Below, in pieces: positions 1-64,000 of a DNA stretch of 64,000 nucleotides. Each line of letters begins with the position of its first letter. Within the stretch, counting starts at the first letter, position 1. The notes beneath the pieces were generated by a model. It worked only from the letters and a program-made list of their open reading frames with translations. It did no database searches and was not told where the DNA came from. Source of the stretch: Idiomarina loihiensis (lineage in GTDB: Bacteria; Pseudomonadota; Gammaproteobacteria; Enterobacterales; Alteromonadaceae); contig NZ_CP074112.1 in assembly GCF_024584785.1 (NCBI RefSeq), forward strand, positions 1,860,001 through 1,924,000. The letters run 5' to 3'. Position numbers and translations under genes: made by a program.

Positions 1-43
1 ATTACCTTTCAGGTCAAGCGACAGCGCACGGTCGCGGGCTTAT
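1..43 (-). other. Intergenic leader of the next minus-strand gene
   Basis: Read on the minus strand, these 43 bases follow the rlmN stop codon and end with an AAAGG purine run close to the window edge. That is what a ribosome binding site for a gene starting just outside the window would look like. In relatives rlmN is usually followed by a pilF/pilW-type gene, but nothing here proves it. Confidence 0.3.
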
Positions 44-1177
44 TTACAGCGCCTTGACATCGATGCCATCGCCACCGCGTTGGGCTTGCTGCTTTTTCAG
101 AATCCGTTTGGTGCGGTCAATCACATCGCCGACTAACTGGCCGCATGCGGCATCAATATCATCGCCACGAGTACGACGGACGACGACGATGTAGCCTTTT
201 TCCATCAGCACTTTGGCAAAACGGTCAATGCGTGAGTTGCTGGAGCGCCCGTAATCAGAGCCCGGGAATGGGTTAAATGGGATCAGGTTGATCTTGCTCG
301 GGGTATCTTTCAATAACTCGGCAAGTTCCGCGGCCTGTTCCATCGAATCGTTGATATGATCCAGCATTACGTATTCGATGGTGATGTTTTTATTGGCTTT
401 AGAGCCTTCGATGTAATCGCGGCTAGCTTTTAAAAACTCTTGAATATTGTACTTTTTATTGATGGGTACGATTTCGTTACGTAGCTCATCGTTGGGCGCA
501 TGCAAAGAGATCGCAAGAGCCACGTCGATTTGTTCTTTGAGCTTATATAAAGCCGGCACCACGCCAGAGGTGCTTAGAGTGACGCGACGTTTGGACAAAC
601 CAAAAGCGTTGTCGTCGAGCATCAGATCCATGGCTGGCACCACATTGGTCAGGTTGAGCAAGGGCTCGCCCATGCCCATCATCACTACGTTCGTCACGGC
701 TTTCACGCCGGTATCGCCAAAGGCACCTAGCAGTTTGTTCACCCGCCACACCTGGCCAATGATTTCGGCCACGCGCAAGTTCCGGTTGAACCCTTGCTGC
801 GCCGTTGAGCAGAAAGTGCATTCTAGTGCACAACCTACCTGCGAACTCACGCACAAAGTGGCGCGGTCACGATCTGGGATCCAAACCGTCTCCACGTCTT
901 GGCCATCAAACAAGGTCATCGCGAACTTGATGGTGCCATCGGCAGACTGCTGCTGCAGCCGCACTTCCGGGGCACGCACCTCGGCAACTTGCTTAAGCTT
1001 TTCGCGCAACGCCTTGTTAAGGTTGGTCATTCGGTCAAAATCATCAATGCAGAAATGATACAACCACTTCATCACCTGATCAGCGCGAAATGGTTTTTCG
1101 CCCAATTCTTGAAAGAACTCACGCATTGCGGCGCGGTTCAAATCGAGCAAATTCACTTTTTTATCAACTGCATTCAT
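44..1177 (-). CDS. rlmN: 23S rRNA (adenine2503-C2)/tRNA methyltransferase RlmN
   Basis: Radical-SAM enzyme that methylates C2 of A2503 in 23S rRNA and of A37 in some tRNAs. The 377-aa protein carries the cluster-binding CxxxCxxC motif (CALECTFC) after a conserved SSQVG segment, the GMGEPLLN motif, and near the C-terminus the cysteine of DAACGQ that forms the methyl-carrying intermediate in this family. Length is normal. The start ATGAATGCA is used; a second in-frame ATG lies later. It lies downstream of ndk on the same strand, the usual ndk-rlmN order of gammaproteobacteria, but here the 150-bp gap holds an inverted-repeat/heptamer element. Confidence 0.97.
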
Positions 1178-1206
1178 TTAATTAAAACCTTAGTGCGATA
1201 TTGGGT

Positions 1207-1306
1207 ATTCGTAATTCGTGGTTCGTACGTTCACTTCGTTCACTGTTCGTCCGCTACGCTATTCGCGAACAGCGCAAAGCGCGGACGAACAGCGAAGCGT
1301 ACGAAT
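1207..1306. repeat. Heptamer and inverted-repeat element between rlmN and ndk
   Basis: Three head-to-tail 7-mers, ATTCGTA, ATTCGTG and GTTCGTA (1207-1227), lead into an imperfect inverted repeat. GTTCGTCCGC at 1245-1254 pairs exactly with GCGGACGAAC at 1281-1290, and the array's ATTCGTA is mirrored by TACGAAT at 1300-1306. A related copy lies at 60480-60530 next to ispB. It may form a transcript hairpin between ndk and rlmN; function unknown. Confidence 0.75.
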
Positions 1307-1326
1307 AACGATTAACGCTCTTACTA

Positions 1327-1758
1327 TTAACGAGTACGAGCGCAGATTTCTTCGTCGCTGAAGAAGTACGCGATTTCACGTGCTGCTGATTCTACTGCGT
1401 CAGAACCGTGTACTGCGTTCTCATCGATAGATACAGCATAGTCTGCGCGCAAGGTACCTGCCAGTGCGTCAGCTGGGTTGGTAGCACCCATGATATCGCG
1501 GTGACGTTTAACCGCGTTGTCGCCTTCAAGTACTTGCACCATGATTGGGCCAGAGGTCATGAAATCTACCAACGCGCGGAAGAAAGGACGCTCTTTGTGT
1601 TCAGCGTAGAAGCCTTCTGCTTGCTCAGTGCTCAGGTGCATCATTTTAGCTGCAACGATACGGAAACCAGCAGTTTCGAAACGGTTGTAGATAGCGCCGA
1701 TGACGTTTTTGCCAACAGCGTCTGGCTTGATAATTGATAAAGTGCGCTCTAAAGCCAT
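1327..1758 (-). CDS. ndk: Nucleoside diphosphate kinase
   Basis: Transfers the gamma phosphate of ATP to nucleoside diphosphates through a phosphohistidine. The 143-aa protein begins [15 protein letters not shown], the family's usual N-terminus, and contains the active-site segment [12 protein letters not shown] with the catalytic histidine. The start at 1758 is chosen because GGAG lies 6 bases upstream; a four-codon longer reading is possible but has no better site. Length equals that of typical bacterial Ndk. In related genomes ndk usually follows the isc operon directly; here about 11.7 kb of other genes separate fdx from ndk. Confidence 0.97.
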
Positions 1759-2154
1759 GATTTTCTCCAATCAAGTTTAAAAGTTAAAGGGTCAAAATCT
1801 TAGTCGCGCGGATTATACATGAACGCCGCTGGCGCGGCTAGTGCGGGAGGAACTTGCGGACCCAGCTCCGGAGCTGGGTCCGCAAGTCTTTCAAGAGGAG
1901 GTGGTAAAATAGCTCATCGGTAATTCACGGCTGAGTGCAAAAGGCACGGCAGTGGCGGGATGCGGTTGCTGATAGAAATTGTTTGATGGTGGGTGAAGCT
2001 GAGTGATTGGCTGCTTGTTGCGGCTGAATTTACGGTACTGAGGCGCTTACGGTTGTAGGTGGTTTGCGCCAATTACCGGCGCAGTTTGGCGGACATTAGG
2101 GCTAGTTAGTCACTTACACCTGCACTTTTTATCATTAGAATAAGGATGTTATCT
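1759..2154. other. Intergenic region with palindrome; otherwise nothing recognised
   Basis: About 400 bases between divergent ndk and the outer-membrane protein gene. It holds the 36-bp palindrome at 1852-1887 and, presumably, promoters for both flanking genes, but I could not place either with confidence. No ORF with a credible start was seen between 1905 and 2140. Confidence 0.5.
1846..1888. repeat. Palindromic repeat, intergenic copy
   Basis: A perfect 36-bp palindrome (1852-1887), each arm being ACTTGCGGACCCAGCTCC or its complement. With flanks, 43 bases (1846-1888) are identical to the minus strand of 3656-3698, inside the sensor-kinase gene. The copy here lies between ndk and the outer-membrane gene. 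It behaves as a dispersed palindromic element. Confidence 0.9.
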
Positions 2155-2772
2155 ATGCATGGTTTAGGACGAGTTTTGGTGGTTGGGACGCTGGCTTTGG
2201 CGCTGCAAGGGTTGGCCAGCGGCACTGCGCAAGCGCGTAGTTACGGTTATCGACCGGCGCCGCCACCGGCTCCCTCGTTTGATTTTTTGAATGCCGGTTT
2301 TGCTAGTGGTAAATGGGGCGATGACTGGGCCAACGGCGCTATTGTGGGCGCATCTTTTATGTTGACCGATGCTTGGTTTGGCTACCTGAATGCGGACCGC
2401 GAGAGTCTGGATGACGCCTCGATGACGACCCTTAATGCGGGCTTGGGATACGCCCACAGTTACCGTCAGAACACGGTGATTTATGGCGGCTTTGGCTTTA
2501 TTCAGGGGCGGATTGATTGGGGTGACCAAGCTGATGCTATCGGGGCAGTGACCGAGTCTGGCTACGAACTCAATGTTGGCGTGCGCCATCGGGTGAATCA
2601 GCAGTTAGAGCTTGATGCGCGCTTTGGCCATGTGGATCTCGGCGCCGGAGACCAAAATTTGCGTTTGCTTGGGCGCTACTATGTGAATCAACGCTGGGCG
2701 GTGGAGCTCGGCTACACCTTTGTTAATTCCGACAGTGCTTTGGCGCAAGTCGGTTTCAGCTATCATTTTTAA
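2155..2772 (+). CDS. Outer-membrane beta-barrel protein of unknown role
   Basis: A 205-aa exported protein. An N-terminal signal peptide (VLVVGTLALALQGLASG, cleaved near AQA) is followed by alternating hydrophobic/polar strands rich in Gly, Tyr and Asn, and the chain ends in VGFSYHF, with the C-terminal aromatic residue used by outer-membrane barrels for BAM recognition. About eight strands are likely, as in small porin-like or OmpA-barrel proteins. The ATG at 2155 is preferred over that at 2146 because AAGGA sits at 2142-2146 with an 8-base spacing. It is convergent with the two-component operon. The specific role is not recognised. Confidence 0.75.
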   Translation: MHGLGRVLVVGTLALALQGLASGTAQARSYGYRPAPPPAPSFDFLNAGFASGKWGDDWANGAIVGASFMLTDAWFGYLNADRESLDDASMTTLNAGLGYAHSYRQNTVIYGGFGFIQGRIDWGDQADAIGAVTESGYELNVGVRHRVNQQLELDARFGHVDLGAGDQNLRLLGRYYVNQRWAVELGYTFVNSDSALAQVGFSYHF

Positions 2773-2794
2773 TTGGGTTTGATGTTTTCTGCCG

Positions 2795-2826
2795 GTTGCG
2801 GTCGTCAGCACGACGGCCGCAGTTTT
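2795..2826 (+). terminator. Possible weak terminator after the barrel gene
   Basis: An imperfect hairpin pairs TGCGGTCGT with ACGACGGCCGCA, with a small bulge, followed by only four T residues. It lies between the convergent barrel and kinase genes. The short T run makes this a weak call. Confidence 0.3.
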
Positions 2827-2840
2827 AAGTTTAAGCTCAG

Positions 2841-4331
2841 TTATAAGTTGAAACGCAACTGTACTTGTAAGCCACCGAGGTGGCTAGGTCCCAACTGCAT
2901 CTCCACGCCATACAAATGCGCCAGCTCGGCCGCAACCGTTAAGCCAATTCCACTACCCTGCACCGACATGTCATGACGTTTGCCTCTTGCTAAAGCTTGC
3001 TGGCACTGCTCGTCGGTCATACCTGGGCCATCATCATCGATTTGTAGCAACAGCGTTGGTGGTGCTGCCGTGGCATCAGCCACGCCTTTAACGTTGCCAG
3101 TAACTTTGCCAGTGACGTTGCCAGAGACTGTGGCAGCGGTGGTGGTAGAGATAGTGGCGCTGAAACTCAGTTGCTGATGGGAATATTTCAAGGCATTTTC
3201 TAACAGGTTGCCGACAATTTCTTGTAAATCCGGTGCTGCTACGGGTACGGCGATGGCGGCTAGCTGCGGCTGGTCAAGCTGGCTGTAACTGAACTTGCGT
3301 TGGCGCTGCTTGGCCATGCTGGCGATGGCTGCGAGGATCGGCTGTAGCGCTGCTTGCAGATTCGCATGAGCCGCGAGCTGGTGAGTACCTACTGCGGCTG
3401 CGCGCGCTAAATGGTGCTGTACCACTTGGTCCATACGATGGATTTCTCGAGTGAATTCAGCAGCAAGCTGCGGCGGTAGTTCGGCTAGTTGGCTTTGCAT
3501 CACCGCCAACGGCGTTTTGAGGCTATGGGCCAAATTCGCAGCGGCGGCACGGCTGTGTTCAAGCAGCTTTTCATCGCGCTCAAGCACGTCGTTAAGTGCC
3601 TCAGCTAACGGTTTGAGCTCACTGCTTAGAGCGGCGCTATCGAGCCGCGATGAGGGACTTGCGGACCCAGCTCCGGAGCTGGGTCCGCAAGTTCCTCCAT
3701 GGCGGAGACGCTGTAGTTGGTGGCTAAGGCTGGCGAGGGGGGCGAGTACCCAGCGCAGTTGGACAGCGAGAAACAGCAGTAAGACGGCGGCTAGGCCGGC
3801 TAGCGCGAGCCACAACACTTGGTTAAAGGCGGCAACTTCGCGGTCTATTTCGGCCACGGGGCCGCCCACCATCACATGAATCGGCTGTTCTAGCTGGGCG
3901 AGCAAATAATCTCGTTCGGAGACGCGTAAGGCTTGCTGCTGGGGGCCAATGCCGGGGCGCAAGATCAAGTTATTCACAACGCCATCAACGCTCGGTTGCA
4001 AGCGTTGGTCCCACAGCGATCGCGACAGCGCGAGGGTTTGTTCGGCACTGCTGATCTGCCAATACCACCCCGAGTAAATCTCATGAAAGCGATGGTCACC
4101 TAACTTATCTTGAACTTCTAATTCGCCCATGGCGTTCACTTCTAAGGCAGCCACCAGCACGTTCTGCCAAGCCGTGAGGCGAGCATCGAACGACGCGGTA
4201 ACGGAGCGTTCGAAGGCATGACTGAGGGCCCATCCTGCGCTAGGCAGAGCTACCAACAGCAACACCAGGCCAGCGATTATCGTGCGCTGACGTATGCTGA
4301 TGGGTGGTACCGTGCGAGTCGCTTTTGGCAT
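2841..4331 (-). CDS. Sensor histidine kinase, PhoQ/QseC-like
   Basis: Membrane kinase of 496 aa that pairs with the response regulator just upstream. Features in order: TM1 (about 18-34), a periplasmic sensor region (about 35-165), TM2 (about 173-190), a HAMP-like linker, the H-box LAHSLKTPLAV with phospho-accepting His about residue 269, the N-box GNLLENALKYS, and ATP-lid motifs DDDGPGM and GSGIGLTVA. The start at 4331 lies one base after the regulator's stop, indicating translational coupling; a longer upstream reading would run inside the regulator gene. Residues about 212-226 are encoded by a dispersed palindromic repeat, giving an unusual Gly/Ser-rich linker before the dimerisation helix. 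The signal sensed is unknown; linkage to PepSY proteins suggests an envelope stimulus. Confidence 0.9.
   Translation of the reverse strand: MPKATRTVPPISIRQRTIIAGLVLLLVALPSAGWALSHAFERSVTASFDARLTAWQNVLVAALEVNAMGELEVQDKLGDHRFHEIYSGWYWQISSAEQTLALSRSLWDQRLQPSVDGVVNNLILRPGIGPQQQALRVSERDYLLAQLEQPIHVMVGGPVAEIDREVAAFNQVLWLALAGLAAVLLLFLAVQLRWVLAPLASLSHQLQRLRHGGTCGPSSGAGSASPSSRLDSAALSSELKPLAEALNDVLERDEKLLEHSRAAAANLAHSLKTPLAVMQSQLAELPPQLAAEFTREIHRMDQVVQHHLARAAAVGTHQLAAHANLQAALQPILAAIASMAKQRQRKFSYSQLDQPQLAAIAVPVAAPDLQEIVGNLLENALKYSHQQLSFSATISTTTAATVSGNVTGKVTGNVKGVADATAAPPTLLLQIDDDGPGMTDEQCQQALARGKRHDMSVQGSGIGLTVAAELAHLYGVEMQLGPSHLGGLQVQLRFNL
3656..3698 (-). repeat. Palindromic repeat inside the kinase coding sequence
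   Basis: Second copy of the 43-bp element found at 1846-1888, with the 36-bp perfect palindrome at 3657-3692. The reading frame stays open through it and encodes GGTCGPSSGAGSASP. This recalls the protein-coding palindromic elements described in Rickettsia, though the sequence is unrelated as far as I can tell. Confidence 0.9.
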
Positions 4332-4332
4332 G

Positions 4333-5001
4333 TTAATCAACCGCTGGGGCTTGCACGCGATAGCCTTGGCCACGAATGGTTTCGATAAAATCACGGCCGA
4401 GTTTTTTGCGCAGTCGGGCAACTTGAACATCGATAACATTGGAGTCCGGCTCTTCGTCGCGGTCGTACACGTGGTCGTGTAACTCACTACGACTTACGAT
4501 ACGGCCACTAGCATGCATTAAGTAGCCGATTAACTTGGTTTCTTGTGCGGTAAGCTTAACCGGCATGCCCTGTTTGCTGAGCTGATTGGTGAGGGTGTCG
4601 AAGACCACCTCGCCAACGGTTAAATGCGGGTGGGCTTGGCCGTAACTGCGGCGGATCAGCGCCTTAACGCGCATTAATAATTCCGCCACCGCAAAAGGTT
4701 TCACCAGGTAGTCATCAGCGCCAGCATTAAAGCCGCTAGCTTTATCGGCCCACGTGCCGCGCGCGGTTAAAATGAGCGTGACGATACCAATGCCAGCTTG
4801 ACGCCAGCGCTGCAACCAATCGCTGCCTTGGCCGTCGGGGAGGCCCAAATCTAAGATCAGCAAATCAAACACTTCGGTGCTTAACAAATAGTCAGCCGCG
4901 GCGCCGGTACCGGCGTGGTCGACGTTATAGCCGGCCTCGGTCAGCACCTTGGTGAGGTTTTGCGCCAATTTGATATCGTCTTCAACAATCAAAATTTTCA
5001 T
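4333..5001 (-). CDS. OmpR-family response regulator, PhoP/QseB-like
   Basis: A 222-aa DNA-binding regulator. The receiver domain (1-115) starts MKILIVEDDIKLAQNL with the acidic pocket, the phospho-accepting Asp in LILDLGLPDG (about residue 51), the conserved Thr/Ser of LTARG and the Lys of LVKPF. The winged-helix domain (about 125-218) contains the ETKLIGYLM and VIDVQVARLRKKLG segments of OmpR/PhoB proteins. It is first in a two-gene operon with the sensor kinase (1-base gap). A 7-bp tandem array lies immediately upstream of its start, between it and the PepSY gene, so its own promoter may overlap the array. Confidence 0.93.
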   Translation of the reverse strand: MKILIVEDDIKLAQNLTKVLTEAGYNVDHAGTGAAADYLLSTEVFDLLILDLGLPDGQGSDWLQRWRQAGIGIVTLILTARGTWADKASGFNAGADDYLVKPFAVAELLMRVKALIRRSYGQAHPHLTVGEVVFDTLTNQLSKQGMPVKLTAQETKLIGYLMHASGRIVSRSELHDHVYDRDEEPDSNVIDVQVARLRKKLGRDFIETIRGQGYRVQAPAVD

Positions 5002-5008
5002 GCAAGTT

Positions 5009-5134
5009 ACTCATAACCGATGGTTCCTAGCTGATGATTTATAGCTGATGGTTCATAACCGATGGTTCCGAGCCCATCATTCATGGCCCATCATTCATGG
5101 CCGATAACTCATGGCTGTTTGCTCATGGCTTTTA
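5009..5134. repeat. 18-unit heptamer array reaching into a PepSY gene
   Basis: An uninterrupted run of 7-base units: ACTCATA, ACCGATG, GTTCCTA, GCTGATG, ATTTATA, GCTGATG, GTTCATA, ACCGATG, GTTCCGA, GCCCATC, ATTCATG and so on to GCTTTTA. A 14-bp higher-order period is visible (GCCCATC-ATTCATG twice). It fills the 107-bp gap between the response regulator and the PepSY gene and continues past the PepSY stop codon (5109-5111) into its last codons. Confidence 0.8.
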
Positions 5135-5459
5135 ACTGACGCCCTTCTACGCTCATAAGCTCGCCGGTACGGGCGGCAAATTCAAACTCGGCCCGTTGCC
5201 CTTGGGGGCCGATCATCTCTATCTCGTAGACGAGCATACCATCATCGTCTTCTAATTCTATCTCCACGATTTCGCCGTAATAGCGCTCGCGTAAATACGC
5301 CAAGATCACTTCTAACGACACCACCTCGCCCGCTTGCACTTGTTGGTACAAACGTTGCTGTTGCTTGTTGTCGGGCCAGGCACCCGCGGGCGCAGCCAGA
5401 GCCGCTTGCAGGCCCCAACTAAGACTGGTGACAAAGATGAGATAAGATAACTTGTTCAT
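5109..5459 (-). CDS. Exported PepSY-domain protein
   Basis: A 116-aa periplasmic protein with a signal peptide (LSYLIFVTSLSWGLQAALA, cleavage near AAPAG) and one PepSY domain: VSLEVILAYLRERYYGEIVEIELEDDDGMLVYEIEMIG, then the typical FAARTGELMSVEGRQL end. PepSY proteins are often co-located with PhoPQ-like systems and are thought to act as periplasmic inhibitors or modulators, though mechanism is rarely shown. The start at 5459 is chosen for the signal peptide; its ribosome binding site is weak, and a 12-codon longer version from 5495 is possible. The last codons lie in a heptamer array. It is divergent from the second PepSY gene. Confidence 0.82.
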   Translation of the reverse strand: MNKLSYLIFVTSLSWGLQAALAAPAGAWPDNKQQQRLYQQVQAGEVVSLEVILAYLRERYYGEIVEIELEDDDGMLVYEIEMIGPQGQRAEFEFAARTGELMSVEGRQLKAMSKQP

Positions 5460-5483
5460 GGCGCTAAGCTTACCCGAAAAAGG

Positions 5484-5521
5484 GTTCACGAACATGAACC
5501 AAACATGAACGAGTGGTTCAT
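5484..5521. promoter_or_regulatory. Candidate direct-repeat operator between PepSY genes
   Basis: On the minus strand GTTCAT occurs twice, separated by five bases (plus-strand ATGAAC at 5494-5499 and 5505-5510), an 11-bp period. This is the geometry of PhoP-type boxes, whose hexamer is (T/G)GTTTA. The palindrome GTTCACGAAC (5484-5493) and an inverted GTTCAT (5516-5521) flank it. It sits between two divergent PepSY genes beside the two-component operon, so the regulator is the obvious candidate ligand; this is inference. Confidence 0.5.
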
Positions 5522-5579
5522 ACTAGGCTCATTGATAGGCTGATAGGATAGCTGCAACATCAACAAAGGAGTACCGACT

Positions 5580-6038
5580 ATGACAAACAAAAGCTTGGTA
5601 GTAAGTTTAGCAGCCGTATTACTAATGGGCACAACTGCCGTAGTTGCAGCTAACTCAGCGGTTACCGCCAACAGCCAAATGGAGCAGTTGCAAGCGCTTA
5701 AGAATTACGGCTATACCCATGTTAATGAGCTGGAGTGGGATGATCATCGCCCGCAACTGGAAGTAGAAGGTTGGCTAGCCGATAACTGGTTTGCCGAAGT
5801 GACGTTTCAGGGTGCCGGAGCCGCAGCTGAAGTAAAGCGCGAGCGCAAGGAAAGTAAAATCGTACAGCCGTGGGGATTGACCTTGGCGCAAGTTGAACAA
5901 GTGATGCAACAGGCGAATAGTCAAGGCATGGCGGTGTTTGAAGAGATCTCAATTGATGATAGCGGTCGTATTGAGCTTGAAGGTGACAACGCCAACGGTC
6001 GTGAACTAGAGCTGCGTTTTCATATCCGCGAGCTGTAA
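5580..6038 (+). CDS. Exported PepSY-like protein
   Basis: A 152-aa periplasmic protein. The signal peptide runs LVVSLAAVLLMGTTAVVAANS. The mature part has two repeats of the PepSY fold's helix-strand pattern: MEQLQALKNYGYTHVNELEWD with a following beta hairpin, then LTLAQVEQVMQQANSQGMA with EEISIDDSGRIELEGDN and a final ELELRFHIREL. AAGGAG lies 8 bases before the ATG. Divergent from the other PepSY gene and probably controlled from the same regulatory gap by the adjacent two-component system. Precise function unknown. Confidence 0.8.
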   Translation: MTNKSLVVSLAAVLLMGTTAVVAANSAVTANSQMEQLQALKNYGYTHVNELEWDDHRPQLEVEGWLADNWFAEVTFQGAGAAAEVKRERKESKIVQPWGLTLAQVEQVMQQANSQGMAVFEEISIDDSGRIELEGDNANGRELELRFHIREL

Positions 6039-6080
6039 CTAACGCCCCCTCTCAGTAACGATAACAGCAACGATAACAAA

Positions 6081-6113
6081 CGGGTGGCCACGTGCGCGTG
6101 GTCGCTCGTTTTT
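6081..6113 (+). terminator. Rho-independent terminator after the PepSY gene
   Basis: A 12-bp stem, including three G-T wobbles, pairs 6081-6092 with 6097-6108 around a TGCG loop, followed by five T residues. It lies 43 bases after the PepSY stop and before msrA. Confidence 0.75.
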
Positions 6114-6242
6114 GTTGCTGTGGCTTGATCAGAGGCTTTACAAACTATGGCTGCAGGCGTAAAGTAACACCATCTAGTACAGGCATCTAGACGTCTATTC
6201 GCGGGATGTCTTTTCGTTCTTTTGCGACGGAGTTTACAAGTT

Positions 6243-6776
6243 ATGACGCAACAAATTACTTTAGGCGGCGGTTGTTTTTGGTGCCTTGAAGGCGCCTTCA
6301 AGCAAGTGCGTGGGGTATTAAAGGTGCAGTCCGGTTATGCCGGCGGCCATAAAGCCGAACCTACCTACGAAGATGTCTGCAAGGGCGATACCGGCCACGC
6401 TGAGGTGGTACAAATCACTTTTGAGCCGACCTCGCTGAGCCTGCGCGAGATTTATGAGATCTTTTTTGCACTGCATGATCCCACTCAGATCAACCGTCAA
6501 GGTAACGATATTGGCAGCCAATATCGCACCTCGATTTTCTATCAGACCGATGAGCAGCAGCGTTTGGCGCAAGAAATCATTACGGAAATGGAGCGCGAGC
6601 AAACCTGGGATGCGCCTATTGTGACCACCGTTGAGCCGCTGGAAAAATTCTGGCCGGCCGAGGAATATCACGACAACTACGTGGAACGTAATCCTGAAAA
6701 TGCCTACTGCCAAGCAGTGGTACATCCTAAGTTGGCGAAGTTTAAGAGGACTTTTGCTGAGAAACTTGACGGCTAA
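6243..6776 (+). CDS. msrA: Peptide methionine-S-sulfoxide reductase MsrA
   Basis: Reduces the S epimer of methionine sulfoxide in proteins and so repairs oxidative damage. The 177-aa protein starts TQQITLGGGCFWCLEGAF with the catalytic GCFW cysteine; HAEVVQI, the glutamate-containing segments and the HDPTQINRQGNDIGSQYRT block are family hallmarks, and AYCQAV near the C-terminus carries a possible resolving cysteine. The start at 6243 follows GGAG with a 10-base spacing and gives the family's usual N-terminus. No signal peptide, so cytosolic. Single gene between two terminators. Confidence 0.95.
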   Translation: MTQQITLGGGCFWCLEGAFKQVRGVLKVQSGYAGGHKAEPTYEDVCKGDTGHAEVVQITFEPTSLSLREIYEIFFALHDPTQINRQGNDIGSQYRTSIFYQTDEQQRLAQEIITEMEREQTWDAPIVTTVEPLEKFWPAEEYHDNYVERNPENAYCQAVVHPKLAKFKRTFAEKLDG

Positions 6777-6804
6777 TGTTTGCGGTTAATATTTGCAGTT
6801 AATA

Positions 6805-6837
6805 AAAAAGGGCTTACCCGATGGGTAAGCCCTTTTT
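6805..6837. terminator. Bidirectional terminator between msrA and the lipoprotein gene
   Basis: Perfect hairpin: AAAAAGGGCTTACCC, loop GAT, GGGTAAGCCCTTTTT. The A tract on one side and T tract on the other let it serve msrA (plus) and the convergent lipoprotein gene (minus). Confidence 0.9.
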
Positions 6838-6874
6838 GCTTTCCAACCTATCTTCCTAGTTGTTTTCCAAGCCT

Positions 6875-9550
6875 TTATTTCTCAGTTACTTCAGCAAACG
6901 GCTTGGTTACGCGCAACGGGTCTGGCGTCCAGCTTGAGCTGCGCTGATAGGCTGCGGTTGGCACATCAATCAAGCTAGCTGCATCAACCGGTACCGGTTC
7001 TTCACCGGTTTCGCTGGCTTTATAATAAGTCATTACACCTGCCATAAAGTACATTTTGCCTGGCTCAACGTAAATATTGTAAGGACCAGTACCGTACGGG
7101 AACTTACTACTCGTTAGCAGCGCCATCACACCATTATCGTAGCTCGCCACAAATCGACGGAAGCTACCACCACATTGGTCTTGATAGCAGCTTTTATTAA
7201 CCAAAATGCTATTGCCATCAAAATCTTCCCAGTTCCCAGATGGTAAGCTACGTGGCTCGATGCTAGCCGAGAGGCAGTCGTCCCACATATCACCACCCGG
7301 TGCGACTTCATCACACTCAATATCGACGATATAATAGTTACCATCGCTGCTGTATCGATAGCCACCACCACCAATGCGAGCGGTTAATGGCGTTAACTTA
7401 CCCTCGCCATTAACGCCATCCCAGATGGTCTTATCGGCAATCATGTTGGCGGTATCCAGGCTGTGATCGATGCTAGGCATATTGTTTGTATTCCAATTCT
7501 CACCGCCGTTTTTAAGATGACGCTTGGTAAGCACAATTTGCGCATGCTCTTGGTCGTCTAACAGATACAAATCTTCAGCGTAGTAATTCATGTTCGGATC
7601 GTTATAGGTGAGCGTTAACTTCGTTTTGTCTGGGCTTAACTCGTAGCTACCACCTTCCAACACGTCGCGATCAAAAGTACCGCTAAATTCAGACGTGGGG
7701 TAAAAACTATAAGCCATGCGGCTAAAGTAATACACATCGTCGGGCAAACCATCAAACGTCAAGTTATTGTAAGCGTAAAACTCACCGTAGTAGGCATATT
7801 CCGTTGGCGCTGATAGGTCAAACGTGAGATCTTTAATCAAACTTTCAGCTCGCGTGTAGGTGTTGGTCCATGCACTCGACTCGGGTGAAACCGCAGGTAG
7901 TTCTAATGGCTCACCTTCGTATTCAAACGGAATAGGTGCCAACTCGTATTCATACGACTCATAGATAGTCAGACTCGCACCCATCACACTTAACGGCATC
8001 GCTTCTAGATAACTACTCACAGTTAATGGCACACTGCCAGCGGTGGTTGAGCCTTCTTGGCTGGCTACAAATTTTGCCAGTAAATCAGCATCATAAAGAT
8101 GGCCATAATTATTCACAAAGGAGTTTAATGGGATGAATCGGGCTGTTGTTTGCAACGGACCAAGCCACTTACCATCAACAAAAGGCACATGCTCTGATTC
8201 ACCATCATAAATGCCCTGTCTAAAGAGCGCGCCGTCTTCATCGATAGAGTAGCTGACATAGTTTTGGTGAGCATTGTAACGGTGGTAATCATAGAACAGC
8301 ATGTAAGCACCAGCGAGCTCGGTTGGATCAATGGCAGGTACTAATTCACTATCGGCTGCGGTGGCAGCAATCATGGCTTGTAAATCACCAGCGGCATCGG
8401 CCTGTGCCAACAACGTATTGTAGGCATCGGCATCGTTTAAAAAGTCAGCGATGCTCGTGAAACCTTCCGGCAAACTGTAATTTTCGTCATCGACTAACAG
8501 CTTAATCAGTGCTGCCATCTCCATGGTTAAGTAACCATCAAGTTGCATCAGCAACTCATTGAAATTAGCCGCTGTGATCGGAGCATCCTGCGCCAATACT
8601 TCTAATTGCTGGTTGATGGCAGTGGTGACGTGGGTGATCACCACGTTGCTTGATTCTTCCGCCGACAACACGCGGTCATCTCCTGCGAGCGCCAGGAGTT
8701 CGGCCACTGTGGTTAACCGCGAGTTCAAAGTGACGTACTCTTGCTCACCGGCGCCAGTGGCAGTGATTTTGAGGACGGCATCGCTGCTTAAATCCAATAG
8801 TTCTAAATCTAAGCTGAAATAACCATCGGCATCGGCGGTGGTGGTGAACGTTTGCTCACCCACGGTTAAGGTGATGGTGGCATTGGCAATCGGCGAGTCA
8901 ATAGCGCGACCTGCAATGGCAACCGTTTGCGCAACAGTCACAGTAACGCTGCCGGTGCCTTCGGCCTCACCGTCGGTACCTGTGTAGGTGAAGGTATCGG
9001 TGCCAGCAAAACCTGCATCTGGGGTATAGACGATTTTGTTGTCGACAATTTCAGCGGTGCCATGCTCAGGCTCGGTCACGCTGGTGATTGCTAACGCCAC
9101 GTCCAGTTCGCTGCTATCGTTTGCTAACACATCAATGGTAACAGCCGTACCGTTACTGGTGCTGGCACTATCATCGGCCGGGGTGTACAGCTCAAGATCT
9201 CGGCAATCGATGGTTAAGTCATCGATATCAGCGTTGGCGAAAGTAAAGCTGCTAGCTGAGGTAATGCTGCACGATTGCAAGGTAGGAATGGCGCTTAGCT
9301 CGACCGCTACTGTGTCACCACTATCGAATTCGTTGGTGAATTCGAAGCTTCCGTCGGCGCTTATGGTCAGGGTCTCATCAGCGGCAGTAACGCCTAGTTC
9401 GCCGTTAAGTCCACTCACGCTGCCGGCCAGAGTAAAGGGGCCTTGCTCTTCAAGAATGGGTGGATCGACATCATCGCTACTACTGCCGCCACAGGCGGTA
9501 AGCAGTGAGATACAGATAAGCGATAGTGCGAATTGATTGGTTTTTTTCAT
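6875..9550 (-). CDS. Large lipoprotein with an Ig-like domain (paralogue of 10519-12990)
   Basis: An 891-aa lipoprotein. The lipobox LTAC puts the acylated cysteine at residue 20, followed by GGSSSDD, a sequence that favours export to the outer membrane. Domains visible: a short beta region (about 35-95), a cadherin/Tandem-95-like Ig domain (about 100-205, with VLANDSS and YTPDAGFAGTDTFTYTGTDG), a second beta domain resembling a carboxypeptidase-regulatory fold (about 210-275), a helical segment (about 275-410), then a long beta-rich C-terminal region rich in Tyr, Asn and Asp. The same order is present in the 823-aa neighbour; SYELSPDKTKLTL matches TYQLNADKTILSL. Neither function nor ligand is recognised. 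AGGA lies 7 bases before the ATG. Confidence 0.85.
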   Translation of the reverse strand: MKKTNQFALSLICISLLTACGGSSSDDVDPPILEEQGPFTLAGSVSGLNGELGVTAADETLTISADGSFEFTNEFDSGDTVAVELSAIPTLQSCSITSASSFTFANADIDDLTIDCRDLELYTPADDSASTSNGTAVTIDVLANDSSELDVALAITSVTEPEHGTAEIVDNKIVYTPDAGFAGTDTFTYTGTDGEAEGTGSVTVTVAQTVAIAGRAIDSPIANATITLTVGEQTFTTTADADGYFSLDLELLDLSSDAVLKITATGAGEQEYVTLNSRLTTVAELLALAGDDRVLSAEESSNVVITHVTTAINQQLEVLAQDAPITAANFNELLMQLDGYLTMEMAALIKLLVDDENYSLPEGFTSIADFLNDADAYNTLLAQADAAGDLQAMIAATAADSELVPAIDPTELAGAYMLFYDYHRYNAHQNYVSYSIDEDGALFRQGIYDGESEHVPFVDGKWLGPLQTTARFIPLNSFVNNYGHLYDADLLAKFVASQEGSTTAGSVPLTVSSYLEAMPLSVMGASLTIYESYEYELAPIPFEYEGEPLELPAVSPESSAWTNTYTRAESLIKDLTFDLSAPTEYAYYGEFYAYNNLTFDGLPDDVYYFSRMAYSFYPTSEFSGTFDRDVLEGGSYELSPDKTKLTLTYNDPNMNYYAEDLYLLDDQEHAQIVLTKRHLKNGGENWNTNNMPSIDHSLDTANMIADKTIWDGVNGEGKLTPLTARIGGGGYRYSSDGNYYIVDIECDEVAPGGDMWDDCLSASIEPRSLPSGNWEDFDGNSILVNKSCYQDQCGGSFRRFVASYDNGVMALLTSSKFPYGTGPYNIYVEPGKMYFMAGVMTYYKASETGEEPVPVDAASLIDVPTAAYQRSSSWTPDPLRVTKPFAEVTEK

Positions 9551-9593
9551 TTTGCATTCCTATTGCTGGATTAATAACTGTTGTTCGTTGCTT

Positions 9594-9622
9594 ACTATGT
9601 AGCCATGTTAACAAACTGTCAA
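9594..9622 (-). promoter_or_regulatory. Predicted promoter of the 891-aa lipoprotein gene
   Basis: On the minus strand a consensus -35 box TTGACA (9617-9622) is followed after 17 bases by CATAGT (9594-9599), a passable -10 box, 43 bases ahead of the start codon. Confidence 0.5.
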
Positions 9623-9794
9623 CTAATTAATTACAAATAATTATATACCGCGTAGTAAATCCAGTTTTGCTGCTAGTTATAGCGACATTTGCCATCTTCA
9701 CTAAGTGATTGATTTTATCGAAGCTGATTAAAAAACAAGCAAACCTGTCGGTTTTCTCGAACTCTTCAATCGATCTTTTCATGAGCTTGAACAC

Positions 9795-9823
9795 TTACAT
9801 ACATACACGAATGTATGTAAAAT
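9795..9823 (+). promoter_or_regulatory. AcrR-type operator overlapping the PagL-like promoter
   Basis: Arms TTACATACAT (9795-9804) and ATGTATGTAA (9811-9820) form a perfect 10-bp inverted repeat around ACACGA. The inner 24 bases match the Escherichia coli AcrR operator (half-sites TACATACAT and ATGTATGTA with the same overall spacing) except in the centre. A -35-like TTACAT (9795-9800) and -10-like TAAAAT (9818-9823) are 17 bases apart, so a bound TetR-family repressor would block transcription. The repressor itself is not in the window. Confidence 0.7.
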
Positions 9824-9875
9824 AGAGGCATTCTTAGTCCTTGCTGTCATTGTCTGTTATGAAGAATTTAACCTC

Positions 9876-10433
9876 ATGAATAAAACAAGAAAAATTCTAT
9901 ATAGTCTACTTTTGTTGGCGGTCTTTGCCAGTACTATGATCCTTCCCAAAAGTTATGCCGATGAGCTACATGCGGCAGTCAGTTATTCAGCCAGCGATAT
10001 TGATGGCTTACGTCTCGGTTACCGCTGGACTGATGCTTGGCAGCCGTTGCCAGCCAGCTGGTTAGCTGCGATAGGGTCGCCTCGGGTTCACTATGAGGCA
10101 GCCATCAACAGTTGGAAAAACACGCAAGAATCAAGCGAGCGCATCAATGCCCTCACCTTCAGCCCGGTATTGCAATGGCGATTAACCGATTGGAAACAGC
10201 CACTGTATCTAGAAGCTGGCATTGGCGTGTCGCTATTTGATGAGCAGCAGTTGGCGGGCCGTGAGCTTTCAATTTCATTCCAATTTGAAGATCGGATTGG
10301 TTTAAGTTGGGAATACAACCAAGAATCTAAAGCCCGGGTAAGTTTGGGCTACTCTCATTATTCGCAAGCGGATTTGGCGAAACCCAATGATGGCTTAGAC
10401 TTATGGGTGTTCAGCTGGCACGTGCCGTTTTAG
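9876..10433 (+). CDS. PagL-like lipid A 3-O-deacylase (acyloxyacyl hydrolase family)
   Basis: Outer-membrane enzyme family that removes the 3-O acyl chain from lipid A. The 185-aa protein has a signal peptide (LYSLLLLAVFASTMI to SYADE), eight likely barrel strands and an aromatic C-terminus (WVFSWHVPF). The catalytic pair H-x-S is seen as H161 and S163 in SLGYSHYSQADL, followed by PNDGLD. The third catalytic residue in Pseudomonas PagL is Glu twelve residues after the Ser; here that position is Asp175, a conservative change. The gene lies between two paralogous lipoprotein genes on the opposite strand and is preceded by an AcrR-like operator, so expression is probably induced when an efflux-type repressor is released. 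Confidence 0.75.
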   Translation: MNKTRKILYSLLLLAVFASTMILPKSYADELHAAVSYSASDIDGLRLGYRWTDAWQPLPASWLAAIGSPRVHYEAAINSWKNTQESSERINALTFSPVLQWRLTDWKQPLYLEAGIGVSLFDEQQLAGRELSISFQFEDRIGLSWEYNQESKARVSLGYSHYSQADLAKPNDGLDLWVFSWHVPF

Positions 10434-10518
10434 CTTGCTGGTGCTTGCAGCCCTACAAAGATAACGCCGCCCATGGTATCGAACCTATTCAAGCATACTA
10501 TGAGCGGCGCTAGTGCCG

Positions 10519-12990
10519 TTACAGCCCATACTCCGCTGGGTCGACATACTTAAACAAGTGCAAACCAAAGGAATCATTCACCCGGGTGCCGAACGGCCGC
10601 ACCGCAGGGCCATACTCCTCGGTACCAGCTGGGCTTTCGTCATGAAGATAGACCGCCACCAATTGTCGTTCGGGACTTACTCCGACTACTTGCCACAACT
10701 CACCACCGCAGCGGCCGTTAACACAATCGCCATTAAATAGCACCCGTGGCTGCAGTTCGGGTAACTCAGGATCTTGATAACTCTGCCAGGTATCGCCCAT
10801 GTCACTTGTAACTAGCTCGGCTTTAGTACAGGTAAGATCGTCTGTTGCTTCGGCGCACATCACACTAATAGATGGCGCATGATTATCTGCTCCCAATAAA
10901 TAGACCTCAAGAAAACTGGCTTGCTGCTCTAGAGGGGCTATATTTCCATCCTCATCTGTAACTAAAAAAGTATGTTTAAAGAGTAACTTGCCTTGCAGGG
11001 CTGCCACGCTATCAAGATTTTGCACCGCAGGCCAATAAACATCTACCGTAGGTTGCCAGATGGTGCCATCAGCCAGTTGCTGGGTTTCAGTAATAAAAAC
11101 TTTCGGTAAGCTTGGGTCATCACTGATATACCTTAATTGGTAGCTCACCGCAGACACGCTTGGGTCATCAAATTGTAGCGAGAGGATGGTTTTATCGGCA
11201 TTCAGTTGATAGGTCCCCGAGTCTAAATGGCGACGGGTAAAGCTACCTGCGAACTCTGTTTGTGGATGGAAGGTTGCCAATAATGGGGAATACAGCAGCT
11301 CGCCAGCATCTGCAAGGGGGTCTTCGTTATTGTTGTACTCCCAAAACACACCTGGTATGACAAACTGACTCCCCTCGCTGATGTCGAAGGTTCGCGCTGA
11401 TGCAAACATCGCCGTTGCTACGCCGTGCTCGATATAGGTGGTAGGGGGATTTACGGTTAATCGTGGTAGTTCGTAAGACACCCCCTGATAAGTGAACGGA
11501 ATAGGTTTGAATTCACTCAGTACCTCAAACACCGCATAGATATGCCCGTTCTGGTATGACACAGGGCGGATTTCAACTCGGTCATCATCGATATCCTCAA
11601 GTGGTGTTTGCGGATCTAAGCTTGCTACGCTCTGCACAAACAAGTCGAACAAGGCCGGATCGTACTGATGAGCATGGTCGCTGATAAAGTTGGCAATGGT
11701 TCGGCTTACGTCAAAGCCAGCATACCTGAGCGTCCAGCCATTGCTCGTCCAATCAGCAAACCAGCCATCTGTGGGGAAATAGGTAAGGCGCTGGTGCTCA
11801 TCGATGAAATAATAGAAGCCATTAAAATCAAAACCTTCATCTTGGCTACTTGCCATACGTACGTAGGTATCAGCCAAGTGGTTGATCTTATCCATCGGGA
11901 TGGTGGGTGCACTCATTAAAGATGCAGTGAGGGCAGGACCAAAATCATTGTGTTGTTTCGCCTGGGTCAATACTTCCGTTAACGCCTCATAATCCGTGAA
12001 ATACATGTACCAGGATGAATATTCGGGTGGCAGCGGGTAGTCTGGATGGGTACATAATAAATAAATTAACCCTGCTAGCTCGCTTAGTTGAGTGATATCA
12101 GAGTTATTCAGGGCGGTAGTGAGTTGCTGCAACGTATAGCTACTAGAGAAATCACTGGCCTGATAATACTGCTTAACCTGCATGCTTAGTGCGGTGCTCA
12201 ACGGCGTGATAGCGAGCCCCGGCAATAGCTCTTGGTTCAAGGTCGCGCCGGTAATGCTAGCGGCAGAATCGGCAAGCGTAACCTTGCCGGTGACGGCTTG
12301 TTGAAAGAGTTCGCTGATGGGAGCCAGCCCGGAAGCTAACTGTAAAGTCTGTCCCGCTTGCTGGTCTGTGGCGAAGCTGGCTACCACTTCGACCATTTGT
12401 GTGGCCGCCAACTCGGGCGGCATGCCGCCGTCATTGGCATCTGCCGTGCTTGGCAGGTAACCAATCGATAACTGATAATTACCCTGGGCATCGGCATAGC
12501 TACTAAAGCGACGACCATCGATTATGCTGCTGACTTCAACCGGTGCAGACCCAGCCGTAGCCAAATTAGCTGGGCTAACAGTACCGCTCAATTGCAGGCT
12601 ATCGAGCAAGGTTAAGGTGACTTTGGCGCTTACTTGTTCAGTGCCATCGCTCACTTGGTACCAGATTTCTTCAACGCCAACAAAGTCGGCAGCTGGCGTG
12701 TAGTGTAACTGGCCATCGATAATCGCCACGGCACCCTGCAGCTGTTGCTCTGGTGCTGGGCCCGCTGCGACAAGGGTTAACTCGGCATCGCGTTTACTGC
12801 TGTCGTTAGCAAGCACATCTAACGATAACGGCTGTTGAAATAAAATGTCAGCGCTATCGCTGCTGGCATGGATAAGTTCACCACTGCCATCGCCGCTGTT
12901 ACCGCTGCTGGTTTCATCTTCTGCACTACTGCAACCTGTCAAAATACCGACCCCGATTAAAATCGCCAGCAAGAATGTTGCTTTATTCAT
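10519..12990 (-). CDS. Large lipoprotein with an Ig-like domain (paralogue of 6875-9550)
   Basis: An 823-aa lipoprotein with lipobox LTGC (Cys20) followed by SSAEDETSS. It keeps the same domain order as the 891-aa paralogue but lacks the first beta region: Tandem-95/cadherin-like domain (about 40-128, VLANDSS and YTPAADFVGVEEIWYQVSDG), second beta domain (about 130-215), helical segment (about 220-370) and beta-rich C-terminal half. Matching landmarks include EFAGSFTRRHLDSG against EFSGTFDRDVLEGG. GGAG lies 6 bases before the start. Its first 8 bases overlap the end of a small upstream ORF. Probably an outer-membrane surface or inner-leaflet protein; function unknown. Confidence 0.83.
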   Translation of the reverse strand: MNKATFLLAILIGVGILTGCSSAEDETSSGNSGDGSGELIHASSDSADILFQQPLSLDVLANDSSKRDAELTLVAAGPAPEQQLQGAVAIIDGQLHYTPAADFVGVEEIWYQVSDGTEQVSAKVTLTLLDSLQLSGTVSPANLATAGSAPVEVSSIIDGRRFSSYADAQGNYQLSIGYLPSTADANDGGMPPELAATQMVEVVASFATDQQAGQTLQLASGLAPISELFQQAVTGKVTLADSAASITGATLNQELLPGLAITPLSTALSMQVKQYYQASDFSSSYTLQQLTTALNNSDITQLSELAGLIYLLCTHPDYPLPPEYSSWYMYFTDYEALTEVLTQAKQHNDFGPALTASLMSAPTIPMDKINHLADTYVRMASSQDEGFDFNGFYYFIDEHQRLTYFPTDGWFADWTSNGWTLRYAGFDVSRTIANFISDHAHQYDPALFDLFVQSVASLDPQTPLEDIDDDRVEIRPVSYQNGHIYAVFEVLSEFKPIPFTYQGVSYELPRLTVNPPTTYIEHGVATAMFASARTFDISEGSQFVIPGVFWEYNNNEDPLADAGELLYSPLLATFHPQTEFAGSFTRRHLDSGTYQLNADKTILSLQFDDPSVSAVSYQLRYISDDPSLPKVFITETQQLADGTIWQPTVDVYWPAVQNLDSVAALQGKLLFKHTFLVTDEDGNIAPLEQQASFLEVYLLGADNHAPSISVMCAEATDDLTCTKAELVTSDMGDTWQSYQDPELPELQPRVLFNGDCVNGRCGGELWQVVGVSPERQLVAVYLHDESPAGTEEYGPAVRPFGTRVNDSFGLHLFKYVDPAEYGL

Positions 12991-13264
12991 TCGCCACTCC
13001 GTTTGTTTTAGTCTCTACTAGCTGAGCTAACTGCCGCTCCAACGGCGTTTGCGCTAAGCCAGGCAAGCCCAAGGTTATGCTTAACTGAGATGGCAAGGTG
13101 CCAGCATCCTTGCTAGCTAGTGATTCTCGTCCTTGCTCTGCAGTTACCGCAACAGAAGCTGTACTTTTACTAACTTTGCTAAGGGGGTCAAAAGGATGTA
13201 AGCCATGCTGCGGCGCCCCCATGAGTGCAGCGACAAGTACTGAAGTGGGGTTGAATAAGCGCAT
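12983..13264 (-). CDS. Small hypothetical protein upstream of the lipoprotein
   Basis: A 93-aa ORF whose stop overlaps the lipoprotein start by 8 bases, the arrangement of translationally coupled genes. The sequence has no recognised domain; residues 1-20 are mildly hydrophobic and the rest is Ser/Thr/Ala/Leu-rich with a short amphipathic segment near the end (ERQLAQLVETK). The ribosome binding site is poor. It may be a leader ORF or a chance reading; no homologue is recognised. Confidence 0.4.
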   Translation of the reverse strand: MRLFNPTSVLVAALMGAPQHGLHPFDPLSKVSKSTASVAVTAEQGRESLASKDAGTLPSQLSITLGLPGLAQTPLERQLAQLVETKTNGVANE

Positions 13265-13364
13265 GGCAGCTGCCCATTAATAGCAGGCAGAGCTAGGCTT
13301 AGCTGAGGTTTGGCTACTGCGAATGCAGCTTACTGACACTGGTGAACGGACAAACGACGGGGAC

Positions 13365-13413
13365 AAAAAAAGCGCCATAACCAGCCGATAACGACCACCT
13401 ATGTGCGCTTTTT
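13365..13413 (-). terminator. Probable terminator of the isc operon
   Basis: Read on the minus strand, AAAAAGCGC plus CATA pairs with TATG plus GCGCTTTTT (one bulged A) across a 20-base inner loop, ending in a run of seven T. It lies about 50 bases beyond the fdx stop. Confidence 0.6.
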
Positions 13414-13464
13414 CAGCAACTGCTATCAGCCGCGAGCTTTCTGCAGCCAGCTTTCTGCCGCCAG

Positions 13465-13803
13465 TTAATGATTTTCTTTGGCGTGGTTGATGCTGTATTT
13501 GGGGATTTCGACCACTAAGTCTTCGCCGTGCACTCGTGCTTGGCAGCTTAACCGCGACTCTGGCTCTAGGCCCCAGGCTTTGTCGAGCATATCATCTTCG
13601 TTTTCTTCGATATCATCTAACGAGTCGTAGCCTTCGCGCACGTACACGTGGCAGGTGGTGCAAGCACAAACTTTTTCGCAGGCATGTTCTATGCCGATAC
13701 CATTGCGCAGCGCTACGTCTAACACGCTTTCGCCTTCGCTAGCTTCAACTGCAGCGCCTTCTGGACACAGCTCGTGGTGCGGTAAAAAAATAATTTTCGG
13801 CAT
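13465..13803 (-). CDS. fdx: ISC-type [2Fe-2S] ferredoxin
   Basis: Electron donor for iron-sulfur cluster assembly. The 112-aa adrenodoxin-type protein has the cluster ligands CEKVCACTTC and the distal cysteine of RLSCQARV, the pattern C-x5-C-x2-C-xn-C, and the acidic DSLDDIEENEDDML helix that contacts partner proteins. Length is normal for Fdx (about 111 aa). It is the last gene of the isc operon. In relatives a small iscX gene often follows; none was seen. The gap to hscA is 60 bases and filled by a heptamer array. Confidence 0.96.
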   Translation of the reverse strand: MPKIIFLPHHELCPEGAAVEASEGESVLDVALRNGIGIEHACEKVCACTTCHVYVREGYDSLDDIEENEDDMLDKAWGLEPESRLSCQARVHGEDLVVEIPKYSINHAKENH

Positions 13804-13823
13804 ACTGGTTAAACCTCAAGTTC

Positions 13824-13858
13824 GTTATTAACTACTAGCTATTAGATATTAGCTATTA
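13824..13858. repeat. Five-unit heptamer array between hscA and fdx
   Basis: GTTATTA, ACTACTA, GCTATTA, GATATTA and GCTATTA follow head to tail. hscA and fdx are nearly contiguous in Escherichia coli, so these 35 bases look like an insertion into the operon. Confidence 0.8.
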
Positions 13859-13863
13859 GAGAC

Positions 13864-15795
13864 TCACAGCTCGGTGGCCTTTTTGCCCGAGAGCGCTTTG
13901 CGAATACTAGCATCCATACGACGGGCAGCAAATTCATCACTGGCTTTGTCGACCGCAGCAATGGCTTGTTCAATGGCTGCAGTGTCGGTGCCGTGGCGGG
14001 CTTCACGTAAGACGGCCATGGCGCTATCCAAGGTGGCCCGTTCGCTAGCTTCGAGCAACTCAGCATCGGCGGCCAGCGCACTGCTAAGTGCTTCTAACAC
14101 GCGGTCTGCTTCTACTTGTTGCTCGCGCAACATGCGCGCGGCCATGTCTTCTTTGGCGTTGCTCATCGAGGCCTGAATCATCTTGGTGATGTCGTCATCG
14201 CCTAAACCGTAAGAAGGTTTCACCTGAATCGATGCGCTGACGCCCGTCGATTTTTCCATTGCGGTGACGTTCAACAAACCATCGGCGTCCACTTGAAAGG
14301 TCACGCGTATATGTGCGGCGCCGGCGGCCATCGGTGGGATGTCGGTGAGCACAAAGCGGGCCAGGCTGCGACAATCATCAACCAGTTCGCGTTCGCCTTG
14401 CACCACATGAATCATCATCGCGGTTTGGCCGTCTTTAAAGGTGGTAAATTCTTGTGCTTTAGCGACCGGGATGGTGGTATTACGGCTGATGACCTTCTCG
14501 ACTAAACCACCCATGGTTTCTAGGCCAAGGGATAACGGAATCACATCCAACAGCAACATATCAGAATCGGGCTTATTGCCAGCAAGAATATCCGCTTGAA
14601 TAGCCGCACCGATAGCCACCACTTGGTCAGGATCGATGGAGGTGAGCGGCTCGCGGGCAAAATACTCACCTACGGCTGTGCGTATTCGTGGTACGCGGGT
14701 TGAACCACCTACCATCACCACTTCTTGGATCTCATCGGCACTCACGCCAGCGTCTTTCAGAGCGCGGCGACAGGTGGTCAAAGTACGCCGCACCAGCGGC
14801 TCAATCAGCTCGTTAAACTGGTCACGGGTTAGCGTCAGCTGTTGGCTCGCAGCGGTGCTGCCGGTGTCAGTTTCAGCTTGTACCTGCACGGTACCGGCGG
14901 CTGGCGAATCGGCTTCGGCCTGCCACGTGAGCGTCACTTGTTGGTGCTCGGTAAGCTGTTCTTTGGCGGCTTTGGCGGCATTGATCAGCTCGCGCTCCGT
15001 GCGCGCATCTACCGCACTCGGCAATTGCCATTGCTGTTTTAACCACTGCACTAGCAACTGATCAAAATCATCGCCGCCTAAGGCGCTGTCACCATGGGTG
15101 GCCAACACTTCAAAGACGCCGCCTTGCAGACGTAAAATCGATAAATCGAAGGTACCACCGCCTAAATCGTACACGGCGATCAGGCCTTCGCGACCGGTAT
15201 CTAAGCCATAAGCGACTGCGGCCGCGGTGGGCTCATTAAGCAAACGTAACACGTTTAAGCCCGCGAGTTGCGCAGCATCTTTGGTGCTCTGGCGCTGAGC
15301 ATCATCAAAGTAGGCAGGCACGGTGATAACGACGCCCGTTAACTCGCCGCCAAGAGAGGCTTCAGCGCGCGCAGCTAAGGTGCGTAAGATATCAGCTGAT
15401 ACCTCTACGGCGTTTTTCTCACCGGCAGCGGTGTGGAAAACCGGGACACCGTTGTCCGTTTCGCTCATGCGATAAGGTAAGTTACTGAAATTTTTCTGAA
15501 CATCGGCGATGGTACGCCCAATAAAGCGCTTCACCGAGACGATGGTGTTTTCAGTAGCGATGGCCTTGTCTTGGTGCTTGGCTATAGCGTCATAACCGGT
15601 AGCAATGGTGTCGGCACCGTAATACACCACCGATGGTAAAATCGCACGCCCGTGCTCGTCGACTAATACTTTAGCAGTGCCACTACGGACACTAGCCACC
15701 AATGAATTGGTGGTACCTAAATCGATACCAGCGGCGAGCCGATGCTGATGCGGTGCCGTGCTTTGGCCGGGTTCCGCAATTTGTAATAATGCCAT
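13864..15795 (-). CDS. hscA: Fe-S cluster chaperone HscA (Hsp70 family)
   Basis: Specialised DnaK-type ATPase that binds the LPPVK motif of IscU and helps transfer the nascent cluster, stimulated by HscB. The 643-aa protein has phosphate-binding [25 protein letters not shown] and [13 protein letters not shown] motifs in the nucleotide-binding domain (about 20-390), then the substrate domain with [16 protein letters not shown]. It is slightly longer than E. coli HscA (616 aa). The order hscB-hscA-fdx is standard. The IscU motif LPPVK is present in the adjacent iscU, so the pathway looks complete. Confidence 0.97.
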
Positions 15796-15820
15796 GGGGC
15801 AACCTCAAATTCGTTTATCG

Positions 15821-16312
15821 TTATTCGCTTTTTTCTTCTAGCTCGTGTTCTAATTTTAACATGAACTTAAGCTTGCGAATGCTGTTGGCAGCGGCCTCAT
15901 TCTGTTCGGCGTTAATCTGCTGCTCTAGCTCGGATTGTAAATCTCGACTTTCTACTGCTAAGTCGCGCAGGGCCGCGTCAATTTCTTCCCAATCGTTAAG
16001 CTCAGCGATACGCTCGCGCCATTCCATTTGCGCCATTAAAAACTCAGGATCTTGTAGGGTCGTTTGCTCGTGCGCTAGATCTAGCCCGCGCAGTTGCAGG
16101 ATATACTCGGCCCGTAGCAGCGGGTTACGCAGGGTTTGATAGGCATCATTTAATTGTGCCGTGCGCTGCACCGCTAGCAATTTGTCACGTTGACTACCAT
16201 TGGCAAAGCGATCTGGATGCAGGGTTTGTTGCAACTTACGATAGCGCTGTTGCAAATCCGCCGCATCAAGATTGAATGCGGCGGGTAAATCAAATAGCTC
16301 AAAATGGTTCAT
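15821..16312 (-). CDS. hscB: Co-chaperone HscB
   Basis: J-domain protein that brings IscU to HscA and stimulates its ATPase. The 163-aa protein starts MNHFELFDLPAAFNLD and has the HPD motif (LHPDRFANGS) between J-domain helices II and III, followed by the C-terminal three-helix IscU-binding domain. The start at 16312 is chosen because it matches the family's MxxFxLF N-terminus; a nine-residue longer reading begins at 16339 and neither has a strong ribosome binding site. A few ATTCG-type heptamers lie just after the stop. Confidence 0.95.
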   Translation of the reverse strand: MNHFELFDLPAAFNLDAADLQQRYRKLQQTLHPDRFANGSQRDKLLAVQRTAQLNDAYQTLRNPLLRAEYILQLRGLDLAHEQTTLQDPEFLMAQMEWRERIAELNDWEEIDAALRDLAVESRDLQSELEQQINAEQNEAAANSIRKLKFMLKLEHELEEKSE

Positions 16313-16377
16313 GGTTACGCTTAACCTTTTACCGAACATGGGGGCAGCCGCTAGTGGCTACCCGGCACTAAGGTGGG

Positions 16378-16701
16378 TTAGACGTTGAAGCTTTCGCCGC
16401 AACCACACTCACCTTTAGCATTGGGATTACGGAACTCGAAGCCTTCGTTGAGGCCTTCTTTAACGAAGTCGATTTCAGTGCCATCTAAGTACACTAAACT
16501 CTTGCCGTCAATAATGATATTCACGCCTTTATCTTCGATAACTGTGTCGCTGTCTTCTATCGAGTCAACGAATTCCATCACGTACGCGAGGCCCGAGCAG
16601 CCGGTGGTTTTAACGCCTAACCGGATGCCTACGCCTTTACCACGTTGTTCCAGAAACGTACGGGCGCGTTGCGCCGCCGCTTCGCTCATGCTAATTGCCA
16701 T
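16378..16701 (-). CDS. iscA: A-type iron-sulfur carrier IscA
   Basis: Cluster carrier of 107 aa for delivery of [4Fe-4S] or [2Fe-2S] units to target proteins. The three conserved cysteines are present: [10 protein letters not shown] and the C-terminal GECGCGESF pair. Length equals E. coli IscA. Located between iscU and hscB in the usual order, 15 bases after iscU. Confidence 0.97.
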
Positions 16702-16716
16702 GCTTGAACCTACTTA

Positions 16717-17100
16717 TTAGTTTGCGTGTTTCTTTTTGTAATCTTCGATTGCCGCTTTAATGGCGTCTTCAGCCAAAATAGAACAATGAATTTTTACCGG
16801 TGGTAACGCTAACTCTTCAGCAATTTGGGTGTTCTTTAACTGGGCTGCTTCTTCAATTGATTTGCCTTTCACCCACTCAGTGACGAGCGAGCTAGAGGCA
16901 ATGGCTGAGCCACAACCGTAGGTTTTGAACTTAGCGTCTTCAATGATGCCGTTATCGTTAATTTTTAACTGTAACTTCATCACGTCACCACACGCCGGAG
17001 CGCCGACCATGCCGGTCGCAATAGAGGGATCGTTTTTGTCAAACGCACCTACGTTGCGCGGATTTTCATAATGGTCGATTACTTTTTCACTGTATGCCAT
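16717..17100 (-). CDS. iscU: Iron-sulfur scaffold IscU
   Basis: Scaffold on which IscS-derived sulfur and iron are assembled into a [2Fe-2S] cluster. The 127-aa protein has all three ligating cysteines (GAPACGDVM, YGCGSAIA, KIHCSIL), the conserved Asp next to the first, and the LPPVK motif recognised by HscA. Follows iscS after a 15-base gap. Confidence 0.98.
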   Translation of the reverse strand: MAYSEKVIDHYENPRNVGAFDKNDPSIATGMVGAPACGDVMKLQLKINDNGIIEDAKFKTYGCGSAIASSSLVTEWVKGKSIEEAAQLKNTQIAEELALPPVKIHCSILAEDAIKAAIEDYKKKHAN

Positions 17101-17115
17101 AACTTGTTACCTCTG

Positions 17116-18330
17116 TTAGTGTGCCGCCCATTCAACCGAGTTCAAATCAACTCCGTCTTTAAACATTTCCCAAAGGGGCGACATGTCGCGCAAGCGACCA
17201 ATTGATTTACTAATTTGCTCAATGGCGTGGTCAACTTCTTCTTCGGTGGTAAAACGACCGAAGCTGAAACGAATTGAGCTGTGCGCTAATTCATCGTTAC
17301 GCCCTAGCGCACGTAATACATACGACGGCTCTAAGCTGGCTGAGGTACAAGCTGAACCTGATGATACCGCCAGATCTTTGAGCGCCATGATTAAGCTTTC
17401 GCCTTCAACAAAGTTAAAGCTGATGTTGAAGATGTGTGGCACGCCCTGTTCTTGGCTACCGTTGATGTACACTTCTTCGATATCTTTCACGCCGTTCCAT
17501 AACCGCTCGTGCAGTTGTTGGAAACGCTTATACTCAGCTGCCATTTCTTCTTTCGCAATGCGAGCTGCTTCACCAAAACCTACGATTTGGTGCGTTGGCA
17601 AGGTGCCTGAACGCATGCCGCGCTCGTGGCCGCCACCATGCATTTGTGCATTTAAGCGAACCCGTGGCTTACGGCGCACATACAAGGCACCGATGCCTTT
17701 CGGACCGTACATTTTGTGGGCCGAGAAGCTCATTAAATCGACCGGCAGACGCTCTAAATCGATATCGATTTTGCCAGCACTTTGGGCAGCATCGACATGG
17801 AAAATAGTTTTGTTCGCGCGGCACAAGTTACCGATGGTTTCGATGTCTTGAATCACGCCGGTTTCGTTGTTCACGTGCATCACGCTGACCAACACTGTGT
17901 CTTCGCGTAAGGCTGCTTTGAACACATCAAGGTCTAACAAACCGTCTTCTTTAACGTCTAGATAAGTAACTTCAAAGCCTTCGCGTTCCATTTGACGCGC
18001 AGTGTCTAGCACAGCTTTATGTTCGGTTTTCACGGTGATGATGTGCTTACCTTTTTTGCTGTAGAACTCAGCAGCACCTTTAATGGCCAGGTTATCTGAT
18101 TCAGTTGCACCTGAGGTGAACACGATCTCGCGTGGATCTGCGTTGACTAATTCAGCAATCTGATTACGCGCAATATCTACCGCTTCTTCGGCTTGCCAGC
18201 CGAACCGATGCGAACGTGATGCAGGGTTACCAAACTGCCCGTCTGGCGTTAAAAACTGCATCATTTTCTCGGCTACCCGAGGGTCGACCGGGGTGGTTGC
18301 TGCGTAATCAAAATAAATCGGTAATCTCAT
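17116..18330 (-). CDS. iscS: Cysteine desulfurase IscS
   Basis: PLP enzyme that converts cysteine to alanine and passes persulfide sulfur to IscU, TusA and ThiI. The 404-aa protein begins [16 protein letters not shown]; the PLP lysine is in [12 protein letters not shown], and the mobile-loop cysteine in [15 protein letters not shown]. The start at 18330 has GGAG with a 7-8-base spacing and gives exactly the length of E. coli IscS; a ten-codon extension is rejected. Second gene of the isc operon. Confidence 0.98.
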
Positions 18331-18371
18331 CAGTGCTACTCCTTGGTTGCCATACAGCAAGCCGTTAAGGC

Positions 18372-18857
18372 TTATTGGCTTTGCAATGCAATGTTGTATT
18401 CGCGCTTTTTCTGCTCGCTCACCATCGCTGTTTGACGCTGAGCAACGCGGTTAATATCTTCTTGGGTGACCAGCTCGGCTAAGGTGATGTTGGTTAGAAA
18501 GTCTTCTATCCGTTCACTTAAGCCTGTCCAGAGCGAGTGGGTTAAGCAACGACTCCCACTTTGGCAGCCCCCTTTCCCCTGACAGCGCGTGGCATCGATG
18601 CTTTCATCAACGGCTTGAATCACCGCACTGATAGAAATATCGCACGGCTCTTGGCCCAATCGATAGCCACCACCAGGCCCACGCACACTGCTAACTAAGC
18701 CTTGTTTACGCAAGCGCGAGAATAATTGTTCAAGATAGCTCAGAGAAATGCCTTGGCGCTCAGAAATATCCGCCAAAGACACAGGTCCGTGAGCTGTATG
18801 CAAAGCTACGTCGAGCATTGCGGTGACCGCGTAGCGGCCTTTTGAGGTTAAGCGCAT
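18372..18857 (-). CDS. iscR: Rrf2-family regulator IscR
   Basis: [2Fe-2S]-binding repressor of the isc operon. The 161-aa protein has the winged-helix [16 protein letters not shown] start and cluster ligands [13 protein letters not shown] followed by LTH, which supplies the histidine ligand. The start at 18857 has AGGAGG 11 bases upstream; the 14-residue extension is rejected because it disrupts the conserved N-terminus. A 25-bp IscR type-1 site lies 41 bases upstream, so autoregulation is expected. First gene of iscRSUA-hscBA-fdx. Confidence 0.97.
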
Positions 18858-18897
18858 AGCCTTTCTGCCTCCTGTTAATTCTGGAAGCAATTTTGTC

Positions 18898-18922
18898 ATA
18901 CCCGAGTATTTTAGTCAAGTAT
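18898..18922. promoter_or_regulatory. IscR type-1 binding site
   Basis: The 25 bases agree with the E. coli type-1 consensus (ATASYYGACTR, then WWWYAGTCRRSTAT) at 24 positions; the single difference is G for C in the first half (GAGT for GACT). A minus-strand -35-like TTGACT lies inside the site, with CAAAAT 17 bases downstream as -10. Binding of cluster-loaded IscR here would repress the whole isc operon. Confidence 0.85.
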
Positions 18923-18974
18923 TCAACAGGCCATTATCGGCACCGCCAGCAGGGCCCCAATAACAGCCGTGACG

Positions 18975-19700
18975 TTACTTCATCTTCTTGTCTACTGAGG
19001 TTAAAATGCCGCGCAAAATGTTTAGTTCGGCCGCCTCAGGACGAGCACGGGTAAACAGCCGCCGCAACTTCGCCATCACTTGGCCAGGATGCTGCTTAAT
19101 AATAAAGCCGGTAGCCGAAAGGGTCTGTTCTAGGTGCGTGTAAAAGCGCTCTAAATCCTCAGCTAGCGGATATTCTTCAGCTTCTGCGGCAGGGTCCGTT
19201 GCTGCTTGCTGGCCTTCTAAAAACTGCATGCGAATTTCGTAGGCTAGGGTTTGCACGGCCATGGCCAAATTCAGTGAGCTGTAATCTGGATTAGAAGGAA
19301 TATGCACATGGTGAGTACACTGCTGCAGCTCTTCGTTAGTTAAACCGCTGCTCTCGCGCCCAAACACCAGCGCAACAGGGTAGTTAGGCGCTTCTTGCAG
19401 CACTTGCGTGGCGGTTTCGCGCGGGCCTAACAACGGCCAGTCGAGCGTACGGTTACGTGCGCTGGTACCTACCACTAGCCCACAATCGCTAATGCCTTCA
19501 GCTAAGCTGCCAACAATCTTGGCGTTAAACAGCACATCGGTAGCACCAGCGGCTAGCGCCGATGCTTGGCTATCAGGCGCTTGCACTGGGTCGACTAAGG
19601 TAAGCTGCGTGAGCCCCATAGTCTTCATGGCACGAGCAACCGAGCCGATGTTACCGGTGTGGCTGGTGTTGACTAACACAATCCGAATGTTATTTAGCAT
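18975..19700 (-). CDS. trmJ: tRNA (cytidine/uridine-32-2'-O)-methyltransferase TrmJ
   Basis: SPOUT-family methyltransferase that modifies position 32 of several tRNAs. The 241-aa protein starts [20 protein letters not shown] and has the knotted C-terminal SAM-site segments [16 protein letters not shown] and [14 protein letters not shown]. The start at 19700 is chosen because it matches the family and follows a GGGG purine tract. It lies between suhB and iscR on the same strand; in E. coli suhB is divergent from trmJ, so the local orientation differs. Confidence 0.95.
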
Positions 19701-19719
19701 GGTTTTAAACCCCAACTTC

Positions 19720-19794
19720 GATATTAGCTATTAGCTGTTAGCTATTGGATATTAGGTAGCGCCGGAGCGGCGCTAATGTCTAATGTCTAATATC
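19720..19794. repeat. Heptamer array, hairpin and inverted array (suhB-trmJ gap)
   Basis: Five forward units (GATATTA, GCTATTA, GCTGTTA, GCTATTG, GATATTA; 19720-19754), a GC-rich hairpin (AGCGCCG/CGGCGCT, 19758-19774), then three units in reverse orientation (TAATGTC, TAATGTC, TAATATC; 19774-19794). The whole is a 75-bp imperfect palindrome, the clearest example of the composite element. Confidence 0.85.
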
Positions 19795-19806
19795 GTGTTT
19801 GCTTGC

Positions 19807-20607
19807 CTATCGAAGTGACTCAGGTAAATGCGGACGCGCTTTGGTCAGGAGGTGCTGCACCACTTTCGGGTTACCTGCAACGGTATGACCGCTGGTCATA
19901 AAGCTATGGCCACCAGCAAAGTCGGCTACGAGACCACCCGCTTCACGCACAATCAGTTGTCCGGCAGCGATGTCCCATGGCTTTAAGCTGAATTCCCAGA
20001 AGCCATCGATGCGGCCTGCGGCAACATAAGCTAAATCAAGCGCTGCGGCACCATTGCGACGCATATCACCCACGTGCTCAAACAAGGCTGCGAATACCGC
20101 TAAGTATTCTTTGGTCATGTCTTTGCGTTTGAATGGGAAGCCGGTAGCTAACAACGCACCGTTAAGGTCGCGCTGAGCTTTAACGCGTAACCGTTTGCCG
20201 TTTAGCTGTGCACCCGCACCTTTGGTGGCGGTAAAGAGTTCTTCGCGCAGCGGATCGTAAACCACGGCAACTTGTACCTGGCCTTTGTAGCTGTATGCGA
20301 TAGAGATAGCGAAGTGAGGGATACCGCGCAAGTAATTGGTGGTGCCATCTAATGGATCAATAATCCATTGATGATCAGCATCTTTACCCATTAATTCTCC
20401 GCTTTCTTCAGCTAAGAATGAGTGATCTGGGTAGGCCTTTTGAATGGTGCGAATGATGGCACTTTCAGCGGCTTTGTCTAACTCAGTTACAAAGTCGTTC
20501 TGACTTTTAACTTCTACGTTGAGGTCAACTTCTACGCCGAAGTTTTTAACTAAGATTTTGCCGGCGGCACGCGCTGCGCGCACACCGATGTTTAACATGG
20601 GATGCAT
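19807..20607 (-). CDS. suhB: Inositol-1-monophosphatase / transcription factor SuhB
   Basis: Mg-dependent phosphatase that in enterobacteria also acts with NusA in rRNA antitermination. The 266-aa protein has the metal-binding EESG, the signature DPLDGTTNYLRG and the C-terminal WDIAAGQLIVREAGG segment, all intact. Length matches E. coli SuhB (267 aa). A composite heptamer element separates it from trmJ downstream, and another lies upstream. Confidence 0.95.
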   Translation of the reverse strand: MHPMLNIGVRAARAAGKILVKNFGVEVDLNVEVKSQNDFVTELDKAAESAIIRTIQKAYPDHSFLAEESGELMGKDADHQWIIDPLDGTTNYLRGIPHFAISIAYSYKGQVQVAVVYDPLREELFTATKGAGAQLNGKRLRVKAQRDLNGALLATGFPFKRKDMTKEYLAVFAALFEHVGDMRRNGAAALDLAYVAAGRIDGFWEFSLKPWDIAAGQLIVREAGGLVADFAGGHSFMTSGHTVAGNPKVVQHLLTKARPHLPESLR

Positions 20608-21001
20608 ACCAAATTACCTGTGCTGTAAAAGAACGATTTGTGACCGCGGATTATACGTGGATTTGGGGTTTAAGACAAGAGCGCTATTGGCTATTGGCTA
20701 TTGGCTATTAGCTATTAGCTATTAGTAAAGGCGAGTGCGTGGACGCCACCAATATCTAATATCTAACAGCTAACGGCGTCTTTGCTTCTACCTGTTCACA
20801 TTTTCAGCAAGCCGTGTTATAAAAATGCTGCGCTACAAGTACAAGAGTACGATTCTTGTGCGAACTATTAGCAATTTCGCCGTAAACCCTCGCCCAATCG
20901 GGCGGGGATATAAGGCGATTGAGGCGAAGCCTCAACTTCTTCCTTGACAAGCAAAGTCATATCAGGAGAATACTGGTTATTTATACAGTGGTATAATTTA
21001 A
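20608..21001. other. Intergenic: heptamer element then left end of the TnpB insertion
   Basis: About 390 bases. The half nearest suhB carries the heptamer element at 20683-20777; the rest holds the left end of the insertion element with its subterminal hairpin at 20888-20907 and the leader of tnpB. No other gene was recognised. Confidence 0.5.
20683..20777. repeat. Composite heptamer element upstream of suhB
   Basis: Six forward units (GCTATTG three times, GCTATTA three times; 20683-20724), a central 25-base segment with GGCG/CGCC pairing, then CAATATC, TAATATC, TAACAGC and TAACGGC in reverse orientation (20750-20777). Confidence 0.85.
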
Positions 21002-22144
21002 ATGTTAAGGGCGACAAAAGTACGCATTTACCCAACTCAAGACCAGGCTGAGTTTTTAATAGCTCAGTTTGGCGCTGTGCGTTTCGCGTACAACAAGGCT
21101 CTGCATTTAAAGTCTCATATGTATCGCAATCACAGGGTTACGCTGAACCCCAAAAAAGACATAAAACCGCTGCTTGCAGTTGCTAAGAAATCACGAAAAT
21201 ACCACTGGTTGAAACAATATGATTCAATCGCCTTACAGCAGGCGGTTATCAATCTGCATCAAGCCTTTGACAACTTCTTCAACCCGAAGTTAAAAGCCAA
21301 ATTTCCGCAATTTAAACGCAAGCACGGCAAACAGTCGAGCTATCACTGTGTGGGTGTAAAAGTGCTGGATGGGGCTGTTAAGTTGCCCAAGATGCAGCCT
21401 GTAAAGGCAAATATCCATCGTGAAATTTCGGGAGCAGTTAAAAGCATTACAGTGAGCCTGAGTAAAACTGGCAAATTCTACGCCTCTATCCTTGTGGATG
21501 ATGGAGTTAAAGCGCCTGCATTACTTCACACTATAAGCAAGGTTACAGGTGTTGATTTGGGGCTGTCTCACTTCACCATCGAATCAAACGGCAGAAAGAC
21601 TGCCAACCCTCGATTTGTAAAACGCGCTGAGAAAAATCTCAGACGTAAGCAGCGTCAGTTGTCTCGTAAGGCTAAAGGGAGCGCCAACCGAGCAAAGGCT
21701 CGTTTGTTGGTTGCTAAATGCCACGAAAAAGCAGCAAACGCTCGTGCCGACTTTCAACACAAACTCTCTCGAACTCTCGTTGACGAAAACCAAGCGGTGA
21801 TAGTTGAGACATTGAAATCGGCCAATATGATGAAAAACCGTAAACTGGCAAAACACATAGCCGATGCCTCATGGTATAGCTTTGTCAACAAACTGGAGTA
21901 CAAACTGAAAGAGCAAGGCAAATACCTAGTCAAGCTCGACCAGTGGTACGCCAGCTCTAAGACTTGCCATTGTTGCGGTCATAAAATGGAAGTAATGCCC
22001 TTATCGGTTCGCTCATGGGATTGTCCCTCATGCGGAACGATGGGTATAGATCGCGACTTAAATGCCGCCTTCAATATCCGTGATAAAGGCATTCTGGAAT
22101 TAAAGGCGGCTGGACGGTCGTCTCTGCTTATGGAAGCTGCGTAA
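21002..22144 (+). CDS. tnpB: TnpB, RNA-guided nuclease of an IS605-group element
   Basis: A 380-aa TnpB/OrfB protein, ancestor class of Cas12. Motifs: N-terminal AYNKALHLKS helix region; RuvC-I in TGVDLGLSHF (Asp185); RuvC-II in VIVETLKSANM (Glu269); zinc finger CHCCGHK (C322, C325) with CPSCGT (C341, C344); RuvC-III in GIDRDLNAAF (Asp350/352). All three catalytic positions are intact and the length is typical, so the nuclease is probably active. No start-region ambiguity was noted. The TnpA partner is missing; the downstream region is the expected source of the omega RNA. Confidence 0.92.
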   Translation: MLRATKVRIYPTQDQAEFLIAQFGAVRFAYNKALHLKSHMYRNHRVTLNPKKDIKPLLAVAKKSRKYHWLKQYDSIALQQAVINLHQAFDNFFNPKLKAKFPQFKRKHGKQSSYHCVGVKVLDGAVKLPKMQPVKANIHREISGAVKSITVSLSKTGKFYASILVDDGVKAPALLHTISKVTGVDLGLSHFTIESNGRKTANPRFVKRAEKNLRRKQRQLSRKAKGSANRAKARLLVAKCHEKAANARADFQHKLSRTLVDENQAVIVETLKSANMMKNRKLAKHIADASWYSFVNKLEYKLKEQGKYLVKLDQWYASSKTCHCCGHKMEVMPLSVRSWDCPSCGTMGIDRDLNAAFNIRDKGILELKAAGRSSLLMEAA

Positions 22145-22212
22145 GCCTCGATACTATCGAGCAACGGCTAATGAAGTAAGAAGCATCGCCCGATAGGGCG
22201 GTGAGAAGTCAC
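22145..22212 (+). ncRNA. Putative omega RNA 3' scaffold of TnpB
   Basis: In this class the guide RNA scaffold is made from the tnpB 3' end and right end, and the guide is the flanking host sequence. Here a hairpin CTCGAT-ACT-ATCGAG (22147-22161) and the right-end hairpin (22184-22203) follow the stop codon. The real transcript would also include some tnpB coding sequence; position and guide start are inferred, not observed. Confidence 0.45.
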
Positions 22213-22244
22213 AACAACAACCAACAGAAAAGCCGGAGTGTCCC

Positions 22245-22406
22245 ATGGATCATTCACAAGAGCTACAGCAAGTTGAATGTAAGTCTAGTAAACGCAGTGC
22301 CCCTCGCAAATGGCGAGAAATTGAAATGTTGAAGGAGAAGTATCGGTTACGCGATGAGCTTCGTGACATTGATTTCGATTTCGACGCCGATCTCGATGAA
22401 TTGTAA
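22245..22406 (+). CDS. DUF3545 family small protein
   Basis: A 53-aa protein, MDHSQELQQVECK at the start, then the family's basic core RKWREIEMLKEKYRLRDELRDID and an acidic end (DFDFDADLDEL). This core is typical of DUF3545, short proteins of unknown function common in Vibrionales and Alteromonadales. GGAG lies 6 bases before the ATG. It begins 33 bases after the TnpB element's inferred right end, so the insertion may have replaced or displaced its promoter. Confidence 0.8.
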   Translation: MDHSQELQQVECKSSKRSAPRKWREIEMLKEKYRLRDELRDIDFDFDADLDEL

Positions 22407-22420
22407 GTAAAAGCAAAGGC

Positions 22421-22457
22421 GCTATTGGTCATTAGTCACTGGATATTGGTGCCGCCC
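22421..22457. repeat. Forward heptamer units before the 48-bp tandem repeat
   Basis: GCTATTG, GTCATTA, GTCACTG and GATATTG (22421-22448), followed by a GTGC...GCAC hairpin. These form the forward half of a composite element whose inverted half is the tandem repeat that follows. Confidence 0.75.
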
Positions 22458-22465
22458 GTGCACCA

Positions 22466-22609
22466 GCCTTTGCTTTTGCCAATAGCTAATGTCTAACAGC
22501 TAATAGCGCTCTTGCCTTTGCTTTTACCAATAGCTAATGTCTAACAGCTAACAGCGCTCTTGCCTTTGCTTTTACCAATAGCTAATGTCTAACAGCTAAC
22601 AGCGCTCTT
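22466..22609. repeat. Three 48-bp tandem repeats built from heptamers
   Basis: Units at 22466-22513, 22514-22561 and 22562-22609. Each has 20 bases beginning or ending in GCCTTTGCTTTT and GCGCTCTT plus four reverse heptamers (CAATAGC, TAATGTC, TAACAGC, TAACAGC or TAATAGC). Units two and three are identical; unit one differs at two positions. A recent expansion of the inverted half of a composite element, immediately before the ung 3' end. Confidence 0.92.
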
Positions 22610-22617
22610 GCTCTTAC

Positions 22618-23280
22618 TCAAGCAAATAACTCGGCCCCGGAGCGGTTGAGGAGTTTTGCTGTGGTGGCAAAATGCCCTGCTGTGAAAAAACCTCGATGCG
22701 CTGATAACGGCGACGGATGAACGGTTTGCAGAATGGTGTGGCGCGAGTCATCTATGAGCGCAGCCTTCTTCTGTGCGTGGGCGCCCCACAACATGAATAC
22801 TACTCCTTCGCGTTGCGCTGATACGGCCTGAATAGCAGCGTCGGTGAAGTTTTCCCAGCCCCACTTGGCATGGGAGTGTGCTTTGCCATGCTCGACGGTG
22901 AGTACGGTATTTAGCAATAAGATTCCACGTTTGGCCCAGCCTTCTAAGTTGCCGCTAGAGGGTATTTGATAGTCGGCAAAATCATGTTTGATAGCTTTAT
23001 AAATGTTACGTAGCGACGGTGGTATGGCGACGCCGTCGGCCACAGAAAAGGCTAAACCATGGGCTTGGCCAGGTCCGTGATACGGGTCTTGTCCGATAAT
23101 GACCACTTGTACTTGGCTCAATGGCGTGAGCTCAAAAGCGCGCAACACTTGCGCTGCGGGCGGATAAACGAGGCTCTGTTGACGCGCTGCCTGTACCCGT
23201 TGTTGCAACGGAGGCCAATAGGCTTGCTGTTGTTGTTGCGCTAACCAAGGTTGCCAATCGTTGTCTAACGTAAGCTGCAT
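22618..23280 (-). CDS. ung: Uracil-DNA glycosylase
   Basis: Removes uracil from DNA as the first step of base excision repair. The 220-aa family-1 enzyme has the catalytic water-activating GQDPYHGPGQAHGLAFSV and the leucine-intercalation HPSPLSAHRGFF motif, both intact. Length is normal. Single gene, divergent from the glycosyltransferase pair. Confidence 0.97.
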   Translation of the reverse strand: MQLTLDNDWQPWLAQQQQQAYWPPLQQRVQAARQQSLVYPPAAQVLRAFELTPLSQVQVVIIGQDPYHGPGQAHGLAFSVADGVAIPPSLRNIYKAIKHDFADYQIPSSGNLEGWAKRGILLLNTVLTVEHGKAHSHAKWGWENFTDAAIQAVSAQREGVVFMLWGAHAQKKAALIDDSRHTILQTVHPSPLSAHRGFFTAGHFATTAKLLNRSGAELFA

Positions 23281-23433
23281 AAGCCTTCCCTTTACTCTTT
23301 ATTAGTAGTTATCGCACGTCATTATACGTAATCTAACTTGCAATTAACTGACTATTTTTACTGTCTAACTGGCTATAATAAGGACCACAGCAAGCCGAAG
23401 ACTTATCGAATCACGACAACTAATGAGGACGCT

Positions 23434-24249
23434 ATGACAGCTTCTGCACAACAGCAACCCAACTACCCGCCCTTAAGTGTCTTTGTAATCACCTTGAATG
23501 AGGGTGAACACTTAGACGAGGTTCTTAGCAGTGTGGCTGGGGCCGATGAGATTGTAGTGGTGGATTCCGGCTCGACCGATGCGACCTTAGACATTGCCAA
23601 GCGTCACGGGGCGCGTATTGTCCACAATGATTGGCCTGGCTACTCCAAGCAAAAGGCTTTTGCTATTACCCAATGCAGCCACAACTGGATTCTGAATTTA
23701 GATGGCGATGAGGTGATGCCAGAGGGTGGCTTGCAGATGATTCGCGAACGGATTGCGCAGGGCGATATCAATGGCATTTGGATTCATCATGATGACATTT
23801 TTATGGGGCACAGTCTGAAAAAGGCGCGCCATCATAAGTATCGGCGGGTGTATCGTCGTGATAAGAGCAAGATGGATACTAGTGTCATTGTGCATGAGCA
23901 CATTGAGGTAGAAGAGCCGACTGCCTATTTGCCGATTTATTTGAAACATTACGGTTACGATACCGCGCACGGCTATATGGACAAGCTGAATAAATACTCG
24001 TTGCTAAAAGCCAAGCAACGGCTGGAGCAAGGCCGGCCCTGTAGTTTGCCGCGTTTGCTGCTGATTTTTCCGTTGATGTTTTTGAAGTTTTATCTAGGTC
24101 GACAAATGATTTGGTCGGGTTGGCGTGGCTTTATCAAAGCCAATATCGATGCCTTTCATTTTTTCTTAACCGAGGCCAAGCTCTACGAGATGGCGTACCG
24201 CGCGAAGCGTGAACAAGACCCAAAAAGTAGCAAACCGTTAGAGAAATAA
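23434..24249 (+). CDS. Family-2 glycosyltransferase, WaaE/KdtX-like
   Basis: A 271-aa GT-A fold transferase: LSVFVITLNEGEHLDEVL, the DSGSTDATLDIA motif, and a metal-binding DGDE. A C-terminal amphipathic/hydrophobic stretch (LLLIFPLMFLKFYLG) suggests membrane contact. This layout resembles WaaE-type lipopolysaccharide core beta-glucosyltransferases. The start at 23434 is chosen because GAGG lies just upstream and the family motif follows directly; a 32-codon extension is rejected. Four bases precede the next glycosyltransferase gene, so the two are co-transcribed. Confidence 0.85.
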   Translation: MTASAQQQPNYPPLSVFVITLNEGEHLDEVLSSVAGADEIVVVDSGSTDATLDIAKRHGARIVHNDWPGYSKQKAFAITQCSHNWILNLDGDEVMPEGGLQMIRERIAQGDINGIWIHHDDIFMGHSLKKARHHKYRRVYRRDKSKMDTSVIVHEHIEVEEPTAYLPIYLKHYGYDTAHGYMDKLNKYSLLKAKQRLEQGRPCSLPRLLLIFPLMFLKFYLGRQMIWSGWRGFIKANIDAFHFFLTEAKLYEMAYRAKREQDPKSSKPLEK

Positions 24250-24253
24250 CCCT

Positions 24254-25006
24254 ATGCAGCAGTCGTTATCCGCACAGATTTTAGTGATTAATCTTAAGCA
24301 TTCTACCGATAGATGGTTGAACGTAAGTAAGCAACTTGACCAATTAGGCATGCCCTATACCCGCATCGATGCGGTATGGGGCAAAGAGCTTACTCAGGAG
24401 CAACTATCGGCCGTAGTCGATACCTCACGTAGTCAGCGCGAGTTTCATTATCAGTTAACGGCTGGTGAAATTGCCTGTTATTTATCGCACCTCAAGGCTT
24501 GGCAATACATTGTTGACCATCAACTTGATTATGCCGTGGTGCTAGAAGACGATGTTTGTTTTAGTTCGGACTTTAAAGACATCCATGAGGCTATTGCAGC
24601 AGTGTCTGAGCCGTGGCATGTGTTAAAACTTGCCGCTCCGTTTAAGCAACAGCCCGCTATTACAACCCGTGCTATCAAGCAGTTTGATTTGGTGCGCTAT
24701 CGTAAGCCACCGATTGGTGCTTGTGCACAAGTCATCAGCTTGGCCGGAGCCAAACGGCTATTGGCCCAACGCCCACCTTTATTTCGCCCAATTGATGTAG
24801 ATATGCAGTGGCAGCATGAACTGGGGTTACAGGTTTATGGATTATTACCGTACACGGTAGACAATACTCACACCCATGGCAGCGATATTAAGTCTGTAGC
24901 CGATCGGCGTCAGGTGAAACGTCACCCATGGCGACGATTAAAACATCAGCTGCTGCTTTACTTAGATGGTCGTAAAGCAACAGCCGAGTTTGAGCACACT
25001 AATTAG
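24254..25006 (+). CDS. Family-25 glycosyltransferase, LPS-type
   Basis: A 250-aa transferase of the LOS/LPS galactosyltransferase group. ILVINLKHSTDRWLNVSKQL and RIDAVWG near the start, and VVLEDDV with the DxD-like metal site, define the family. Probably adds a sugar to the lipopolysaccharide core, working with the GT2 gene immediately upstream; the exact sugar cannot be told. Its last 8 bases overlap the end of the convergent S9 peptidase gene. Confidence 0.87.
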   Translation: MQQSLSAQILVINLKHSTDRWLNVSKQLDQLGMPYTRIDAVWGKELTQEQLSAVVDTSRSQREFHYQLTAGEIACYLSHLKAWQYIVDHQLDYAVVLEDDVCFSSDFKDIHEAIAAVSEPWHVLKLAAPFKQQPAITTRAIKQFDLVRYRKPPIGACAQVISLAGAKRLLAQRPPLFRPIDVDMQWQHELGLQVYGLLPYTVDNTHTHGSDIKSVADRRQVKRHPWRRLKHQLLLYLDGRKATAEFEHTN

Positions 25007-27056
25007 CGCTTGGCTGGTGTTGCTCGAACCAATGCAGGATGTACGCTACTTTGGCCATTAGATTCGAGGGTCTGGCGTAGATGCCGTGAGGAGCATCTGG
25101 CACCCGCACCATGGCAGTTTCGACACCGGCTAATTTCAGCGCTTGGTAATATTGCTCAGATTCTGAAATCGGCGTGCGATGGTCGGCTTCACCGGTTAGC
25201 AACATGGTAGGCGTGGTCACGTTACCGACATAGCTGATAGGTGAATACTTCATGTAGTGCTCTTGGTGCTCCCAGGGCTTACCAGGGAACCAATACTTGC
25301 TGAAATAGTTATACATATCAGCAGTTAACACAAAGCTGTACCAGTTGATAACAGGTTTAGCTACTACTGCCGCAGCAAAGCGATCCGTATGCCCGACAAT
25401 CCATGCGGTGAGCACTCCGCCACCGCTACCACCGGTAACGTATAAACGTTGCTCGTCGATAAAGCCTTTGCTGATCACTGCATCCACACCATCCATGAGG
25501 TCGTTATAATCATGGCTTGGGTAATTGTGGTGAATTTCTTGGGCAAACTTTTCGCCATAGCTGGTGCTACCGCGAGGGTTGGTATAAAGCACCACGTAAC
25601 CTTGCGCCGCCATTAACTGAATTTCTGCGGCAAAAGACCCTGCATAAGCTGTATGTGGGCCGCCATGAATTTCCAGAATCAGCGGGTATTTCTTGGTTGG
25701 GTCAAAGTTTGGCGGATAGGCAATCCAACCTTGAATTTTATGGTCATCGACGCTACTGTCGTACCAAATTTCTTCGATACGCGCCAAGGTTTTATGATTC
25801 AACAAGTCATCGTTAAGCGCCGTAAGCTTACGAGTGATTTTGCTGGTTTGTAGCACTAAATCGGCAGGACGATTGGCGCTCGCTAGGGTATAGACTAAAT
25901 CACCGTTGCTGCTGACATCGAATTGACCGCCGCTATAGGGCCGAGAATAGCTTAAGCCTCCCATGCTATCCGTTAGCACGCGGCGCTTCCCATTGAGATT
26001 CTGATAGGCTATGTGGCCCTTACCTTCGCGATCGTAGGCAAAATACAAGCCACGGCTGTCATCAGCCCACTTCACCTGCCCTACGCTGTAATCAAAATCT
26101 TGAGTTAACAGCTTAGGTGACTGGCCAGAGAGATCCATCACGTACAAATGGGTGAGCTGATAACTCTTGTACGTATCATCATAGCCTAGCCAAGCTAACT
26201 TTTTGCCATCGGGGCTTATCACTGGTGAATGATCGGGGCCTTCACGATCGGTAAGCTGCTCTATAGCACCGCTCGCTAGGTTAAGCTGATAGAGCTCAGA
26301 GTTATTCGGCTGTTCAAATGCATCAGCATGGGCATTAGCGGAAAAGATCAACTGCTTGGCATCGGCGCTCCACGCCAACGCGCCACCATGGTTGTAATCG
26401 CCAAAGGTTAACTGCCGAGGTGAACCTCCGGTAGTAGGTACCACATAAATTTGGCTGTAACCATCTGGAGTGTAGCCAGCTCCGTCGGCGCGATAATTAT
26501 CTTTATCGATGTAACGCGGTGGCTCAGCCCAATTAGCGCCTTGCGGCTTGCCCGGTAGGCTTACCGGCGCAGCTTTGTGCTGCGGCGTGAACATAGTAAA
26601 GGCCAACCATTTACCATCCGGTGACCAAGATAGGTTACTAGGGCTGCTGGTTAGGCGGGTAATAGGTGCATGCTCGCGAGTATCGGTCCAGTACAAGTGA
26701 ATTTGATTGCTGCCTGAGCGATTTGACACAAACGCTAATTGCTTGCCATCGGGAGACCAAGTGGGCGAATGGTCTTGCGCATCACCACCCGTTAGTGGTC
26801 GTAATTCGCCTTTGTTGTTCACCCTCCATAGGTTTCCTTGTTTACGATCTGCCATGATATTCATGAAGTTACGCACAAAGACTGTGTAGTCGCCCGACGG
26901 ATGAATAGCTGGATTGCTGGCGTATTCTAATTGAAAGACATCTTCAAGTTGGAGCAACTGCTGTTTACTCTGCGCCTCACTATTGGCGGCTTGCGCTGGT
27001 GCGTAAACCAGAGCGCTGGCAACCAGGGCAAGGGCTGTTGTCATTATCGTTTTCAT
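24999..27056 (-). CDS. Secreted S9-family peptidase (prolyl oligopeptidase fold)
   Basis: A 685-aa periplasmic serine peptidase, dipeptidyl/acylaminoacyl-peptidase type. The signal peptide (TTALALVASALVYAPAQAA) is followed by a beta-propeller of WD40/TolB-like blades (about 30-400; repeated SPDGK segments) and an alpha/beta hydrolase domain. Catalytic Ser is in YVTGGSGGGVL, Asp in GEADHRTPI and His in PDAPHGIY. Length is usual. Probably degrades small peptides in the periplasm. Convergent with the LPS glycosyltransferases. Confidence 0.92.
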   Translation of the reverse strand: MKTIMTTALALVASALVYAPAQAANSEAQSKQQLLQLEDVFQLEYASNPAIHPSGDYTVFVRNFMNIMADRKQGNLWRVNNKGELRPLTGGDAQDHSPTWSPDGKQLAFVSNRSGSNQIHLYWTDTREHAPITRLTSSPSNLSWSPDGKWLAFTMFTPQHKAAPVSLPGKPQGANWAEPPRYIDKDNYRADGAGYTPDGYSQIYVVPTTGGSPRQLTFGDYNHGGALAWSADAKQLIFSANAHADAFEQPNNSELYQLNLASGAIEQLTDREGPDHSPVISPDGKKLAWLGYDDTYKSYQLTHLYVMDLSGQSPKLLTQDFDYSVGQVKWADDSRGLYFAYDREGKGHIAYQNLNGKRRVLTDSMGGLSYSRPYSGGQFDVSSNGDLVYTLASANRPADLVLQTSKITRKLTALNDDLLNHKTLARIEEIWYDSSVDDHKIQGWIAYPPNFDPTKKYPLILEIHGGPHTAYAGSFAAEIQLMAAQGYVVLYTNPRGSTSYGEKFAQEIHHNYPSHDYNDLMDGVDAVISKGFIDEQRLYVTGGSGGGVLTAWIVGHTDRFAAAVVAKPVINWYSFVLTADMYNYFSKYWFPGKPWEHQEHYMKYSPISYVGNVTTPTMLLTGEADHRTPISESEQYYQALKLAGVETAMVRVPDAPHGIYARPSNLMAKVAYILHWFEQHQPSAN

Positions 27057-27106
27057 TGTTCATCGACCCTAACTGTTGGACTTTTATTGAGCTAAAGACT
27101 ACTTAG

Positions 27107-27132
27107 AAAAAAACCCGCCAAGGCGGGTTTTT
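27107..27132 (-). terminator. Terminator of the DUF1302 gene
   Basis: AAACCCGCC and GGCGGGTTT pair perfectly around two A, with A and T tracts on both sides, so termination could work in either direction. Located between the DUF1302 gene and the peptidase gene, 27 bases after the DUF1302 stop. Confidence 0.85.
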
Positions 27133-27158
27133 GATTCATGTTGCTGTAACCCGCTTGC

Positions 27159-29003
27159 TTAGAAGCTGTAGCTGAAGCTAATGGCTGCGAAATCACGGTC
27201 AGAAGCTGGCTCGTAATCACCGCCGGTATTGATGTTGTAACCAATACCAATTTTGTATGCGCTTAAGTAGCTGAAATCAACACTCAAACCGATGGTTTTA
27301 CGACCTTCGATAAAGTTTGAGTTAGCTGAATAGCCTTTCACGTCGTGGCCTAGCGCCAACGTTGGTTGCATGTTCCAACCCGCAAACACGTTGTTGTAGT
27401 CACCGACGATACGAGCGCGATAGCCCCACGAGGTGCTGGTGACAAAGCCTTCACAGTTGATATCGCCCGCTGGAGCCGGGTTACCCAACTGCATTTGGTC
27501 AGCTACGCTCAAGCATTTGCCGTACACTGGGTTACGGCCGTAACGCTGTTCATCTAAGCCGGCTAAACCGTGCACCTTACTGATCGCAACTTCACCGATG
27601 AAGGTCACGCGGCTGGCACCTAACACGTTGTCTAGGAAGCGAATACCTGACATCTGCCACTGCGAGACATCGTATTCATCGTAACCGTGTTGCAGTTCGC
27701 CTAGGTTAGTAATCAGACCGTTTTCATCGCGTTGAATACGGTTGCTGAAAGTACTAGGAACATCTGCACGTAAACCGGTCGACAAAATCTCAGTGGTGTT
27801 GATTTGCACTGGCATATCGATGCGATAGCTCATTTCACCACCAACAGACCAGTCGCCTACGGTAGTTGCTACGCTGGCACCGAAGATTTTGGTGTCTTCA
27901 GGGAACTCAAGCACGTAATCAGGACCAGCAATTGGAATACCATCTGGGTGACTTAGCGCCGGAGTTGGCTGCTTGGTCCAGTTGTATGCTGAGATGATTG
28001 GCGTTTGTGTATGAATGTTCATGAAGTACAAGCCAAACTCAACGTCAATGTCGGTAGCATAGTGACGCATCGCGAAACCGTACTGGCCGCCATCGTCTGG
28101 CTCGATATCTGGCGCCCGCTCTAAGTAGGTACCGTACTGTACTGACTCAAGATCGCTTAGGTTAGAGTCTGGGTCACCAGGCACTAATTGCGGGTTCAGG
28201 GTCACTTTGTTACAGCCTGGGCCACCTAAAATATCAATGGTAGAGAAGAAAGTACCACAACCATCTAGTTTGTAGTCATCCCACTCATACTGATAAAACA
28301 TATCTAAGCTGGTTTCGTCAGTTAAACCTATGTTTAGGTTCACCATGCCTACTGGCAACAAGGCTTCTTTAATTTCCACTCCTGGTCGACGAATTGCGTT
28401 CACGTCCACCGGGTTAATAGCGTTCACACCATTGAAGATAAAGGTACTTTCACCCCAGCTCAATACCTGACGACCAACCCGTAAGTTAGCGGGCATATCA
28501 CCGATATCAAAATAGGCGTAAGCGAACGCATCTAACAACTCAAAACCAGAACCGGTTGAGTAATCATCTAATGCATCGTTGTTCAGAGTAACATCTGGGA
28601 AATAGTTGGTACCCGTATGACCATGAGCTACGTTATTGTTCTTGATAACATCGTCATACCAGTATTTGAAACGGAAGAAAGCGCCGTAATCGCCGCCATC
28701 AATACTTAAATCGTGAACGCCCTTGAATACTGACGACACCATGTCGCCTTTGTCGTAGTTCAAGTTACCGTCGTCGGCGACGCCAGACTGGCCTAAACCA
28801 CCGGCCATATTACCTGGGTGGATAACGCGCATATCGCGCTCTTCCATACGCCAAGCGGCGCCGTAAGAAATGATTGAATCGAATTTGACTTTAACGTCAC
28901 CAACATCGAATTCTGCTGCTTGTACGCCTGCTGTTCCTGCTAGTGCGAGCGTAATTGCGGTCGCGAGAGGTAGTTTTTTTAGCATAGTTGTTCTTCTTTT
29001 CAT
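27159..29003 (-). CDS. DUF1302 family outer-membrane protein
   Basis: A 614-aa exported protein with a signal peptide (LPLATAITLALAGTAGVQA) and DUF1302 landmarks: AEFDVGDVKVKFDSIISYGAAWRMEERD, LRVGRQVLSWGES, NGVNAINPVDVNAIRRPG, and a beta-barrel ending in FAAISFSYSF. In other bacteria such genes pair with a DUF1329 gene and are linked to export or uptake of lipid-like compounds; no DUF1329 gene is nearby. The start is ambiguous: ATG 29003 has AGGTGG, GTG 29012 and ATG 28985 are alternatives that leave the signal peptide intact. Single gene with its own terminator. Confidence 0.85.
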   Translation of the reverse strand: MKRRTTMLKKLPLATAITLALAGTAGVQAAEFDVGDVKVKFDSIISYGAAWRMEERDMRVIHPGNMAGGLGQSGVADDGNLNYDKGDMVSSVFKGVHDLSIDGGDYGAFFRFKYWYDDVIKNNNVAHGHTGTNYFPDVTLNNDALDDYSTGSGFELLDAFAYAYFDIGDMPANLRVGRQVLSWGESTFIFNGVNAINPVDVNAIRRPGVEIKEALLPVGMVNLNIGLTDETSLDMFYQYEWDDYKLDGCGTFFSTIDILGGPGCNKVTLNPQLVPGDPDSNLSDLESVQYGTYLERAPDIEPDDGGQYGFAMRHYATDIDVEFGLYFMNIHTQTPIISAYNWTKQPTPALSHPDGIPIAGPDYVLEFPEDTKIFGASVATTVGDWSVGGEMSYRIDMPVQINTTEILSTGLRADVPSTFSNRIQRDENGLITNLGELQHGYDEYDVSQWQMSGIRFLDNVLGASRVTFIGEVAISKVHGLAGLDEQRYGRNPVYGKCLSVADQMQLGNPAPAGDINCEGFVTSTSWGYRARIVGDYNNVFAGWNMQPTLALGHDVKGYSANSNFIEGRKTIGLSVDFSYLSAYKIGIGYNINTGGDYEPASDRDFAAISFSYSF

Positions 29004-29107
29004 GTTAGCCACCTAATCCTATTAGGATGTTATGCAGTCAATCATGTCCGATGAGTTAGAAATATGCAAGTGCTTCGTTAAAAAAGTAGCTGGATAAGAG
29101 CAAGAGC

Positions 29108-29135
29108 GCTGTTAGACATTAGCTATTGGATATTG
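29108..29135. repeat. Heptamer array upstream of DUF1302
   Basis: GCTGTTA, GACATTA, GCTATTG and GATATTG head to tail, with AGCGC before and GGCGCT after, which could pair as a short hairpin. Confidence 0.75.
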
Positions 29136-29170
29136 GAGCGAGGCGCTGTTGGGTGGTGGTTATGTTTTGC

Positions 29171-29205
29171 AAAAAAAAACCTCCGGATGGTCGCCCACCC
29201 GAAGG
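29171..29205 (-). terminator. Terminator of the etfBA operon
   Basis: On the minus strand CCTTCGGGTGG pairs with CCATCCGGAGG (two G-T wobbles) around GCGA, followed by nine T. Confidence 0.9.
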
Positions 29206-29238
29206 CCCTCTCTTATTCGTCTTTCGTCTTTCTTCTTT

Positions 29239-29280
29239 CACGAAGCACGAAGCACGAACCACGAACCACGAAGCACGAAC
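29239..29280. repeat. Six-unit CACGAA[G/C] heptamer array
   Basis: CACGAAG, CACGAAG, CACGAAC, CACGAAC, CACGAAG and CACGAAC, ending 11 bases before the etfA stop codon. The complement, [C/G]TTCGTG, matches the ATTCGTG units at 1207-1227. Confidence 0.9.
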
Positions 29281-29290
29281 CACGTCTCTT

Positions 29291-30220
29291 CTACAACGCT
29301 TGTTCTAACTGCGGCAATACATCAAACAAATCAGCGACCAAGCCGTAATCGGCTACTTGGAAGATCGGTGCTTCTTCGTCTTTGTTGATGGCGACGATGA
29401 CTTTTGAGTCTTTCATGCCTGCTAAGTGCTGGATAGCACCGCTGATACCAACAGCGATATACAGGTCTGGGGCAACGATTTTACCGGTTTGACCCACTTG
29501 CATATCGTTTGGTACGAAGCCGGCATCTACGGCTGCACGAGATGCGCCCACTGCTGCACCTAGTTTGTCTGCTACTTTTTCGAGTAACTGGAAGTTTTCG
29601 CCGTTTTGCATGCCGCGGCCACCTGAAATAACCACGCTGGCGGCAGTTAGTTCTGGGCGCTCAGATTGAGCTAGTTCTTCGCCAACAAACTCAGCTTTAT
29701 CTGAGTTAAAGACGGCGTCGATGGCTTCTACGCTGGCACTGCCGCCTTCGGCTGCAACCGCATCAAAGGCGGTACCGCGCACGGTGATGACTTTGATGGC
29801 ATCAGTAGCCTGTACGGTGGCGATGGCGTTACCTGCGTAGATCGGACGCTTGAAGGTATCGGCGCTTTCTACGCTAATGATGTCTGATACTTGAGCAACA
29901 TCTAGCAGAGCGGCAACGCGCGGCATGAAGTTTTTGCCGGTGGTGGTTGCAGCAGCCAGAATATGGCTGTAGTTCTTACCTAAATCAGCTACTAAATCGC
30001 CTAAGTTTTCAGCTAAGAAATGACCATAAGCGGCATTATCTGCGAGCAATACTTTGCTCACGCCAGCAGCTTGTGCGGCTTGTTCTGCGACCGCTTGGCA
30101 GCCTGCGCCAGCAACTAGCACGTGAATGTCGCCACCGATTTGTTGGGCTGCGGCTAGGGTTTTTAGCGTAGCTGCGTTTAAGCTAGCGTTATCGTGTTCG
30201 GCAATGAGAAGAATGCTCAT
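29291..30220 (-). CDS. etfA: Electron transfer flavoprotein, alpha subunit
   Basis: FAD-binding subunit of ETF, which passes electrons from acyl-CoA and other dehydrogenases to ETF-ubiquinone oxidoreductase. The 309-aa protein has [14 protein letters not shown] at the start and the C-terminal FAD-binding [19 protein letters not shown] and [20 protein letters not shown] motifs. Its start overlaps the etfB stop by four bases. Typical of beta-oxidation-capable gammaproteobacteria. Confidence 0.96.
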
Positions 30221-30966
30221 ATCACTTTTGCCTCATTTTTTAATTTTTCAACTAACTCAGCAACGTCGGCCACTTTGATACCGGCACTACGTTCTGCTGG
30301 GGCTTCAACTTTTAATAAGTTTACGGTACGGGCTACGTTGACGCCTAAATCGGCGGCGCTCATCACATCTAGCGGCTTCTTCTTCGCTTTCATGATGTTT
30401 GGCAAAGATGCGTAGCGCGGCTCATTTAAACGTAGGTCGGTGGTGACGATAGCTGGCAGTTGCAGCTTCACCGTTTGTAAGCCACCGTCGATTTCACGAG
30501 TGACCTGCACGCTACCTTCAGCAACGTTCACTTTTGAGGCAAAGGTACCTTGTGGCATACCGGTTAAGGCGCCAAGCATTTGCCCGGTTTGGTTGTTGTC
30601 TGAATCGATAGCTTGTTTGCCCAGAATCACCAGCTGTGGTTCTTCTTTGGCAACCACGGCTTGCAATAACTTAGCTACCGCAAGTGAGTCTGGTAGTTCA
30701 TCAGTTTCAACTTGAATAGCACGGTCGGCGCCTAGCGCTAAGGCGGTACGCAGTTGCTCTTGTACTGCTTTAGGACCAATACTGACCACCACAACTTCGG
30801 TGGCATGGCCTTGTTCTTTAAGACGAACAGCTTCTTCTACCGCGATTTCACAGAACGGGTTAAGAGCCATTTTGACATTGGCTAGATCAACGTCTGATTG
30901 GTCCGCTTTGACGCGAACTTTAACGTTGTAATCAATGACGCGTTTCACCGCCACTAATACTTTCAT
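30217..30966 (-). CDS. etfB: Electron transfer flavoprotein, beta subunit
   Basis: Partner of EtfA; the 249-aa AMP-binding subunit holds the docking loop for dehydrogenases. Landmarks: [38 protein letters not shown] and [23 protein letters not shown]. First gene of a two-gene operon, etfB-etfA. Divergent from the SufE-like gene. Confidence 0.96.
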
Positions 30967-31089
30967 GGTGTCGTTCCTGTTGTGTTATTTTCAGTTCAAA
31001 AATGGATTTAGACTCTGCAAGATTAACATTTTTCGCAGCAAAAATGGTACTCTTACCGCCATATTTCTTAGCAAGGTTTGTTTCATATC

Positions 31090-31530
31090 ATGTACGGCAT
31101 CCTCTCTGAATCCGATCTCAAGCAACTGGCGACGAGTTTTGTGAAGCCCGATCAGCGGCTGCGCGAATTGGTGCTGTTAGCTAAGCAGACGCCCCTTACA
31201 TCAGCCTTGCAGCAGCCGCAGTTTGAGGTGTTTGGCTGCGAAGCTAAGGTGTGGTTGCAATGCCAATGGCTGGCGAGCACCAGCGGCCCCGCCACTCCAA
31301 CCGCTGCACCGCAGACTGCGTCCTTACAGCTTGAGCTTGGTAGTGAATCGCGCACCATTCATGGTCTGTTACAGCTGATCAAGCAAGCGTTGCAAGGCGC
31401 CAGCCCTGCGCAACTCGCGGTCTTTGATTTGGCGGCCTATCTGCAGGCGTTACACTTAGATGACTACATCAGTGAGTCGCGACGCGATGGTTTGCAGGCT
31501 GTGGTGGCTGCAATCAAGGGTAAAGCTTAG
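31090..31530 (+). CDS. csdE: SufE/CsdE-like sulfur acceptor
   Basis: Accepts persulfide from a cysteine desulfurase and passes it on. The 146-aa protein has the acceptor cysteine in EVFGCEAKVWL (Cys50), matching the family GCxSxVW motif, and SRRDGLQAVVAAIK at the end. Neither SufS nor CsdA is nearby. Three kilobases on is tcdA (csdL), and in E. coli csdA, csdE and csdL are clustered, which favours the CsdE name; SufE cannot be excluded. The start is uncertain: ATG 31090 fits the family, but the ribosome binding site is weak. Confidence 0.8.
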   Translation: MYGILSESDLKQLATSFVKPDQRLRELVLLAKQTPLTSALQQPQFEVFGCEAKVWLQCQWLASTSGPATPTAAPQTASLQLELGSESRTIHGLLQLIKQALQGASPAQLAVFDLAAYLQALHLDDYISESRRDGLQAVVAAIKGKA

Positions 31531-31613
31531 GTAAAGTCATCATCTGTTGGTTGTATTAAAGCGTAGATCAGTTCGTAATGATTGCATTGTAAAGACCCTA
31601 GTAACTAGCTGGT

Positions 31614-31635
31614 TTGCTTGAAGAAGCAATTTTTT
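31614..31635 (+). terminator. Possible terminator after the CsdE-like gene
   Basis: TTGCTT pairs with AAGCAA around GAAG and six T follow. The stem is short and AT-rich, so strength is doubtful. Confidence 0.5.
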
Positions 31636-31694
31636 AAGAAGCAGCTAGACTGAGTTGAACAAGTATTCTGACTCGATAACCTGATGGAGCTGAT

Positions 31695-32939
31695 ATGACC
31701 GATCAGATGTTCCAATACATTCCTACTATGCTGCTGCTGATGTTAGGGCTATGGCTGACCTTGGTGGTGCTGCTCGCCTTTGAAGCACTCAGCCACCGGT
31801 GGACGCTACGTTCTATTCCCATCCGCATTCATGTGAATGGCACTCGTGGCAAAACTTCTGTCACTCGTTTGATTGCCGCCGGTTTGCGTGGTGGTGGTAT
31901 TCGTACCTGTGCCAAAACCACAGGTTCAGCCGCAGCGATGACCGACCCTGATGGCCGTGAGTTTCCGATTTATCGGATTGCTGGTGCCAATATTCTAGAG
32001 CAGATGCGCTTATTAAAGCGGATGGCGGCACTCAAGCCCCAAGCCGTGGTCATTGAGTGCATGGCCCTGCAGCCTCATTATCAATCGCTAACCGAGCTGA
32101 AAATGGTGCGCTCTAATATAGGCGTGATCACCAATGCGCGGCCGGACCATTTGGACGTGATGGGCCCGAACGAAACGGATGTTGCTTTGGCGTTAGCCGG
32201 CAGTACCAGTGTGCGCGGCGATATGTTTACTGCCGAACGCGATTTGCTCGCTATTCTTAGCGATGCCGCGGCGGATAGACGCAGCACCATGCACGCGGTG
32301 AGCTTAGCTGAGGTAGAGGCGATTGATGCTGACACCATGAGCCAATTTAAGTATCGCGAACATGCCGAAAACGTCGCCTTGGCACTGAAGATTTGTGAGT
32401 TTGTTGGGGTCGACCGGCAACAAGCCTTGCTGGGTATGCTGGCCCTTGAGCCCGAAGCCGGTGCCATGCAAATCTTAAAAATTAGCTACTTTAATCGTCA
32501 CTTGATGTTCGTTAATGCTTTTGCTGCTAACGATCCTGAATCTACCGGTTCGATTTGGGAGAATATCCTGAAGCACCATGCGCCAGCACAAACAGAAGAT
32601 GGCGAACCGCGCAAACGTATCGCACTGATTAACTGTCGGGCCGATCGCCCCCATCGTAGTCAGCAAATGGCCGAAGCTGCAGCCGAATGGACCCCAGCCG
32701 ATAAATACTTACTGATTGGTAGCGGTACTTTGTTGTTTGTGCGGACGGCGCTGAAGCACGGGATCCCGCCGGAGCGGTTATTGGTGTTAGAAAACGCACC
32801 TGTGACCGAAGTTATTGAACATATTTTAGAGCAATCTGGGCAGCATGCGGTGATTGTAGGCATGTGTAATATTCACGGTGGCGGCGAACAAATCGCGCGC
32901 TTTTTCCATAACCGTGCAGTTGAAGAGGTTCACGTATGA
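31695..32939 (+). CDS. pgsB: Poly-gamma-glutamate synthase PgsB (CapB)
   Basis: ATP-dependent ligase that polymerises glutamate through its gamma-carboxyl, a member of the Mur-ligase fold. The 414-aa protein has an N-terminal membrane segment (TMLLLMLGLWLTLVVLLAF), the P-loop VNGTRGKTSVTRL and the downstream TNARPDHLDVMG and CRADRPHRSQQM blocks. GGAG lies 7 bases before the ATG. It overlaps pgsC by four bases and starts a three-gene cassette. Product is probably a surface or released polyanion; nothing here shows how it is attached. Confidence 0.92.
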   Translation: MTDQMFQYIPTMLLLMLGLWLTLVVLLAFEALSHRWTLRSIPIRIHVNGTRGKTSVTRLIAAGLRGGGIRTCAKTTGSAAAMTDPDGREFPIYRIAGANILEQMRLLKRMAALKPQAVVIECMALQPHYQSLTELKMVRSNIGVITNARPDHLDVMGPNETDVALALAGSTSVRGDMFTAERDLLAILSDAAADRRSTMHAVSLAEVEAIDADTMSQFKYREHAENVALALKICEFVGVDRQQALLGMLALEPEAGAMQILKISYFNRHLMFVNAFAANDPESTGSIWENILKHHAPAQTEDGEPRKRIALINCRADRPHRSQQMAEAAAEWTPADKYLLIGSGTLLFVRTALKHGIPPERLLVLENAPVTEVIEHILEQSGQHAVIVGMCNIHGGGEQIARFFHNRAVEEVHV

Positions 32940-33514
32940 TAGCACTCAACATTTTGGCCGTTGCCATTGGTATCGGTTTATTCTTTGCGTTGTTTTTAAG
33001 CCAAATGCTGGGGTTAGCAGCAGGTGGCTTGGTGGTACCGGGCTATATGGCGCTGCAACTCACCAATCCGATGAGCATAGCGTTAACCTTATTTGCCGCC
33101 CTACTCACCTATTTGATTGTGCGCACCGTGGCTAGTTTTGCGGTGATTTATGGGCGTCGGCAAACCATCATCATGATTTTAACCGGTTACTTAATTGCCG
33201 GCCTGTTTGATGTGTTTTTAGCTAATTTGGTCACTTGGGTTGATCTCGACATGGTGGGCAGCTCCTCAGGCGAAGGCGAAGCGCAAGTCGCGATGCTGGA
33301 ATCAAATCTACTGATGTCGGTGATGGAGACTAATTTGATTGGTTACATCATTCCGGGCTTGATTGCCATTTGGTTTGACCGCCAAGGCGTACTGCAAACC
33401 CTCTGCGGTCTTGCAGTGACCGCAGTGCTGGTACGTTTAAGTTTGATTATTTTAATGCCCGATCAACTGGCCGCTTATGAAGCCAGCCAAGCCTTTCAGA
33501 TGCCAGGTTGGTAA
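32936..33514 (+). CDS. pgsC: Poly-gamma-glutamate biosynthesis protein PgsC (CapC)
   Basis: Membrane partner of PgsB. The 192-aa protein has about five hydrophobic segments (ILAVAIGIGLFFALF, ALTLFAALLTYLIV, TIIMILTGYLIAGLF, LIGYIIPGLIAIWF, LAVTAVLVRLSLIIL) and the family's LAAGGLVVPGY segment near the start. It overlaps pgsB by four bases (ATGA) and is followed by pgsW after ten bases. Usual length is about 150-190 aa. Confidence 0.9.
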   Translation: MIALNILAVAIGIGLFFALFLSQMLGLAAGGLVVPGYMALQLTNPMSIALTLFAALLTYLIVRTVASFAVIYGRRQTIIMILTGYLIAGLFDVFLANLVTWVDLDMVGSSSGEGEAQVAMLESNLLMSVMETNLIGYIIPGLIAIWFDRQGVLQTLCGLAVTAVLVRLSLIILMPDQLAAYEASQAFQMPGW

Positions 33515-33524
33515 GGAGTAACAG

Positions 33525-34676
33525 ATGGCGAACTATACGAAAATTTATTGGCGCTCGAGTGGTGTACCTACCTGGGGTTTAGTGTTTCTGACGATTGCCG
33601 CTTTGTCTGCCTTTTTGCTGGCAGAAAAGCTACAACAGCGCGACCCCGTGGTAGAAGAAAACTACACCACCATGGTTACTGCAGCTCGCATCATGCGTGA
33701 TGCCATGGATACCTTGCAACCGATTCGGGCCCAGCGTGAACCGATTAATCCGGAATTTGATCCGCAGCGTTCTGGCTTGATTGGGGTATCGACCAGCCCG
33801 GTAACCACTACTCGTGGTGGCCGTGAAAGCAAACAAACCACCATTAACCCGAACTGGGCGGCAGTGGCGGTGAAGTTGATGAAGCAAGCCGGCGTTGAAC
33901 AAGGCGACAAGGTGGCGGTGACCGTATCTGGCTCGTTTCCGGCCATGAACCTTGCGGTGTATTCAGCTATCGAAGCGATTGGTGCCGAGCCGGTCATCAT
34001 TGCTTCGGCTTCGTCTTCACAATGGGGCGCGAACGTGCCGGGCTTGCTCTGGATTGATATGGAACGCGAGCTACGCCAACGCGGCAAGCTCTCGTTAAAA
34101 CCTATTGCAGTATCTATCGGTGGCGTAGAGGACCGTGGTGTGGATCTGTCGGCAGAGGGGATTGCGCTGATCAAACAAAGTATCGATCGCGCTGATATTC
34201 CGTTATTAGAACCACAAGATTACCAAGAAGCCGTTGCTGAACGCGTTGCCCTGTTTCGTGAATACGCTGAAGGTGAGAAGTACAAAGCCTTTATTAACGT
34301 TGGTGGTGGTGCCACCATTGTGGGCCCGCCAGGGATTGATGATCAGTTTAAATCAGGGCTGATTTACGATGCTCCAGCGCGCGCTTTTGCGGTAGAAACC
34401 GTGATGGGACACTTTATTCGCGAAGGCACGCCGGGTATCCATATGATTGGTATCAAAGGCTTAGCCGAACGCTATAACTTACCGTTGGCGCCACTCGAGC
34501 CCGTCGCTGTGGGTAATGGCGGGGTCTATAATGCCACCACTTATCGGCGTTGGTTGGCGGCTGTGTTAGGCCTTGGTTTGTTTGGCTTAACTTGGCTGAT
34601 TGTCCGTAGTGCACGAATCAACAGCGTGTTCCAGCGTACCGGTGAAGATGGTAAGAGTGTGCGTCCTATGGTGTAA
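33525..34676 (+). CDS. pgsW: Poly-gamma-glutamate system protein (PgsW-like)
   Basis: A 383-aa protein with a single N-terminal membrane segment (GLVFLTIAALSAFLLA), a long soluble domain (about 35-345) and a C-terminal membrane segment (WLAAVLGLGLFGLTWLIV). This matches the protein family that accompanies PgsB and PgsC in some Gram-negative cassettes. The cassette lacks a PgsA/CapA-type phosphatase-like protein, so PgsW may take its role; that is inference. AAGGAG lies upstream. Last gene of the operon; a hairpin follows. Confidence 0.8.
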   Translation: MANYTKIYWRSSGVPTWGLVFLTIAALSAFLLAEKLQQRDPVVEENYTTMVTAARIMRDAMDTLQPIRAQREPINPEFDPQRSGLIGVSTSPVTTTRGGRESKQTTINPNWAAVAVKLMKQAGVEQGDKVAVTVSGSFPAMNLAVYSAIEAIGAEPVIIASASSSQWGANVPGLLWIDMERELRQRGKLSLKPIAVSIGGVEDRGVDLSAEGIALIKQSIDRADIPLLEPQDYQEAVAERVALFREYAEGEKYKAFINVGGGATIVGPPGIDDQFKSGLIYDAPARAFAVETVMGHFIREGTPGIHMIGIKGLAERYNLPLAPLEPVAVGNGGVYNATTYRRWLAAVLGLGLFGLTWLIVRSARINSVFQRTGEDGKSVRPMV

Positions 34677-34718
34677 ACTGAATGGTGTAAGCCGTTAGTT
34701 CGTGTTCAGGAAGTTTGG

Positions 34719-34751
34719 TTAGCCGCCTTAAGCATTCGCTTTGGCGGCTAA
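34719..34751. terminator. Possible shared terminator, pgs operon and tcdA
   Basis: TTAGCCGCC (34719-34727) pairs with GGCGGCTAA (34743-34751) around a 15-base loop; a short T-rich tail follows. It overlaps the last codons of tcdA between the two convergent genes. Confidence 0.4.
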
Positions 34752-35516
34752 TTTATTGAGCAGTAAAGCGACTGCATGCATCGCAAAGGTGCAGGTCACT
34801 GGCATGGCTGCGCCAAAGCCGGTACTGCAATCCATGCGCATACTGCCAGCGCCAGGTTTAGCATGCGACCATTCTTGGCTGCCATCCGCAAGGATGGTGG
34901 GATAGCGTAGCTGCTCGGTGGAATAGACCGCAGTCACACCAAAACTGCGTTTAGGATTCTTCGAGAAGTTGTAATTACGGCGCAACATGGAGCGCACCTT
35001 GGCGAGCAAGGGATCTTGCGTGGCTTTCGCCACATCAGCGGACGTTACTTGGCTCGGATCCACTTGGCCTCCGGCGCCACCGCAAGTCACCAGAGGCAAT
35101 TTGCGCCGTTTACACCAAGCAATCATGGCCGCCTTGACGGTCACACTATCGATGGCATCCAGCACGCCGGTCACGCTACCACCCAAGCAAGCTTCAAGAT
35201 TGTCAGCAGTTAAAAAATCATCGATGATATGCACTTGGCAGTTAGGATTAATCTCCCGTACCCGGGCTGCTAACACCTCCGTTTTGAGCTGCCCGACGGT
35301 ACTGGTAAGCGCCGGCAATTGGCGATTGATGTTGGTGATACAAACATCGTCCAAATCAATCAGGGTTAACTGCCCTACGCCACTGCGAGCTAAGGCTTCA
35401 ACCGCCCACGAGCCGACTCCACCCAGCCCAACCACAGCGATATGCTGCTCACTGAAGTGGTTAGCAGCCTGCTGGCCATACACCCGCTGAATTCCTGAAA
35501 ATCGTTGCTTACTCAA
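34728..35516 (-). CDS. tcdA: tRNA threonylcarbamoyladenosine dehydratase TcdA (CsdL)
   Basis: ATP-dependent enzyme of the MoeB/ThiF/E1 fold that cyclises t6A37 to ct6A in tRNA. The 262-aa protein has the nucleotide-binding AVVGLGGVGSWAVEALARSG, LIDLDDVCITNINRQ and the C-terminal MRMDCSTGFGAAMPVT segment, as in E. coli TcdA. In that species it clusters with csdA and csdE and receives electrons or sulfur through CsdE. Convergent with the pgs operon. Confidence 0.95.
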   Translation of the reverse strand: MSKQRFSGIQRVYGQQAANHFSEQHIAVVGLGGVGSWAVEALARSGVGQLTLIDLDDVCITNINRQLPALTSTVGQLKTEVLAARVREINPNCQVHIIDDFLTADNLEACLGGSVTGVLDAIDSVTVKAAMIAWCKRRKLPLVTCGGAGGQVDPSQVTSADVAKATQDPLLAKVRSMLRRNYNFSKNPKRSFGVTAVYSTEQLRYPTILADGSQEWSHAKPGAGSMRMDCSTGFGAAMPVTCTFAMHAVALLLNKLAAKANA

Positions 35517-35543
35517 TGCTGATCTCCTGTGACAAGCAAATGG

Positions 35544-35571
35544 CGTGTTAGCTATTAGCTATTAGCTATTA
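35544..35571. repeat. Four-unit heptamer array, tcdA-thyA gap
   Basis: CGTGTTA followed by GCTATTA three times, in the 77-base gap upstream of tcdA and downstream of thyA. Confidence 0.85.
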
Positions 35572-35593
35572 GCCAAGACCGACGTTGCCGGCC

Positions 35594-36445
35594 TTAGACG
35601 CTGAATGGATACTGGATGGGGGGATGACATTGATAGCCTTCGACGGCGAAATCATCCAGGGTGACCCAGGTTTCGAGATCTTCAAGGCTTTTGATGTCTG
35701 GGTTAATGCGCAGTTGCGGCGAGGCAAAAGGTTCGCGCTTGAGCTGCACATCGCGCATCAGTTGCAACTGGTCTTCGTAAATGTGTGCGTTCACAATTTT
35801 ATGGTAAGCAATGCCCGGTTTATGGCCGGTAATTTGCGCCATAAGTGCCAGCAACGTAAACACCTGCACTTGGTTAAAGTTTAGCCCCAGTGGCACATCG
35901 CACGAGCGCTGATAGCTGGTGAGATACAGGGTGTCGCCTAACAGCGAAAAGTTGTGGGTGTGCATACACGGGCGCAGGCAACCGTAGTCAAATTCACCGG
36001 GGTTATAAAAACTGATAATTTCGCCGCGATCATCTAAGCCCTTGCTGAGGTTATCCACCACTTTACGCAGTTGGTCCACCGTGCCCCCATCGGGCTTCGT
36101 CCACGCTCGGCCTTGTACCCCATACACTCGCCCCATGTCATCAATACCACGACGATGAGGGTTGTTGAGCCAGGCTTGGTTTTCATTCGCGTTGGCATCC
36201 CAAGTTGGTGCACCTAAGGCGCGAAAGTCAGCGGCACTGGAATACCCGCGCAGATAGCCTAGTAGCTCCGCAATCGCCGCTTTCCAATAGCTTTTGCGGG
36301 TGGTAATTAAGGGTAACTGATTCAGATCAACGCGATAGTTTAAATCCGCATTGATGACCGTGAGGCAGCGTTTGCCGGTCCGCTCGTTGGTGACCCAAAC
36401 GCCCTCATCGACAATACGTTGGCACAAATCGAGGTACTGTCTCAT
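35594..36445 (-). CDS. thyA: Thymidylate synthase
   Basis: Converts dUMP to dTMP using methylene-tetrahydrofolate. The 283-aa protein has the active-site loop [13 protein letters not shown] and [15 protein letters not shown], and an Arg-rich N-terminus ([15 protein letters not shown]). It is about 20 aa longer than E. coli ThyA. Its start overlaps lgt by four bases (ATGA). The dihydrofolate it makes would be recycled by the window's folA product. Confidence 0.95.
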
Positions 36446-37278
36446 CGGTTTGCTCCTTTGCTCTTGCTAGCGCTGGTACCTGCACCCGCACGATAGGCAT
36501 AGATCATTAAGCCGACGCCGGCCAGCACCATAGGCGCGCTTAGCCATTGTCCCATCGACCAACCAAAGGCGAGGTAGCCAAGATGCTCATCGGGTTGGCG
36601 GGCATATTCCACCACGAAGCGGGCTAACCCGTATCCCACCAAAAAGAGGCCACCAATGGCACCGGTAGGGCGTGGTTTGCGGCTGAACAGCGCCAGCACC
36701 ACAAACAGCAACAGGCCTTCGAGAGCGGCTTGATACAGCTGCGACGGATGCCGTGGTAAGTCACCGGCACCGCGAAACACCATGGCCCAAGGCACATCAC
36801 TGACGCGCCCCCAGAGCTCGCCATTAATAAAGTTACCGATGCGTCCTGCCCCCAACCCAACGGGCACCAGCGGCGCAGCAAAGTCACCAATAGCCAACAG
36901 GCTCTGCTTACTGCGTTTGGCGAAAATCCACAAGACCGTAATCACCCCCAGCAAGCCGCCATGGAAAGACATTCCACCACTGGTAATATCGAATAAATAC
37001 AGGGGGTTATCAACAAAGTAGGCCCACTGATAGAAAATCACATAGCCCACTCTGCCACCGATAATCACGCCCATGAAGGCCCAAAACAGTAAATCACTGA
37101 AGCGCTGTTCGGTCCAACCTTGGGCGGCATAATGAGACATTCTGCATTGGCGATTGCCCCACCACCAAGCAAACAAAAAGCCCACTAAGTACATCAGCCC
37201 GTACCAACGCAAATCTAAAGGCCCAACACTAACAATGATGGGGTCGATGTAAGGGTGGTGCAAAACTTCGGATGACAT
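36442..37278 (-). CDS. lgt: Prolipoprotein diacylglyceryl transferase
   Basis: Inner-membrane enzyme that adds diacylglycerol to the lipobox cysteine, the first step of lipoprotein maturation. The 278-aa protein has about seven membrane segments and the signature [15 protein letters not shown], plus [12 protein letters not shown] and FARKP-like loops. Substrates in this window include the two large lipoproteins. Order rppH-ptsP-permease-lgt-thyA is the standard gammaproteobacterial one. Confidence 0.96.
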
Positions 37279-37281
37279 GAA

Positions 37282-38073
37282 TTATCCTATGACTAATTTT
37301 AACGAAATAATGACTAAGAAAATGGCGAACCCGCGCTGCAGGTGTTTGACCGGCAGCTTTTGGGTTAGATGCGCGCCCAGCGGAGCGCACAGCATCGAGG
37401 TTATCGATATTGCCAGCCACGCCTGCACATGCACATAACCTAACAAGCCATGGGCATTGGCTAACTGTTGCCCCAAAATAATAAACGCCAGTACGGCACT
37501 CACGCCGATGCTTAAACTACCCACCGATGACACTGCGATGGCTTGTCGAATAGGCACTCGTAGCCGTTGTAGCAGCGGCACAGTAAGCGAGCCACCGCCG
37601 ATACCAACCAGCGCCGATAAGGTGCCCATGGCAGCGGCAATCACTGCCATCAAGCGCTTAGACACGTCGGTAAGAGGCTCACCGCCGCGCTGTGGGATCA
37701 GCATGCGGATGGAGAGCAACATCAGCACCACCGCAAATATACGTTGCAGCCATTCGGGTTTCAGTAAGGTGGCTAGCCAAGCGCCGATCACCGCCCCTAC
37801 CATCAGCCCCGGAATTAAGCGCCGTACCCAAAACCAGCTAACTTGGCCATGTTTGAGATGCGAGCGGGCTGAACTTGAGGTGGTCATAACGATGGTGGCG
37901 AGCGAGGTTGCCACCGCCATTTGCACCACTAAATCAGGGGCTACACCGAGTATCGGCAGCAAATAAATCAGTAAAGGAACTATCACCAGGCCGCCGCCAA
38001 TACCCAGCATGCCGGCTAATAAGCCTGCCACCATGCCTCCGGCTAAACACCATAACCAGCCTGTTAGTAACAC
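37282..38073 (-). CDS. TauE/SafE family permease
   Basis: A 263-aa integral membrane protein with about eight segments; GMLGIGGGLVIVPLL near the start and LSALVGIGGGSLTVPLL in the middle are the duplicated family motifs. Related proteins export sulfite or sulfoacetate or take up organic anions; the substrate here is unknown. Three bases separate it from lgt, so it belongs to the same operon as ptsP-lgt-thyA. Confidence 0.88.
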   Translation of the reverse strand: MLLTGWLWCLAGGMVAGLLAGMLGIGGGLVIVPLLIYLLPILGVAPDLVVQMAVATSLATIVMTTSSSARSHLKHGQVSWFWVRRLIPGLMVGAVIGAWLATLLKPEWLQRIFAVVLMLLSIRMLIPQRGGEPLTDVSKRLMAVIAAAMGTLSALVGIGGGSLTVPLLQRLRVPIRQAIAVSSVGSLSIGVSAVLAFIILGQQLANAHGLLGYVHVQAWLAISITSMLCAPLGAHLTQKLPVKHLQRGFAIFLVIISLKLVIG

Positions 38074-38113
38074 TCGTGCTCCTTAGTTTTTAACTTGAAC
38101 TTGAACTTGCGCG

Positions 38114-40396
38114 TTACGCACCAGCGCGAACAAAGCCGCCTAAGCCAGCATTTTCTAGGGCTAAGATAACCCGTTGCCGCACCTGTTGGGGGCTGCGAGC
38201 GGCCAGCACTTGGTGCAACAACTCGGGCAAATCGGCCGCAGCTATGTGCCTTATTATCCAGCGAATGCGATCAATGTTGTAGCTATTCATGCTTAAATTG
38301 CGATAGCCCATGGCTAATAGCAAGATGGCGCCACCTGGCTCGCCAGCAAATTCACCACACACAGATAGCGGTTTATTCAGCTCTTGGCAGCGTAGAGCAA
38401 TTTGCTGCAGCGCATGCAGTACCGCCGGATGATAGGTATCGTATAAATCTGCTACCCGCGAATTATTGCGATCCACCGCCAGCATGTACTGCGTTAAATC
38501 ATTGGTGCCGACCGAGAAAAAGTCCACTTTGTCAGCCACTAAATGCAACTGATAAATCATCGCTGGCACTTCTATCATCACCCCAATTTGCGGCTGATAG
38601 AGTTGTTCGTCCACACTGCATTCTAGCTCTTCTGCCACTTCGTGGTAAGCCTGATGAATCATTCGCACGGCTTCATCGACTTCGTCGGCGCTGGTGATCA
38701 TCGGCAATAAAATACGTAAGTTGTTGCGCCCTACGGAGGCTCTCAGCATGGCCCTGATCTGCACCAAGAAAATATCAGGGTGGTCTAAGGTCATACGAAT
38801 GCCGCGCCAGCCCAAGAACGGGTTCTCTTCGCTCATAGGCAAATACGGCAGCGGTTTGTCGCCGCCCACATCAAGGGTGCGCATCACTACCGGGGCACCA
38901 CGAAATTGTTCGAGTACCTGTCCGTACAAAGCCACTTGTTCATGTTCTGTGGGCAGACGCTCTTGCATCATAAAAGGAATTTCAGTGCGGTACAGGCCCA
39001 CCCCTTGCACGTTTAACTCACTGAGCCAATCCCGCTCGGTGTTCAGGCCGACATTCAGTTGCAATTGTACCCGTACGCCATCGGTGGTTTCAGCCGGCAA
39101 ATGGCGGCCTTGCATCACTTTTTGCCGCAACGCCAGCTCTTCGTCGGCCAGCAATTGATATTCCTGCTCCACCTGCAAAGGTGGATTAACAAATACATCG
39201 CCGTTGTAGCCATCTACGATCAGGGTTTGTCCGCCTAGCTCACTGATGTCTAAATCGGCTAAGCCTAAGACTGCCGGGATGCCCATGCTACGCGCCATGA
39301 TGGCGGCATGGGAGTTGCCTGAACCGCGTACCCCAACCATGGCAATAATGTCGCTATGAGGAAGTTCGGCCAGCATAGTGGCGGTAACATCATCGGCCAC
39401 CAAGATGCATTTGGCTGGGGTTTCAAGATGGCGGCGACTGCGATCTTGCAGGTGCGACAAAATACGCTGACCCAGATCACGAACATCGCTGGCTCGTTCA
39501 CGAATGTAGTCGTCATCGAGGTTTTCAAACTGTTCTACGAGCTGCTCAACGACTTTTTTTAGCGCCGTTTGCGCACGCCAACCTTCGTTGATGGTTTGCT
39601 CAACTTCTTGTCCCAGCGAGGCCGAATCGAGCATGGCGTGATAGACCTCAAAAATCGCCAAAGATTCTTCGGCGACTTGATGCTTCATGCGTTCGCTGAG
39701 TTCGTTGAGCTCTTGCCGGGTACGGGCTACGGCCGAGCGAAAGCGCCGTACTTCGTGCTCCGGCATATCGGTACGCTTGGGCGTGACTTCACTTAAGCGA
39801 GCCAGCGGCGTCACCACATAGGCTTCACCCATGGCTACCCCGGGCGCGGCCGGATGGCCTTTAAAGGTTTCTAGCCAGGGCGATTGTTTAAACTGATGCA
39901 ACAAACCTTTGGCTTCAGCATGGGCAATAACCGCCGCTAGCTGGGCCGCCAAGGTCACCACAAAGGCTTCTTCATCGCTGGTAAAGGCGCGCGCTTGATG
40001 TTGTTGCACCACCACCACACCTAGCACCCGACGCCGATGAATCACAGGCGCAGCCAACATGGCTTTGTATTGGGATTCAATCACTTCGGGGATGTGAATA
40101 AAAGCTGGATGGCTGCTCGCATCGGCAAAGTTGAGCGGCTCTTCGCGCCGGGCCGCCAAGCTGATCACACCTTCGCCAAAGGCAATTTTAATGGGGGTTT
40201 CGGAGCGGATTTCGAGCCCATCCGTGGCCGCCATCACAAACATTTGTTGGTCGTGATCAGCCACATAGACGGTGCAAGAATCCGTATCCAGCGCCGCTTT
40301 GATTTGGCGCACCATGGTACGTAGCGCCAGCTCAAAGTCTGGCGCTTGATTCACAGCTTCAACAATACGTTGTAAATCACGCAACATGGTTGGCAT
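38114..40396 (-). CDS. ptsP: PTS-Ntr enzyme I, PtsP (EI-Ntr)
   Basis: Phosphoenolpyruvate-dependent kinase feeding phosphate to NPr and IIA-Ntr, a regulatory phosphorelay. The 760-aa protein has an N-terminal GAF domain (about 10-160), the swivelling domain with phospho-histidine in GSGNSHAAIMARSMG and the PEP-binding barrel (VMRTLDVGGDKPLPYL, GVGLYRTEIPFMM, CGEFAG). Length matches PtsP (about 748 aa). The ATG at 40396 has AAGG in a good position; ATG 40387 is an alternative. Downstream of rppH, as in E. coli. Confidence 0.95.
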   Translation of the reverse strand: MPTMLRDLQRIVEAVNQAPDFELALRTMVRQIKAALDTDSCTVYVADHDQQMFVMAATDGLEIRSETPIKIAFGEGVISLAARREEPLNFADASSHPAFIHIPEVIESQYKAMLAAPVIHRRRVLGVVVVQQHQARAFTSDEEAFVVTLAAQLAAVIAHAEAKGLLHQFKQSPWLETFKGHPAAPGVAMGEAYVVTPLARLSEVTPKRTDMPEHEVRRFRSAVARTRQELNELSERMKHQVAEESLAIFEVYHAMLDSASLGQEVEQTINEGWRAQTALKKVVEQLVEQFENLDDDYIRERASDVRDLGQRILSHLQDRSRRHLETPAKCILVADDVTATMLAELPHSDIIAMVGVRGSGNSHAAIMARSMGIPAVLGLADLDISELGGQTLIVDGYNGDVFVNPPLQVEQEYQLLADEELALRQKVMQGRHLPAETTDGVRVQLQLNVGLNTERDWLSELNVQGVGLYRTEIPFMMQERLPTEHEQVALYGQVLEQFRGAPVVMRTLDVGGDKPLPYLPMSEENPFLGWRGIRMTLDHPDIFLVQIRAMLRASVGRNNLRILLPMITSADEVDEAVRMIHQAYHEVAEELECSVDEQLYQPQIGVMIEVPAMIYQLHLVADKVDFFSVGTNDLTQYMLAVDRNNSRVADLYDTYHPAVLHALQQIALRCQELNKPLSVCGEFAGEPGGAILLLAMGYRNLSMNSYNIDRIRWIIRHIAAADLPELLHQVLAARSPQQVRQRVILALENAGLGGFVRAGA

Positions 40397-40432
40397 AAGC
40401 GGCCTTCATACTTGTTTCGGAGCAGCCGACGC

Positions 40433-40945
40433 CTACCGACGGCGGCGCGCTGGCCGAGGTTTCTTGGCTGACGGAGCCAAGGCAAATGGGGCAAACTCTT
40501 TCATCACGCGGCGGTAAACATCGCGCTTAAAAGACACCACTTGTCGCACTGGGTACCAATAACTCACCCACCGCCAACCATCAAATTCTGGATGCGACGA
40601 TTGCATCACATCAACATCTTTATCCTGACATTTTAACCGCAGTAAAAACCATTTCTGCTTTTGCCCAATACAGGTTGGCCGCTGCTCTTTACGAACCAAT
40701 CGTTTAGGTAAACGATAACGGAACCAATGGCGACTGGTGTAGACAATCTCTACTTGTTCGGGTTTTAATCCGACTTCTTCCCAGAGTTCACGGTACATAG
40801 CTTGTTCAGCATTTTCGCCGTCATCTATTCCACCTTGCGGAAACTGCCAACTATGCTGGCCCAACCGCCGTGCCCAAAACACCTGACCGTGCTCATTACA
40901 GATGATGATTCCCACGTTGGCGCGAAATCCTTCAGCGTCTATCAC
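40433..40945 (-). CDS. rppH: RNA pyrophosphohydrolase RppH
   Basis: Nudix hydrolase that removes pyrophosphate from mRNA 5' ends and so starts RNase E decay. The 170-aa protein has the Nudix box [20 protein letters not shown] with its trailing VG, and [21 protein letters not shown] at the start. C-terminal basic tail ARRRR. Divergent from mutH, as in E. coli. Confidence 0.97.
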
Positions 40946-41032
40946 GCGAGCGCCCTCATAAATTCGACTTATGGAATAGATTTTTCCATAATCAAGCTAA
41001 TATTAAAAGAAATAAGGTACCGCATACGCGCC

Positions 41033-41698
41033 ATGGCAACAACAATGGATTTAAAACAACTCTTCGAAAAGGCCAGTGCTTTGGCCGGATATAGCTTTGC
41101 CGAAGTGGCTGCAGCGCATGGTTTGACTGTGCCGGCCGACTTACGCCGTAACAAGGGTTGGGTCGGACAATTATTAGAGGCGGCCTTAGGTGCAAGCGCC
41201 GGTTCACAGGCGTTACAAGACTTTCCGGAGCTAGGCGTGGAGCTTAAAACCATCCCGCTTAATGCTGCTGGCAAGCCACTCGAGACCACCTTTGTGTGCA
41301 CCACACCGCTAACTCAGGTGACAGGATTAACTTGGGCCGACAGTAATGTGCGCAATAAATTACAATGCGTGCTGTGGATTCCGATTGATGGCCGACGCGA
41401 GATCCCGCTAGCGCAACGCTGCATTGGTACAGCTTTTTTGTGGCAGCCTACTGCTGCAGAAGAACACTTGTTGCAACAAGATTGGCAGGAACACATGGAC
41501 CGCATTGCCCTAGGCCAAGTGGAAACCATTACTGCTCACCAAGGGCAAGTGCTGCAGTTACGACCGAAAGCCGCTAATAGCCGGGTGTTAACGGATGCGA
41601 TTGGTCCTGGAGGCGAGCTCATTCAGACGTTACCGAGGGGCTTTTATTTAAAAACCCAATTTACTGAGCAGATCATTCAACGCACTTTTGCACTTTAA
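41033..41698 (+). CDS. mutH: DNA mismatch-repair endonuclease MutH
   Basis: Nicks the unmethylated strand at hemimethylated GATC sites after activation by MutL. The 221-aa protein has the catalytic Asp, Glu and Lys in [11 protein letters not shown], and the VGNKLQ-like DNA contact region [10 protein letters not shown]. The start at 41033 gives [17 protein letters not shown] is 15 bases upstream, so the start is not certain. An upstream extension of 77 codons overlaps rppH and is rejected. Presence implies Dam methylation in this genome. Confidence 0.92.
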
Positions 41699-41778
41699 TT
41701 CTATGCGTTAATTAGCAAACAATTTAGCAAACAATGATAAACTGCTGAGTATATGCAGCAGCAGAGAAGGAAATTTTC

Positions 41779-42210
41779 ATGGATACACTCGGTTGGCGAG
41801 AGTGGGGAGCACTGCCGGAGCTGGGCATTGGTGCCATAAAAATGAAAGTAGACACAGGCGCACGGACGTCTTGTTTGCATGCGTTTAAGTTAGAGCCTTT
41901 CAGCAATCAAGGCGAAGAGTGGCTGCGAATTTGGTTGCACCCCGAGCAGCACAGCGACCGTGAATTGGTTTGTGAAGCCAAAATTCATGACCAACGCGAA
42001 GTCACAGATTCTGGTGGTCATACCGAGATGCGCTATGTTATTTTAACGCGCCTGCACGTGGGCAACTTCGATGCCCCGGTAGAATTAACCCTAACCAATC
42101 GCGACACCATGAAGTTTAGAATGCTATTAGGCCGCCAAGCCATGCGCGGCCATTTTGTTGTCGACCCTGATAAATCTTATTTACTTGGCCAGCCTGGAGC
42201 CACCGCATGA
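41779..42210 (+). CDS. rimB: Retropepsin-like peptidase RimB (ATP-dependent Zn-protease family)
   Basis: A 143-aa protein of the RimB/DUF785 family, annotated in many genomes as an ATP-dependent zinc protease. The aspartic-protease signature [11 protein letters not shown] is present near the start and [15 protein letters not shown] near the end. In pseudomonads RimB trims the poly-glutamate tail added by RimK to ribosomal protein S6. It overlaps rimK by four bases, so the two are coupled. A putative extended -10 motif (TGATAAACT) lies upstream. Confidence 0.88.
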
Positions 42211-43112
42211 GAATTGCCATACTATCGCGTAACGCCAAATTATATTCAACGCGCCGCCTCATTGAAGCCGCCGAACTGCGCGGCCACACTGTGGATGTGC
42301 TCGACCCCTTGCGCTGTTATATGAACATCAACGCACGCGAGTCGTCAATTCACATGAAGGGTAAAGATTTACCGACCTACGATGCGGTGATTCCGCGCAT
42401 CGGGGCCTCGATTACTTTCTTTGGTACTGCGGTACTGCGTCAGTTTGAAATGATTGGCACTTACCCGCTCAACGAAAGCGTGGCGATTTCTCGTAGCCGC
42501 GACAAGCTGCGCTCATTACAGCTGTTAAGCCGCAAAGGGATTGGCTTGCCAACCACCGGCTTTGCCAGTCAGCCGCAGGATATTCCTGATTTGATTGACA
42601 TGGTGGGTGGCGCCCCGCTGGTGATTAAATTACTGGAAGGCACCCAAGGTATTGGCGTGGTATTAGCTGAAACCCGGCAAGCGGCTGAGAGCGTGATTGA
42701 AGCCTTTATGGGCTTGGAATCGCACATTATGGTGCAAGAGTACATTAAAGAAGCAGGTGGTGCGGATATTCGCTGCTTTGTGATTGGCGATAAAGTAATT
42801 GCCGCCATGAAGCGCCAAGCCAAAGCCGGTGAGTTTCGTTCTAACTTACACCGAGGTGGTACCGCCAGCTTAGTTAAATTAACTCCTGCTGAACGTGCTA
42901 CTGCGGTTAAAGCAGCGAAAACCATGGGCTTAAATGTCGCGGGTGTGGATATTTTACGCTCTAACCATGGTCCGTTGGTGATGGAAGTGAACTCGTCGCC
43001 TGGGCTAGAAGGGATTGAAACGGCCACTGGCAAAGATGTTGCTGACCAGATTATTTCGTTTATTGAAAAAAACGCAGCAGTCAATAAAACTCGTACCAAG
43101 GGGCGCGGCTAA
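42207..43112 (+). CDS. rimK: Ribosomal protein S6 glutamate ligase RimK
   Basis: ATP-grasp ligase that adds glutamate residues to the C-terminus of ribosomal protein S6 (RpsF). The 301-aa protein has [18 protein letters not shown], the nucleotide-binding [20 protein letters not shown], metal-binding VAGVDILRS and [14 protein letters not shown]. Length matches E. coli RimK (300 aa). Substrate specificity could differ; the neighbouring rimB and aspartoacylase-like genes suggest a small Glu-tagging module. Confidence 0.95.
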
Positions 43113-43145
43113 GTCCGCTCCCGCCTTTTGACTTAGGGTTTCTGC

Positions 43146-44168
43146 ATGAAACAACGCTCGTTTGAATTAGCTGGCAAAAAAATAGCTCCAGGCTCGCGCC
43201 ATAGCGTCAAAATCCCAGCCGCTCGGCTCTACAACGATACCCCGATGGATTTGCATGCTGAGGTGTTTCATGGCGTTAAGCCGGGCCCTTGTTTGTTGGT
43301 CTGTGCCGCCATTCATGGCGATGAGCTGAATGGCATTGAAGTATGCCGACGCTTGATGGGCATTTTAGATGCTAAAGAATTAGCCGGCACCGTGATTATT
43401 GTGCCGGTGGTGAATGTATTTGGTTTTATTCAGCAGTCACGTTACCTGCCTGATAGACGCGACTTGAATCGCTGTTTTCCAGGCTCTGAGCGGGGGGCTT
43501 TAGGTAGTCGGCTAGCCTTCTTGTTTAACGAAATGCTGGTACAAAACGCCACCCATATTATTGATTTGCATACCGGCGCCATTCACCGTAGCAACTTGCC
43601 ACAAATTCGCGTCGATACCGATAACGCTGAAGCGCTAGATATGGCTGAGGCCTTTGGTACGCCGGTGATCTTGCACTCAAAAGAACGCGATGGTTCGTTG
43701 CGCTCTCTGGCCACAGAACTTGGTATTCCGCTGATTTTATACGAAGCCGGTGAGGCTCTGCGGTTTGACTATGCAGCCATAAAAGCCGGGGTAACCGGCG
43801 TGCAGAACGTGATGAAGTCGTTAAAGATGCTAAAAGGTCGGCGCAGTCGTAAAAAAGTGCGGCCGGTGGTGGCCCATCGCAGTGGCTGGGTGCGCAACGA
43901 ATACGATGGCTTGGTGATCCCCAAAATTGAATTGGGCCAAACCATTACCAAGGGCCAAGTGATTGCGCAAACTGTAAACCCCCACGGCGAAGAGCTGCAT
44001 GCGATTAAAAGCCCCTACCATGGCATCGTGATTGGTATTAGTAACATCCCGGTGGCGAATGAAGGCGAGGCGCTGTTTAATGTGGCGCAATTTGATAGTG
44101 AAGTGATTGAGCATGCCAGCGAAAACGTCGATGTTTTTGCTGAAGCCTATGCGCAGAAGCCCATTTAA
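43146..44168 (+). CDS. Succinylglutamate desuccinylase/aspartoacylase family protein
   Basis: A 340-aa zinc hydrolase of the M14-like AstE/aspartoacylase family. Zinc ligands are visible in AAIHGDELNGIEVCRR (H, E) and in IIDLHTGAIHRS (H), followed by the family's LPQIRVD and EAGEALRF segments, and a C-terminal beta-domain. Members hydrolyse N-acyl amino acids or C-terminal bonds; the substrate is unknown here. It follows rimK after 33 bases and very likely shares its operon. Confidence 0.88.
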   Translation: MKQRSFELAGKKIAPGSRHSVKIPAARLYNDTPMDLHAEVFHGVKPGPCLLVCAAIHGDELNGIEVCRRLMGILDAKELAGTVIIVPVVNVFGFIQQSRYLPDRRDLNRCFPGSERGALGSRLAFLFNEMLVQNATHIIDLHTGAIHRSNLPQIRVDTDNAEALDMAEAFGTPVILHSKERDGSLRSLATELGIPLILYEAGEALRFDYAAIKAGVTGVQNVMKSLKMLKGRRSRKKVRPVVAHRSGWVRNEYDGLVIPKIELGQTITKGQVIAQTVNPHGEELHAIKSPYHGIVIGISNIPVANEGEALFNVAQFDSEVIEHASENVDVFAEAYAQKPI

Positions 44169-44185
44169 CCGCGAGTAAGAAACCT

Positions 44186-45322
44186 ATGCAGGCATTGCAG
44201 CCACCCTCACAACTTGTTCTGCGCCAACAGCAGCAGTTTGGCCAGCAGCCGTTGTTACTTGTTAATGCGCCCGATGCCGGTGTGGTGAGCGAACTTAGCG
44301 TAGCGGGAGTATGGCATTTACATGCTGGTTATGCAGCGCAGTGGCAGGCCCAGCAACCGCACGTGGCTCAGCATTTTGGCGCGCAACCACCGTCGTTGAC
44401 GGACGTGCCAGCTGCCGCAGCTGCGTTGGTTTGGTTACCTAAAGAGAAGGCCCTGACGCTGTTTCTGCTCGATGCGCTGCGAGCTTTGTTGCCAGTCGGC
44501 ACTGATATTTGGTTGGTTGGTGAAAATCGTGGTGGTATCAAGAGTATTCATAAGAATTTACCCTCCTCGGTTACAGCAGCGCATAAAGTTGCTATTGGTA
44601 ACCACTCGCTGTTGCTACATTGTCAAATCAGCGAGCCTTTAGCCCAGTTTGACCTAGCTGATTATCTTGTTTACACGACTTATCAGGGCGCGGCTGAGCA
44701 AGCGCCATTAACTTTAGCTAGTTTACCTGGGGTGTTTGCGTTTCCGAGCATTGATGAAGGTAGCGCCATGCTGCTGCAGCATTTGCCCCGCATCAGTCAC
44801 GGCCGGGTGCTTGACTTTGCCTGTGGTCATGGCGTGTTAGGAGCTGTGCTGCAACAAGCACAACCGCAGTTAGAGGTGAGCTATTTGGATGTCAGTGCAA
44901 TGGCCTTGGCCGCCTGTGCTGAAACCCTGCGTAGCAACCAGCTGAAGGGCCATTTGATTGCCGCTGATAGCTTAATGGCAGCGAGCAAAGAGCCCAGTTT
45001 TAAGCATGGCTTTAACTACGTGGTAAGCCATCCGCCTTTTCACACGGGCACAGCCACGGATTACAGCATTGGCCAACAGTTTTTACAGCAGGTGAATCAG
45101 CATTTGTGTCAAGGCGGTGAGTTGTGGGTGGTGGCGAACCGCTTCTTACCTTGGCCGGAGCTGATAGAGCAAGCTTTTGGCCATTGCGAACGGGTTGCCC
45201 AAGATAATAAATTTGCCGTCTACAAGGCGATTAAATCGGTGCGCCGCGCCAGTCCCAGCAAGCCCAAATCAGCGCCAGCAGCTAGCCGTCAGCGCAAGCC
45301 ACGCCAGCGGCAGTGGCAATAG
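44186..45322 (+). CDS. rsmC: 16S rRNA (guanine1207-N2)-methyltransferase RsmC
   Basis: Methylates G1207 of 16S rRNA. The 378-aa protein has a degenerate N-terminal methyltransferase-like domain and a catalytic C-terminal one, with SAM-binding LDFACGHGVLG and the VVSHPPFHTG catalytic motif, SHPPF in place of NPPF. The C-terminus is basic (RRASPSKPKS and later RQRKPRQRQW), likely for rRNA contact. It follows the rimK group by 17 bases. Confidence 0.9.
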   Translation: MQALQPPSQLVLRQQQQFGQQPLLLVNAPDAGVVSELSVAGVWHLHAGYAAQWQAQQPHVAQHFGAQPPSLTDVPAAAAALVWLPKEKALTLFLLDALRALLPVGTDIWLVGENRGGIKSIHKNLPSSVTAAHKVAIGNHSLLLHCQISEPLAQFDLADYLVYTTYQGAAEQAPLTLASLPGVFAFPSIDEGSAMLLQHLPRISHGRVLDFACGHGVLGAVLQQAQPQLEVSYLDVSAMALAACAETLRSNQLKGHLIAADSLMAASKEPSFKHGFNYVVSHPPFHTGTATDYSIGQQFLQQVNQHLCQGGELWVVANRFLPWPELIEQAFGHCERVAQDNKFAVYKAIKSVRRASPSKPKSAPAASRQRKPRQRQWQ

Positions 45323-45335
45323 CGGTTAGTTTATT

Positions 45336-46982
45336 ATGGTCAATTATCAGATCGGCTCCATCAAACGCAGCGTCACGCAACTGGTGATTCTCATCACCAC
45401 CTTGTTGGTGGCGGTTGCTAGTGTAACCCTTAGTTTGATGTATGTTCGTGATATTGACCAAAACCTTCGCCAAGACACGCGTAATTTGGTGGCTTATGTG
45501 GAGCGTAATGTTACCCCGGCGCTGGTTTTTGCGCAGGCGGAACAAGCCGATACTTGGCTAACCAGCCTCACCTATCTGCCTTTGGTGCAGCATGTACATG
45601 TCTATAAATTTGAGCCTATCAGCGAAAGTTTGACGTTTTTTGCGAGCTTTTACGCCGAGCAAAGCAGTCCGATCCCGGTGCGTTATGACCGCGCCCAAGA
45701 GCTGTCACAGCCGGTACGAAGCGAGCGTTATTATGAATTTGCTAAGCCCATCATGCTGGATGGCAAGTTACTCGGTTACGTTTATTTACGCAGTTCGCGC
45801 AGTGAGCTAGATCATGCCATAGCACTGAGCACCGGGCTCACTCTAGCGGCTATCTCAGCGGGCTTTGCCCTGAGCTGGACCTTAAGCCTGTGGTTGCGCC
45901 GCCGTATTACCCAGCCCTTGGATAGCATGGTAGCTGATATCAACGCCATTGCCCGTAATCGCGACTACAGCTCTAAGTTAGCCGAAGTGCAGTTGGCGGA
46001 ATTAGACCAAGTGAGCCACGCTTTTAACTCGCTGTTAGAGCGCATTCAGCAGCATATCGAAAAACAAGATATTGCCGAGCAGCGCGCTAGCGAACTCAAT
46101 AAAGAGCTTGAACGCCAGGTTGAGGTACGCACGCAACAGCTGCGCGCGGCCAACCAAGATCTAACCGATGTGGTAGATGAGCTGCATCAGTATCAGCATG
46201 AGATTGTTGAGGCACGCAAAATGCAATCGCTTGGTCGCCTGATTTCAGGGATCTCCCACGAGATGAACACACCGGTGGGTTTGGCGGTGACGTCTAGTTC
46301 TATTTTGCAAGACAAGCTGGAGGCCCTTGCAACTAAGTTCAACGAGAAAAAGCTGACGAGCGACGACATGCAGCACTTTTTAACCTCGTTTACGGAAAAC
46401 TTAGAATTGGTAACTCGCAACCTCGGTCGTACCGCTGATATTGTGAATGCCTTCCAGCAGTTAGGGCTAGAGCAGTACAGTGATTCAGAGCGGGCGATTA
46501 CCCTAGGTAGCTTCAGCCAAGACATTTTGCAGCAGTTGCATAGCCGCTATCCAGAATTAGACCGGGTGCACATTGTGATTGACGTGTCAGCGCAACTTAC
46601 CGTGCGTTGTTTAGCCGGCCCGCTGGCCTCGGTGATTTCGCAGCTGTTTCAAAACTCTGCACAGCATGCTTTTCATACAGTTGAAAATCCACACATTCAT
46701 CTCCATTTCAGTTTTGTATCGGATAACAGCAGCAGCAACCATAGTGGCCGGTTACTGATCCACTATCGTGATAATGGCGAGGGAATTCCTGAGTCTATTA
46801 GTGGTCATATCTTTGAGCCGTTTGTAACCAGTAAACGTGGCCAAGGTGCGACCGGCTTAGGCATGCATTTGGTGTATAATCTGGTGCATCAGGTTTTAAA
46901 AGGGACCATAGAAATCGACCCGATTGCCAATCACGGTGCGGCTTTTAGAATTTCCATACCGGTTGAGCTAGTGGCTAATTAA
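45336..46982 (+). CDS. Membrane sensor histidine kinase, CHASE8-like
   Basis: A 548-aa kinase. TM1 at about 14-36, a periplasmic sensor region with features of CHASE8 (about 40-155), TM2 at about 164-187, a HAMP linker, a coiled coil (about 240-300), the phospho-accepting His308 in ISGISHEMNTPVG and an HATPase domain (LLIHYRDNGEGIP, GATGLGMHLV). No receiver or Hpt domain is attached, so it could phosphorylate a regulator directly but not a phosphotransfer protein. It lies 158 bases before arcA on the same strand. Confidence 0.88.
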   Translation: MVNYQIGSIKRSVTQLVILITTLLVAVASVTLSLMYVRDIDQNLRQDTRNLVAYVERNVTPALVFAQAEQADTWLTSLTYLPLVQHVHVYKFEPISESLTFFASFYAEQSSPIPVRYDRAQELSQPVRSERYYEFAKPIMLDGKLLGYVYLRSSRSELDHAIALSTGLTLAAISAGFALSWTLSLWLRRRITQPLDSMVADINAIARNRDYSSKLAEVQLAELDQVSHAFNSLLERIQQHIEKQDIAEQRASELNKELERQVEVRTQQLRAANQDLTDVVDELHQYQHEIVEARKMQSLGRLISGISHEMNTPVGLAVTSSSILQDKLEALATKFNEKKLTSDDMQHFLTSFTENLELVTRNLGRTADIVNAFQQLGLEQYSDSERAITLGSFSQDILQQLHSRYPELDRVHIVIDVSAQLTVRCLAGPLASVISQLFQNSAQHAFHTVENPHIHLHFSFVSDNSSSNHSGRLLIHYRDNGEGIPESISGHIFEPFVTSKRGQGATGLGMHLVYNLVHQVLKGTIEIDPIANHGAAFRISIPVELVAN

Positions 46983-47140
46983 ACACTTTTGGCTAGCGCC
47001 GACTAGGCCCGATAAAAATTTCGATTGGCATTATCGAACAGCTGTACGAAAAAAATTGGGCGATATGTTAATTTACATGCTACACTATTTTCCTATTACC
47101 AAATTTCAACACATGTTAACAGAATTCCTGGACCGACATT

Positions 47141-47896
47141 ATGAGCGCAAGACTACTGATTGTTGAAGACGAAGTTGTCACCCGAAACACTCTTACCCGC
47201 TTGTTCCAACAAGAGGGCTACGATGTATTTGATGCTGCCGATGGCATGCAAATGCAGCGTATTATGGCGCGTCAGGCAATCGATTTGGTGATCATGGACG
47301 TGAACCTACCAGGCAAGAGCGGTATCGAGCTTGCTGAAAAGTTACGTGAAAACGATAACATCGGGTTAGTGTTCTTAACTGGCCGTGATGCTGAAGAAGA
47401 TCGCCTGCTGGCGTTAGAGCTAGGTGCTGATGACTACCTCATCAAGCCATACAACCCCAAAGAATTGATTATTCGCGTACGCAACTTGTACCGTCGTATT
47501 GAAGCCTTGAAAAGCCAACAGAAAGCTGTTGGTCACGACAGTATTGTGTACGACTTTAATGGCTGGCGCCTTGAAAGCGATAGCCGCTGCTTGTTCTCAC
47601 CGGATGGTAAAATGTTCCGGTTACCGAAGAGCGAGTACCGCGCGATGGAATTATTCCTGACCAACCCAGGTAAAATTTTAGACCGCGAAACCTTAGTTAA
47701 GAAGATGCTTGATCGTGAATTACGTCCGAATGACCGCACCGTTGATGTTGCCATTCGTCGTATTCGTCGTCACTTTGAAAGTGATACGACCTCGCCAAAC
47801 TTAATCACCACCATTCATGGTGAGGGTTACCGTTTTGTCGGCGACGTCAATATCAAACATTTAGAACAACCGTCACTCAATTCCCCGAGCCTTTAA
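47141..47896 (+). CDS. arcA: Aerobic respiration response regulator ArcA
   Basis: OmpR-family regulator of respiratory genes. The 251-aa protein closely follows ArcA: LLIVEDEVVTRNTLTRLF, phospho-accepting Asp in VIMDVNLPGKSG, FLTGRD, DDYLIKPYNPKEL in the receiver, and PDGKMFRLPKSEYRAM, RTVDVAIRRIRRHF and TIHGEGYRFVGDV in the winged helix. Its last 24 bases overlap the 3' end of the hptA-like gene on the other strand. Confidence 0.9.
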   Translation: MSARLLIVEDEVVTRNTLTRLFQQEGYDVFDAADGMQMQRIMARQAIDLVIMDVNLPGKSGIELAEKLRENDNIGLVFLTGRDAEEDRLLALELGADDYLIKPYNPKELIIRVRNLYRRIEALKSQQKAVGHDSIVYDFNGWRLESDSRCLFSPDGKMFRLPKSEYRAMELFLTNPGKILDRETLVKKMLDRELRPNDRTVDVAIRRIRRHFESDTTSPNLITTIHGEGYRFVGDVNIKHLEQPSLNSPSL

Positions 47897-48214
47897 CCAG
47901 TGACGTAGTTGATGTTGGTGCAGTGGTAATTCTAAAACCCACTGTGCCAACATGTCATCCACTTGATCCCAGTGCCACTCTTCGCGTTCCAGCCATTCCA
48001 TGTGTGCCGCCAATTGGCGTAAACCAAGCGTACGACACGCGCCTTTAACTTTGTGCGCCTGCGAGCGGGTTTGCTCTTCATCACGGGCTTTGATCAGCCG
48101 GGTGAGGTAATCGACATAACCGCCAATATTGCTGGCAAAGGATTCGTACATTTCTTGCACGCCTTCGTTGCCAAGTAGTTCGTGATACTGCGTGAGTAAT
48201 TTTTCGTCTAACAT
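47873..48214 (-). CDS. hptA: Stand-alone histidine phosphotransfer protein, HptA-like
   Basis: A 113-aa Hpt-domain protein with the phospho-accepting His54 in SQAHKVKGACRTLGL. In Shewanella a stand-alone HptA relays phosphate from the hybrid kinase ArcS to ArcA, replacing ArcB's own Hpt domain. Here the gene is tail-to-tail with arcA, overlapping it by 24 bases, which supports the same relay. The donor hybrid kinase is not in the window; the adjacent membrane kinase lacks a receiver domain. Confidence 0.85.
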   Translation of the reverse strand: MLDEKLLTQYHELLGNEGVQEMYESFASNIGGYVDYLTRLIKARDEEQTRSQAHKVKGACRTLGLRQLAAHMEWLEREEWHWDQVDDMLAQWVLELPLHQHQLRHWLKARGIE

Positions 48215-48326
48215 CTTGTCCGCTTCCTTGTGCTATGGGATGGGATTTTCGATATCCCCAATCGATAAAGTTTAACCTAAAAAATGAACCAAGTATGGCA
48301 AACTACCGTAATCAGCTTGAATCTAG

Positions 48327-48332
48327 TATAAT
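48327..48332 (+). promoter_or_regulatory. Predicted -10 box of folE2
   Basis: A perfect TATAAT at 48327-48332, 53 bases before the folE2 start. The -35 region is poor (TACCGT at 17-bp spacing). An ACCC-T5-GGGT hairpin follows in the leader. Confidence 0.4.
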
Positions 48333-48385
48333 ACCGACCCTTTTTGGGTACATCAGCTAATTTGTAACGTTTGGAGCCGTACAGC

Positions 48386-49324
48386 ATGCCAACAGCAACC
48401 CCTACTATGATGCCAGATATCGCCAATCAAACCCGCGCGCAAACCGAGGGTAAGCTTGATTGGGTTGGCATGAGCAACATCGAGATGCCGCTGGTAGTCG
48501 GTGCCGCCAACGAGCCAGAGCGCCCCGTCAGCGCTCGCGTTGATGCCTTTGTGAATCTGACCGATCCGAAAGCGAAAGGCATTCACATGTCTCGTTTATA
48601 CCTGTTACTGGAAGATTTATCCAATAACGATGTGTTAAGCCATCAATCGTTGCGCACATTATTGCACGATTTTATTGATAGTCACGAAGGTTTGGCCGAT
48701 CAAGCCTATGTAAAATTTAGTTTTGACTATCATTTACGCCGCAAGTCGTTGATCAGCAAAAAGCAAGGTTGGAAAGCCTATCCTGTGACTGTAGTTGGTC
48801 GCTACGATAATGGCAACCTGCAGCTTGAGCTTAGCGTTGAAGTGCCCTACTCGTCTACCTGCCCATGTTCGGCAGCGTTGGCGCGGCAATTAATTCAAGA
48901 AGCTTTTGCCGAGCAGTTTGGCACCGAGCAAGAGGTTGATGCCGAGTTAGTACATCGCTGGTTAGGCACCACCCAAGGTATCGTGGCAACCCCACATAGC
49001 CAGCGCTCAATCGCCCAAGTGAAAGTAGCTTTAGCGGAGCAAGCCAACGAGTTGCCGATTATCATGTTGATTGATGCCATTGAAGATGCCTTGAAAACTC
49101 CGGTTCAAGCAGCGGTTAAACGCGAAGATGAGCAAGAGTTTGCCCGCCTCAATGGCCAAAACCTGATGTTCTGTGAAGATGCCGCACGGCGCTTACAACA
49201 TGAATTGCATCAGCACGCTGGGTTTGCCGACTTCTGGATTCGGGTAAACCACTACGAATCATTGCATGCGCATGATGCGGTAAGTATTACCACCAAAGGT
49301 ATCCCAGGCGGCTTTAAAGCTTAA
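48386..49324 (+). CDS. folE2: GTP cyclohydrolase FolE2
   Basis: First enzyme of folate (and queuosine-precursor) synthesis, the FolE2 class that is not dependent on zinc. The 312-aa protein has [22 protein letters not shown] at the start (split in the family's usual way), the [10 protein letters not shown] active-site cysteines, and SLHAHDAV near the end. GGAG lies 9 bases before ATG 48386; an upstream TTG reading is rejected. No Zur box was seen upstream, so zinc control is not indicated. Confidence 0.93.
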
Positions 49325-49343
49325 GCCAAAATATCGACCTACC

Positions 49344-49380
49344 AATCCGGCTGCGGTATACTGTGCGGCCGGATTTTTTT
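49344..49380 (+). terminator. Terminator of folE2
   Basis: AATCCGGC (49344-49351) pairs with GCCGGATT (49368-49375), then a T run to 49380. Confidence 0.85.
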
Positions 49381-49418
49381 GTTTTAGAACCTTACATGAC
49401 TGCCCGATTGAGGACAAG

Positions 49419-50435
49419 ATGGAACCTATTGATATCGTTGGTATCGGCAACGCGCTCGTCGATCAAGAATTTGAAGTAACCGATGAGTTTTTGCAGCAGC
49501 ATCAGATCGAAAAAGGCATGATGACGCTGATTGAAGACGCCGACCAAGAACGTTTAATCGCTGAACTAGCTAACCGCGGCGAATTAAAGAAACAATCGGG
49601 TGGTGGCTCTGCTGCTAACTCTTTAGTGGGCTTTACCCAATTTGGTGGCAAAGCTTTTTATTGCTGTAAAGTAGCTGACGACGAAGCCGGTAAGTTCTAT
49701 TGCGAAGACCTAGAAGCCGTAGGCATCACCACTAACACCGGCAGCCAGAAGCACGAAGGCAAAACCGGTCGGTGTTTAGTGATGGTCACGCCTGATGCCG
49801 AGCGCACCATGCGTACCTATCTAGGTATCACTGCCGACCTATCCGTAGCTGAATTAGACGAAGTGGCCATTGCCCGTGCCGAGTACCTTTATATTGAAGG
49901 TTATTTGGTGACGTCGCCGATTGCTCTAGAAGCCATTGCCCGGGCGAAAGAAATCGCGCGCGCTAACGGTACCAAGATTGCCATGACCTGCTCCGATCCT
50001 GCCATGGTGAAATACTTTGGTGACGGCATCGAAGCCATTCTTGATGGTGGCGTAGACGTGATGTTCTGCAATCAAGAAGAAGCACGGATCCTAACTGGTA
50101 CTGATGACGTACAAGAAGCCATGCAGCTATTGCAGCAGCGCGCTCATTTAGTGGCTATTACCTTAGGTAAAGACGGTGCGCTACTCGGCGACGGTAGCCG
50201 CCAAGTAGCGGTGCCTGGCGTGAAGGTTAAAGCAGTCGACACCAACGGTGCTGGCGATATGTTTGCCGGCGCTATGATGTACGGCATCACCCGCGGCTAT
50301 AGCCTAGCCGCTTGCGGACTATTGGCAAGCCATGCCGCAGCTGAGGTCGTTTCTAATTTTGGCCCACGCCTGAGCCCCGATCGCCAGCAACAGCTGCTGA
50401 TCCGATTACAGCATCAACCAGAATTCGCTGGGTAA
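49419..50435 (+). CDS. PfkB-family adenosine kinase
   Basis: A 338-aa sugar/nucleoside kinase. GGGSAANSL binds the nucleoside, [18 protein letters not shown] and [16 protein letters not shown] (anion hole and catalytic Asp) are in place. Its neighbour ahcY releases adenosine from S-adenosylhomocysteine, so phosphorylating adenosine pulls that reversible reaction forward. The 49-base gap suggests co-transcription. Confidence 0.92.
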
Positions 50436-50484
50436 AGGCAACAACGCCGTGAGCTTTGGGCTTGCGGTTTTAACGAGGTTTTAC

Positions 50485-51849
50485 ATGCAAGATTACAAAG
50501 TAGCAGATATTAATTTGGCCGCTTGGGGCCGCAAAGAAATTGCCATTGCTGAGACAGAGATGCCAGCTTTGATGACCATTCGTCGCAAATACGCGGATAG
50601 CAAGCCACTGGCTGGTGCGCGTATTATTGGTTGTATCCATATGACCATTCAAACAGCTGTGTTAATTGAGACCCTGATTGAATTAGGCGCACAAGTGCGC
50701 TGGTCGTCGTGCAATATCTTTTCTACCCAAGACCACGCTGCGGCAGCTATGGCAGCAGCTGGGGTGCCAGTATTTGCATGGAAAGGCGAAACCGAAGAAG
50801 AATACGAGTGGTGTTTAGAGCAAACTTGCCATGAGAACGGCGAATTGTGGGATGCCAACATGATCCTTGATGACGGCGGCGATTTAACCTTGCTGATCCA
50901 TCAAAAATACCCACAAATGCTAGACAAGATTCATGGTATTACCGAAGAAACCACTACCGGTGTGCATCGCTTGTTAGAAATGTTGAAGCATGGTGAGCTG
51001 AAAGTACCTGCGATTAACGTCAACGACTCTGTCACTAAGTCTAAAAACGATAACAAATACGGCTGCCGTCATTCTTTAAATGATGCCATTAAGCGCGCTA
51101 CTGATCACTTGTTGGCCGGTAAAAAAGCGTTAGTTATTGGCTACGGAGATGTGGGTAAAGGTTCTGCCGCGAGCCTCCGTCAAGAAGGCATGATTGTTAA
51201 AGTGACTGAAGTAGACCCGATTTGTGCGATGCAAGCCTGTATGGATGGCTACGAAGTAGTATCACCTTACCTGAACGGTGTTAACACTGGCAGCGCTGAT
51301 GGCATCAATCGCGATTTGTTACAAAACACCGATTTGCTAGTCACCACCACGGGTAACGTGAATGTGTGCGACAAGCACATGTTAGCGGCGCTTAAATCAA
51401 CTGCTGTGGTCTGTAACATTGGTCACTTTGATAATGAAATTGATACCAAGTTTATGCGTGACAACTGGCGCTGGGATGAAGTGAAGCCACAGGTTCACAA
51501 AATCTATCGTAGCGATGATGCTAGTGACCACTTACTCTTGTTGTCTGAAGGACGTTTGGTGAATTTAGGTAATGCCACAGGTCACCCAAGCCGAATCATG
51601 GATGGCAGCTTTGCTAACCAAGTATTGGCGCAAATGCATTTGTTCAGCGAGAAATTTGCTGACTTGCCAGCTGCCGATAAAGCGGCTCAATTGCGGGTAG
51701 AAGTGTTGCCTAAACAGTTAGATGAAGAAGTAGCGCGTTACATGGTGCAGGGTTTTGGTGGGGTTATGACCAAACTTACCCAGCAGCAAGCAGACTACAT
51801 TCATGTCACGGTTGAAGGGCCATTCAAATCTGACGATTACCGTTACTAA
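50485..51849 (+). CDS. ahcY: Adenosylhomocysteinase
   Basis: Splits S-adenosylhomocysteine into homocysteine and adenosine, relieving product inhibition of methyltransferases. The 454-aa protein has the NAD-binding [15 protein letters not shown], the [16 protein letters not shown] segment and the C-terminal PFKSDDYRY. Start 50485 has GAGG upstream and is the family's [10 protein letters not shown]-terminus; a 12-codon extension is rejected. No SAH riboswitch was seen in the short leader. Works with the upstream adenosine kinase. Confidence 0.96.
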
Positions 51850-51873
51850 GCAAGTTAAAGCTTATTTGTTGCA

Positions 51874-51909
51874 GGCTGCCGTTCAGGTTCTGGACGGCAG
51901 CCTTTTTTT
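51874..51909 (+). terminator. Terminator of ahcY
   Basis: GGCTGCCGT (51874-51882) pairs perfectly with ACGGCAGCC (51894-51902) around an 11-base loop, then seven T. Confidence 0.95.
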
Positions 51910-51934
51910 ATCGAGCGATTGGGCGTAGGTAAAA

Positions 51935-51949
51935 AAACAATGATAAACT
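51935..51949 (+). promoter_or_regulatory. Possible extended -10 promoter motif of the GNAT gene
   Basis: AAACAATGATAAACT is identical to 41729-41743 upstream of rimB. TGATAAACT resembles an extended -10 box. Position, 51 bases before the start codon, suits a promoter. Confidence 0.35.
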
Positions 51950-51999
51950 AGCGCGCTAAACTGCAGTTTACATTTACTTGCTTAGCAAGGTAGCTATTT

Positions 52000-52560
52000 A
52001 TGGTTTCATATAAACAACTTACCGCGGCTGATTTCGACGCCGTGATAGAACTTGGCAACAAGGTTCATGGTGATAATTATCTTACCGATGAATCATTGGC
52101 CGATTATGCCGAGCGTGGCATCAAAGATGGGATTAACCTCAATTGGTTGGCGTTTGTGGATGGCCAATTAGCGGGCATCCGATTGACCTTTGCGCCGGGT
52201 AACTGGGAGTTAGATGACCACTGTACACCGGCAGAGTGGCCGGTGGCCCCTGAGCAGATGTGCTACTTTAAATGCGTGGCGGTGGATCCTGATATTCGCG
52301 GCGCTGGGATTGGTCGCGGCATGCTAGAGCGCAGCATTAACGAAGCGAAGAAGCTTGGCTGTCGTGCCGGCTTGGCGCACATTTGGATGCAAAGCCCAGA
52401 TAACGCTGCCTTTGAATACTTTACTCGTTGCGGCGGTGAGCTTATCGAAGAGCATGGTAAGCGTTGGTACGATTTATCCGTCAACGATGGTTATCACTGC
52501 CCGGTGTGTGACGGTATTTGTTACTGTAGCGCCGGCGAGATGATCTTGAGATTTAAATAA
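52000..52560 (+). CDS. GNAT-family acetyltransferase with Cys-rich tail
   Basis: A 186-aa N-acetyltransferase-like protein. FKCVAVDPDIRGAGIGRGML is the acetyl-CoA binding motif A. After the fold comes an unusual C-terminus, YHCPVCDGICYCSAGEMILRFK, with four cysteines in C-x2-C-x3-C-x-C order that could bind a metal or cluster. The stop codon overlaps the start of the FAD oxidoreductase by one base (TAATG), so the two are coupled. Substrate unknown. Confidence 0.82.
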   Translation: MVSYKQLTAADFDAVIELGNKVHGDNYLTDESLADYAERGIKDGINLNWLAFVDGQLAGIRLTFAPGNWELDDHCTPAEWPVAPEQMCYFKCVAVDPDIRGAGIGRGMLERSINEAKKLGCRAGLAHIWMQSPDNAAFEYFTRCGGELIEEHGKRWYDLSVNDGYHCPVCDGICYCSAGEMILRFK

Positions 52561-53876
52561 TGATGTACGACCCGCTTCATGATTCGTGTCCGGGTCCGCA
52601 GCAACCCCCTGCGCCAAGCTATTGGCAAGATCACAGTCACACCAGCTGGCCCGCAACCGCGGGTCCGTTACCTAACTACGCCGATGTGGTGATTATCGGT
52701 GGCGGTTACACCGGGCTCAATGCCGCGCTAGAATTAGCTGAGCGCTATCAGCAGCAGGTGGTGGTGTTAGAAGCCAACCAACTGGGCTGGGGCTGCTCTA
52801 GCCGTAATGCCGGCTTTGCCATGCCGGGTACCGGCCGCTTAGGTTATGCGACGTGGGCAAAACGCTTTGGCGAAACCACCGCGCGTGGCATTCAAGCTGA
52901 ATATCAGCAGGCCTTTGCCCGGCTCGCTCGGCATCAGGCAGCCTGCCCCGAGCAGTTACAGACGCAACACGGCGGCTATCTGAAGATTGCGCATACGGCC
53001 AAGGCTGTAGCTGAGCTGCAACAGCAATATCAACAGCTGCAACGGTTTGAACCCGCCACGCGCTGGCTCAACCAGACACAGTTGCAAGATGAAATAAACA
53101 GCCCCCATGCTCATGCTGCTATCCATTTTCCGCAAAGTTTTGGCTTAAACCCGCTATTACTCGCCGCTAGCGTTGCCCGTCAGGCCGACCAGGCCGGCGC
53201 CCAACTATGCAGCCATACTCCGGTGCAACACTGGCATACCGATCCGCAGCAACAGCATCATCTCACCACGCCAGCGGGTACCATTCGCTGCGCCAAAGTG
53301 ATTATTGCTAGCAATGGCTACAGCGCCCAGAACTTACATCCAAGTGTTCAGGGGCGCACCCTGCCGGTGTTATCGAGTGTGGTGGTGACGCGGCCGCTAA
53401 CCCCAACTGAGCTAGCCACCATCAAACTGACGAGTCAACGCTTGGTAATGGATACCCGAGCGCTGAAATATTATTTTAGATTGCTGCCAGATCAGCGTCT
53501 CTTGTTTGGCGGACGTGGTGCCATTACCGGCAAAGATGCGGATAAACCGCGCTATCGTGAGCACTTACTAGCCGCCTTGGCCGATACCTTCAGTTGTTTG
53601 CGTGGTATTCAAGCCGAGTACTTTTGGAGTGGTTGGGTGAGTGTCGCCTTGGATGACTACCCGCGGATTTATTCACCAAGCCCGGGGGTTTTTACCAGCA
53701 TGGGTTACTGTGGGGCGGGCGTGACTTTTACTCAGTTGGCGGGGCAGCGGGTAGCTCAGCTGGCCATGGGCGCTGAGCTACCGGCACTGCCGTTTTATCA
53801 GTCGGCGTTACCGCGCTTTCCATTCGCGCGGTTTCGCCGACTGGGCCAACGGTTTTATTACTATGTTCATCGTTAA
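52560..53876 (+). CDS. FAD-dependent oxidoreductase (DAO family)
   Basis: A 438-aa flavoenzyme resembling gamma-glutamylputrescine oxidase PuuB and other amine or amino-acid oxidases. VVIIGGGYTGLNAALELAE binds FAD near residue 40; SSRNAGFAMPG and the C-terminal TSMGYCGAGVTFTQLAGQ are family segments. Translation is coupled to the upstream GNAT gene. The substrate is not known; no puu-type genes are nearby. Start is the first ATG of ATGATG. Confidence 0.85.
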   Translation: MMYDPLHDSCPGPQQPPAPSYWQDHSHTSWPATAGPLPNYADVVIIGGGYTGLNAALELAERYQQQVVVLEANQLGWGCSSRNAGFAMPGTGRLGYATWAKRFGETTARGIQAEYQQAFARLARHQAACPEQLQTQHGGYLKIAHTAKAVAELQQQYQQLQRFEPATRWLNQTQLQDEINSPHAHAAIHFPQSFGLNPLLLAASVARQADQAGAQLCSHTPVQHWHTDPQQQHHLTTPAGTIRCAKVIIASNGYSAQNLHPSVQGRTLPVLSSVVVTRPLTPTELATIKLTSQRLVMDTRALKYYFRLLPDQRLLFGGRGAITGKDADKPRYREHLLAALADTFSCLRGIQAEYFWSGWVSVALDDYPRIYSPSPGVFTSMGYCGAGVTFTQLAGQRVAQLAMGAELPALPFYQSALPRFPFARFRRLGQRFYYYVHR

Positions 53877-53893
53877 TTATTAATTGTTAATTA
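53873..53893. repeat. Three TTAATT[A/G] heptamers at a convergent gene junction
   Basis: TTAATTA, TTAATTG and TTAATTA fill the gap and include the stop codon of the FAD oxidoreductase gene; a fourth, degenerate unit begins at the stop codon of the ABC permease gene. Confidence 0.6.
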
Positions 53894-55042
53894 TTAAAGC
53901 CCGAACACCACTTTCTCGCTGGCAAGCATTTTGCCAATCAAGCGCATCAATATCCAAGATACCACCAGTGTCGCTAAGGCACTTAAACCCAATGGCAGCC
54001 ACTGTAATGACTCACCTTTGATTAAATCTAACAGGGCTTGATGCTGTCCGGTAACGGGTAGGTAATAAAGTGCTGGGCTTTTTAAGCGCGCAAACTCTAC
54101 CCCAAACACTGCAATCATCGGCACCATCAATAGTAGCGAGATGTAGGTTTGGGCTTCTTTGAAGCTCTTGGCGCGGAAACTCACAAACAATTGCAGTGCC
54201 GTAGCCAGTAATGCTAAGGGGGCTAACAGGGCAATGATGAGCAGTAGATCAGCGGCCGACAAGGACACGCTCATGCCGATTTCGTGGAGCGGCAAAAATT
54301 GAAACACTAAAGGCGTTAACAACACGCATAACACGCCCCCGAACATCGCAAAGCAACTAGCTGCCAGCGCTTTACCGTACACCAATTGGTGACTACTTAA
54401 CGGCTGCGCTAGCAGTAGTTCCAGGGAATTGCGCTCGCGTTCGCCAGCACTAATATCTATCGCTACGTTCATGCCGGAGAAAAACACTGACATCAAGAAG
54501 AAAATCAGCACACTCCCCATCAATAATGCTGCACGCGAGCCTTGAGTAGCAGTGTCATGCTTTATTAAAGTAATCGGATTAGCGACATTTGGATCAATTC
54601 CGCGCATTTGTAATCGCATAAAAGCAATTTGGTTGCCGTAAGCCGAGATGGCTTTTTCCAGACGACGCAAGTCTGTGGTCTGTTTCTGCGCACTGAAATC
54701 CGCGGTAATGATCACTTCAACGGGGATACCTTTGCCGATTTGCTCGCCCCAGTTGGCGGGAATCTCCAGCTCAATAGGAGTAGTACCGGCAGGCCAAGGT
54801 TTGTCGCGTTGGACGATACCCTGTTGATTCAGGTGTTCGACCAGCGCCGGTGCGTGATCCGTGCCACTGATATCAATTTCGACATCACTGGGGTCGGTTA
54901 ATTGGCTGATAAGAAAATAAAAGGCCACGGCCATGAACAGCGGACCAAAAAAGGCATAAGACATCGCCGCCATTACCGAGCGTTTATCACGCAGGGCATC
55001 TTTCAGTTCTTTACGCCATACAGTTGCAATGGGGTTGCTCAT
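53894..55042 (-). CDS. natB: ABC-2 type permease, NatB-like
   Basis: A 382-aa membrane component with an N-terminal segment (MAAMSYAFFGPLFMAVAFYF), a large periplasmic loop, and five further segments toward the C-terminus. ERERNSLELLLAQPLSSHQLVYGK is the conserved ABC-2 cytoplasmic region. NatB-type permeases export sodium in Bacillus; the substrate here is unknown. It overlaps natA by four bases. Confidence 0.85.
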   Translation of the reverse strand: MSNPIATVWRKELKDALRDKRSVMAAMSYAFFGPLFMAVAFYFLISQLTDPSDVEIDISGTDHAPALVEHLNQQGIVQRDKPWPAGTTPIELEIPANWGEQIGKGIPVEVIITADFSAQKQTTDLRRLEKAISAYGNQIAFMRLQMRGIDPNVANPITLIKHDTATQGSRAALLMGSVLIFFLMSVFFSGMNVAIDISAGERERNSLELLLAQPLSSHQLVYGKALAASCFAMFGGVLCVLLTPLVFQFLPLHEIGMSVSLSAADLLLIIALLAPLALLATALQLFVSFRAKSFKEAQTYISLLLMVPMIAVFGVEFARLKSPALYYLPVTGQHQALLDLIKGESLQWLPLGLSALATLVVSWILMRLIGKMLASEKVVFGL

Positions 55043-55773
55043 GCCGCAATGCCCTCGTCAGTTCCGATAATTTTAACAAAGGCTTCTTCTAAAGCCGTTT
55101 CACCCGTGAGTTCGCATAATTGCTCGGTGGTGCCTTGCGCTGCTACTTTACCGGCAGCTATCACCACCACTTGGTCGCACAGTGCGGCGACTTCTTGCAT
55201 CACATGGCTAGAGAACAGGATACTGGTGCCCTGGGCTCTTAAGTCACGCAGCAGATCACGCAAAATACGTGTGCTCATCACATCTAAGCCGCGGCTTGGT
55301 TCGTCTAAAATCAGGTGTTTGGGCTGATGCACAATAGCCTGTGCCAGCGCGACTTTCATTCGCTGACCCTGCGAAAAGCCTTGGGCTTTACGGTCGGCAA
55401 TGGCGCTCATATCTAAGCGGTCAATCGCGGTTTGGGTTGCTTGTTCAAGCTGGCCACCACTAAACCCGTGCAAGGCTGCGAAATAAGCGATTTGCTCGCG
55501 CGCGGTGAGCCGCTCATAGAGCCCGAATTTATCCGGGAAGATGCCAATATTGCGACGCGCTTCAAGGGGTTGCTTACTGGTATCTATGCCATCAATAAGG
55601 GCATGTCCGCTATCGGCCTTAAGCAAGCCGTAAATGGTACGCAGACAGGTGGTCTTGCCGGCACCATTAGGGCCAAGCAAGCCGGTGATTTGCCCCTCCG
55701 GGGCCACAAAACTTAAGCCATTGAGGGCATTTACTTTGCCGAAGCTTTTCCGTAGTTCAGATACTTCAATCAT
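55039..55773 (-). CDS. natA: ABC transporter ATP-binding protein, NatA-like
   Basis: A 244-aa ATPase with Walker A GPNGAGKTT, the signature FSQGQRMKVALAQA, and Walker B HLILDEPSRGLD. Overlaps the permease by four bases and follows the alpha/beta hydrolase by nine, forming a three-gene operon with it. Confidence 0.93.
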   Translation of the reverse strand: MIEVSELRKSFGKVNALNGLSFVAPEGQITGLLGPNGAGKTTCLRTIYGLLKADSGHALIDGIDTSKQPLEARRNIGIFPDKFGLYERLTAREQIAYFAALHGFSGGQLEQATQTAIDRLDMSAIADRKAQGFSQGQRMKVALAQAIVHQPKHLILDEPSRGLDVMSTRILRDLLRDLRAQGTSILFSSHVMQEVAALCDQVVVIAAGKVAAQGTTEQLCELTGETALEEAFVKIIGTDEGIAA

Positions 55774-55782
55774 GCTAGCCCC

Positions 55783-57294
55783 CTATAAGCCTTTGCCGTT
55801 GCTGTTTAAAATAAAAGGCACGGCCTTTTTCGTTTCAATACAGCTGGTGTCTAACCCGGCTGGGTCAGCAGTTTCCAAGAACTTGGCTACTAATTGGTTA
55901 GCACAGGTGTGGCTAACAATAGTGTGTGAACCATGTTCAGCAATCACGTGACGGCTGTTGGTTAAGGTCTGCGCCGCTAAGGCACCCCAGGTAGGTGGCG
56001 TGACCGGATCTAAGCGGCCAGACAAGAGTAACGTTGGAATATCGCTTGCAACTGGGACGAACCATTCGCTCGGCCGCTCGGCCTGTGGCCAAACGGAACA
56101 CATTTGTACAAAAGCATCACCGGTGCGACTGCCGATAAAATCATTATCGCCGTCGGCAGCAAGCAGCTCTGGGGTTGCGCGGGCTAGATCTTCGCTACAA
56201 AGCACGGACAGCATCAGGCCCATGTAAATTTCTGCCTGGGCAGTAGTGGTGCCTAACAAGCCCACTAACGGGGTGTAATTAGCTTTGGCGGTTTGATCAA
56301 TCACGTACGGCAACATTTGGCGGGTGGTGGGATGATACAAACCCACCCGCATGACGCTACTAAAACGCCCGGCGGTGACCATGATCTCTAACGGCTCATT
56401 AGTGAGCGGGTCTTTAATGCTAATCAGTTGCGGCTGTTGCTCTAACTGCTTTAACACCTGCACGTAAGTGTCGCCCAAGTTAGGGAAGGTATCCGCACAG
56501 GCACTACTCGCACTGCATTGCTCTAGTAATTTATTGAAGGCGTCAGCACCATGACGACCGAACGGCCCGACAATCACCTCAGGTGGTGCCACGGCATCGA
56601 GTACAGCAGTACGCACAGATTGCGGAAATTCACGCAGGTAGATTAAGCCGGCGCGGCTACCGTAAGAGCCGCCATAGAGGTTAACTTGTTGATAACCCAA
56701 ATGTTGGCGTACTTGCTCAAAATCTTTAATCGCATGCAAGCTATGGAACTGGGTGAGATCGTATTGTTCAAACTGCGCCAAACACTCACGCGCCATCTCA
56801 TCTAGTTTTACATCATCATCGGTTTTTACCAATTCTTGCTCGTGACTCAGGCTACAGCTCACTGGCTCGGATTGACCGGTACCGCGCTGGTCGATAAGCA
56901 AAATATCGCGACGTTTGCGCACGTCAGCGAAGATGCGATTAATCATGGGCGCCAACTCAACCGCTGCTTGGCCGGGGCCACCAGCTAAAATCAATAAGGG
57001 GTCGGGACGTTTACTTTCGCTGACGGCTGGTAACACTGCGTAGTTAATGGTCAGTTGTTTAGCGTCTGGCGCCGCATAATCTTGCGGTACCGATAAACTT
57101 CCGCATTGTACCTGCTCGCTGATCCCTTTGAGGTAGCAGCCGGTTAATTTGCTGGTGGGGGTGCTGCTAGTAGCAGCTGTGCTGTCAACTTCAGGTGCGG
57201 TTTGCGCAACGGCGGGCAACAGCAAACTCATCAATAAGCTAGACGCCACTGCTAGTTTGGTCAGCAGCATGGTGGACATTCCGTTCGTTCTCAT
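55783..57294 (-). CDS. Exported alpha/beta hydrolase (TAP-like proline iminopeptidase)
   Basis: A 503-aa secreted or periplasmic hydrolase related to tripeptidyl aminopeptidases. Signal peptide (TKLAVASSLLMSLLLPAVAQTA), nucleophile Ser in NLYGGSYGSRAGL, acid in SGRLDPVTPP and His in EHGSHTIVS. Several close N-terminal methionines (57294, 57279, 57270) leave the start ambiguous, without effect on the mature protein. It precedes natAB in one operon, so the exporter may handle its product or substrate; this is inference. Confidence 0.85.
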   Translation of the reverse strand: MRTNGMSTMLLTKLAVASSLLMSLLLPAVAQTAPEVDSTAATSSTPTSKLTGCYLKGISEQVQCGSLSVPQDYAAPDAKQLTINYAVLPAVSESKRPDPLLILAGGPGQAAVELAPMINRIFADVRKRRDILLIDQRGTGQSEPVSCSLSHEQELVKTDDDVKLDEMARECLAQFEQYDLTQFHSLHAIKDFEQVRQHLGYQQVNLYGGSYGSRAGLIYLREFPQSVRTAVLDAVAPPEVIVGPFGRHGADAFNKLLEQCSASSACADTFPNLGDTYVQVLKQLEQQPQLISIKDPLTNEPLEIMVTAGRFSSVMRVGLYHPTTRQMLPYVIDQTAKANYTPLVGLLGTTTAQAEIYMGLMLSVLCSEDLARATPELLAADGDNDFIGSRTGDAFVQMCSVWPQAERPSEWFVPVASDIPTLLLSGRLDPVTPPTWGALAAQTLTNSRHVIAEHGSHTIVSHTCANQLVAKFLETADPAGLDTSCIETKKAVPFILNSNGKGL

Positions 57295-57389
57295 AGGTTG
57301 TTATCCGATTGTAACAAGTTGCCTAAGTGTAACGAGAAGCACAGAGCCTGGGAAGCGTTAAACTGTAAATGATTATTTAAGCTGGATGG

Positions 57390-57857
57390 TTATTCTTGGG
57401 AATAGTCAGCGATGCGCTGCCGTAACAGTTCAATGACATTACCGTTAGCCAAACTGCTGGTAGGTTTTTCTACGCTGCTGCTATGTTGACGCACCCAATC
57501 GACATCGCCATTGGCGGCTAAATCTCGTGGGCTAAGGCTTAACACCAAAAGGCGGCCGATGTCATCGGCACGATGTTCGATTGCGAATTGGATCATGGTG
57601 TTATGGTTACAACGCACGTCACTATAGATATCGCGGATACGGAGACGGTAGTCTCGCAGCTTGTCGCGAAAACCTATGCTATCGTTGGCGCGCACATAAC
57701 TGCATAGGCTAAGAACGAGGTTTTCGTCGTAAGGTTGCAACAGCGGTTTGGCCTGCACCGGGCGCGCAGCCACAAGTGTCGCTAGCACCACGGCTAACAT
57801 GACTGTCACTTGAACTGCATAATAACTAGAACGCTGCACCGCAACCCTACCCTTCAC
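57390..57857 (-). CDS. Exported protein, possibly DUF3718 family
   Basis: A 155-aa protein with a signal peptide (VTVMLAVVLATLVAARPVQA). The mature part has two cysteines (LVLSLCSYVRAND and SDVRCNHNTMIQFAIEH) and an ankyrin-like helical pattern. The LCxxV...CNxxxxxxFA arrangement resembles DUF3718 proteins of Alteromonadales; that assignment is tentative. Single gene; function unknown. Confidence 0.6.
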   Translation of the reverse strand: MKGRVAVQRSSYYAVQVTVMLAVVLATLVAARPVQAKPLLQPYDENLVLSLCSYVRANDSIGFRDKLRDYRLRIRDIYSDVRCNHNTMIQFAIEHRADDIGRLLVLSLSPRDLAANGDVDWVRQHSSSVEKPTSSLANGNVIELLRQRIADYSQE

Positions 57858-58011
57858 ATCTTCAGTAAAACTTTTAGCTGATCTTAGCTATCAACTGTTT
57901 CAATCATATTACTGAGCGTGGCCAGGGCTTGCAACGGAATAAAATGTTAACTAATGCGGAGCTCTTTACAGAATGATTACACTTTAAAAGCGCTGCGTTC
58001 CGATCTCGCCG

Positions 58012-58512
58012 TTAACTCTTGCGTAGGTAAACTTCTGTTACAAATGCGTGCGGGTTACTGGCATCGGCGGGGTGTTCAACGGCTTCGATGAGGTCCCAAT
58101 CTGCCACAGCTTGGTAATCAGGGAAATAGGTATCGCCAGCGGTGTCTAAATCGATTTTGGTAAGGTAGAGTTTGTCGGCGCGAGGTAAAAACTCAGCATA
58201 CACATGGCCGCCGCCGATAACCATCAGTTCATCGGCATGGCCGGCAGCTTGCACCGCATAATGCGGGCTATTCACCCAAATCACGCCTAGTTCATCGGTA
58301 TAAGGCTGCTGATGTTTACGGCTTAAAACAATGTTGGTGCGCCCTGGTAATGGGCGCCCAATAGATTCATAGGTGGTACGGCCCATCACCACAGGCTTGC
58401 CCAAGGTTACTTGCTTAAAGTGTTTCAGCTCAGCTGGCAAATGCCATGGCATATCGCCATCTTTACCGATCACACGATTGGCTGCCATCGCAGCAACAAG
58501 AGCAATTAACAT
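58012..58512 (-). CDS. folA: Dihydrofolate reductase
   Basis: Reduces dihydrofolate to tetrahydrofolate with NADPH. The 166-aa protein has LVAAMAANRVIGKDGDMPWHLPAEL (split here by the family's DxxPW motif: DMPWHLPAE), VVMGRTTYESIG and VIGGGHVYAEFL. The partner of ThyA. It starts 12 bases after the obgE stop on the same strand and is likely co-transcribed. Confidence 0.96.
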   Translation of the reverse strand: MLIALVAAMAANRVIGKDGDMPWHLPAELKHFKQVTLGKPVVMGRTTYESIGRPLPGRTNIVLSRKHQQPYTDELGVIWVNSPHYAVQAAGHADELMVIGGGHVYAEFLPRADKLYLTKIDLDTAGDTYFPDYQAVADWDLIEAVEHPADASNPHAFVTEVYLRKS

Positions 58513-58524
58513 GGGCTTTCCATC

Positions 58525-59709
<1,185 letters not shown>

Positions 59710-59724
59710 CTACCTGCTTACATG

Positions 59725-59753
59725 AAAAAACCCCGCCACATCGGACGGGGTTT
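59725..59753 (-). terminator. Terminator between rpmA and obgE
   Basis: On the minus strand AAACCCCG (59753-59746) pairs with CGGGGTTT (59735-59728) and a T run follows. Confidence 0.85.
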
Positions 59754-59786
59754 CTTATTTCTTTCGTGAGCTCGTTTAAACTGAAA

Positions 59787-60044
59787 TTATTCAGTAACGA
59801 TGCTTACGTATTTGCGGTTTTTAGGACCTTTTTCCGCAAAAGAAACTTTGCCGTCCGCTAACGCGAACAAAGTATGGTCACGACCGATACCTACGTTGTC
59901 ACCAGCGTGGAACTTAGTACCACGTTGACGAACGATGATGCTGCCAGCTAATACTGATTCACCACCAAAGCGTTTCACACCCAGACGTTTACTTTCTGAG
60001 TCACGACCGTTACGAGTTGAGCCTGCGGCTTTCTTGTGTGCCAT
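59787..60044 (-). CDS. rpmA: 50S ribosomal protein L27
   Basis: An 85-aa ribosomal protein beginning [22 protein letters not shown] with the extended N-terminus that reaches the peptidyl-transferase centre and the [18 protein letters not shown] core. It follows rplU after 17 bases. Confidence 0.98.
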
Positions 60045-60061
60045 TTGTCGTTACTCCTTAA

Positions 60062-60373
60062 TTAACCGTTAATACCAGTGATTTTCACTTCGGTGAACCA
60101 CTGACGATGACCTTGGCGTTTCATGTGGTGCTTACGACGACGGAACTTGATAATGTTCACTTTGTCTGCACGACCATGATTGATAACTTCCGCCTTGATA
60201 GATCCACCAGAAACAAAAGGTGCGCCGATTTTAACGTCGTCACCGTTCGATAGCATTAATACTTGATCGAACTCAACCACATCACCGGTGGCTGCTTCCA
60301 GCTTTTCCAGGCGGACGATTTGGCCTTCAGTTACACGGTGTTGCTTACCGCCACTTTGGAATACTGCGTACAT
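60062..60373 (-). CDS. rplU: 50S ribosomal protein L21
   Basis: A 103-aa ribosomal protein, [18 protein letters not shown] to the C-terminal [19 protein letters not shown] region. Start 60373 has GGAG at 7-base spacing and gives the E. coli length; a 24-codon extension is rejected. A leader hairpin and a good promoter lie upstream. Confidence 0.98.
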
Positions 60374-60391
60374 AGATTTTCTCCGATTGAT

Positions 60392-60410
60392 CCTCACCGA
60401 GGTGGTGAGG
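60392..60410 (-). promoter_or_regulatory. Leader hairpin upstream of rplU
   Basis: On the transcript CCTCACC pairs with GGTGAGG around ACCTC. A conserved hairpin in the rplU leader is known in gammaproteobacteria and thought to mediate L21 feedback; this is a plausible member. Confidence 0.5.
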
Positions 60411-60436
60411 GTTTCTTTATTTAAATCTGGGCGCGA

Positions 60437-60465
60437 ATTGTACATAAACTCGCGAGGCGAGTAAA
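60437..60465 (-). promoter_or_regulatory. Predicted promoter of rplU-rpmA
   Basis: Minus strand: -35 TTTACT (60460-60465), 17 bases, -10 TACAAT (60437-60442). About 64 bases upstream of the rplU start. Confidence 0.65.
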
Positions 60466-60479
60466 GTGCGTTTTTCGGT

Positions 60480-60530
60480 ATTCGTCCGCTGCGCTGTTCG
60501 AGCGCTTTGCTGTTCGTGCGCTACGCGATC
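60480..60530. repeat. GTTCGTCCGCT-family repeat overlapping the ispB stop
   Basis: ATTCGTCCGCTGCGCTGTTCG and the following TGTTCGTGCGCTACGCG match the element at 1241-1265 (G/A-TTCGTCCGCT-A/G-CGCT-A/G-TTCG). The ispB stop codon (60521-60523) is inside it, so the repeat supplies the end of the coding region. Confidence 0.7.
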
Positions 60531-61492
60531 CGGTCCACGGCGATGGCGGCGAGAGCGTGCAGTGCGTCGCGATAAGGCGATGGCGGTAGCTGTTGTAATT
60601 GTTGTTGGGCTAATTCGGCTTCGGCCAAGGCGCGGTTACGGGTGTATTCTAGTGCGCCGGTGCGCTGCATGGCAGTTAGTACTGCGGCTAAATGCTGGCG
60701 GCCATTGCCCTGCTCGATGGCTTGTCTAATCAGGTTAGCTTCGCTATCGTTGCCGTGCCACATGGCGTACAACAGCGGCAGTGTTGGCTTACCTTCGGCA
60801 AGGTCATCACCGGCTTGTTTACCCATAGTGTCGCTATCGGCGGTGTAATCTAACAAGTCATCGACCAGTTGGAAGGCGGTGCCAAGGTGGCGGCCGTAGG
60901 CTGCTAACGCAGCTTCGACGGGCTCCGGCTGAGCCGCCAGTACTGCGCCTAACTGGGTGGCCGCTTCAAACAGCTTGCCGGTTTTGCCGTAAATCACCTC
61001 AAAGTAGCTGGTTTCTGTAGTGTCCGGGTCGTTACAGTTCATCAACTGCAGCACTTCGCCTTCAGAAATAATATTGGTGGCGTCAGCTAGGATTTTCATC
61101 ACCTTCATGGAGTTTAAGGTGACCATTAATTGAAAGGCGCGCGTGTATAAAAAGTCGCCGACGAGTACGCTGGCTTCGTTGCCAAATACGGCGTTGGCGG
61201 TTTTTTCGCCGCGGCGTAATTCAGAAGCATCAACCACATCGTCATGTAACAAGGTAGCCGTGTGGATAAACTCGACGATGGTGGCTAACGTGAGATGGCC
61301 ATGGCCTTGGTAACCCACGGCACGTGCGGCAGTTACTGCTAACAGTGGGCGCAAGCGTTTGCCGCCACTATTCACAATGTATAAGCCGAGTTGGTTAATC
61401 AGTGCTACATCTGACTGTAATTCGCTGCCAATTAATTGGTTGACGCCGGCCATGTCTTCGGCCATTAACGCATTGATCTGTTTTAGGTTCAT
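60521..61492 (-). CDS. ispB: Octaprenyl diphosphate synthase
   Basis: Makes the polyprenyl side chain of ubiquinone and menaquinone. The 323-aa protein has both aspartate-rich motifs, LLHDDVVDAS and LVDDLLDYTAD. Its strand is the same as rplU, whereas in E. coli ispB is divergent from rplU. The C-terminal codons and stop lie in a dispersed repeat. A possible -10 (TACAAT, 61536-61541) lies upstream within the rhombosortase 3' end. Confidence 0.95.
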   Translation of the reverse strand: MNLKQINALMAEDMAGVNQLIGSELQSDVALINQLGLYIVNSGGKRLRPLLAVTAARAVGYQGHGHLTLATIVEFIHTATLLHDDVVDASELRRGEKTANAVFGNEASVLVGDFLYTRAFQLMVTLNSMKVMKILADATNIISEGEVLQLMNCNDPDTTETSYFEVIYGKTGKLFEAATQLGAVLAAQPEPVEAALAAYGRHLGTAFQLVDDLLDYTADSDTMGKQAGDDLAEGKPTLPLLYAMWHGNDSEANLIRQAIEQGNGRQHLAAVLTAMQRTGALEYTRNRALAEAELAQQQLQQLPPSPYRDALHALAAIAVDRIA

Positions 61493-61524
61493 TGCTTAGT
61501 GCTGCTTAGCTGCCATAAGTAAAA

Positions 61525-62100
61525 TCATGGCGCAGATTGTACACTATTTTTTGCTTGGGAGCAGCGAAAAACCACCAGCGCTAGCACAAATCCACTGACG
61601 ATACCGCCACTATGGGCGTACAGAGCTATGCCTTCAACCAAGCTAGGAAAGCTAAAATCAAGCAGGCTTTTGATCAGGATACCTAGCACGATAGCTGCGC
61701 CGATCCATTGTTTAGCCAACGCATCTTGCAACGCGGCGTAGGCGAATAAGCCATACAAGGCGCCAGAAAAGCCGGCATAGATTTCGTGGCCTGGGGCAAA
61801 CCAGAGTTGGCTCAGGCTACTTACAATGGCTACTGGGAGCAGGATCCACCAATCTTGATTTCGTTGCAATTGGGCCGGAAATAACAGCCAAGCAATCCAA
61901 ATGCCAGCGACATTAAACCACAAATGGGCTTGGTCATGATGCATCAGGTTGGCGGTGAGGGGTTGCCACCAAGCGCCTGCGTAAACTTGCGCGGTGACCA
62001 TAAACCAGGCGGAATGCCAAGGTGTTAGCAAGTAATAACAGACAACAAGCAGAGCGCTAAGTGCACTAGGTACCCATAGGCTCTGCTTGAACGTCTTCAA
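61525..62100 (-). CDS. rrtA: Rhombosortase (rhomboid-type serine protease)
   Basis: A 191-aa membrane protease with about six segments and the catalytic Ser in YAGFSGALYGLF and His in YAHSGGIVSG. Rhombosortases process proteins with a GlyGly-CTERM tail; no such substrate is visible in this window. It lies between mdh and ispB on the same strand, nine bases after mdh. Confidence 0.8.
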   Translation of the reverse strand: MKTFKQSLWVPSALSALLVVCYYLLTPWHSAWFMVTAQVYAGAWWQPLTANLMHHDQAHLWFNVAGIWIAWLLFPAQLQRNQDWWILLPVAIVSSLSQLWFAPGHEIYAGFSGALYGLFAYAALQDALAKQWIGAAIVLGILIKSLLDFSFPSLVEGIALYAHSGGIVSGFVLALVVFRCSQAKNSVQSAP

Positions 62101-62109
62101 TGGGTTAGC

Positions 62110-63042
62110 TTACTTAACGAAGTCTAAACCAATTTGGATGTCGTTTTTCAAACCGTCTAACATGTCGGCTTTGGCTTTTTCTTCGTAAGCGCTTAATTCG
62201 CCGTAAGACAGGATTTCTTCAACACCGTTAGCGCCAAGGCGAACTGGGTGAGCGAAGAACAAGGCATCGTTACCGTCGGTTTCAACGTAAGTGCACTCTA
62301 CGACGCTGTTGTCGCCTTGCAGTGCCTTCACCAGTGACAAGCAGAAGCGCGCTGCTGCTTGGCCCATAGATAAGGTAGCAGAGCCGCCGCCAGCTTTAGC
62401 TTCAACCACTTCAGTACCCGCATTTTGAATACGCTTAGTTAGCGCTTCAATTTGCTCGTCGGTAAAGCTTAGGCCTGTTTGTGACAACAATGGCAGGATG
62501 GTGGTGCCGCTGTGGCCACCAATCACAGGAACTGTGACTTCAGCTGGGTTTTTACCGTGAATTTCAGCCACAAACGTTTCTGCACGAATCACGTCTAAGG
62601 TAGTCACACCAAACAATTTGTTTTTGTTGTAAACGCCTTTTTTCTCTAACACTTTCTTAGCGATAGCAACAGTAGTATTCACTGGGTTGGTGATGATGCC
62701 GATGCAAGCCGTTGGGCAATTGTCCGCAATAGCTTCGATCAGGTTAGCAACGATACCAGCGTTGATGTTGAACAGGTCAGAACGGTCCATACCTGGCTTA
62801 CGTGGTACACCAGCTGGGATTAATACGATGTCGCTGCCCACTAACGCAGAAGCCAGGTCGTCTTTGCCGTAACCTTTTACGCTAACCGCAGTTGGGATGT
62901 GGCTGAGATCGACAGCAACACCAGGAACAACTGGCGCTACATCGTATAAAGCCAACTCTGTACCAACTGGTAATTGGGTTTTCAAAAGTAATGATAGTGC
63001 TTGACCGATACCACCGGCTGCACCTAAAACTGCAACTTTCAT
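62110..63042 (-). CDS. mdh: Malate dehydrogenase
   Basis: NAD-dependent TCA-cycle enzyme. The 310-aa protein begins [19 protein letters not shown] and has [13 protein letters not shown], the active-site DVIRAETF and [14 protein letters not shown] segments. Start 63042 has GGAG at 6-base spacing; a four-codon extension is rejected. Divergent from argR, the classic gammaproteobacterial pair. Confidence 0.97.
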
Positions 63043-63221
63043 CTCAGACTCCATCCATTTATGTGGGGAAATTTAGGCCAAAAACTCTACTCTCTTTTAG
63101 CGAAAAATACAACGGGCGACCGCCTGACTAGGCGCTTATCTTGTATTGCTGTACACTCAGCAGCTACTCTGTAAATCCATAATAATAACTAGCAACCAGA
63201 AAATCATAGAGAGATATACGC

Positions 63222-63689
63222 ATGGCCGACCCTAAAGCTGCTGATTTAATTGAAGCCTTCAAAGCGCTACTCAAAGAGGAGTGTTATGGCTCGCAGGGAG
63301 AGATTGTTGAACAGCTAAAAGAGCTTGGTTTTACTAACATTAGCCAGTCTAAAGTGTCGCGTATGTTGAGCAAATACGGCGCTGTGCGCACCCGCAATGC
63401 GCGCCAAGAAATGGTCTATTGTTTACCCGCAGAATTAGGCATCCCGAGCACCCATGCGCCATTAACGCAGCTTGTTTTAGATATTCAACACAATGATGTG
63501 ATGGTGATCATTCGAACCACCCCTGGCGCCGCCCAGTTGATTGCGCGGTTGTTAGATTCGGTGGGCAAGCAAGAAGGCGTACTCGGCACCATTGCCGGCG
63601 ACGATACTATTTTTATTGCCCCGGTGAAGGTTGCGCAGATTGAAGAAACCATGCGCAACGTGCAACAGTTGTTCGATAGCGTCAGTTAG
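63222..63689 (+). CDS. argR: Arginine repressor
   Basis: Arginine-dependent repressor of arginine synthesis genes. The 155-aa protein has the winged-helix recognition segment [20 protein letters not shown] and the C-terminal hexamer/arginine-binding domain ([13 protein letters not shown]). No clear ARG box was found in the mdh-argR gap. Its stop overlaps the convergent Dyp-type gene by four bases. Confidence 0.96.
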
Positions 63690-64000
63690 AGCTGTCCTTG
63701 CTGCTGTAAGAAATCAACGGACGGGGCAAAGTAAGCACTATTGCTGATGGCCTCGATGTAATCTAGCAGCGGATCGTAATCGCCTTGGCTATCGGCCAGA
63801 TAACGTTGTTTGAGCCAGGTATGCAGATGGCTGGGTTGGCCGGTGCAATACAAGCCTAACAAGCCCTGCTCGCGCAAATTTCCCCATGGCATGTTTTGCC
63901 GCAGCAGCTCTAACGGTTGCTCGTTGGCATCCAGTAACCGCGCGGCACGGCTGTGGCTGACTTGGCTTAGCAAGGCTTCACTGATGCGCTCGCCGGTGAC
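63686..64000 (-). CDS. Dyp-type peroxidase, C-terminal part (partial)
   Basis: The last 104 residues of a gene that continues past the window edge. [25 protein letters not shown] and [23 protein letters not shown] match the C-terminal heme-proximal region of dye-decolourising peroxidases (NMPxG and the FAPS end). The frame is open to the edge. The N-terminal motifs, including GxxDG, are not in the window, so the assignment rests on the C-terminus alone. Confidence 0.7.

Follow-up and report, generated by a model that had tools for sequence, protein, structure and literature searches.

A palindromic element read in frame within a sensor kinase gene of Idiomarina loihiensis belongs to a RAYT-linked palindrome family that is probably mobile

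The window analysed here, a stretch of 64,000 nucleotides of Idiomarina loihiensis DNA, contains a sensor histidine kinase gene with a response regulator gene directly upstream, which is likely to encode the partner of the kinase. The kinase gave a single match in the source genome (G000), and the curated model nearest to it was PhoQ, with a score far under the cut-off. The sequence cluster of the kinase comprises 11 members from 3 contigs. A palindromic element is present within the kinase gene and again in the intergenic gap between an ndk-like and an outer-membrane-protein-like gene. The features are as follows.

1327-1770, minus strand: ndk-like gene, flanking the intergenic element copy
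1847-1892, plus strand: second copy of the 46-bp element, in the intergenic gap
1852-1887, no strand: 36-bp perfect palindrome, same sequence as 3657-3692
2146-2772, plus strand: outer-membrane-protein-like gene, flanking the intergenic element copy
2841-4331, minus strand: sensor histidine kinase gene, 496 aa, ATG at 4331
3652-3697, minus strand: 46-bp palindromic element in the kinase gene (G000:C1:1863652-1863697), in-frame reading GTCGPSSGAGSASP
3657-3692, no strand: 36-bp perfect palindrome, core of the kinase element, from a shuffle-tested palindrome search
4333-5001, minus strand: response regulator gene, 222 aa

The 36-bp perfect palindrome at 1852-1887 and 3657-3692 had no match in 100 shuffles. 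The sequence-only reading of this DNA had described a 43-bp repeat with such a palindrome, once between genes and once in the kinase, and this was borne out with the second copy being a minus-strand reading: positions 1846-1888 on the plus strand are identical to 3656-3698 read on the minus strand, and the copies are oppositely oriented. The identity ends with the ends of the element, for which 46 bp (3652-3697 and 1847-1892) is a better extent than 43 bp. As single-stranded DNA, the 46-bp elements fold into hairpins of -21 to -23 kcal/mol (kinase copy, -22.9 kcal/mol, z -8.7; intergenic copy, -21.1 kcal/mol, z -7.6), and equal folding was obtained in no shuffle. No Rfam family reached the gathering score between positions 1 and 6500 of the window, and a known RNA family as the identity of the palindrome was rejected on this ground. 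Palindromic-looking intergenic DNA rich in TTCGTACG / TTCGCGAA was also seen at 1200-1310, in the gap that separates the first gene (44-1177) from the ndk-like one.

The element is in frame from codon 212 of the kinase, which begins at base 3698, and the earlier claim that the palindrome is read without breaking the frame holds. The conserved residues P198 and L239 are 41 residues apart in this kinase; among the matches listed (889 found), the spacing is 27 residues in 117/119 homologues and 28 in 2/119. The insert residues are thus absent from 119/119 of the homologues listed, 14 of them in 117 and 13 in 2, and the possibility that palindrome-free orthologues carry the same linker gave way to homologues that are 13-14 residues shorter. 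Because homologue P0015 has a Pfam HAMP match (26.7 bits, cut-off 25) that corresponds to kinase residues 192-251, the 14 extra residues are placed by alignment inside the HAMP domain, in the connector between its two helices and after the invariant glycine 212, and not between HAMP and the dimerisation helix as was originally read. An AlphaFold2 model built with 27 sequences (mean pLDDT 78.3, pTM 0.46) has a helix at 159-210, coil up to 239 and a helix at 240-284, and residues 218-226 fall below pLDDT 50, a low confidence that is partly expected as no homologue covers the insert. Judged from this model, the insert is most likely a tolerated flexible loop, and the low-confidence loop would fit tolerance at least as well as altered kinase behaviour. 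The kinase gene was not found in 25 same-genus genomes at E 1e-30, so that these genomes provide no DNA-level empty site, and tblastn against plasmids returned matches of <60% identity only (94 records). A second stretch of the kinase, residues 398-421 (window 3069-3140, minus strand), is missing from 26 homologues, contains short tandem repeats and has pLDDT <50. Tandem repeats of 14 bp were also present at 5011-5143, in the gap that follows the response regulator gene. Elsewhere in the window, repeats made up of heptamers resembling TATTAGC/CTAATAG occur at numerous sites (13817, 19713, 20676, 22466-22631, 29101 and 35537).

The source genome is a single contig of 2.90 Mb, in which the exact 36-mer was found three times (kinase, intergenic gap and RlmA) and once more with 2 mismatches. 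A looser arm pattern gave 35 arm matches genome-wide, which were grouped by script into about 21 elements, 8 of them inside recognisable genes; a 17-base arm match at 980534 was excluded as too short. A palindrome confined to two sites by segmental duplication, the outcome that the sequence-only reading had set against its own view, was rejected with the exact 36-mer present at three places and a family of about 21. All 17 two-armed elements are 46, 58, 70 or 82 bp long (n=7, 6, 3 and 1, respectively), i.e. in steps of 12 bp, a count that leaves out the one-armed or eroded elements at 1836450, 1847118, 2047715 and 2048030 and whose formal probability is overstated, the copies not being independent of one another. 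The same 12-bp step was found in 34/37 arm pairs of the T2SS stretches of G019, G012 and G017. Each of the 17 two-armed elements starts with GAGG, GAAG, GAAA or GAGC; the GT[AG]G tetranucleotide, the foot of classical REPs, is absent from all 17, and no terminal repeats with GGGGWSAS, a feature of TIRYTs, were seen by eye in them. Four of the 17 elements are stop-free in all six frames, and stop-freeness as a sign of design was rejected, as shuffling the kinase element with its palindrome preserved also gave sequences stop-free in six frames in 36% of cases; it is not remarkable for palindromes this GC-rich.

The only RAYT-like gene of the genome was found 23 kb upstream of the window, with elements of the same family on both sides.

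G000:C1:1836547-1837275: RAYT-like gene, 243 aa
G000:C1:1836318-375 and 1836450-510: elements before the RAYT gene
G000:C1:1837277-322: element at the RAYT stop codon

The encoded protein matches Pfam Y1_Tnp (45.7 bits, cut-off 23), NCBIfam REP_Tyr_transpos (E 7e-21; NF047646, 74.7 bits, under the curated cut-off of 80) and TnpArep of PDB 4er8 (E 4e-4). It carries the motifs NHFH, WE and YIELNP, and no C-terminal HTH domain was found in it with Pfam HTH models even at E 5. By its motifs and its length of 243 aa against a median of 238, it fits RAYT subclass 2.1. The gene lies in the densest element cluster: 10/21 elements are no more than 30 kb away (0.43 expected) and 15/21 no more than 150 kb away (2.17 expected), and this clustering may in part be local duplication. 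Separate from the RAYT, the genome has four IS200-like Y1 transposase frames, each of 149 aa, at G000:C1 529860, 596277, 1185205 and 2151120.

The eight in-frame elements lie in the kinase, GspD (close to its C-terminus), GspF, GspN, NtrC, RlmA and, twice, one TPR gene beside a GspE paralogue, which is taken from this context as MshN-like. Two further elements touch gene ends, one at the RAYT stop codon and the other at the end of a gene which we take to be alaA-like; the latter (G000:C1:1753587-1754922) has a type 1 element at both ends, a situation common to G019. Translation of the element gives a Gly/Ser/Ala/Pro-rich stretch, and all eight in-gene copies are read in the two hydrophilic frames with small residues and none in the basic one [(2/3)^8 = 0.04]. 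The GspN insert is absent in 11/11 relatives fetched (18 residues in 8 and 17 in 3), and the RlmA insert in 14/14 relatives aligned (10-12 residues, two fragments of G013 being left out of the comparison). Since the NtrC linker is of about equal length in 25/25 relatives, with no net gain, the element there appears to have replaced sequence instead of adding to it, or its neighbourhood to have shrunk. The GspF and TPR (MshN-like) linkers are too variable in length for a clean gain count. In these alignments the kinase and GspN show a clear net gain, RlmA a smaller one and NtrC none. The gain equals the element minus 4 bp in the kinase (42 = 46-4) and in GspN (54 = 58-4) against 8/11 relatives, being 51 against the other 3/11; as a general rule this was rejected, with RlmA and NtrC not fitting it.

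The RAYT was also found at 56-58% identity in three sister species (G012, G017 and G019), 11-12 kb from gspE, a distance that is 9 kb in G000. In these three genomes the arms of a type 2 palindrome (GAGRGGGGTGCRGMCCC) number 43, 47 and 41, respectively, against 0-2 in the other 23/26 genomes, and for a type 4 palindrome 19 sites were counted in G025, a genome with a RAYT of its own (43% identity), 4 in G003 and none in the other 24. Judged by these counts, palindrome type is seen to follow RAYT clade. The exceptions are type 1 elements in G024 and type 4 sites in G003 without a RAYT match at E 1e-5, type 1 also in G019 at the alaA-like locus, and one weak arm in G015. Of 12 element clusters in the T2SS stretch of G017, 7 are read in frame within genes that Pfam identified as GspD, E, F, J, K, L and N; of 13 in G025, 10 fall within eight reading frames, each with a match to a T2SS or pilin family. 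G012 and G019 look similar, with 7/13 and 7/12 in frame, the Pfam run having covered the G017 and G025 genes. In the GspF linker, the local palindrome type is present in G000, G012, G017, G019 and G025, while G011, G022 and G024 have related palindromes there. As the T2SS operon adjoins the RAYT, nearness to it may explain this load.

To our knowledge, no transposase is linked to the palindromic elements of Rickettsia. Those elements, of about 150 bp (PMC10969869), resemble the present ones as palindromes lying in frame within many genes but belong to another lineage, whereas the elements here are of 46-82 bp and RAYT-linked. The earlier view of coding palindromes as known chiefly in Rickettsia is contradicted by Di Nocera et al (2013, PMC3733652), who describe GTAG/CGTC REPs within genes of several other bacteria; these add residues to unrelated proteins, as here, and are suggested to be neutral where they lie in linkers or loops. 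The principle is thus already known. In the parts of that paper used here, related species share a REP site, as in Xanthomonas recB, and DNA repair genes are prominent, whereas in the present case type II secretion and envelope genes by the RAYT are affected. The same source gives TIRYTs terminal repeats with GGGGWSAS, which were not seen in the 17 elements. For REP/REPIN and RAYT systems (REPtrons), multi-copy palindromes, a flanked RAYT, one type per RAYT and RAYT synteny are described in the sections consulted (PMC3116915, PMC3390384, PMC6006769). All four are found here, with dispersed palindromes in number, but the GT[AG]G foot is lacking and lengths run from 46 to 82 bp in 12-bp steps; REP/REPINs are also mainly extragenic, whereas 8/21 copies here are inside genes and cluster near the RAYT. 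RAYTs are described as cutting single-stranded REPs at CT, with GTAG helping (PMC8266576). RAYT subclass 2.1 is characterised by NH[YF]H, W[EQ] and YIELNP motifs, a median of 238 aa and an extra C-terminal part (PMC6006769, Table 1), all of which have counterparts in the protein found here, with its extra C-terminal part. A helix-turn-helix domain at the C-terminus is a further mark of this subclass, and it is for this domain that no Pfam HTH model matched the present protein. The sections of this HuH survey drawn upon record in-frame REPs inside subclass 2.4 RAYT genes and no REP-like sequences for subclasses 2.1 and 2.3, unlike the present case with its palindrome family. Among the papers listed in the literature search, none linked RAYT or REPIN with Idiomarina or Pseudidiomarina. 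What is new is a palindrome family of non-GTAG type, linked to a RAYT of a subclass for which those sections report no REPs, together with the 12-bp length step and the repeated decoration of one secretion system.

The element in the kinase belongs to a palindrome family that is linked to a RAYT and compatible with coding sequence, each tolerating the other. In our reading this palindrome is probably a non-autonomous mobile element of the REP/REPIN type, mobilised by a RAYT and surviving in a loop. The mobiliser would most likely be the RAYT flanked by elements of the same family; the element, as a single-stranded hairpin, would be recognised by it and copied or moved, preferentially nearby. 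Copies within genes would persist where the frame is kept and the site is a loop or linker, and the kinase copy would have lengthened the HAMP connector by 14 residues, an addition that is presumably tolerated. Of the alternatives considered, the least probable is local copying free of any transposase, in which gene conversion, template switching or segmental duplication would have produced the kinase copy from the intergenic one, 1.8 kb away. The 43 bp shared in inverted orientation and the clustering of elements would suit such copying, but the same 36-mer lies 0.8 Mb off in RlmA, the identity stops at the element ends, and there are about 21 copies linked to the RAYT.

Retention of the palindromes as RNA or DNA structures (terminators, mRNA stabilisers or protein sites), with the in-gene copies as side effects, is improbable to nearly the same degree: the hairpins are strong and some elements begin at or near stop codons, such as those of the RAYT and the alaA-like gene, but there was no Rfam match in window 1-6500, 8/21 copies are within genes, and sister species differ in palindrome type. 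The HAMP connector is a signal-transmitting part, and an insert at this site, where homologue spacing is otherwise fixed at 27-28 residues among the matches listed, could have been kept for retuning HAMP signalling. We regard this as unlikely, if less so than the two preceding alternatives, as unrelated proteins carry the same element and the modelled loop is of low confidence and disordered-looking. Going beyond the RAYT-mobilised element, we suggest only tentatively, and with considerable doubt, that a subclass 2.1 RAYT might drive a protein-compatible palindrome. Its length steps of 12 bp (four codons) would make a net insertion of 42 + 12n bp that always keeps the frame, and its spread would be local. 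Within this genus, the RAYT and its palindrome would repeatedly have built and resized flexible linkers of a single secretion system and, in the present case, of a sensor kinase, each RAYT clade having its own palindrome type.

For coding palindromes, long puzzling in Rickettsia, a free-living bacterium now provides a likely mobiliser, and several sister species and palindrome types are available for comparison. It becomes testable whether the RAYT moves such elements, whether its action is local, and whether in-frame insertion comes from chance followed by selection or from the length of the element itself; T2SS parts, NtrC, RlmA and a HAMP kinase make up a natural set of proteins with added linkers. 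The T2SS genes of four relatives (L152, L151, L149 and L156) contain many in-frame palindromes, of types that belong to these relatives, and the NtrC genes of G003 and G006 (L205 and L207) have a GGGGCAGCCCC-type palindrome in the coding part.
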